Shown here in pieces: positions 1 to 32,652 of a stretch of 32,652 bases of DNA. Position 1 is the stretch's first letter. Every line of letters begins with the position of its first letter. The DNA lies in NCBI GenBank assembly GCA_003232915.1, contig QIKE01000055.1, forward strand, positions 1 to 32,652, written 5' to 3'. The notes under the pieces were generated by a model, which was given only the letters and a program-made list of their open reading frames with translations, searched no databases and was not told where the DNA came from. The stretch comes from Bacteroidota bacterium. GTDB lineage: Bacteria; Bacteroidota; Bacteroidia; Bacteroidales; F082. A program made the translations under genes and the position numbers.

Positions 1-12
1 GCAACGTACAGG

Positions 13-58
13 GTGTGTCGGTTTGCCGACATGGATGTTTCATCTGTTTATAATTTTG
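13..58 (+). repeat. Dispersed short repeat, copy C (partial)
   Basis: GTGTGT, then 11 variable bases, then CATGGATGTTTCATCT and GTTTATAATTT. The same arms with the same 11-base spacing occur at 236-281 (plus) and 28912-28968 (minus). The left arm (TAATCATTCCCTT) is not recognisable here. The right arm contains TAATTTTG (51-58), which fits the Bacteroidetes -7 promoter consensus. Confidence 0.6.
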
Positions 59-148
59 CAACTAATAGATTATCTGCGTTTTGTTTTGTTATCATTTTTG
101 ACAAAAAAGACAAAAATCTCGCCAAAACGGTTGTGTATTTTTCTTATA

Positions 149-230
149 CCACAGGTTAAACCCATGGAATGGCAAAGACATTATTCCACAGGGTGAACCT
201 GTGGCTATTATTGTTTCGCTCCTTCGGAGC
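149..230. repeat. REP-like palindromic element
   Basis: The stretch is built from nested inverted repeats. CCACAGGTT at 149-157 pairs with AACCTGTGG at 196-204. CCACAGG-GTGAA-CCTGTGG forms a compact hairpin at 186-204. GCTCC-TTC-GGAGC forms another at 218-230. Elements of this look are, to my knowledge, highly repeated in intergenic regions of many Bacteroidetes genomes. Only one copy is visible here, so repetitiveness is recalled, not shown. Confidence 0.5.
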
Positions 231-235
231 TTTTA

Positions 236-281
236 TAATCATTCCCTTGTGTGTTTTAAATTAATCATGGATGTTTCATCT
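236..281 (+). repeat. Dispersed short repeat, copy A, overlapping the uvrA 3' end
   Basis: TAATCATTCCCTTGTGTGT, 11 variable bases, CATGGATGTTTCATCT. The left arm matches 28968-28950 (minus) perfectly over 19 bases, and the right arm matches 30-45 perfectly over 16 bases. The right arm read on the minus strand encodes the last residues and stop codon of uvrA (K-M-K-H-P-stop), so the repeat has supplied the end of that gene. Confidence 0.7.
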
Positions 282-3090
282 TTGGTTTCATCTCCATTTT
301 CAAATACTTTGCCGTAAAGCTCGAAGTGTTTTCGATGACCTCTTCGGGAGTACCACAACAAAGTATTTTGCCTCCTTTGTGTCCTCCTTCGGGACCAAGG
401 TCGATAATATGGTCGGCAACTTTTATCACTTCCATATTATGTTCTATAACGATGACGGTATTGCCGCGATCGATAAGTTTGCATAGTACTTCGAGTAATA
501 CTCGTACGTCTTCGAAATGGAGGCCGGTTGTTGGTTCGTCGAGAATATATAGAGTGTTGCCGGTATCTTTTTTCGAAAGTTCGGAGGCAAGTTTTATGCG
601 TTGTGCTTCGCCGCCCGAAATGGTGGTTGATGGTTGTCCGAGTTTAAGATATCCGAGTCCGACATTTTGCAGGGTTTTGAATTTTTGTATGATAGAAGGA
701 ATGTTTTCGAAAAAAGCAACTGCTTGATGAATAGTCATTTCAAGGACATCGTTTATTGATTTTCCTTTGTAGCGTAATTCAAGAGTTTCGCGATTGTATC
801 GTTTGCCGCCACACTCTTCGCACTCCACATAGACGTCGGGCAAAAAATTCATTTCTATAGTTTGTACTCCGGCGCCTTTGCAGGTTTCGCAACGTCCGCC
901 TTTTACGTTGAACGAAAAGCGGCCGGGCTGGTAGCCTCTTATTTTCGATTCGGGTAGTTGGCCGAACAACTTACGAATTTCGTCGAAGACTTTGGTATAA
1001 GTGGCTGGGTTTGAACGGGGGGTTCGTCCGATGGGAGACTGATCGATTTCAATAACCTTGTCAATATTTTTCAGTCCTTCGAGGCTTTTGTATGGCAACG
1101 GATTTTTTACCGATCGATAAAAGTGGTTACTAAGGATGGGATAAAGCGTTTCGTTAATAATAAATTTTCCCAAAGGAAATTCCACATCAATATTTTTCAG
1201 GTTGTTACCCGATGCTCCTTTAAGTATGAGTGATTTTTTTTTGCCTGTCCGGCGTTTTTCCGGAACGCGAATTTTTTTTTTACCGTTCAAATATTGAGCT
1301 GTCAGTGTATTGGTTTTTAGAATTTCTTCGGGAGTTCCAATGCCAACAATTTCGCCGCCATGTTGTCCTGCACCTGGTCCCACATCTACCACACAATCGG
1401 CTTCGAGTATGGTATCTTTGTCGTGCTCTACTACGATTACCGTATTGCCTATGTCGCGTAAATCTTTTAGCGAGCGAATCAATTTATGGTTGTCGCGCTG
1501 ATGAAGGCCAATACTGGGTTCGTCGAGGATGTAAAGGACGCCCGTTAAGCGCGAGCCGATTTGCGTGGCGAGCCTGATACGCTGCGATTCGCCCCCCGAA
1601 AGGGTTTTAGCGGGCCTGTTTAGGTTGACGTAATCAATTCCAACTTCAAGTAAAAAGTTAAGGCGGGTACGAATTTCGCGCAATACCTCCCGGGCAATGA
1701 GCAACTGTCTTTCCGACAGACGGTTTTCGAGTCCGGTAAACCATTGCTTTAGCTCTTGCAAGTCCATTGCGGTGAGTTGGGAAATGTTTTTTCCGTCAAT
1801 TTTAAAAAAAAGCGCTTCCTTTTTCAAACGGCTACCTTGACACAAGGGGCAAGTTTTTTTGTTCATAAAACTTTCGGCCCATTTTTTCGATGTTTTAGAG
1901 GCATTGTTGCGCTCGAAATTTGTGATATAGCTTATCAAGCCCTCAAAATGCAAATTATAAGTTGAGGTAATGCCGAGATATTCTTTTTTTACTTCAATAG
2001 TTTCGTCCGTGCCGTTTAAAATGGTTTGTATTGCTGCTTGAGGAATATTTTTCAGTGGAGTTTGCATAGTAAAGCCGTATTTCATAGCAATAGTCTCTAT
2101 CTGACTAAAAACCCAGTTGTTTTTGTATTCGCCCAAAGCGGCAATACCACCTTTGGCAATGCTTTTATTTTTGTCGGGAAACAATTTGTTTAAATCTACC
2201 TCGCTAATTTTTCCCAAGCCATTGCATTGCGGACAGTATCCGTAAGGTGAGTTGAACGAAAATAGATTAGGTTCGGGTTCGTCGTACGAAATACCTGTGG
2301 TGGGGCACATAAGTTTTCGACTAAAATGACTTATGACCTTAGCATTTACGTCGAGTATCATTATCTCCCCCTTTCCGTGTTTCATTCCCAACGAAAGTGA
2401 TTTTTTAAGTCGATCGGTAATTGTACTGTGTACGGGAAGGCGATCGATAACAATTTCGATGTCGTGAACTTTATAACGGTCAAGTTGAAGCCCAAACGAA
2501 ATCTCTCTAATTTCACCGTCAACACGAACCCGTAAAAATCCCTGTTGTCTGATGCGTTCGAAAAGTTTACGATAATGTCCTTTACGGGCACGAATTACCG
2601 GCGCAAGAATAACGACATTTTTACCCGAATACTTTTCCAAAATAATATTAACAATTTGTTTTTCGGTGTAGTGAACCATTTTTTCACCTGTATTGTACGA
2701 ATAGGCTTCGGAAGCACGGGCGTAAAGCAAGCGTAGAAAATCGTAAATTTCGGTGATGGTACCTACGGTAGAACGCGGATTGCGGCTTACCGATTTTTGT
2801 TCGATGGATATTACCGGACTCAGTCCATGAATTTGGTCGACATCGGGACGTTCGAGATGACCAATAAACTGCCGTGCATAAGCCGAAAAAGTCTCCATAT
2901 AGCGTCGTTGTCCTTCGGCGTATATCGTATCGAAAGCGAGCGACGATTTGCCGCTGCCGCTAATGCCCGTGATAACCACAAGCTTATCGCGTGGAATACT
3001 TACGTCTATGTTCTTTAAGTTATGAACACGAGCACCTTTTATCTCAAGATAACTTTGTTCATCGTTTATATTTTGTTGCTTTTCTTTCAA
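265..3090 (-). CDS. uvrA: UvrA excinuclease subunit with the second Walker A motif deleted
   Basis: DNA-damage recognition ATPase of UvrABC nucleotide excision repair, 941 aa, close to the family's usual 940-950. NBD1 is complete: Walker [10 protein letters not shown] near residue 45, signature LSGGESQR and Walker [11 protein letters not shown]. In NBD2 the C-terminal zinc module (CETC...CEEC), signature ISGGEAQR and Walker [11 protein letters not shown] are intact. The expected Walker A segment (about 13 residues, roughly CVTGVSGSGKSTL) is absent: the protein runs FPLGKFI directly into INETL (I644/I645, nt 1156-1161). The frame is open throughout, so this is a clean in-frame deletion, or an assembly error. 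The first zinc finger has CPTT in place of the first Cys pair, which I believe is common in this phylum. The start is TTG at 3090; no in-frame ATG lies near. The C-terminal tail (KPKMKHP) comes from a dispersed repeat. No clear TAnnTTTG promoter was found upstream. Confidence 0.93.
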
Positions 3091-3212
3091 TGTTTTCGTT
3101 TTGTTTGCCGGTAGCTTATTTTTAATAGCTCATTGCTTTTTGTGCCGGCTTCGTCATTTTTTATTTTATCGGCTAAACAATACTTTATTCTTTTTTTGCG
3201 TTTTTTTGTTTC

Positions 3213-3236
3213 TGTTCCTGTTCCTGTTCCTGTTCC
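3213..3236. repeat. (TGTTCC)4 microsatellite
   Basis: Four perfect tandem copies of TGTTCC, with degenerate half copies on both sides, lie in the 198 bp between the transglycosylase stop and the uvrA start. On the coding strand this is a GGAACA tract about 125 nt upstream of uvrA. Hexamer tracts can vary in length by slippage; an effect on uvrA transcription is only a possibility. Confidence 0.85.
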
Positions 3237-3288
3237 TATTGCTCTTACATACTAAAGCGTCATAGAAAATCGTGCAAAATTAATTCTT

Positions 3289-4227
3289 CTAATTGAATTT
3301 TTCATCGGTTAAATTAAAAGGTGAATTGGGAATAGCAATACGATAGGCTTTTTTTCTGCTGTTTTTCAGATAGTTTGTGCGGAGCCAAGGATTAAAATAT
3401 TTTAGTAATTTGTAGCTAATATTTTGTTTGTGAGCATAATCGGCCCAATTTTTAATGCTGTTGTTTAGTTGAAGATAATGAACGGGTATGACAGGGTATT
3501 TTTCGTTTTCACTAATGTAGAAACCATAGTGCTTGGGATTTTCAAAAATAAGTTTAAATGCCAGCATACGGTATATATATCTTGAAGTTTCGTCCGAAAC
3601 AAGAAGATCGTAAAACGTATTGCACTTTTGTTTCTTCATTAATCTCAATATACCTTTTTTACCGGCATTGTACGAAGCCACTACAAGTGTCCAATTTCCA
3701 AATTTTTCGTATGATTTTTTCAAATACCGACAGGCTGCATTCGTTGCTTTTTGTACGTTGTAGCGCTCGTCTATTTGTTTATTTACTTCCAAACCGTATT
3801 CCTTTGCCGTTCCTTTTAGCAACTGCCAAAATCCTACAGCTCCGGCAGGAGAAACTTTGTTATCAAATCCGCTTTCGATAAGTGGCATATAACGAAAATC
3901 AATTGGGATACCCTCGTTTTGCAGGATGGTGTCGATCATCGGTAGCCAGCGATTGGCTTTTTTAATTAACTCTAGCGTTGAAGAGTGCCAATATGTGTTT
4001 ACCGAAAGTTCTCTGTCGAGGGCTTCGCGAACGTAAAAAATATCAAGCGGAACAGGCTCGCCGGCAAAGCTCAAAGTATCAGGAATTTTTAACGAAACAA
4101 TTTTGTAATACTGGGCATTGGTACCCGGCAAACTAATGTCTTTTTGCCGTTTTTGAAAAAATGCACCTGCTCCAACCAAAATTCCTACCGTAACTAACAA
4201 AAAGAAATAACCCAAAGTTTTATTCAT
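3289..4227 (-). CDS. Membrane-anchored lytic transglycosylase (MltD/SLT-type, GH23)
   Basis: Predicted to cleave the MurNAc-GlcNAc bond of peptidoglycan non-hydrolytically. 312 aa. An N-terminal hydrophobic segment (residues 5-23) gives a signal anchor. The SLT domain spans roughly residues 92-240: Glu118 in MPLIESGF is the predicted catalytic acid, followed by SPAGAVGFWQL and VVASYNAGKKG, the standard SLT motifs II and III. No LysM domain follows, unlike E. coli MltD; the C-terminal 70 residues have no recognised fold. ATG start at 4227. Two candidate -7 elements (TACTTTTG, minus strand) lie at 4309-4316 and 4347-4354. It sits upstream of uvrA in the same direction with a 198 bp gap, so co-transcription is possible but not shown. 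Confidence 0.88.
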   Translation of the reverse strand: MNKTLGYFFLLVTVGILVGAGAFFQKRQKDISLPGTNAQYYKIVSLKIPDTLSFAGEPVPLDIFYVREALDRELSVNTYWHSSTLELIKKANRWLPMIDTILQNEGIPIDFRYMPLIESGFDNKVSPAGAVGFWQLLKGTAKEYGLEVNKQIDERYNVQKATNAACRYLKKSYEKFGNWTLVVASYNAGKKGILRLMKKQKCNTFYDLLVSDETSRYIYRMLAFKLIFENPKHYGFYISENEKYPVIPVHYLQLNNSIKNWADYAHKQNISYKLLKYFNPWLRTNYLKNSRKKAYRIAIPNSPFNLTDEKFN

Positions 4228-4308
4228 AAAAAAATACTGACATTTAATGATTTTTTATTTGTATTGATTTTGCCGATAATGAAATTCAGTTTTTTGTATT
4301 TTCCACAT

Positions 4309-4354
4309 CAAAAGTATCGTACGTTTATTGTTTTTATAAAGCCTTGCAAAAGTA
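4309..4354 (-). promoter_or_regulatory. Two tandem -7 elements upstream of the lytic transglycosylase
   Basis: TACTTTTG occurs on the minus strand at 4309-4316 and at 4347-4354, both matching the Bacteroidetes TAnnTTTG consensus and both facing the gene at 4227. Neither has a convincing -33 TTTG, so which one is used is open. Predicted leaders are roughly 75 and 115 nt. Confidence 0.45.
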
Positions 4355-4403
4355 TCTAAATTATACTTGTGAGGTAATATGATGCTAAATTAATGTTACG
4401 AGG

Positions 4404-4439
4404 TGCGTGAGGTAGCGGGGGCTTGCTACGTGAGACGCA
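4404..4439. other. GC-rich two-part inverted repeat (hairpin) in AT-rich spacer
   Basis: TGCGT (4404-4408) pairs with ACGCA (4435-4439), and inside it GTAGC (4412-4416) pairs with GCTAC (4425-4429), separated by a small internal loop and an 8-nt loop. The rest of the 363 bp spacer 4228-4591 is AT-rich and shows only promoter elements. No poly-T follows on either strand, so it does not look like a simple terminator. It could be a structured RNA or a mobile-element scar. Confidence 0.4.
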
Positions 4440-4546
4440 TAGAAGGGGCTATTTCATTGTGGACTGCCTTTCCAACGATTTTCTATCTATATGGTTTTTC
4501 CTTCTACACATTAAAAGATTAAGCCAAAAATTCGTCGAATAATTTA

Positions 4547-4572
4547 TTGCAAAGCATTCTTTGCTATTTTTG
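4547..4572 (+). promoter_or_regulatory. Promoter of tRNA-Arg
   Basis: The -7 element TATTTTTG at 4565-4572 ends 19 nt before the mature tRNA 5' end. A TTG at 4547-4549 could be the -33 element, though the 15-nt spacing is short for this promoter class. The upstream block is the weaker part of the call. Confidence 0.55.
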
Positions 4573-4591
4573 CAGTCCGAAGAATAAAAAG

Positions 4592-4665
4592 GGTCCAGTA
4601 GCTCAGTTGGATAGAGCAGCAGCCTTCTAAGCTGCGGGTCGTGGGTTCGAATCCCGCCTGGATCA
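4592..4665 (+). tRNA. tRNA-Arg (anticodon UCU)
   Basis: A full cloverleaf can be drawn by hand. The acceptor GGTCCAG/CTGGATC has 7 pairs with one G-U. The D arm is GCTC/GAGC, and the anticodon stem GCAGC/GCTGC holds loop CTTCTAA, giving anticodon TCT, which reads AGA. The T arm is GTGGG-TTCGAAT-CCCGC. The discriminator base is A at 4665. CCA is not encoded. It stands alone. About 400 bp of non-coding DNA (4666-5076) follows, in which I see no gene and no strong terminator. Confidence 0.95.
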
Positions 4666-5076
4666 CTGATAAACGTAAGCCTTGCGGAATGAGTTTTGCT
4701 TGGCTTTCGCTGTTTCAAGATGGGGCTGTATATATTATGCATCATTCATATGGCCTTGTTTGGAGTTTTAGAGATTTTCGGGAAAATCAAAACCTAAATT
4801 ATAGAATGTTTTATAAAAAAGTACTTATTTTTGGCACTTTTATTCCAACTTGGAAAATCAAGATTAAATTTTAAAATCCTTTAAAAAGGTATATTTTAGA
4901 TATGAATTTGATTGAAATTCATAAACATTTTAATAGATGTGTTTTTGTTTGGTTAGGGTTGAAACCTAATGCAATTCAAAATCAATAGATTAGATTATTT
5001 ATAAAACGGATTTGTGCATCCTTATTTTTTTTTATAGACGTCATAGTTTTAGGAAATGTTTATCAGGTTTGGATTA

Positions 5077-8028
5077 TTATGGTATTTTGACATTTGCCGG
5101 TTTTTGAAGTGCATTGTAAAACAGCTCGTGGATATTAGTGCGAATGTCTTCGTCCATAATGATGCGGTTGTACATATCGGGATAAACGCGGTTGGAGAGG
5201 AATACATAAACTAAACCGTTTTTAGGGTCTGCCCAAGTATAGGTACCCGTAAAGCCTGAATGTCCGAAACTACTGTCCGACACACTTTTGCAGTTGGTCA
5301 TATGGTCAACGTAGCGAAGTAGAGGCTTGTCGAAACCCAGTCCTCGGCGATTGCTGTCGGCAACAAAATAACGTCTGTTGAACAGGTCGATTGTTTGACT
5401 TTCGAGTACTCTGTTACCGTTGTAGACGCCACCGTCCATTAGCATTTGCATCATAACCGCCACATCAAAAGCATTGCCGAAGAGGCCGGCGTGTCCCGAA
5501 ATGCCGCCAAGCATAGCTGCACCTTGATCGTGGACATCGCCAACAAGTTGTTGGCGACGGAAAACAGTGTCGTTTTGGGTGGGTGTAATTTCATCTGTTG
5601 GAAAATAATTTCGCGGTGTAAATACAAGCCTTCCAAGCCCGAGTGGGTGGTAAAAATTTTCGTAAACATATTGATCGAACGGCTTGTCAGTCATTTGTTC
5701 TATCATCAATTTGAATAAATAAAAACCCAAATCGCTGTAGAGGTATTTTTTTTTATCGCTTACCGGTGAGTCGATAATTTCTTGATAAATTTTATAGCTA
5801 TAATTTTTTCGGATGTACATATTCTCGGCTACACGTACGGGATATTTTTCAGAAATATGATTGCTGTAAATCGTGGAATCGGGGCCCGTGGGTGTAAGTG
5901 TTTCTTTATAAAAAGGTATCCAATTTTGTAATCCGGCCTGATGCGAAAGTATTGATTTGAAACTCAACAGCTCTTTGTTGCTGCCTTTGAGCGACAAAAG
6001 ATAATCGGAAAGATTGCCGTTTATATTAATTTTACCCTCTTCGGTCAACTTAATTAAAGCAGGTGTAGTAGCCATAATTTTGGTGAGAGAAGCCAAATCG
6101 TAAAGATCGGTAGCTCTTACAGGTATTTTTTTATAATAAGTATGATAGCCAAAACTTTTGTCATAAAAGATAACACCGTTTTTGGCTGCAAGGATCTGAC
6201 AACCCGGATATGCTCCTATCTCAATTCCTTTCAACGCTATGCTGTCAACGCTTTTCAGTATATTGGTATTGGCACCGACATCGGCGGGCGTTCCAAAACG
6301 TAATCTCGTTTTTCTTAAACTAATCCCATCACCTATCGAAAAAGAACCTATGCTTACCGGAAGTCTGGCATTGGTGCTGCGTTCACCGGCTATCACTTCG
6401 GCCGAGGCTTGTTGTGTTGCAATCTTATCCTGATACGAAACTACAATAGCGCTAAATGATTGCAGGTTTTTAAAATATCCGAGTGCATACGGACTGGCAA
6501 AAATGTTTAAAACTACATTGCTTTGCCTTGTCGCTTTTTCGGCAAATTCGACGTCTGCTGTGCTGATTCCAAAACGGCGTGATGCCGATATGTTGGTATT
6601 TATAAAGGCAATAACGGTTGTTTTGTAGTTGGGAAGTGATTGTAACACAATGTTTTTATCTTTTTCGGTAGCATTGTGTTTCAGATAAAAAACTTTTGTT
6701 TTAAACATTTTTGCCAATGTTTTTTCAAATTCACCATGTGCAGTATTTCCTACAATAACAATAGCAACGGTTCCCGTATCGGCAAGCGGAAGAGGCAATA
6801 TTTTATTTTGGTTGCTAAGTATAGTAATCGATCGGTTGAAAAGGTTGGCGATAAGTTCGGAATACACCTGTTTGTTCAGGTCGTTCAACAAATGGCTCGT
6901 ATCTATGGGTTGGCGTTGCCATGCCTCTGTTAAATATTTATATTTAAGGATTTTTTTACAACTTTTTTCAAGATGTCTGCGCGCTGCTTTACTACTTAAT
7001 ACTTTTGTTTTAATGCTTTCAATTGATGCAGGAATGTCTTCGGGAATGAGCAAAATGTCGTTACCGGCCAAAAAAGCCTGCAAAGCTACTTTGTCTTTTC
7101 CAATATAAAGAGTTACGCCTTTCATGTCAAGCGCATCGGTGATAATCAGACCTTTAAATTTCATTTTCCGTTTTAACAATTTGCTTACGATAGGGTAGGA
7201 GAGGGAAGCCGGAAAGTTTTTGCGCTTGTCCAAAGCCGGTATCGAAAGGTGCGCTACCATTACAGCCGAAACGGGTATGTCTTGTTTGAAAAGAAAACGG
7301 TAAGGATACAAAGCGATGTTGTGAATTTCTTTTTTTGAGGCATTTACAATCGGCAGTGTTTTGTGCGAATCTTGATAAGTATCGCCGTGGCCCGGAAAAT
7401 GTTTGGCACAGGCTACAATTCCTTCGTTCTGCATACCTTTTATGTATTGATAAGCTTTGTGGGCAACGGCCTTCGGGTTCTCCCCGAAAGAGCGCATTCC
7501 GATTATCGGATTTTTCGGGTTGCTGTTTACGTCCACTACCGGTGCAAAATTTATTTGGATACCCATTCGCCGGTATTGTTCGCCAATTTGTTTTCCCATC
7601 AAATAAAGCAAACTATCGCCCAATTGTGCGCCAAGTGTCATTTGTAGAGGGTATTTCAGCGTGTGTTTTAACCGCATACCCAATCCCCATTCGCCGTCCA
7701 TACTAATAAACAAAGGAGTTCTTGCAATCTTATTCCAACGGTTTGTTTGCAGTGCTTGTCCTATTGGGGTGCCTCCGAAAAAAGTAATTCCACCAATGTC
7801 GTATTTTTTTATGTAGTCGTTGATTTTAGAATCGTATGGCTTGTAAGGATTGTTAGCACGAACAAAAATCAATTGTCCGATACGTTGTTCAAGGTTAAGT
7901 GATTGATACACCGAATCTGCCCACCGGTCAGCAGCTTTTTTTCTGTTGATTTGCCCCTGTAATGTTGATGAAAACAATCCGAAATTTAGTGAAATAATAA
8001 GTAAAAAAAATCTAAACCTATACATCAT
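5077..8028 (-). CDS. Secreted GH3 beta-N-acetylglucosaminidase / serine hydrolase (beta-lactamase-like) fusion
   Basis: 983 aa from the chosen start. Signal peptide at residues 2-25 (YRFRFFLLIISLNFGLFSST). The GH3 NagZ-like domain covers about residues 40-370, with KHFPGHGDTYQDSH (catalytic His/Asp loop, near residue 210) and TDALDM carrying the predicted nucleophile Asp near 298. A GH3 C-terminal-like segment follows. From about residue 600 comes a class C beta-lactamase/DD-peptidase fold: SLTK (S-x-x-K, near 647), YSD (Y-x-N equivalent, near 764) and HSGFTG (K-T-G equivalent). Predicted role: periplasmic or outer-membrane peptidoglycan turnover, splitting GlcNAc and acting on peptide or ester bonds. 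The ORF track starts at a GTG (8067). ATG 8028 is preferred because it begins the signal peptide and lies downstream of TACTTTTG (8041-8048). The fusion is common in Bacteroidetes. Confidence 0.92.
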   Translation of the reverse strand: MMYRFRFFLLIISLNFGLFSSTLQGQINRKKAADRWADSVYQSLNLEQRIGQLIFVRANNPYKPYDSKINDYIKKYDIGGITFFGGTPIGQALQTNRWNKIARTPLFISMDGEWGLGMRLKHTLKYPLQMTLGAQLGDSLLYLMGKQIGEQYRRMGIQINFAPVVDVNSNPKNPIIGMRSFGENPKAVAHKAYQYIKGMQNEGIVACAKHFPGHGDTYQDSHKTLPIVNASKKEIHNIALYPYRFLFKQDIPVSAVMVAHLSIPALDKRKNFPASLSYPIVSKLLKRKMKFKGLIITDALDMKGVTLYIGKDKVALQAFLAGNDILLIPEDIPASIESIKTKVLSSKAARRHLEKSCKKILKYKYLTEAWQRQPIDTSHLLNDLNKQVYSELIANLFNRSITILSNQNKILPLPLADTGTVAIVIVGNTAHGEFEKTLAKMFKTKVFYLKHNATEKDKNIVLQSLPNYKTTVIAFINTNISASRRFGISTADVEFAEKATRQSNVVLNIFASPYALGYFKNLQSFSAIVVSYQDKIATQQASAEVIAGERSTNARLPVSIGSFSIGDGISLRKTRLRFGTPADVGANTNILKSVDSIALKGIEIGAYPGCQILAAKNGVIFYDKSFGYHTYYKKIPVRATDLYDLASLTKIMATTPALIKLTEEGKININGNLSDYLLSLKGSNKELLSFKSILSHQAGLQNWIPFYKETLTPTGPDSTIYSNHISEKYPVRVAENMYIRKNYSYKIYQEIIDSPVSDKKKYLYSDLGFYLFKLMIEQMTDKPFDQYVYENFYHPLGLGRLVFTPRNYFPTDEITPTQNDTVFRRQQLVGDVHDQGAAMLGGISGHAGLFGNAFDVAVMMQMLMDGGVYNGNRVLESQTIDLFNRRYFVADSNRRGLGFDKPLLRYVDHMTNCKSVSDSSFGHSGFTGTYTWADPKNGLVYVFLSNRVYPDMYNRIIMDEDIRTNIHELFYNALQKPANVKIP

Positions 8029-8040
8029 CCGTTTTTTGTA

Positions 8041-8048
8041 CAAAAGTA
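8041..8048 (-). promoter_or_regulatory. -7 promoter element of the GH3/serine hydrolase gene
   Basis: TACTTTTG on the minus strand, 12 nt upstream of the ATG at 8028. It lies inside the longer GTG-initiated ORF, which argues that the upstream start is not used. No clear -33 block. Confidence 0.6.
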
Positions 8049-8177
8049 TGTAATTTGTAAATGCCACATAATTTTAATTGAATTTTGCGGTTCTCTGCTT
8101 TTTGGTTAAATTAGGAAAGTGGCCGGAAATAAATTTGGGAGCAGACCGTTCAATACGAAACTTATTTTACATTAAAA

Positions 8178-9068
8178 ATGAATAATTTTAGATTAGAGGT
8201 TTTTATAAAAGTAGCCGAAAAACTTAGTTTTACCAAAGCAGCAAAAGAACTTTATATTACACAACCGGCTGTTACAAAACATATTAATGCGATTGAACTA
8301 AAGTTAAATAGTAAACTTTTTGAAAGAAAAGGAAACCGTATTGAACTTACAAAAGCGGGAATTATTCTTTTGGACTATGCAAAAAAAATCGACAATATTT
8401 ACGAGCAACTTCAATTTGAGTTAAGTGCATTACAACAGGAATATAAAGGTAAACTTAGGATTGGGGCAAGTACCACAATGACGCAATATGTTATGCCCAC
8501 ATTTATGGCAAGTTTTCATTCGAAGTTTAAAGATCTTACAATAAAAGTGATAAATGGAAATACCGAACAAATAGAGAATGCACTTAAACAAAACGAAATT
8601 GATTTGGGGATTATCGAAGGACATTCAAAACGTAGAGAATTTCATTATGTTGAATTTTTAAAAGATGAAATTGTGCTAGCTGTAAGAAGTTCGCACCGGT
8701 TATCTAAAAAAGGTGAGATCAGTATAAAAGAGCTGCAAACTTTACCGATAATTGTTAGAGAAGAGGGGTCGGGAACCTTAGAATTTATTGTGTATCACTT
8801 AAAAATGAACAATCTTACTCTAAACGATTTTAATGTCGAAATTCAGTTTGGAAGTACCGAAGGAATTAAAAATTACATTCTCCATTCCGATACTTTTGCT
8901 TTTTTGTCCATTCAAAGCATTGTCAACGAATTGCGTAGAAATGAATTAAGTATTATTGATGTTAAAAACTTGGAAATTAAACGATATTTCAACTTCATTT
9001 TTCCTGAAGGTCAACAAAATCCCATAGTAGATCTTTTCATACGTTATGTTCGGGGTTATAACTTTTAG
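8178..9068 (+). CDS. LysR-family transcriptional regulator
   Basis: 296 aa, the usual family length. The N-terminal winged HTH spans about residues 1-60 and shows the hallmark pattern FTKAAKELYITQPAVTKHI. The remainder (about 90-290) fits the LysR effector-binding domain, with GASTTMTQYVMP near its start. The ATG at 8178 gives a normal HTH start. The gene is transcribed away from the GH3/serine hydrolase gene with 149 bp between starts, an arrangement in which LysR proteins often control the divergent neighbour; that link is an inference. The downstream region is decayed DNA, so any co-transcribed target may have been lost. The effector cannot be predicted. Confidence 0.9.
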   Translation: MNNFRLEVFIKVAEKLSFTKAAKELYITQPAVTKHINAIELKLNSKLFERKGNRIELTKAGIILLDYAKKIDNIYEQLQFELSALQQEYKGKLRIGASTTMTQYVMPTFMASFHSKFKDLTIKVINGNTEQIENALKQNEIDLGIIEGHSKRREFHYVEFLKDEIVLAVRSSHRLSKKGEISIKELQTLPIIVREEGSGTLEFIVYHLKMNNLTLNDFNVEIQFGSTEGIKNYILHSDTFAFLSIQSIVNELRRNELSIIDVKNLEIKRYFNFIFPEGQQNPIVDLFIRYVRGYNF

Positions 9069-9218
9069 GTATTTACAGTGAGGATTTTTCATTTACATAG
9101 GTCTTTATTTTCCCTAATTTTACAATATAAACTACTAAACTTTTGAGTTTTGTAAACCGCCAAATATCAATAAAATAAAATTCAGAAAAGATAAAAATAT
9201 TATATAATCAGGTGTATA

Positions 9219-9590
9219 TGTTTAAATTTGTGGTTGTTATTAACAAAGTTATGCAACATCACAAAAATACAAAAAAGCCGGAACAAATCGAAAAGATTTC
9301 GCAAAACAACAAAGAAATTTGCGACAACATTGGAAAGTAATGGGCACTTTTGATGTAAAGTCTGTGCATAAAACCTTTGACGCATTAAAACGAAACATTT
9401 ATTTCCACTTTATCTGAAGAACACTTATAACGAACAAAAAAAAGAAAGTGAAAAATTCGAACTTAAACCGCAAGAGTTCAAAAAGCAATTCATAAAGCAG
9501 AGCGAAAGAAATACATCCGGATACAAACGTATAAAAGAAACCTACAAAACCAAAATAGAAATAGCTAATTCTATGATAAAGAGAATAATA
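9219..9590 (+). pseudogene. Unidentified decayed coding remnants
   Basis: Short stretches in different frames look coding but are broken. One runs MQHHKNTKKPEQIEKISQNN and stops; an overlapping frame gives RQHWKVMGTFDVKSVHKTFD and stops. After a further shift comes a charged stretch with KPQEFKKQFIKQSER and GYKRIKETY. The order suggests one ancestral gene with two or more frameshifts. I do not recognise the family. It lies between the LysR gene and an ISL3 transposase relic, so transfer-related cargo is plausible. Confidence 0.35.
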
Positions 9591-9599
9591 ATGTTAAAT

Positions 9600-10015
9600 A
9601 TTATTTTGAAGTGCCAGGAGAAGTACAAACTTAATCTAAAGAAGAAGAAATCCCTGTCTCTGGTTCCCTGATTTGATGAAATGAATCTTTGTATTTTGCT
9701 ATTAATACCTTCTGCCATTGCATTGGTTTCATCGTTTAAAAAGTAATTCATTATTTGCTTTTCGTTAGTTTCTATCAGGGTTTTAAAGTTAAGCATCATC
9801 TATTTCAGCATCTTCTACATCTTCATACCAATGATGAAATTGTTTGTCAATTTGCAGGAAGTGTTTCCCAATATTTTTCTGACTCATAAAATCTCTAAAT
9901 TGACAAGCCATGGCATATGCTTTTGCTATTTCGGGATAATGTTCAAATAACACTTTAGCTCGTTTAGCTTGTTTGTCGGTCCATTGAGATTTGAATTTGT
10001 ACAGTAAACACTAAA
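9600..10015 (-). pseudogene. ISL3-family transposase relic (C-terminal part, frameshifted)
   Basis: Two minus-strand segments are joined by a frameshift near 9785-9791. The upstream segment reads LLYKFKSQWTDKQAKRAKVL and ends HHWYEDVEDAEIDDA-stop. The downstream one reads YFLNDETNAMAEGINSKIQ and TRDRDFFFFRL, which matches the conserved ISL3 C-terminal pattern (..TNA.AE..N.KI......G.R....F..RL). The N-terminal two thirds, including most DDE residues, are missing, and no terminal repeats were found. It is dead. The 175 bp from 10015 to the MITE shows nothing recognisable. Confidence 0.75.
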
Positions 10016-10189
10016 TTTTCCACCTCAGGGACAGGCTACATAATCGTAGCATTATGGTAAAATTAATCGTATGTAATTGTATGTATGATAAATATGCTAT
10101 ATATTGTCTTGTTTTTTTATCTATTTATTGATTTTAATCATTAGATTATCTTTAAGTTATGAATTCCGAAAGTTCAGTAAATTATAGTT

Positions 10190-10359
10190 GAGTCCAGTCT
10201 AAAAAGGTTAACTAGGGTAAATAATGAAAATCGGTATTGACCCCTTCCCTAAAAAATGTACTGATCTTCAGCCACTTCCGATCTTCAGCCACTTCCCCTT
10301 TAGGGGATTGAGGGGTAAAAGTGGCTGAAACCAAATTGTAACCTTTTTAGACTGGACTC
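10190..10359. mobile_element. 170 bp MITE with perfect 21 bp terminal inverted repeats
   Basis: The left end GAGTCCAGTCTAAAAAGGTT(A) at 10190-10210 is perfectly inverted at 10339-10359. The element is flanked by ATAGTT at 10184-10189 and 10360-10365, a candidate 6 bp target-site duplication. Inside are two exact tandem copies of GATCTTCAGCCACTTCC (10263-10279, 10280-10296). TTCAGCCACTT (10284-10294) pairs with AAGTGGCTGAA (10319-10329) around CCCCTTTAGGGG. There is no ORF. Its ends resemble those of the degraded IS at 29455-30524, which suggests mobilisation in trans. Confidence 0.8.
10263..10329 (+). repeat. Tandem 17 bp repeat and hairpin inside the MITE
   Basis: GATCTTCAGCCACTTCC is present twice in tandem without a gap (10263-10279 and 10280-10296). 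The second copy forms the left arm of an 11 bp stem with AAGTGGCTGAA at 10319-10329, so the loop holds the CCCCTTTAGGGG palindrome. Either copy could pair with the right arm, giving two alternative hairpins. Confidence 0.8.
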
Positions 10360-10467
10360 ATAGTTTGAATAAATAGCACTTTGTATTTTCTTTGTTATTT
10401 ATTAACTAAATAATATTTTGTTGCAATAGAATTGTGTTAAGGTAGGAAATCCAAACATTTTTTTGTG

Positions 10468-10475
10468 TAGTTTTG
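10468..10475 (+). promoter_or_regulatory. -7 promoter element of the barrel protein gene
   Basis: TAGTTTTG ends 12 nt before the ATG at 10488 and overlaps the TTG that the ORF track took as start, so the ATG is the better start. Confidence 0.6.
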
Positions 10476-10487
10476 TACAAAAATTCT

Positions 10488-11195
10488 ATGAAGAAAATAA
10501 TATTACTAATAGCGGTTTTATTTCTGGGAGGTCAATTTATTAAAGCACAAAACGAAAGGCGGTATATTGGTATAAATATCGGGCCTTCGTTTCCTTCTTC
10601 CGACTTTGCCAAAACGGATATTAACGATTCTACATCTGGCTATGCAAAAACGGGAATTGATTTGCGTATGGTATATGCATTTCGTTTGAGCCATAATTTA
10701 GGTTTTCAGTTTAATATCAATTATCATTCTAATGAAATTAACATTCAAAAATTAGAAGCATCTGCCATTCAAAAATTTAAAAATATGTCATTCAGCATCG
10801 AAAATCGCAATCCGTGGACGGGTGGGTGTGCATTTTTTGGCCCGTATTTCAGGTTTCCCATAACCCGTAATCTTTCGTGGGATGTTCGAGGTTCAATTGG
10901 TTTGTATGTTCTTTATTCGCCTGATTTCATCATCAGGGGAACCTCCGTTACGGGCGATAAAGCAGAATATTACCGTTATACCGATAAATCTTTTTCCTTT
11001 GGTTATACTATTGGTACCGGTTTAAAATACCGTATCAACAACTATTATATCCTGCTGTTTGCCGATTATAGTGGTACCGATACTCAATTTAACCATGTTA
11101 CGGGCACCGGCTGGGATAATACTCCTTACGATATTCCACTTAAACAAAGTATACGGAATTTAAGTGTTACCGTTGGATTTGCCTATATTTTGTAA
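10488..11195 (+). CDS. Outer-membrane beta-barrel protein, hypothetical
   Basis: 235 aa from the ATG. A clear signal peptide (MKKIILLIAVLFLGGQFIKA-Q) is followed by alternating strand-like segments rich in Tyr, Phe and Gly, such as RYIGINIGPSFP, LGFQFNINYHS, SFGYTIGTGLKYRI and LSVTVGFAYIL, ending in an aromatic/hydrophobic strand. This is the general pattern of the OmpA-like/PorT-like outer-membrane beta-barrel families of Bacteroidetes; the exact family and ligand are unknown. The track's start (TTG 10473) falls within the -7 element and is rejected. The glycosylase gene begins only 20 nt downstream, so the two are probably co-transcribed, although no functional link is evident. Confidence 0.75.
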   Translation: MKKIILLIAVLFLGGQFIKAQNERRYIGINIGPSFPSSDFAKTDINDSTSGYAKTGIDLRMVYAFRLSHNLGFQFNINYHSNEINIQKLEASAIQKFKNMSFSIENRNPWTGGCAFFGPYFRFPITRNLSWDVRGSIGLYVLYSPDFIIRGTSVTGDKAEYYRYTDKSFSFGYTIGTGLKYRINNYYILLFADYSGTDTQFNHVTGTGWDNTPYDIPLKQSIRNLSVTVGFAYIL

Positions 11196-11215
11196 ATCGT
11201 AAAAATTGTTTTTCT

Positions 11216-11827
11216 GTGAAAGTCCCTCTTTCGTTTTATCGCAACGATGATGTTACGGGTATTGCAAAACAATTGCTCGGACAATATTTGATTACCCGGA
11301 TTGACGGAAAACTAACCGGCGGTATCATCACCGAAACGGAGGCTTATGCGGGTATTACCGACAAGGCATCACACGCGTACAATAACCGCCGAACACGCCG
11401 TACTAAAGTAATGTTCGACGAAGGTGGCAGAAGTTATGTGTATTTTACTTATGGTATGCATCATTTGTTCAATATTGTAACTTCCGTAAAAGACAATCCT
11501 CATGCTGTGCTTATCAGGGCAATACACCCCACACTCGGCATTAATATTATGCTGAAACGTCGAGGAAAACAACAACAGGATAAAAATCTTACCAATGGCC
11601 CCGCAAAGCTCTGTCAGGCTTTAGGAATTTCACTACAGCAAAACAATATTTTGCTTGATGGCGAAGTAGTGTGGGTTGAATACAGCGGTTGGGAAATAGA
11701 TGAAAATATAATTGCAGCCGGACCTCGTGTCGGCGTCGATTATGCCCAAGAAGATGCTTTGCTGTTTTATCGTTTTTTATTGGAAAAACTTCCAACGGCA
11801 TTTGCAAAAAACAGCTGTCAACTTTGA
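11216..11827 (+). CDS. DNA-3-methyladenine glycosylase (AAG/MPG type)
   Basis: Base-excision repair enzyme that removes alkylated purines such as 3-methyladenine. 203 aa, typical for bacterial AAG-like proteins. Conserved features in order: LLGQYLITRIDG; GGIITETEAYAG with the predicted water-activating Glu of ETEAY near residue 42; SHAYNNRRTRRTKVMF; GRSYVYFTYGMHHLFNIV, which carries the residues that insert into DNA; VLIRAIHP; and NLTNGPAKLCQALGI. The GTG at 11216 is the only sensible start, since the fold begins at once with LSFYRNDDVTGIAKQLLG. It lies 20 nt after the barrel protein and probably shares its transcript. A 564 bp gene-free stretch follows. Confidence 0.93.
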   Translation: MKVPLSFYRNDDVTGIAKQLLGQYLITRIDGKLTGGIITETEAYAGITDKASHAYNNRRTRRTKVMFDEGGRSYVYFTYGMHHLFNIVTSVKDNPHAVLIRAIHPTLGINIMLKRRGKQQQDKNLTNGPAKLCQALGISLQQNNILLDGEVVWVEYSGWEIDENIIAAGPRVGVDYAQEDALLFYRFLLEKLPTAFAKNSCQL

Positions 11828-12379
11828 TATACTCAATCATATAGTATTTCAAATTATAATCTCACCGGTAATAGTTTATCAAATAATCAACTCGTAAATA
11901 GGCTTAATCACGATGTATAATCGAATCCTCAACAAAAGACATTAATTTATATTTTTTTACCGGCACACCTAATGTGTCAAAGGTTTTGTTGTAATTTTAG
12001 AAAATAAATTATATTATTATGAGGCAGTGCCGGTTATATATCAACAAAAATATTTTTTTATTATAGAAACTTCATTCCTCAAATACAAATCAACTCGTCG
12101 GAAAATCAACAAAATTGTATTCGGATACGTAACTATTAACAATAAAAATTCGTTCTTCCAAAATAAAAGATTAGCTTATCTTTCTACAACAGTAAATGTG
12201 TAATATTTTACTAAGTGTTTGCAAGCGGCCTCATTGCTTACTGTATCTCAACAAACATTACCACTATGCTTTTTGTGCTAACGGCAAGTAACATTTCAGG
12301 TGAATACGACTTTTTAGTTTTTTTTCACTTTATGCACTAATAGGCTTAATTTTTCGTTTTGTTGTTCATCAAATTATTA
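11828..12379. other. Gene-free AT-rich spacer
   Basis: No supportable ORF or strong terminator is visible. The only structure noticed is an 8 bp inverted repeat, ACCGGCAC (11959-11966) and GTGCCGGT (12027-12034), separated by 60 bases of AT-rich sequence. Its role is unknown. Confidence 0.5.
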
Positions 12380-12387
12380 TACTTTTG
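12380..12387 (+). promoter_or_regulatory. -7 element abutting bamD (possible leaderless promoter)
   Basis: TACTTTTG ends only 4 bases before the ATG at 12392 (sequence TACTTTTG-CGGC-ATG). In Bacteroidetes, transcription starts about 5-7 nt after this element, so the mRNA would begin at or within a base or two of the start codon. Confidence 0.55.
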
Positions 12388-12391
12388 CGGC

Positions 12392-13183
12392 ATGTTTAAA
12401 AAAGGCCTATTTTATTTGTTAGTTGTTGGTTTGTTTGTACTTAGCTTCGGTTGCACGAACTACAATAAAATATTGAAAAGTGCAAATAACGATTTAAAGT
12501 ACGAAACCGGCATTGACCTATATGAAAAAGGCGATTTTACGCGTGCATTACAGTTTTTTGATTTGTTGCGAGCCATCAATAGCGGAACCGAAAAAGGAGA
12601 GAAACTTACTTATTACACAGCAAATTGTTATTTTCAGTTAAAAGACTATGACATAGCGAGTTATTATTATAAACGATATGTTCAAATGTATCCTCGCAGT
12701 AAACATGCCGAAGAAGCCTCTTTTTTAAGTGCTTATTGTAATTATCTCAGTTCGCCTCGCCCTAGTCTTGATCAAACCACAACTTACACTGCACTTTCCG
12801 AATTACAAATGTTTATAGACAGGTATCCGAAAAGTGCAAAAGTAGCTGAAGCTAACAGGCTAATGGACAAATTAAGAAATAAATTAGAAGAAAAAGACTA
12901 TCATATAGCAATGCTTTATTACAAAATGGCTGATTATCAGGCTGCTATCACCTCTTTTAAAAATTTACTTGACGACTATCCCGATACTGACTTTCGTGAA
13001 GAAATTCTTTATTATACTACTAAAGCTTATTTCGAATATGCTGAAAAAAGTATTGTTAAAAAGAAAAAGGAGCGCTATGAAAAAACCGTGGAAGCGTATA
13101 ACAATTTAAAATATATGTATCCCGAAAGTAAATTCATAAAGGAACTGGAACCATTAAATCAAAAAGCAAGAAATCATTTATAA
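12392..13183 (+). CDS. bamD: Outer-membrane assembly lipoprotein BamD
   Basis: Lipoprotein of the BAM complex, which inserts beta-barrel proteins in the outer membrane together with BamA. 263 aa from the ATG. The lipoprotein signal peptide MFKKGLFYLLVVGLFVLSFG is followed by the lipobox Cys at residue 21. TPR-like repeats then cover the rest: YEKGDFTRALQFFDLLRA, LKDYDIASYYYKRYVQMYP, ALSELQMFIDRYPKSAKVAEA, MADYQAAITSFKNLLDDYP and YNNLKYMYPESKF. The ORF-track start (TTG 12359) lies upstream of the promoter element and is rejected. It is the first gene of the conserved Bacteroidetes operon bamD-rpoZ-coaBC-DUF4835, with a 15 nt gap to rpoZ. Confidence 0.93.
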   Translation: MFKKGLFYLLVVGLFVLSFGCTNYNKILKSANNDLKYETGIDLYEKGDFTRALQFFDLLRAINSGTEKGEKLTYYTANCYFQLKDYDIASYYYKRYVQMYPRSKHAEEASFLSAYCNYLSSPRPSLDQTTTYTALSELQMFIDRYPKSAKVAEANRLMDKLRNKLEEKDYHIAMLYYKMADYQAAITSFKNLLDDYPDTDFREEILYYTTKAYFEYAEKSIVKKKKERYEKTVEAYNNLKYMYPESKFIKELEPLNQKARNHL

Positions 13184-13198
13184 TATTAATTAAGAAAT

Positions 13199-13534
13199 AT
13201 GGACTACAAAAGAATTAAAACCGAGACAACAGCAGTAACGCGTCAAAAGGACAGATTTTACGACCAAACAGGTAACATATACGAAACGACGGTGATACTT
13301 TCGAAGCGAGCTAACCAGATTGCCGCCGAGTTGAAACATGAACTCGACCAGAAAATTTCGGAGTTTGCGACTATCAACGATACTTTGGAAGAAGTGTTTG
13401 AAAACCGCGAACAAATCGAAATTGCAAAATTTTACGAAAGACTTCCCAAGCCCACACTCTTTGCAATTCACGAGTTTTTGGACGAGCAGATTTATTTCAG
13501 AAATCCACACAAAGAAATGGCAAAAGAATTTTAA
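13199..13534 (+). CDS. rpoZ: RNA polymerase omega subunit-like protein (Bacteroidetes RpoZ/Rpb6 family)
   Basis: 111 aa. The middle carries the omega/Rpb6 pattern TGNIYETTVILSKRANQIA (residues 25-43), the region that clamps the C-terminus of beta-prime, followed by a charged helix KHELDQKISEF. The C-terminal half (EVFENREQIEIAKFYERLPKP) is the extension seen in the Bacteroidetes version. Position between bamD and coaBC is characteristic of the phylum; in many bacteria rpoZ also lies near coaBC. ATG start, 27 nt before coaBC. Confidence 0.85.
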   Translation: MDYKRIKTETTAVTRQKDRFYDQTGNIYETTVILSKRANQIAAELKHELDQKISEFATINDTLEEVFENREQIEIAKFYERLPKPTLFAIHEFLDEQIYFRNPHKEMAKEF

Positions 13535-13561
13535 TAGCCTTTCGGCTTATTACTTAAGCAA

Positions 13562-14758
13562 ATGCTACAGGGAAAAAACATTATTGTTGGTATTACAGGT
13601 GGAATTGCAGCCTATAAAATTCCGCTTTTGATTCGCATGCTAAAAAAAGAGGGTGCAGAAGTTCGTGTGTTGGTGACCGATGTGGCTAAAAATTTTGTTA
13701 CCCCTTTAACACTTTCCGTAGTTTCTGAAAATCCGGTAGCAACAGATTTTTTCGATTCCGAAACAGGCCAATGGAATAGCCATATCGACTTGGGGTTGTG
13801 GGCAGATGCTCTTTTATTGGCGCCGCTTACTGCTAATACTATGGCAAAAATGGCGGCGGGTATAGCCGATAATCTTTTGTTGACGGTTGTTTTGTCGGCG
13901 CGTTGCCCATTGTTTTTTGCCCCGACAATGGATATGGATATGTTTAAAAATGTTGTAACACAGCAAAATATTGTTAAATTACAAGCCTTGGGATATTATT
14001 ATATCGAACCGGCGAAAGGTGAACTTGCCAGCGGACTGAAAGGTCTGGGAAGAATGCCCGAACCGGAAGAATTGTTTAGTATTCTTGCGCAATATTTTAA
14101 AAAAAATACTATTTTTAACGATAAACATGTTTTAATATCCGCCGGACCAACACACGAACCCATTGACCCTGTACGGTTTATTGGAAACAATAGTACGGGA
14201 AAAATGGGAATAGAACTTGCCAAGACTTTTGCTCAACAAGGTGCTATAGTAGAATTGGTACTCGGCCCTACACAAATAACTACGGGTTTTCCTGGAATAA
14301 GCGTACACAGTGTAATTACCGCTAAAGAAATGACCGAAGTGTGCAAAAACTTGTTCCCGCAAAACGACATCGTCGTTATGGCTGCCGCCGTTGCCGACTT
14401 TACACCAAAGGTTGTGTCAGCCACGAAAATAAAAAAGGAAATACAATTGAATTCCATAACGTTGAAACCTACCGAAGATATTCTTTCATCTTTAGGGAAA
14501 ATGAAAAAAAATGGACAGATTTTAATTGGCTTTGCGCTTGAAACTGACAACGAATTGGAAAATGCCAAAAAGAAGTTGCAAAAGAAAAATCTTGATATGA
14601 TAGTGTTGAACTCGCTACAAGACATGGGAGCTGGCTTTGGTTTCGATACAAATAAAATTACACTGATTAAAAAAGGAGAAAAACCCGTTTATTATATCTT
14701 AAAATCGAAAAAAGAGGTAGCGCAGGATATTGTCTCTGAAATTGCAAAATATATTTAA
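13562..14758 (+). CDS. coaBC: Bifunctional phosphopantothenoylcysteine synthetase/decarboxylase
   Basis: Coenzyme A biosynthesis: CoaB ligates 4'-phosphopantothenate to cysteine and CoaC decarboxylates the product with FMN. 398 aa, the usual length. The CoaC flavoprotein domain (1-180) has the GITGGIAAYK nucleotide-binding turn, catalytic His74 in WNSHIDL and APLTANTMAKMAAG. The position of the E. coli ACGD active-site cysteine reads ASGLKGLGRM, i.e. Ser replaces Cys, which I believe is usual in this phylum. The CoaB domain (about 190-398) has SAGPTHEPIDPVRFIGNNS, AAAVADF and the KIKK lysine motif. Third gene of the operon; the next gene starts 10 nt after its stop. Confidence 0.95.
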   Translation: MLQGKNIIVGITGGIAAYKIPLLIRMLKKEGAEVRVLVTDVAKNFVTPLTLSVVSENPVATDFFDSETGQWNSHIDLGLWADALLLAPLTANTMAKMAAGIADNLLLTVVLSARCPLFFAPTMDMDMFKNVVTQQNIVKLQALGYYYIEPAKGELASGLKGLGRMPEPEELFSILAQYFKKNTIFNDKHVLISAGPTHEPIDPVRFIGNNSTGKMGIELAKTFAQQGAIVELVLGPTQITTGFPGISVHSVITAKEMTEVCKNLFPQNDIVVMAAAVADFTPKVVSATKIKKEIQLNSITLKPTEDILSSLGKMKKNGQILIGFALETDNELENAKKKLQKKNLDMIVLNSLQDMGAGFGFDTNKITLIKKGEKPVYYILKSKKEVAQDIVSEIAKYI

Positions 14759-14768
14759 TCAAGCAATT

Positions 14769-15665
14769 ATGAAAAAAATACTTCTTGCAATGGTGTTTTT
14801 TATTCTTGGCAAAGGTCTTTTTGCACAGGAATTTATTTGTCAGGTGCAAATCAATGCGCAACAAGTACGAGGGGTTGACCCTACTATTTTTGACAACCTG
14901 AAAACTTCCGTTTTCGATTTTATTAACAATCGTAAATGGTCTAACTACAATTTAAAATACGAAGAACGTATCGGATGTACTATTTTGATCACCATTTCTA
15001 AGGCTGTATCTACTGATGAATTTAAAGGGCAGTTTAATGTGGTGTTGCAGCGTCCAATATATAAAACCGATTACAATTCGCCCCTACTTAACATTATCGA
15101 CAAAGATATCTCTTTTATTTACAGACCCAATCAACCCGTTAACTTTGTCGATAATACGTATACCGACAATCTCTCTTCGCTTTTGGCTTATTATGCCTAT
15201 TTTATGTTGGGGCAGTATTTCGACACTTTTTCACTGGACGGTGGTACCGATTTTTATCAAAAAGCTATGTCGGTGGTGCAGTCGGCACAAAATTCGAATC
15301 GCAAAGGATGGCAGTCGTTCGAGGGACAGAAAAATCGCTATCATCTTGTGGAAGAATACTTGAACAGTGCTTATGAACCTATGCGCGTTTTCCTTTACGA
15401 TTATCATCGTAAAGGACTTGATGAAATGGCTGAACATATCGAATCCGGACGTTCCGAAATTCTTAGTACGTTAAGTGATCTTAAAAAAGTTAACGACAAA
15501 CGACCCGGAATGTTTTCTATGCAGGTTTTGCTTGATGCCAAACGTACCGAAATAATTAATATCTTTTCAAAAGCTACTCCTACCGAAAAAACTTCTATGA
15601 TAAACATTATGCAAGAGGTTGACCCCGCTAATGCTTCGCGTTATCAAGAAGTGATGAGAAAATGA
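14769..15665 (+). CDS. DUF4835 protein, PorD-like (type IX secretion associated)
   Basis: 298 aa from the ATG. Signal peptide MKKILLAMVFFILGKGLFAQ, then a secreted domain with motifs of the DUF4835 family: CQVQINAQQVRGVD near the mature N-terminus, FDNLKTSVFDFINNRKWS, VLQRPIYKTDYNSPLLNIID and LLAYYAYFMLGQYFDTFS. The family includes PorD, which is required for T9SS in Porphyromonas. It regularly follows coaBC in Bacteroidetes. The ORF-track start (14730) lies inside coaBC and would put 13 residues before the signal peptide, so it is rejected. A T9SS cargo protein is encoded later in this window, which fits. recN, often the next gene, is not here; a restriction-related gene lies there instead. 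Confidence 0.83.
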   Translation: MKKILLAMVFFILGKGLFAQEFICQVQINAQQVRGVDPTIFDNLKTSVFDFINNRKWSNYNLKYEERIGCTILITISKAVSTDEFKGQFNVVLQRPIYKTDYNSPLLNIIDKDISFIYRPNQPVNFVDNTYTDNLSSLLAYYAYFMLGQYFDTFSLDGGTDFYQKAMSVVQSAQNSNRKGWQSFEGQKNRYHLVEEYLNSAYEPMRVFLYDYHRKGLDEMAEHIESGRSEILSTLSDLKKVNDKRPGMFSMQVLLDAKRTEIINIFSKATPTEKTSMINIMQEVDPANASRYQEVMRK

Positions 15666-15725
15666 GTCGTTATAGCCAACTAAACTCATCTATCTTTTAA
15701 ATATATTGAGGATAGTGTTTATTGT

Positions 15726-16961
15726 TTAAGCTTTATTTGCTATTTTTTCCATTATATGATAACTGTCGCCGAGTTTACATAAAGCATTACAATTATCTCT
15801 CAATTCCGATGTCAAAATATACAATATCTCCAAATTGCTGTTACGAATGGCCGGCCTGTTTAATTGCAGTTTTACTTCTTGTTCTCTGTTGTTTGGGATT
15901 ATGATATAAAGTTTCGAATTAGAGGAGGGCAACGAAAATGACAAATCTGTCAACCGTAAAATACCTGAATAAATTGAGGTGCTTTTTTCGACTTCAAATG
16001 CACACACAACGTGATTCGTATCTTTTTCAAACCATACAATGTCAATTAGTTTTATTGTACTGAAAATTTCTTTAGGAACATCTATTTTAGGAAATTCTTT
16101 AATGCTGATAAAGGAAAATTTGTTTCCGTTATAGATTTTTGAACGGTCATTGGAAGCGGCTATTACATCATAATTCAGGGCATTACCAATTTTGAGTAAA
16201 TGATATTGCATTTCAGAATGTAACTCGCTTTCCTGTTTCTCACCAACAACCTTTTGACGCCTTTTCTGCAATTGTTTTAAAATCTTTTCCCTGTCCTTGT
16301 CTGTGAGGGTTGATTCTTGTCCAGCTAAGATATTTTTTGCTCCAATTTCAAAAAGCAAACCGCTAAAAGCACCTAAATCTGTTGAAAGGTACTGTCTGTA
16401 TTGCTGATTTTGTTGAATTATCACTTCACGCATCCTTAAATACTCCGACCAAGAACCTAACTTTACTTTGTCATTAAACAAGATGTTGAAACCTTTTACA
16501 ATTGCCGTATTACAAGGTGGAATAATTGTAGGGTGAAGAAAATACAAGATACTTGCAACCGCCGGGCCTAGTCCTTTTATTTTTTTCTCGTCTAATTTGA
16601 TGATTTCTGTCAAAAGGGTATTTTCATTTGACGTTTTCAGGCAATTTTCTAAAAACTGTCCGAAGTATCGCTTGTTGTCTTGGTTTTCGTAAATGTCTGG
16701 TATTCTGAGTTTTGGCTTCCAATAGAAGGGGTGGGATGCTCCTTCAAATACTTGCTTTTGCTCGGTAATGCAGGTCAAAACAAATTCGAGTGAACTCCCT
16801 TTGTAATCGTTCGGGAAGGTGTCTGCTTTTATGTCGTGTATGACCTGGATGACACCGCGTCTGATCGAACGAAAAGCTTTTAGTCGTTCTTCATTATTCA
16901 CGAACCATGTGTTATATACCAGATCTGAATTTTCTTTATATTGTTTAATTAAATTTTCCAT
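15726..16961 (-). CDS. Restriction-endonuclease-like protein (HhH-like N-part, PD-(D/E)XK-like C-part)
   Basis: 411 aa from ATG 16961; the track's 430 aa start is a TTG. Two regions are visible. At about residues 125-165, [22 protein letters not shown] resembles the helix-hairpin-helix region of DNA glycosylases. In the C-terminal half, [20 protein letters not shown] is followed by [23 protein letters not shown] and GILRLTDL. The spacing D...(V/A)F-E-V-E-K fits a PD-(D/E)XK nuclease core. I therefore call a type II-like restriction endonuclease, without a specificity. No methyltransferase is adjacent; upstream are only a RhuM pseudogene and a transposase relic. It is convergent with the porD-like gene, 60 nt apart. 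No secretion signal. Confidence 0.6.
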
Positions 16962-17047
16962 TTTTGATTTTCTTACATTATGACCAACGCTTTGAATATG
17001 GGGCGTTTGGCATTTCAACGCTCGTCATTTTCTAATTTACCGAATTT

Positions 17048-17290
17048 CTAATGATATTTCTTTTCCCTACTTTCTTTGTTAATTGTTGCATATTTTGCAA
17101 CAACTGGATTATGCTTCATTTATCTTTCATTGAATATTTTGTTAATATATCTGGATATAACCGACTTACCTCTTTCGAATAGTTCTGAAAGTGGATTTAT
17201 TTTCAAACAAACAATATCTTTTTCGATCTTCACTTCTATTGAAGTGTTTCCTGTTGACATTGTGTATATTTTAATTTCGGAATTCTTCAT
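17048..17290 (-). pseudogene. RhuM-family protein, truncated pseudogene
   Basis: Minus strand ATG at 17290 gives MKNSEIKIYTMSTGNTSIEV and LKINPLSELFERGKSVISRYI, then KIFNER and TAA at 17120-17122. This is the N-terminal DNA-binding region of RhuM/virulence-associated proteins (..LAELFE..RSVI.RHI.NIF.EGEL). Beyond the stop in the same frame comes MKHNPVVAKYATINKES, which matches the family's next block (..SVVAKFATTA), and then TAG. About 250 further residues are gone. RhuM-like genes often accompany restriction systems, which supports an eroded R-M island with the neighbouring nuclease gene. Confidence 0.72.
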
Positions 17291-17361
17291 TTAACAAAAA
17301 TACAATTCTTTTCTATTATTATTTCCGTTTTGGTAAATTATCTCATTCACTTTTGTAATAT

Positions 17362-17680
17362 ATCATAATATCTTTTTCTCGTTGCTGATGATGTTTGATC
17401 ATTCGCTCAATTTTGCGTTTATGTTCCAGCCTTTATTTGCCAATTGTTCAACAAGCAGTTCTCTGACATCATTGTACGAAAGTAGTGGAGCATATTCTTG
17501 TTGTTAATTCGTTGCGCTGTAACAAATAGCATTACCAATGAAGTAAAAGTGCCATATGGTTATTCCAACCTTTGTAAGTTCTAATCTGATAGTCTGATAT
17601 GCCGATGTCCTAACTATTTGTTTCTAAAAGTTCTTTCTACCCAAAATCGTTGTGCCTGTTTATATGTAAACTCTTCGGGC
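17362..17680 (-). pseudogene. IS4/IS701-like transposase relic
   Basis: Minus strand reads EFTYKQAQRFWVERTFRNK-stop; after frameshifts come fragments like HIRLSD, GWNNHMALLLH and MLFVTAQRIN, ending in AKLSE and IKHHQQREKDI. The order (WVER.F.......Y..R...GW..HM.L..LAMLFV) is the C-terminal signature of IS4-superfamily, IS701-like transposases. There are several stops and frameshifts and no N-terminal part or terminal repeats. It ends about 140 bp upstream of the FMN riboswitch promoter. Confidence 0.6.
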
Positions 17681-17818
17681 GACTTTAGCTACTTGCAATT
17701 TAGGCAAATTAGTATAGCTATTTTCAGCGGTACATTTGCAGCGATCAACGCTCTTAATTATATTCATAATAAATAAAAAAAATTACATAAAAAACATTCG
17801 TCAAGTGAAAGAATAAAA

Positions 17819-17826
17819 TACTTTTG
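17819..17826 (+). promoter_or_regulatory. -7 promoter element of the FMN-riboswitch transcript
   Basis: TACTTTTG at 17819-17826; transcription would start near 17831-17833, immediately before the riboswitch P1 stem begins at 17836. No clear -33 block. Confidence 0.65.
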
Positions 17827-17833
17827 CGGCGAC

Positions 17834-17953
17834 AATTCTTCGGGGCTGGGTGCAATTCCCGACCGGCGGTTAAAGCCCGCGACTCTTACTTTAGGGTGAG
17901 ACTGATTCCGTGAAACCCGGAAGCCGACAGTACAGTCTGGATGATAGAAGAAA
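17834..17953 (+). ncRNA. FMN riboswitch (RFN element)
   Basis: The conserved RFN core is present in order: TTCTTCGGGGCTGGGTG, AATTCCCGACCGGCGGT, AGCCCGCGA, the variable arm, CTGATTCCGTGAAA, CCGGAAGCCGACAGT, AGTCTGGATGATAGAAGAA. P1 is formed by TTCTTC (17836-17841) with GAAGAA (17947-17952). It binds flavin mononucleotide and normally lowers expression when FMN is plentiful. A rho-independent terminator at 18039-18066 is the likely expression platform. The regulated gene is a TonB-dependent receptor (18094), not rib biosynthesis. Confidence 0.95.
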
Positions 17954-18038
17954 AGTTGTATTATTGATGATGTATCTTTACGTGGCGGCACTATTATTGG
18001 TGTTGTGATAGTCAATATACGAAATTTCTCTTTTTAAA

Positions 18039-18066
18039 CCCTGAAGAATTTCAGGGATTTTTGTTT
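18039..18066 (+). terminator. Riboswitch expression-platform terminator
   Basis: CCCTGAA-GAAT-TTCAGGG (18039-18056) is followed by a T-rich run (ATTTTTTGTTTT). It lies between the FMN aptamer and the receptor ATG at 18094, the position expected for premature termination when FMN is bound. An anti-terminator was not worked out. Confidence 0.85.
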
Positions 18067-18093
18067 TATTAAAATTTAAAAAAACAATGAAAA

Positions 18094-20667
18094 ATGAAAA
18101 GAGAAATCTTTATTTTAATGTGGGCAGTGCTTTCCGCAGCTGTAGTTTTTTCACAAAATGTTGTAACAGCTACGCTTATTAATCCGCAAAACAAACCGTT
18201 GGCTAACGTTCATATTTTTATTCGAGGAAGTGGCAAAGGAGTTACGAGCAATCAAAACGGATTGTTTCGTTTAAATATTTCCCAAAGGCGGGGAATACTC
18301 GAAATTAAAACCTTGGGTTACAAAACAAAAGTCGTTGGTTTTTCGGTAAAAGGTGTGGAAACAAATCTCGGTAATATCATCCTCGAACCCGAAACATATT
18401 CACTCAACGAAATCACCATCAGTTCGGGTTTAGTACAAAGTCGTAAAACACCTGTTTCCATCACCGAAATCAATGCCCGAACCATTAGCAACGAATTGGC
18501 CGATCAGCCTTTGCCTTTTGCTTTGAATGCCGATCCTGCTGTTTTTACGGTACGCAATGGTGGTGGTAGCGGCGACGCTTTGCTAAGCATTCGTGGATTT
18601 AAACAAGAAAACGTTGCTTTACTTCTCGATGGAATCCCTATCAATGGCGAAGAAAACGGTTTGGTTTACTGGAGCAACTGGCTGGGTCTGAATGACGTGG
18701 CTGCTGAAATCCAAATACAAAAAGGACCTGGTTTTGCCAATCTTGCCTCCAATGCAGTGGGCGGCAGTATCAACATCATTACCATGTCGGCAGGAAAAAT
18801 AAAAAGAGGAAGTTTCAGCATGCAAACTACCGATTACGGAAACATGAAAGTTAACTTATCGCTTAGTAGCGGCAAATTGAAAAACGGTTGGCAATTTGCA
18901 ACGGCTATTTCGGCCTTTGTCGGACGCGGGTATATTGACGCTACTTCTGAAAAAGGATTCTCTTACTTTTTTGCAGCCACCAAAAAGCTAAACCGTAAAA
19001 ACACTTTAAGCATTACCTTGCTTGGTGCACCGCAATATCATAACCAACGCACATTGAAACTTTCGGCAGCAGAAGTAAAACGTTATGGCTATCGTTACAA
19101 CAAAGACTGGGGATGGTACAATGGCAAGATCAAAAACGCTTCGGCTAACTTTTATCACAAACCATTTTTAATTGTTAATCACGACATTACAATTAACTCG
19201 AAACAAAAACTGTCGAATACAGCCTATCTTTCAGTAGGTGCAGGAGGAGGAAAATGGTCGGAACGTTTCAATTATGCACCTTCAATATTTCAATATCGCA
19301 CCGAGTTAGGCCAAATTGATTGGAAAACAATATATTATAATAATGAAAACAACACCGAAACATATATTCTATCCGATGGCAATACGGTTACCGGTTACTC
19401 GAAAAATGTTGGTACTTATTATCTTGCAAGTCATATCGAAACGGGTTTTATGAGTACTTACGAACGACAAATAAATGCACATATAGTACTAACGGGAGGC
19501 GTTCATTATCGTTATTTCAATTCGTTTTTGCGTGAAGAAATTAGTAATTTGATGGGAGGTAAATTTTTTGTTGAAGACTATGCATGGTCCTTGGCAGGAA
19601 TTGCCGGCAGACCTCAGATAAAAACCGTGGGAGATATTATCAAAGTAAACAATCACACCCTTATTAATCTTATAAATATGTATACCCGACTTCAATACAA
19701 AAGCAAAAAAATAATTACTTTTTTAAGTTTGAAAGGCAGCAACAATTGGTATCAACGTATTGATAATTATAATTATATTGTCAATACGAAAAGTCAGGTT
19801 ATCTCAAAGTCGGGATTTGATTTTAGAGGTGGTATAAGTTATGCTATTAATGGCGATAATAATATTTTTTATTTTAATGCCGCTTATATTTCCAAAGTAC
19901 CCTATTTTAAATACGTATTTGGAAATTTCACCAATGTTCCGGTACAAAACTTACACAATGAAAGTATTCGCAATTTCGAAGGCGGCTATCGGTTCGGTGA
20001 CCGTTTTCTTAATTTCGAAATAAACGGTTTTTATAGTTTTTGGCATAATGTGTCGATGCTAACCAACGAATATGTGCAATTAGAAAATAACAGTTCATCA
20101 CGCGCTATGATAAATGGTTTAGATGCGTTACACAAAGGAATTGAAGCTAAAATAATTTGGAAACCCAAACCGGCATTAAATTTTACGGGCTTTGTTTCCA
20201 TTGGAGATTATCGTTGGAAAAACGATGTGTCCGCCACCTTAATTAATAACGATAATGTGGTTACCGATACGGTATTTGTTTATGCTAAAAACTTGTTTGT
20301 GGGAGGCACTGCTCAGCAAAAATATGGTATTATTGCCGATATGCATTTTTTCAGATGGTTGAATCTGAAAACCGAATATATGTATTTTAATAAATTATAT
20401 GCTGATTTTGATCCCGTTAATCGAAACAACCCCGCTACAGGAGGTCAGGCTTTTGAATTTCCGTCTTACGGTTTGTTTAATGTTTATTTGGGAATCTCAT
20501 TCAAATTATTTTCCGGACAGATGCTTTTTCAAGTTAACGGCTACAATTTGTTCAACACACACTATATAGAAACCGGACAAGACGGAGCAGCGCATAATGC
20601 CGAAACATTTAGAGGCTTTTGGTCTTTCGGACGTAATTTGAACTTTATGTTAAAAGTATATTTCTAA
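18094..20667 (+). CDS. TonB-dependent outer-membrane receptor under FMN riboswitch control (candidate flavin uptake)
   Basis: 857 aa. Signal peptide (MKREIFILMWAVLSAAVVFS), then a carboxypeptidase-regulatory-like domain (about 22-105; ATLINPQNKPLANVHIFIRG, LGYKTKVVGF). The plug domain (about 110-235) includes LLSIRGFKQENVALLLDGIPING and GGSINIITMSAG. A 22-strand-type barrel runs to the terminal Phe (FGRNLNFMLKVYF). It uses energy from TonB-ExbBD to import a ligand across the outer membrane. The FMN riboswitch and terminator directly upstream suggest the ligand is riboflavin, FMN or a related flavin. No SusD-like lipoprotein follows, so it is not a glycan PUL receptor. Codons before the ATG at 18094 include another ATG (18088, out of frame). 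A paralogue lies 422 bp downstream. Confidence 0.92.
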   Translation: MKREIFILMWAVLSAAVVFSQNVVTATLINPQNKPLANVHIFIRGSGKGVTSNQNGLFRLNISQRRGILEIKTLGYKTKVVGFSVKGVETNLGNIILEPETYSLNEITISSGLVQSRKTPVSITEINARTISNELADQPLPFALNADPAVFTVRNGGGSGDALLSIRGFKQENVALLLDGIPINGEENGLVYWSNWLGLNDVAAEIQIQKGPGFANLASNAVGGSINIITMSAGKIKRGSFSMQTTDYGNMKVNLSLSSGKLKNGWQFATAISAFVGRGYIDATSEKGFSYFFAATKKLNRKNTLSITLLGAPQYHNQRTLKLSAAEVKRYGYRYNKDWGWYNGKIKNASANFYHKPFLIVNHDITINSKQKLSNTAYLSVGAGGGKWSERFNYAPSIFQYRTELGQIDWKTIYYNNENNTETYILSDGNTVTGYSKNVGTYYLASHIETGFMSTYERQINAHIVLTGGVHYRYFNSFLREEISNLMGGKFFVEDYAWSLAGIAGRPQIKTVGDIIKVNNHTLINLINMYTRLQYKSKKIITFLSLKGSNNWYQRIDNYNYIVNTKSQVISKSGFDFRGGISYAINGDNNIFYFNAAYISKVPYFKYVFGNFTNVPVQNLHNESIRNFEGGYRFGDRFLNFEINGFYSFWHNVSMLTNEYVQLENNSSSRAMINGLDALHKGIEAKIIWKPKPALNFTGFVSIGDYRWKNDVSATLINNDNVVTDTVFVYAKNLFVGGTAQQKYGIIADMHFFRWLNLKTEYMYFNKLYADFDPVNRNNPATGGQAFEFPSYGLFNVYLGISFKLFSGQMLFQVNGYNLFNTHYIETGQDGAAHNAETFRGFWSFGRNLNFMLKVYF

Positions 20668-21089
20668 CAATAATAAGCTAAAATCAGTATTTGAATTAGA
20701 ATTTATGTAATATTCAGTTGAAATGACATGGTTAACACGTTGAATATTTCAGCATTAATATTTTTTAACAAAATCACAATAAAACTTCATTGATAAAAAT
20801 ATCAATGAAATAAGATTTTATTATGAAAAATATTTGAACATTTATCAAATCTATTTTATCGTATCATTTTGATTTTTAGCATTATAAATCAGCCGAATAG
20901 TTGTGAATATATTTATAAGAAAAATATTTTTCAACATGTTATTCCCTTTTATCAATTAAATTGTCAATTGTTTATATTCGGGTATACATAATTTTGATAA
21001 ATTCTTAACAATTAATTCATCCTAAATTTTATTCAAATTTTTATTTTAGCAGCATAATTTAGAAACCAAAACTTTTAAAATTATTGTTT
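20668..21089 (+). promoter_or_regulatory. Intergenic region with inverted repeat and promoter of the second receptor
   Basis: TTCATTGATA-AAAA-TATCAATGAA (20786-20809) is a perfect 10 bp stem with an AAAA loop, followed by a weak T-run; it may be a terminator or an operator. A promoter with TTG at 20968-20970 and TAATTTTG at 20989-20996 (18 nt apart) precedes the ATG at 21090 with a leader of about 90 nt. No second FMN aptamer is present, so the second receptor seems separately expressed. Confidence 0.6.
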
Positions 21090-23699
21090 ATGAAAAAAGA
21101 ACATCTACTTTTAGCTCTGATGCTTAGCCTGCTTTTCGCAACTGCTATTTTTGCACAGGGTGTAGTTAAAGGCGTTGTTATGGACGCCGGTAATGGTGAA
21201 ACTCTTGTGGGTGCCACCGTTGTTATCGAAGGAACTACCATCGGTTTAACCACCAATCTCGACGGGAGTTTCCTTTTGATTGCCCCAGTTGGCGATCATA
21301 AATTAAAAGTCAGTTTTGTAGGTTACGAACCTAAAACTATTGACATTTCGGTAAAAACCGGTTCGACTTACAATGTAGGAAATATCAACCTCAAAACCAG
21401 TGCTATTGGACTTAGCGAAGTAAATATCCTGGCTTCTGTTGCTATTGACCGGAAAACTCCGGTTGCTGTTTCAACCATCAGTGAACAAACCATTGAAAAC
21501 AATCTCGGCAGCCAAGAATTTCCCGAAATCATGAAAAATACACCTAACGTGTATGCTACCAAAACCGGCGGAGGTTACGGAGATTCCCGTGTAAACGTTC
21601 GTGGTTTCGACCAGCAAAATGTGGCGGTTTTGATTAACGGTATCCCCGTTAATGATATGGAAAACGGCTGGGTGTATTGGTCTAACTGGGCAGGCCTTGG
21701 CGATGCCACACGTTCTATTCAAATTCAACGTGGTTTGGGTGCTTCCAAATTGGCCATCAACTCTGTTGGAGGAACCATCAACATTATCACCAAAACCTCC
21801 GACATGAATAAAGGTGGTTCTATTCAAATAGGAGCTACCGACTTCGGTCGTTTCAAACAAATACTTACCTTATCCACAGGTAAATTAAAAACAGGAACCG
21901 CTATTACTTTTGTGGGTTCGCATACTTATGGAAACGGTTATATCGCTGCTACTTGGGTAAAAGCTTGGTCGTATTTCCTGTCGGTTTCGCAAGATTTTGG
22001 TAAAAATAACCAATTGGTATTCACTGCAATAGGTGCGCCCCAAGAACATGGCCAAAGAAACAACTATTATATGCTCGACTCATCAATGTTCAACAGATAT
22101 GGACCCAAATACAACGAAAATTGGGGATACCGTGGTGGCGAGCTACTCAACGAACGTATAAATTATTATCATAAACCTCAGTTGGCTTTAAATTGGTACT
22201 GGAAAATTAACGACAAAGCTAATCTGGCCACCTCAGCTTATTATTCGTTTGGTACAGGTGGCGGTTCAGGACCGCTTGGCAAATATCCTTATAAATACGA
22301 ACCACCTAAAACGTCATACGGTCAATATGATTGGGATAAAATGTCGGATATTAATGCTGCAAATGTAGATACCACCGATGCTATTAAAAACGGCCAATAT
22401 TCTGTTTCAGTGAAAGATGGCGACACTACTTATAAGTATATGCACAGATCAATCCATATTATCCGTAATTCGGTAAACAACCACCAATGGTATGGATTAC
22501 TCTCAACATTGACTTACAATTTTAACGATATGCTAACCCTAACTGCCGGTATTGACACCCGCTATTACAAAGGTACGCACTATCGCGAAGTTCGCGATCT
22601 GCTTGGTGGTGACTACTGGTCAGATTCAAAATTTGGAGCCGCTAAAGTCGGTGACAAAATTGCGTACTGGAACGATGGTATTGTAGGCTATAGCGGCTTG
22701 TTTAGCCAATTAGAATACACCAGAGGAATTTTAAATGTCTTTGTTGCGGCTACTTTCTCTAACACAACAACAAAACGAATAGACTATCGTACTTACCTTC
22801 CCGAAAATACCAAAGCTGTAAGTGCTGTGTTGTCGAACAACGGATATGATTTTAAAGCAGGGGCGAATGTTAATATTAGCGAAAGAAGCAACTTTTACGT
22901 AAATGCCGGTTTTTATTCTCGTGTTCCCTTCTTCAAGTTTATGTTCCTTAATTATAGTAATGAGGTGAATTCCAAGTTGAAAAATGAAAAAATTACTGCT
23001 GCCGAATTAGGTTATACTTACAAAGCACCTAAATTCAATGTAAAAGTAAATGCCTATTACACTATTTGGAGTGATATTTCTATGCTCACAGGATTCGTTT
23101 CCGATAGCGGCAAATATGTTATCGCATTTATGTCGAGTTTGAAAGAGATACACAAAGGAATTGAAATTGAAGCAAGTTGGAAAACTAATCGTTGGTTGAA
23201 GCTCGGTGGAATGGCTAACCTTGGTAATTGGAAATATACCGATGATGCCAGTGCTATTTTATATGATGACCAAACTCAAGAACCAATTGGTCAAGGTGCC
23301 ATTTATACTAAGGGTCTTAAGGTAGGCAACCAACCTCAAACATCTTTCGGTATTAACACTAAAATTAAAGTTACCAAAAGTATTGATTTGGGAGTTAATT
23401 ATCTCTACTACATGGACTTGTACGCTCAATTTAAACCCGAAACACGTAAAAATCCTAATGAAACCGGTCAAGCATTCAAACTACCCAATTATGGTAATGT
23501 AGATATGCGTCTCGGGTGGAGATTCAAATTTGCGGGACTTGATTCGTACTTTAACTGGAACGTCTATAATGTTATGAACAATGTAGTGTTGGTTGAAGCC
23601 GAAGATAAATATAATGGCAACAGAGGTGAGTATGTATTTAAAAAAGGTTTCTGGAGTTGGGGACGTAACATGAATTTCTCGTTGAAAGTTCGTTTCTAA
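21090..23699 (+). CDS. TonB-dependent outer-membrane receptor, paralogue of the upstream receptor
   Basis: 869 aa from the ATG at 21090 (the track adds a TTG two codons earlier). Signal peptide MKKEHLLLALMLSLLFATAIFA, regulatory-like domain (GVVKGVVMDAGNGETLVGAT; VSFVGYEPKTIDI), plug (VNVRGFDQQNVAVLINGIPV; GGTINIITKTS) and a barrel ending GRNMNFSLKVRF. It shares many barrel motifs with the upstream receptor, including GAPQ.H.QR, RYG..YN..WG...G, YHKP, SML and GFWS.GRN.NF.LKV.F, so the two arose by duplication or belong to one narrow family. It has its own promoter and ends in a strong terminator. The ligand is unknown; by paralogy it may be related to that of the riboswitch-controlled receptor. 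Confidence 0.92.
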   Translation: MKKEHLLLALMLSLLFATAIFAQGVVKGVVMDAGNGETLVGATVVIEGTTIGLTTNLDGSFLLIAPVGDHKLKVSFVGYEPKTIDISVKTGSTYNVGNINLKTSAIGLSEVNILASVAIDRKTPVAVSTISEQTIENNLGSQEFPEIMKNTPNVYATKTGGGYGDSRVNVRGFDQQNVAVLINGIPVNDMENGWVYWSNWAGLGDATRSIQIQRGLGASKLAINSVGGTINIITKTSDMNKGGSIQIGATDFGRFKQILTLSTGKLKTGTAITFVGSHTYGNGYIAATWVKAWSYFLSVSQDFGKNNQLVFTAIGAPQEHGQRNNYYMLDSSMFNRYGPKYNENWGYRGGELLNERINYYHKPQLALNWYWKINDKANLATSAYYSFGTGGGSGPLGKYPYKYEPPKTSYGQYDWDKMSDINAANVDTTDAIKNGQYSVSVKDGDTTYKYMHRSIHIIRNSVNNHQWYGLLSTLTYNFNDMLTLTAGIDTRYYKGTHYREVRDLLGGDYWSDSKFGAAKVGDKIAYWNDGIVGYSGLFSQLEYTRGILNVFVAATFSNTTTKRIDYRTYLPENTKAVSAVLSNNGYDFKAGANVNISERSNFYVNAGFYSRVPFFKFMFLNYSNEVNSKLKNEKITAAELGYTYKAPKFNVKVNAYYTIWSDISMLTGFVSDSGKYVIAFMSSLKEIHKGIEIEASWKTNRWLKLGGMANLGNWKYTDDASAILYDDQTQEPIGQGAIYTKGLKVGNQPQTSFGINTKIKVTKSIDLGVNYLYYMDLYAQFKPETRKNPNETGQAFKLPNYGNVDMRLGWRFKFAGLDSYFNWNVYNVMNNVVLVEAEDKYNGNRGEYVFKKGFWSWGRNMNFSLKVRF

Positions 23700-23724
23700 T
23701 CCTACGAAAATATCATTTTAAACA

Positions 23725-23757
23725 AAAAAGTTCTGTCGTTATGACAGAACTTTTTTG
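23725..23757 (+). terminator. Intrinsic terminator after the receptor pair
   Basis: AAAAAAGTTCTGTC-GTTAT-GACAGAACTTTTTT: a perfect 14 bp stem with a 5-nt loop that includes the A- and T-runs. It ends the receptor transcript 25 nt after the stop codon and separates it from the next gene. Confidence 0.95.
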
Positions 23758-23851
23758 TTTCTTAAAGAAATAAGTAAACCGGTTTTTCAATATTTTTTAT
23801 GTGAATTAATTTTTTTTTAATCCTGAAGAAAAAAAAGCAACCTAACACCGT

Positions 23852-23859
23852 TAGTTTTG
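23852..23859 (+). promoter_or_regulatory. -7 promoter element of the BNR-repeat protein gene
   Basis: TAGTTTTG lies about 80 nt before the ATG at 23940, downstream of the strong terminator, so this gene has its own transcript. Confidence 0.5.
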
Positions 23860-23939
23860 TCTATTCAATAACGAAAATATAAATTGCAATCGAATTTCCT
23901 TATTTCTATTGCTCAAAAACATTTAATAAAAAAATTGTT

Positions 23940-25649
23940 ATGAAATATTTTGTGCAACAAAATTTTTTGAAGACCATTCATCTTCTTTTTGTTAACTTAT
24001 TAATCTTCAGCTTTGTTCCAATGTTGTTGCCGGCGCAGGTAGTACCTAAACTCCCTCCCGAAATTCCCGACGACCCATATATGTCGCCTCCTGCCTTAAG
24101 AGAAACTTCGGCAGGTTACCGTTCGGTAACAAGCCAATATTTTACCACACAAGTTAATGTAAATGCTGATGGAGAAAACATTGTGGGTGATGCGGCCAAC
24201 GAACCTTCTATTGCTATTGATCCGACAAATTCCAACCGGATTGTTATCGGCTGGCGGCAGTTCGACAATGTAAATAGCAATTTCAGACAAGCCGGTTATG
24301 CTTACTCTTCCGATGCCGGCAAAACTTGGACTTTCCCTGGAGTTATTGATTCCGGTGTATTTCGTTCCGACCCTGTTTTGGATTTCGATGCGGAAGGAAA
24401 TTTTTATTACAATAGCCTTACCGTTGATCAATACAATAATTTTAGCTGTAATGTATATCGTACAAGCAACGGCAATTTTTCATGGGATTACGGCCCTTAT
24501 GCCTATGGAGGCGACAAACAATGGATGGCTATTGATCGTACAAACAGTATGGGAAAGGGAAATGTATATGCCATGTGGTCATACTATTACAGCTCGTGTA
24601 ACCCAGGATTTTTTACTCGTTCAATTGACGATGGTGATACCTACCAAAGTTGTACCACTGTTGCAGGCAGTCCGTATTGGGGCACTATGGCCGTTGGGCT
24701 TGATGGTGCACTTTTCGCGGCCGGTGTTTCCGGCGATAATGGAGAATTTGTTGTTGCCAAATCAAGTACAGCAAAAAATCCCGAATCAAATGTTAGTTGG
24801 GATTTTTCAACAAATGTTGACCTTGGCGGATATATGCAAAGCGCTGACGGACCTAATCCTGTCGGGCTTAAAGGACAGGTTTGGATAGCTGTGGATAGCT
24901 CAAACGGGCAAGGAAGAGGAAATGTGTATATACTTTGCTCGGTAAAACCCAACAATAGTTTCGACCCTTGTGATGTGATGTTTGCCCGAAGTACCGATGG
25001 AGGCCACACTTGGGACACTCCCGTAAGAATAAACGACGATACAACCGACAATACATGGCAATGGTTTGGAACTATGTCGGTAGCACCAAATGGCCGTATT
25101 GATGTTGTTTGGCTTGATACGCGCGATAATCCCGGTACCTATAACTCGTCGCTATATTATTCGTATTCAATTGACCAGGGAGAAACTTGGTCGCAGAATC
25201 AACGTATTTCCAATGCTTTCGATCCTCATGTAGGCTGGCCACAACAGCAAAAAATGGGAGATTACTACAATATGGTATCATTAAGCAATGGCGTTCATCT
25301 TGCTTGGGCTAATACCCTCAATGGCGAGCAGGATGTATATTACACTCACATTTATTCCGGGTTTGAAGGTGTGAACCAACACAGTTTTAGTCAGATTTCT
25401 CTTTCGGCTTACCCCAATCCGGTTCGTAGCGCTACAAACATTAGATATAGTATCGAACATAACGGTAAAATAAAAATTATTGTTAGTGATATGCTTGGAA
25501 AACAAATAGCCTGCCTTGCAAATAAAGAACAAAAAGCCGGAAATTATCTGCTTCGTTGGAATGCCTCCGACCTGCCCGAAGGAGTTTATTATTGCCGCTT
25601 GGATAATGGAAAATACCAAAAAACTATTAAATTGCTTGTGGTTCGATGA
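23940..25649 (+). CDS. Secreted BNR/Asp-box beta-propeller (sialidase-like fold) with T9SS sorting domain
   Basis: 569 aa. An N-terminal hydrophobic signal (residues 13-32, ending LLPAQ) is followed by a beta-propeller with at least four Asp-boxes: SSDAGKTW, SIDDGDTY, STDGGHTWD and SIDQGETWS. The C-terminal 80 residues form a type A T9SS sorting domain: SLSAYPNPVRSATNIRYSI, then GNYLLRWNASDLPEGVYYCRL and IKLLVVR. The protein should cross the outer membrane by type IX secretion and be released or anchored. The arginine triad and nucleophile of true sialidases could not be identified, so the enzyme activity is open; it could be a glycoside hydrolase or a binding propeller. Its PorD-like partner is encoded earlier in the window. 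Confidence 0.85.
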   Translation: MKYFVQQNFLKTIHLLFVNLLIFSFVPMLLPAQVVPKLPPEIPDDPYMSPPALRETSAGYRSVTSQYFTTQVNVNADGENIVGDAANEPSIAIDPTNSNRIVIGWRQFDNVNSNFRQAGYAYSSDAGKTWTFPGVIDSGVFRSDPVLDFDAEGNFYYNSLTVDQYNNFSCNVYRTSNGNFSWDYGPYAYGGDKQWMAIDRTNSMGKGNVYAMWSYYYSSCNPGFFTRSIDDGDTYQSCTTVAGSPYWGTMAVGLDGALFAAGVSGDNGEFVVAKSSTAKNPESNVSWDFSTNVDLGGYMQSADGPNPVGLKGQVWIAVDSSNGQGRGNVYILCSVKPNNSFDPCDVMFARSTDGGHTWDTPVRINDDTTDNTWQWFGTMSVAPNGRIDVVWLDTRDNPGTYNSSLYYSYSIDQGETWSQNQRISNAFDPHVGWPQQQKMGDYYNMVSLSNGVHLAWANTLNGEQDVYYTHIYSGFEGVNQHSFSQISLSAYPNPVRSATNIRYSIEHNGKIKIIVSDMLGKQIACLANKEQKAGNYLLRWNASDLPEGVYYCRLDNGKYQKTIKLLVVR

Positions 25650-25762
25650 AATGGTTTTTTCAATTACCATTAAAGATATAAACGATAGCAAATTGAAGTG
25701 TTAAAAAATATTCCGGAACCGGTACCTTCGAGATAAACAAAAACTATCTGGTTCAAAAGTAA

Positions 25763-25803
25763 AAAACCCGCTTGGAAAAATCCAAACGGGTTATGCTTTT
25801 TAT
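25763..25803. terminator. Bidirectional terminator between the BNR gene and rpsT
   Basis: AACCCG-CTTGG-AAAAAT-CCAAA-CGGGTT (25765-25792), with one C-A mismatch, is flanked by an A-run on the left and TTATGCTTTTTATT on the right. Read on the minus strand it ends in a run of six T's, so it serves rpsT well; on the plus strand it can stop the convergent BNR gene. Confidence 0.85.
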
Positions 25804-25814
25804 TGTAAACAACT

Positions 25815-26069
25815 TTACCTCAGGCTGTTTGCATATTTGGTAATTTTTGATTTCAAATTACCTGCCTTGTTTTTATGGATAACGTTCTTTTTTGCTAATT
25901 TGTCGATTAGCGCATAAAGTTTGGGCATTTGCGCAAGAGCTTCGTTTTTGTCGGTCAGCTTTTTAAACATCCTTACTGCATTACGCATAGTTTTCCCATA
26001 ATAACGGTTACGCAATTTTCTTTCCTCACTTTGCCTGATTCTTTTGAGTGCTGATTTGTGATTAGCCAT
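25815..26069 (-). CDS. rpsT: 30S ribosomal protein S20
   Basis: 84 aa from the ATG at 26069. [21 protein letters not shown] is the standard S20 N-terminus, followed by the helical, basic body that binds 16S rRNA ([46 protein letters not shown]). The ORF track extends ten residues upstream, which is not needed. The -7 element TATTTTTG lies at 26114-26121 (minus). It is convergent with the BNR gene and ends at a bidirectional terminator. Confidence 0.97.
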
Positions 26070-26113
26070 AATCTTAAAAATTATTGTTTCTTTTAACATT
26101 CCTTTTGGGCGTG

Positions 26114-26121
26114 CAAAAATA
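26114..26121 (-). promoter_or_regulatory. -7 promoter element of rpsT
   Basis: TATTTTTG on the minus strand, 44 nt upstream of the rpsT ATG. Confidence 0.6.
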
Positions 26122-26577
26122 AATAAACTTTTTATATAAAAAAAACCAATACTATTTTATTTTTCAATTTGACCTTAAATCAGCAAGAAAATACAAAGTT
26201 ACGCTGTCTCCGGAATTCTTAGAGTAAAACTTTACATTTTTACTTTAATTGAAGTAACAACAAACAAAATATAGGTTGAAATAGCCGACTTGTGTTACCC
26301 GAAAGAAAAACATTAGTCATATTTCCAGTTGTTTCGCCGCATTGATATCCGACAATTGTTGATCTAATATCTATCTCATTATCAATTTATTCGTTTAACC
26401 CAGACTTGTCAAACAATTTCGTTAACAAAAGAAATTCTTGTAAAAGGACTTACTGTTTCAAATAAATTTTGTACTTTCATTGCCGTAAATATTAAAAGCT
26501 TTACTAAAATAAGTGAAAATATTTCATTGTCAACTGCTGTGTAAAAAACTTTTGCACTGTAGGTTGACTTTTTTTTA
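26122..26577. other. Gene-free spacer
   Basis: About 450 bp of AT-rich DNA between the rpsT promoter and the small ORF near 26632. No ORF, RNA gene or strong hairpin could be supported. Confidence 0.5.
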
Positions 26578-26618
26578 TAACTTTGTGCTGATTTAAGATT
26601 TTATTGAAATTACTTTTG
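26578..26618 (+). promoter_or_regulatory. Two -7-like elements ahead of a small ORF
   Basis: TAACTTTG at 26578-26585, with TTTG at 26551-26554, and TACTTTTG at 26611-26618 both fit the TAnnTTTG consensus and face right. The only gene candidate downstream is the 42-codon ORF at 26632. Confidence 0.4.
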
Positions 26619-26631
26619 AAAACTTTTCCTT

Positions 26632-26760
26632 ATGAAACGTCATAATAGCTTTTCAGGAAACGACTGCAGCAATAGTATAGATACAGCTGTTTTTAATAAT
26701 CCAACAATTACTTCATCTTATTCAAGTACTTATACAAACTACTTCGGGTTGATAAAATAA
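26632..26760 (+). CDS. Possible small protein, 42 aa
   Basis: ATG AAA CGT begins a 42-residue ORF (MKRHNSFSGNDCSNSIDTAV ... YFGLIK, TAA at 26758-26760), rich in Ser, Thr and Asn. The ATG lies 13 nt after a TACTTTTG element, the same spacing as for the barrel protein and GH3 genes in this window. Its last 53 nt overlap the 3' end of hflC on the other strand. No known family; it could be a chance ORF on an antisense or small RNA. Confidence 0.25.
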   Translation: MKRHNSFSGNDCSNSIDTAVFNNPTITSSYSSTYTNYFGLIK

Positions 26761-27652
26761 TGGTTGTAGTAGAATCAAGGGTTTGTTTAAATACTTCCAT
26801 ACTTTTTAAAAAGCCGTACAGATCGCGTGATTGCGGTGTTTTGTTATATGCATCAGCATAAATGGCAGCTGCAATTGCATCAGCTTTTCCCTTTATTTCT
26901 TCGGCTTTTTTAAAAGCTTCCGATTGTATTATTTTCAGTTCTCTTTCTTTCTCGCCGTTGATGCGTGAGGCTTCGCCTTGTCCTTCCGATTTAAATTTGT
27001 CAGCAATACGGTAACGTTCGCTTTTCATTCGTTCGTAAACCTGTTGTCGAACTTCTTTCACGTAGTTGATACGTTTAAAACGGAAGTCGAGTACTTCGAT
27101 ACCGAGGTCTTTGGTTTGTGCGTTGGCCGATTTGCGTATCATTTCCTGAATTTTTCGTCTTCCTACCGTAATCTTTGGTAATGAATCGCCAAGCAATTCG
27201 CTAATTTCGCCTGCAGGCAAAGGGCTACGGTTACCGCTCCTGACTGCTTCTTCAAGATTATGATTTGCAATGTAATCGCGAGTTTCACCATCAAGAATAT
27301 CGTCGAGCCGAGATTGTGCTCCGCGTTCATTAGTCAGCCTCTTAAAAAACTGTAGCGGATCGGATATACGCCAACGGGCATAAGTGTCCACAAAAATAAA
27401 CTTCTTGTCTTTGGTAGGTATCTGGTTCGGGTCGCCGTCCCATTCCATATATCTTTTTTCAAAATAATTGGCTTTTTGGATAAATGGAGTTTTAAAATGA
27501 AGTCCTGCTTCGGTAATGGCATTGCCAATGGGCTTGCCGAATTGGGTAATAATCACCTGTTGTGTTTCGTTCACAATATAAATAGATTGCCAAAGCACCA
27601 CCAAAACGGCAATAATCAGAGCACTAATAATAACGAGTTTATTATTTTTCAT
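26708..27652 (-). CDS. hflC: HflC, SPFH-domain membrane protease modulator
   Basis: 314 aa. The N-terminal membrane anchor (residues 6-24, LVIISALIIAVLVVLWQSIYI) is followed by an SPFH/band 7 domain (VNETQQVIITQFGKPIG; GLHFKTPFIQKANYFEKR). A coiled coil rich in Ala, Glu and Lys follows (YRIADKFKSEGQGEASRING; EKERELKIIQSEAFKKAEEI). With HflK it forms a large periplasmic cage around FtsH that tunes degradation of membrane proteins. ATG start; the stop of hflK lies 10 nt upstream, so the pair forms an operon in the order hflK-hflC, as in other bacteria. ftsH is not in the window. Confidence 0.93.
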   Translation of the reverse strand: MKNNKLVIISALIIAVLVVLWQSIYIVNETQQVIITQFGKPIGNAITEAGLHFKTPFIQKANYFEKRYMEWDGDPNQIPTKDKKFIFVDTYARWRISDPLQFFKRLTNERGAQSRLDDILDGETRDYIANHNLEEAVRSGNRSPLPAGEISELLGDSLPKITVGRRKIQEMIRKSANAQTKDLGIEVLDFRFKRINYVKEVRQQVYERMKSERYRIADKFKSEGQGEASRINGEKERELKIIQSEAFKKAEEIKGKADAIAAAIYADAYNKTPQSRDLYGFLKSMEVFKQTLDSTTTIILSTRSSLYKYLNKMK

Positions 27653-27662
27653 AATTTCCGGT

Positions 27663-28640
27663 TTATTTTCGTTGATTCAACTGCATTTGTAATAACGGCA
27701 ATATATTGGTCACCTTATCGTCGGTAATAATTTTATTGCCAAGTTTGGGAATAACTTGTTCCATCGTTTCCAGATAAATCCGTTGACGGGTTACCTGTGG
27801 GGCTTTGATATATTCTTTATACAAAGCATTAAAACGTGCAACCTCTCCTTGAGCATTGTTCACTCGTGCCGTGGCATACCCTTTAGCTTTTTGTACAGTT
27901 TCTTTTGCTTGCCCGCGTGCTTTGGGAATTACCTTGTTGTACTCCGACTTGGCTTGATTGATGAGCGTAGATTTTTTCTGTTGTGCTTCGTTTACGGCAT
28001 TAAAAGCTTCTTTAACAGGATCGGGAGGATTGACATCCTGCAAAACTACCTGTTCAATCTTCACACCAAGAGAATAGTCGTTGCAAATATTTTGAATCAA
28101 CTCTTCCACTTTTGTTGAAACTTCGCTTCTGCCTACGGTAAGTACCTCGTTTACCGTACGATTGCCAACAATTTCGCGCATAGCTGCTTCCGAAATATCA
28201 CGTAGAGTACTTTTTGGATTTCTAACCTTAAAAAGATATTTGTAAGGATCTGAAATTCTGTACTGTATAACCCACTCTACATTGGCAAGATTCAAGTCGC
28301 CTGTAAGCATCAGCGATTCATCGGTAATAGTCTTCGAGGCGTATTGTGTACGTACTCCCGCTCTTCGTGTTCGAAAACCAAATTCTAACTTTTGCTGTCG
28401 TTCGACGGGTACTTTAACTACTTTTTCTATTAATGGAAATTTAAAATTTAAACCCGGTTCTACGGTCCTTTCGTATTTTCCAAAACGGGTAATTACTCCC
28501 ACTTCTTCGGGATCAATCTGAAAAAAAGAACTCATCCCGATAAATGCCAATACCAGTAGAAGAATAATCAACTTGCTATGTTTTAGGATTTTCCGTATGC
28601 TAATAGGGATTTCTCCATCACTAAATGTATAATTTGCCAT
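27663..28640 (-). CDS. hflK: HflK, SPFH-domain membrane protease modulator
   Basis: 325 aa from the ATG at 28640 (MANYTFSDGE). A hydrophobic anchor at about residues 23-40 (LIILLLVLAFIGMSSFFQ) is followed by the SPFH core (DPEEVGVITRFGKYERTVEP; GLNFKFPLIEKVVKVPVERQ) and a C-terminal coiled coil (AVNEAQQKKSTLINQAKSEY). The Gly-rich N-terminal segment of E. coli HflK is missing, as is common outside Proteobacteria. The track's TTG start at 28676 would lie upstream of the predicted transcription start (TATCTTTG, 28664-28671) and is rejected. Partner: HflC, 10 nt downstream. Confidence 0.92.
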   Translation of the reverse strand: MANYTFSDGEIPISIRKILKHSKLIILLLVLAFIGMSSFFQIDPEEVGVITRFGKYERTVEPGLNFKFPLIEKVVKVPVERQQKLEFGFRTRRAGVRTQYASKTITDESLMLTGDLNLANVEWVIQYRISDPYKYLFKVRNPKSTLRDISEAAMREIVGNRTVNEVLTVGRSEVSTKVEELIQNICNDYSLGVKIEQVVLQDVNPPDPVKEAFNAVNEAQQKKSTLINQAKSEYNKVIPKARGQAKETVQKAKGYATARVNNAQGEVARFNALYKEYIKAPQVTRQRIYLETMEQVIPKLGNKIITDDKVTNILPLLQMQLNQRK

Positions 28641-28663
28641 TTGTTCGTCGTTTATAAAGGACA

Positions 28664-28671
28664 CAAAGATA
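28664..28671 (-). promoter_or_regulatory. -7 promoter element of hflK-hflC
   Basis: TATCTTTG on the minus strand, 23 nt before the hflK ATG at 28640. Confidence 0.6.
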
Positions 28672-28911
28672 GACAATAAAACAGCAACTTGTCCGGTGAA
28701 ATATAAATAAGAAAAAAATAGTGTAAAAGTAAAATTTATGGCCTGTTATGTGAAATGCAACGTGATGAGCTGTTTCACTTTAGAAATAATATTTTCAATT
28801 CAAGCGTGAACGCTTAAAACAGAAATGTCGTAAAAATAATTCACGTGTTATATTAGTGCAATTATTCAAAAGAGGAAAATTATGTAATATACAGTGACCC
28901 AATGTAATACG

Positions 28912-28968
28912 AAATTATAAACATATGAAACCTCCATGGCTGCTTGAAGACACACAAGGGAATGATTA
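28912..28968 (-). repeat. Dispersed short repeat, copy B (inverted relative to copy A)
   Basis: On the minus strand: TAATCATTCCCTTGTGTGT, 11 variable bases, CATGGAGGTTTCATAT, GTTTATAATTT. The left arm equals copy A at 236-254 and the right arm equals copy C at 30-56 with two or three substitutions. This is the fullest copy in the window. The rest of the spacer 28672-29030 holds no gene. Confidence 0.7.
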
Positions 28969-29032
28969 AAATTTAATACCTTAATAAACAAATAATTGTA
29001 AAATTATGAACACACGAAATTACTTTATAAAT

Positions 29033-29070
29033 AAAAAAACCGCTGTTACATTTTATAAAGCGGTTTTTTT
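29033..29070. terminator. Bidirectional terminator downstream of ferredoxin
   Basis: AAAAAAACCGC (29033-29043) pairs with GCGGTTTTTTT (29060-29070), an 11 bp stem with A- and T-runs on both sides. It terminates the minus-strand ferredoxin gene 24 nt after its stop. Confidence 0.85.
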
Positions 29071-29093
29071 ATTTATAAAGATTACTCTTTTCT

Positions 29094-29261
29094 TTATTCC
29101 GGGTGAATTGCCTCAACAGGACAAACGTCGGCACAAGCACCGCAATCTGTGCATAAATCGGGGTCAATTATATAGATATCACCTTCGGAAATAGCTTCAA
29201 CGGGACATTCGTCGATGCACGTCCCACAAGCTGTACAATCATCTGAAATTTTATAAGCCAT
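29094..29261 (-). CDS. 2[4Fe-4S] ferredoxin
   Basis: 55 aa, too short for the ORF track. MAYKISDDCTACGTCIDECP and DPDLCTDCGACADVCPVEAI give two complete C-x2-C-x2-C-x3-C-P motifs, each binding a [4Fe-4S] cluster. This is a clostridial-type bacterial ferredoxin, a low-potential electron carrier for anaerobic metabolism such as pyruvate:ferredoxin oxidoreductase, pointing to an anaerobic or facultative lifestyle. ATG at 29261, TAA at 29094-29096. Its promoter element TATCTTTG lies at 29293-29300 (minus) and a strong terminator follows, so it is a single-gene transcript. Confidence 0.95.
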   Translation of the reverse strand: MAYKISDDCTACGTCIDECPVEAISEGDIYIIDPDLCTDCGACADVCPVEAIHPE

Positions 29262-29292
29262 AGCTCTTTATTTTTAAAATTAATTTCGCCTG

Positions 29293-29300
29293 CAAAGATA
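29293..29300 (-). promoter_or_regulatory. -7 promoter element of ferredoxin
   Basis: TATCTTTG on the minus strand, 31 nt upstream of the ferredoxin ATG. Confidence 0.6.
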
Positions 29301-29454
29301 AAACGAATATTATTATGAAAGCTACTCCCATAAATTTTTTGATAATCTAAATGAGCTAAAAATACAAGCGTAAATAGCTGTTGTCGATGTTTAATCAGTC
29401 ATAAAAATTTTACCGGAATACCATTAAAAAACCGCATATTGCATACCATATAAT

Positions 29455-30524
29455 GAGTTCAGCCTAAAAAGGTATCCCATAAAGATAGCAAAAACTTCAT
29501 TCTAAAATATGTTAACAACATGGCGTCTACTAAGGTATAGATACACTTGGTGTTAAAAAGTTAACAACAAGCAGGCAAAGTAATTGATAATTAGTAGATC
29601 GGAAAACAAGAAATATGGTGTATTTATCTGAGAAACATAGTATTATATTGTATTTTTGCATTAGCAAAATCAAATAAGCTATAATCGCATATAATAATAA
29701 ACCGGCATTGATAACCTTTGAGGTGGAACTTGAAGAAAAGTATCGCAAAAGGTTAGAACAAACCAAAAGAAATTGGTTTTATAATTTGGTATTTTCCAAA
29801 TAAAAGAATCTGGTTTTAAAAAGCTTTATCCCAAGCGTAATTCACTGCCGGACACACCGATCAAGAGATTGATTACATCATTGATAATCTGAGATTTAAA
29901 AAGATTAAATTATTACGGATTAATTGAATCTTTAATGTTTGATTTGCACTTTAAAGTAGCTTTGGAACCGCAAAGGATGAAAGATAAGCCGTTTCCACGA
30001 TACACTTTTTAACTTTCAAAACCGGCTGTTAGACTACGAAAACCGGAAAGAATGTCCGTTAAGCGTTAACTGTCGGATATCTAAGAACTAAGGAATATTT
30101 TATTTTCAACACAAAGACTATATTAAGAGCAAACGCAATTGCAATATCAACAAAATACCTCAAGAGCGGTGGAGTCTCAAAACAAACGTAGAATCCGCAA
30201 TGCAAAAGTTTAAATCAGGAACCCTAGAGGGCAAGTTAAAAATAAGAGTGTTATTTGAAGCCATAAATGCTAATCTACGCCATCGGTATGTTCGTTAATT
30301 TCAGACGTAATTGCAGATATCTAATAGAGATTAAAACAGATAACAAGTTAAAAGTAGCTTTTTTTGCAAAAATTGCTTGTTTTTTGTATGTAATTATGAC
30401 TTTTATAATTTCAACGCGTCAACCAAAAACTCAAAATTCGACTTGTTTTAGCCTCAGCTCCTCCCGATATGTTTTTAAACGATTCTCAACGGTTTTGAAT
30501 TTTTGAGGTTTTTAGACCGGACTC
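29455..30524 (+). mobile_element. Degraded insertion sequence with MITE-like terminal repeats
   Basis: The left end GAGTTCAGCCTAAAAAGGT (29455-29473) is imperfectly inverted at 30506-30524 (reverse complement GAGTCCGGTCTAAAAACCT, 14 of 19 matching). Left end and MITE end agree at 17 of 19 positions. The roughly 1 kb interior carries plus-strand coding fragments broken by stops and frameshifts: VELEEKYRKRLEQTKRNWFY, FDLHFKVALEPQRMKDKPFP, NVESAMQKFKSGTLEGKLKI and FEAINANLRHRYVR with NFRRNCRYLIE. The last part resembles the C-terminal region of some Bacteroidetes DDE transposases. Family not assigned. No target duplication is visible. ORFs called here by the track are fragments of it. Confidence 0.65.
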
Positions 30525-30677
30525 TTTGAATAAAATCAACGTTTTAACCTTTGATTATAAAGATATAAAAACCATTTTCGTATTCTGCATTTTTATTAAT
30601 TTATTTAGAATAATTATAAAATATCTATTTAAGCAATATATATACATATTTAGTTAATTAGAACAACTTTAATTTTC

Positions 30678-30685
30678 TACTTTTG
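30678..30685 (+). promoter_or_regulatory. -7 promoter element of the ArsR-type regulator
   Basis: TACTTTTG, 16 nt upstream of the ATG at 30702. It overlaps the region just before the track's TTG start (30693), supporting the ATG. Confidence 0.6.
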
Positions 30686-30701
30686 CTCAAAATTGAATAA
30701 G

Positions 30702-31001
30702 ATGTTCCATTTTGAAATTAATGTTGAGAAACTTGAACTGGCCGCAAGTAAACTACGTGCCGTTTCGCATCCTATGCGAATTGCTGTTCTTGATTTGCTT
30801 TCACAAGAGCAAAAGTTAAGCGTTACGGAAATATATAAAGCCCTAAATATAAAGCAAGCCACGGCCTCACATCATTTGAATATTTTAAAAAGTAAGAACA
30901 TTCTGGTATCAAAACGCGAAGGGAAAAAGATATTTTATTCCCTTCGAAATCATAGCCTAACAGATATTATCGAATGCATAAACCGCTGTAACGACAATTA
31001 A
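30702..31001 (+). CDS. ArsR/SmtB-type winged-helix repressor
   Basis: 99 aa from the ATG. Winged HTH pattern: KLRAVSHPMRIAVLDLLSQ, LSVTEIYKALNIKQATASHH (recognition helix with the family's QATASHHL) and LVSKREGKKIFYSL (wing). The ELCVCDL metal site of ArsR/CadC is not present; the only cysteines are in the C-terminal tail (ECINRC), so metal sensing is not supported and the signal is unknown. It stands between a dead IS and a membrane-protein pseudogene; its target may have been lost or may be itself. Confidence 0.87.
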   Translation: MFHFEINVEKLELAASKLRAVSHPMRIAVLDLLSQEQKLSVTEIYKALNIKQATASHHLNILKSKNILVSKREGKKIFYSLRNHSLTDIIECINRCNDN

Positions 31002-31146
31002 ACATCCATTTAAAACAATATGTTATATATGATATAATGCAGAGACCTTCTGCAAGCTAATGATGAGCTTACTAATTGTTTTCTTTTAAAGGGCCTTTTT
31101 TAATTCTATGGGCTCAATAACAAAAAAAGATTCCTTATAAAAGTGG

Positions 31147-31698
31147 GTGGGTTACACGTACCTCTTATTTAAAGAACCAAAAAGCTTTATTCACAAAGAG
31201 CTATTTCAATTAGAACATTTTTTTGATGGACATCAATCTGACGGAATTTTAAAAGAGAGAATTATAAAAATATATAAAGGAAATGAAGGAATCAATGCTC
31301 TAATTATTGGAATTGTATCAACAATTATATTTGTTCGAATATTTTTAATAACTGAAAATATAGCGGATAAAATTCCAAGCGCTTTAATCCCAATAATATA
31401 GACTGGAATTATATATTTAATTACTGGAAAAACTCAAGGAAAGGGGTTAAAACTCAAAAAAAAATAGGAAATTTTCTTTTGGTTGGAAAGCAGCAGGAAT
31501 ATTGGCGCTATATCTCTAGTAACAATTGCAATAGTTGCATTTATTGAGGGTGATTTAGTAAGTACAGAACATGATTTCGACGAAGCTTTGTATAAAAATG
31601 AATTTTCAAGATTTTCTAAAGTGTATTTTAAATATTCTTGGAGAAAATATAATTTTATGAATTTTAGAGTGATGACTGAGGAGTATTCTAATATGTAA
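31147..31698 (+). pseudogene. Membrane protein pseudogene with two in-frame amber stops
   Basis: The ORFs at 31147-31401 and 31483-31698 are one reading frame, interrupted by TAG at 31399-31401 and again by TAG within the segment KLKKK-stop-EIFFW. Together they read as a protein of about 180 residues with a charged N-terminal part and three hydrophobic segments: LIIGIVSTIIFVRIFLI, IPSALIPII with GIIYLI, and IGAISLVTIAIVAFI. A hydrophilic tail follows. No family recognised. Intact genes in the window also end in TAG, so recoding is unlikely. A terminator follows at 31710. Confidence 0.5.
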
Positions 31699-31709
31699 TT
31701 ATCTCATTG

Positions 31710-31737
31710 ACAGGATGATTTTTGTCCTGTTTTTTTG
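31710..31737 (+). terminator. Intrinsic terminator
   Basis: ACAGGA-TGATTTTTG-TCCTGT followed by TTTTTTG. It sits 12 nt after the stop of the membrane-protein pseudogene, which suggests that gene was functional until recently. Confidence 0.8.
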
Positions 31738-31823
31738 AGAATATTTTAATCCGGTAAAAAATTATTGTTAATGAATTGCTGTATAAAAACTAACCATTAG
31801 TTTTAATCGCAATTTAATACCCT

Positions 31824-32498
31824 TCAAAATAACGTATTCTCCGGTAATATCGGTACTATTACATCTGGGCTATTGTTACGAGGCGAGTTGATTTTTTTGG
31901 AAATAGGATAAGCCTGCATCAAAGATGCATCAAAAGGCTTTAACAAAGTGAGGAGAGCCTTCTGATTTGATTCGTAAAGCCAAGTTTGTTCATCTTTTTT
32001 CGACAAAATAACCGGCATCCGTTGATGAATGTGTTCCATCAACTCATTGGCTTTTGTAGTAACAATAGTGAATGTTTGTGTAGGTGTTCCGTCGGCATTT
32101 TTCCATATCTCCCACAAGCCTGCCATCGCAAAAAGCGATTCGTCGCGAAGAAAAATACGATATGGAACTTTGGTTTTGCCTTTCTTCCATTCATAAAAGC
32201 CGTTAGCCGGAATCAAACAACGCCGTTTCAAAAAAGCCTGTTCAAATGAAGGTTTATATTTAATACTTTCTGCCCGTGCATTAATTAAACGAAAGGCTAT
32301 TTTCGGATTTTCGGACCAAAAAGGAATTAGTCCCCATTTAAAAAATTTTAATTGTGCAGGTGTGTCGTTGGTAATTACTGCCAACTTTTGCGAAGGTGTA
32401 CAATTATATGAAGGCGAATACATTTCGTCGAACACTTCCACATCAAAACGTTCTGAAATATGCTTACCAGTTACCGAAAGTTGAAATCGTCCACACAT
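31824..32498 (-). CDS. SRAP-domain abasic-site DNA-protein crosslinking protein (HMCES/YedK family)
   Basis: 224 aa from ATG 32498, which places the catalytic cysteine at position 2 (MCGRFQL). In this family Met1 is removed and Cys2 forms a covalent thiazolidine link with abasic sites in single-stranded DNA, shielding them. Other SRAP motifs follow: YNCTPSQKLAVI (conserved Asn), FFKWGLIPFWSE, LINARAESI, RRCLIPANGFYEWKK with the active-site Glu, FAMAGLWEIW and HQRMPVIL with the conserved His. The track's start (TTG 32507) would bury the cysteine at position 5 and is therefore wrong. Third DNA-repair gene in the window, with uvrA and the AAG glycosylase, though they are not clustered. Confidence 0.94.
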   Translation of the reverse strand: MCGRFQLSVTGKHISERFDVEVFDEMYSPSYNCTPSQKLAVITNDTPAQLKFFKWGLIPFWSENPKIAFRLINARAESIKYKPSFEQAFLKRRCLIPANGFYEWKKGKTKVPYRIFLRDESLFAMAGLWEIWKNADGTPTQTFTIVTTKANELMEHIHQRMPVILSKKDEQTWLYESNQKALLTLLKPFDASLMQAYPISKKINSPRNNSPDVIVPILPENTLF

Positions 32499-32572
32499 AA
32501 ATTTCAATTTTTTATGCTAAGTTATAAAATTTATTCATATTTCAAAATATTTAATTACAAAGCATTTTAAAC

Positions 32573-32610
32573 AAAAAAAGGGGAGCAACCCTAGTTACTC
32601 CCCTTTTTTA
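32573..32610. terminator. Bidirectional terminator near the right edge
   Basis: AAAAAAGGGGAG (32574-32585) pairs with CTCCCCTTTTTT (32599-32610). On the minus strand it would terminate a gene lying beyond the right edge; on the plus strand no gene leads into it. Confidence 0.8.
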
Positions 32611-32615
32611 TATTC

Positions 32616-32636
32616 AGCCTTTATGGGCTGTTTTAT
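32616..32636 (+). terminator. Second small terminator-like hairpin
   Basis: CAGCC-TTTATG-GGCTG followed by TTTTATTA. Weaker than its neighbour and only 5 nt from it. It could be a backup terminator for the same off-window gene or part of its 3' untranslated region. Confidence 0.45.
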
Positions 32637-32652
32637 TATACTTTCACAACCT

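Follow-up and report, generated by a model that had tools for sequence, protein, structure and literature searches.

A 170-bp MITE from a family with 6-bp target-site duplications and ends common to an IS1182-like insertion sequence in a Bacteroidota genome

A short element lying between two genes of an uncultured Bacteroidota-type genome is very probably a non-autonomous MITE that an IS1182-like insertion sequence mobilized through its transposase. It occupies exactly positions 10190-10359 (170 bp, plus strand) of the window, the whole 32,652-bp stretch of DNA analysed here. The element stays well below ~300 bp, has no transposase gene, carries terminal inverted repeats between two copies of a target sequence and has dispersed copies. 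Other insertions of its family can be compared with empty sites, and its ends are common to an autonomous IS that is intact in other genomes. No real open reading frame was found within the 170 bp, the longest comprising 40 aa.

The left terminal inverted repeat GAGTCCAGTCTAAAAAGGTTA (10190-10210, plus strand) and the right one detected by repeat search (10339-10359, minus strand) are 21 bp each and 100% complementary. Sequence and repeat detection thus confirm the earlier note, in which a MITE of 170 bp had been described, its 21-bp ends forming a perfect inverted pair. A 22nd arm pair reported by the tool, T/A, is part of the flanking ATAGTT copies, located at 10184-10189 and 10360-10365. 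The interior, read on the plus strand, contains two hairpins. Inner hairpin H1 (10230-10265) is degenerate in this genome, and relatives carry AAAATCAGT...ACTGATTTT instead. The second hairpin, H2, is preceded by a tandem pair of 100% identical 17-bp units, GATCTTCAGCCACTTCC at 10263-10279 and a second unit at 10280-10296, which serves as the H2 left arm as in all relatives; the pair contains one additional copy that is private to this element. The H2 core CCCCTTTAGGGGATTGAGGGG (10295-10315) occurs at nine places in the genome and is followed by the right arm AAGTGGCTGAA (10319-10329).

The genome containing the window (G000; 2.53 Mb in 162 contigs, assembly 86.6% complete) holds 45 stretches matching the MITE in a whole-assembly search, and the 18-bp end was found at 46 places with up to three mismatches, compared to one place for a backwards control. 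The absence of other copies, which the earlier note had named as grounds for refutation, does not apply, as many were found. The window element and its closest relatives form family A, with ~10-12 loci. Seven copies are complete with both sides present (C39, C6, C32, C70, C25, C13 and C28), and others are cut at contig ends (C43, C85, C11, C27 and C75/C121, the latter two having the same flank and possibly representing one locus). Since several contigs end inside copies, the MITE family helps to explain contig breaks in the assembly. A second group, family B, comprises nine copies with the same ends and another interior. Excluding indels, family-A copies are 93-100% identical. Perfect ends are present in C39 and C6 and are not general in the family: C32 has the same right end with a partly lost left end, and C70, C25, C13, C28, C11, C27, C75 and C121 carry the right end AGATCGGACTC, which is two bases off. 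All 20 copies examined fall outside open reading frames of at least 90 aa, and their orientations relative to neighbouring genes vary.

Across 55 elements from eight genomes (G000, G002, G006, G025, G038, G050, G072 and G099), an exact 6-bp duplication flanks 29, compared to a mean of 1.4 and a maximum of 8 identical flanks when these were mispaired in 5000 shuffles. The count includes one orthologous pair twice (G038_C12/G025_C47); the automated assignment of ends was incorrect for the two G099 elements and questionable for G050_C128, and this can only have lowered the count. Among other lengths, 5-bp and 8-bp duplications were absent and 7-bp duplications occurred three times. The targets follow the consensus ATNNAT (A 27/29, T 28/29, N, N, A 24/29, T 27/29), which ATAGTT matches at three of four fixed positions. 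The proposal that ATAGTT is a 6-bp target duplication is supported by these family-wide numbers. Together, the many copies, the 6-bp duplications and the family-level empty sites described below bear out the classification of the element as a MITE.

Another sequence had drawn attention since it follows both the MITE and the IS end at 30524, and either a preferred target or a longer element had been considered. TTTGAATAAA is separated from the MITE by 4 bp and directly adjoins the IS (0 bp), has two further exact occurrences in the window, and at one mismatch was found 23 times versus 18.6 expected, i.e., at chance level. None of the other aligned MITE copies has it alongside. With differing offsets, a chance-level count and no counterpart at other copies, both proposals were rejected and the coincidence is ascribed to chance.

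Empty sites were obtained from G038 and G025, sister species within the same genus. For six insertions in G038 the flanks were joined in silico with a single target copy left, and the resulting junctions were searched in G025 and G050. For five of the six sites the junction was matched in G025 at 90-96% identity. The G025 alignments contain a single target copy at L203, L205 and L208, and likewise with substitutions at L209; at L204 the element is absent and the junction has diverged. The sixth site, L207, gave a G025 match in two halves only, ending where MITE ends were found. At the family level, the sister-species empty sites therefore carry the target once and not twice. For the window copy, the nearest orthologue of the downstream gene (54% identity) is in G010, where no element lies upstream and the upstream region is not alignable.

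The link to an IS1182-like transposase comes from the ends, from an equal duplication length in relatives and from decayed copies in the same genome. The first 18 bases of the MITE left end are identical (18/18) to the left end GAGTCCAGTCTAAAAAGG of an intact IS in G287 (L140). In the window itself, a decayed and internally deleted IS1182-like element with such ends lies at 29455-30524 (plus strand), recognized by tblastn with intact transposases (E down to 1.9e-22). Its left end GAGTTCAGCCTAAAAAGG (29455-29472, plus strand) and right end GAGTCCGGTCTAAAAACC (30507-30524, minus strand) match the MITE end at two to three mismatches, among four matches in all versus 0.04 expected. The remnant joins transposase residues 5-123 (29693-30046) to residues 422-511 (30047-30304), so that ~298 residues are missing at the junction, and contains several stops; intact transposases from other genomes of the order align to it collinearly. 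A Pfam search of the decayed piece gave no match. Intact relatives of 549-605 aa were retrieved with a consensus of the surviving transposase pieces. Both intact transposases tested contain DUF772 and DDE_Tnp_1_6 above the Pfam cut-offs, including the 572-aa G279 protein, which aligns to IS1182 (NF033551) over residues 44-511. This model is the best NCBIfam match, at 131 bits versus a cut-off of 270, and as it stays below the cut-off we name the driver IS1182-like only. The intact G279 element has the left end GAGTCCAGTATAAAAAGG. The longer left ends read GAGTCCAGTCTAAAAAGGTAAT in G287 and GAGTCCAGTATAAAAAGGTAAT in G279, with right ends GAGTCCAGTTTAAAAAC. No clear 6-bp duplication surrounds the intact IS of either G287 or G279; such duplications were seen at more distantly related intact elements whose ends read GAGYCCACTCC, ACTAAT in G030 and ATCATT in G333. 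The relation to the IS end at 30524 that had been suspected from the window is thus backed by the end match, the decayed transposase and the intact elements elsewhere.

Driver and MITE were never seen intact together in one genome. A search with full-length transposases found no intact transposase in G000 (86.6% complete) nor in the MITE-bearing relatives G002, G006, G012, G025, G038, G050, G072 and G099. The scan of genome contigs returned two decayed copies only, and no relatives turned up in viral contigs, scanned with the transposase alignment, or in plasmids, scanned with the transposase consensus. The insertion had been called possibly recent; for the spread of the family this stands, as judged by the 93-100% identity of copies, whereas no live transposase was found that could support present activity. 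Two further mobile elements were noted. An ISL3-type transposase remnant (DDE_Tnp_ISL3, E 8.6e-8) lies to the left of the MITE at 9542-9799 (minus strand). In G012, several contigs (C13, C19, C136, C154 and others) stop ~110 bp into a repeat whose ends read GAGTCCACTCTAAAAAGG; this is probably an IS present in multiple copies and with ends of the same type.

We infer which transposase acted and that it used a cut-and-paste route, an IS1182-like enzyme being the likely driver. The transposase would bind the GAGTCC(A/G)GTCTAAAAAGG ends, excise the MITE and insert it at an A+T-rich target with the consensus ATNNAT, after which gap repair would duplicate 6 bp of the target. The 17-bp duplication would represent a private slippage or template-switch event in the window copy, and the family hairpins have been rearranged repeatedly by tandem duplications, deletions, tip insertions and flips, as would be expected when palindromic DNA is replicated. 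The MITE has no demonstrated host function and is a formerly mobile passenger, whose copies persist between genes because insertions are tolerated there.

In a reading as palindromic repeats of the REP/BIME type, the conserved CCCCTTTAGGGG hairpins would form the true repeated unit and owe their movement to a REP-associated tyrosine transposase, the terminal inverted repeats being incidental. This would account for the similarity of H1 and H2 to inverted versions of a related motif and for CCCCTTTAGGGG-type sequences in other families, which also occur outside these ends, e.g., in G096. In the window's own genome, however, all nine occurrences of the core lie inside copies of this MITE, and the borders marked by duplications and empty sites are the GAGTCC ends rather than the hairpin. 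For this genome the REP/BIME reading is mostly refuted, and overall we consider it exceedingly improbable. Much the same low probability applies to an internal-deletion derivative of an IS1182-like element that decayed in place and never moved as a MITE. The ends in common with the IS would fit such a remnant, as would a 171-bp IS-derived miniature at C108:7106-7276, which consists of just both IS ends joined. Yet at least ten near-identical copies are inserted at separate loci, most of them flanked by a 6-bp duplication of their own, and dispersed copies and empty sites refute decay in place for the family.

The internal hairpins raise the question of a cis-regulatory RNA switch, in which two mutually exclusive hairpins would act upstream of the outer-membrane beta-barrel (OMP_b-brl) gene at 10488. 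The MITE lies ~113-130 bp upstream of this gene on the same strand. The 17-bp tandem unit, either copy of which pairs with the same right arm, had been described correctly according to sequence and folding: arms 10267-10277 and 10284-10294 can each pair with AAGTGGCTGAA. The two plus strand folds are nearly equal in energy (-72.2 versus -71.1 kcal/mol, 1.1 apart) with mean pair probabilities of 0.61 versus 0.35, whereas on the minus strand one fold dominates (0.90 versus 0.001). The folding surpasses that of shuffled sequences by a wide margin (z = -9.0 and -7.3), mostly because of the inverted ends. The 'switchable hairpin' of the earlier note is thus physically possible; however, the duplication is private to the window copy, seven others spanning the junction (C6, C32, C70, C25, C28, C11 and C27) having one unit, and the two-way hairpin is therefore not a family feature. 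Copies adjoin genes in varied orientations, and the nearest orthologue of the beta-barrel gene lacks such an element upstream. Neither a terminator-like site nor an Rfam match was found in the MITE and, with no open reading frame above 40 aa, a regulatory role is unsupported beyond the position upstream of the beta-barrel gene. Covariation was also considered as evidence for RNA function. Paired states made up 96.7% of cells and six pairs had double changes, above shuffles and slides; it was discarded as such evidence since both the transposase and gene conversion maintain inverted ends, and counts of this kind are inflated among related copies. We regard the RNA switch as very improbable. Elsewhere in the window, a 411-aa open reading frame at 15726-16961 (minus strand) gave no Pfam match at E 0.001.

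For a mobile MITE, the hairpins are informative in another way, as the sister-species sites preserve the kinds of mutation that palindromic mobile DNA undergoes in nature, namely in-place inversion, tip insertions and tandem duplications. Such duplications, and hairpin deletions, are what one would expect from replication slippage or from template switching at palindromes. Other private tandem duplications are present in C81 (CAATATTCGC), C108b (a 15-bp unit) and C113, and hairpin deletions in C13, C25 and C28. At one orthologous site, L211 (G038 C26:20989-21101) and L216 (G025 C52:96519-96651), the two species carry the MITE with its interior in opposite orientations, inverted in place. Flank identity is 95.6% and 98.4%, and the interior is identical at 76/77 positions only when inverted, while left and right end-specific bases stay put; judged by the aligned bases, the exchange must have occurred within GGTCTAAAAAGG, which is common to both ends. 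At L204 (G038:C25:10783-10951) the H2 core is flipped between its arms relative to all other aligned copies. A palindromic tip insert of 16 bp, TCCCGATGTCAATATC, distinguishes the orthologous, equally oriented copies L164 and L172 (G038_C12 and G025_C47), and a second, 20-bp insert of the CCTGCCTGCCGGTAGGCAGG type is present or absent among other copies. The 16-bp tip insert was also considered as an independent mobile palindrome; a search with CCCGATATTGACATCGGG gave eight hits, all in G038 and G025 and seven of them at known MITE coordinates, and the idea was rejected. One full-interior flip and one core flip could suggest an invertible element, whose interior and hairpin cores would flip and offer either strand's hairpin to transcripts of neighbouring genes. 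We consider this very improbable. Both flips are single events and fit template switching or recombination at inverted repeats. If such flips were frequent within a population, the element would amount to a small reversible switch and not to a scar left by palindrome replication.

Bacterial MITEs that have a parental IS form a well-documented kind (PMC9769881, PMC4596501, PMC3733652), to which the present MITE adds a new family. Like MITECca01 of Cardinium, which derives from ISCca4 of the IS982 family (PMC9769881), it is short, lacks a gene, has ends in common with an IS, and occurs in many copies together with decayed intermediates in the same genome. It differs in its parental family, in having no intact parent found in the same genome, and in its 6-bp ATNNAT duplications and large internal hairpins. 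The BrickBuilt MITE of Porphyromonas gingivalis, with ends resembling ISPg1/ISPg9, likewise has a Bacteroidota host and internal tandem direct repeats (PMC4596501); its 23-nt tandem repeats are family-wide, whereas the 17-bp duplication is found in one copy only. The driver resembles the IS1182 family in its DUF772 and DDE_Tnp_1_6 transposase, a size of ~1.6-2 kb and terminal inverted repeats, and differs in its ends GAGTCC(A/G)GT(C/T)TAAAAA, the 6-bp duplication and the below-cut-off NCBIfam score. Within that family, ISPse1 (1653 bp, ends 16/16) has a listed repeat value of 4 (PMC3281130), and IS1272 replaces an inverted repeat with no duplication (PMC5678879), both contrasting with the 6-bp ATNNAT target. 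No description of the family appears among the listed titles and abstracts of papers on MITEs with IS1182 or Bacteroidetes, a scope excluding subscription journals and ISfinder. A group of uncultured Bacteroidota-type genomes thereby gains a MITE family, linked to an IS1182-like transposase and a clear 6-bp ATNNAT target.

A large related MITE population was also observed in G072, a MAG from another family of the order, which contains 69 GAGTSCRGTCTAAAAAGC-type ends. The elements examined there are 71-157 bp long, many with 6-bp duplications.
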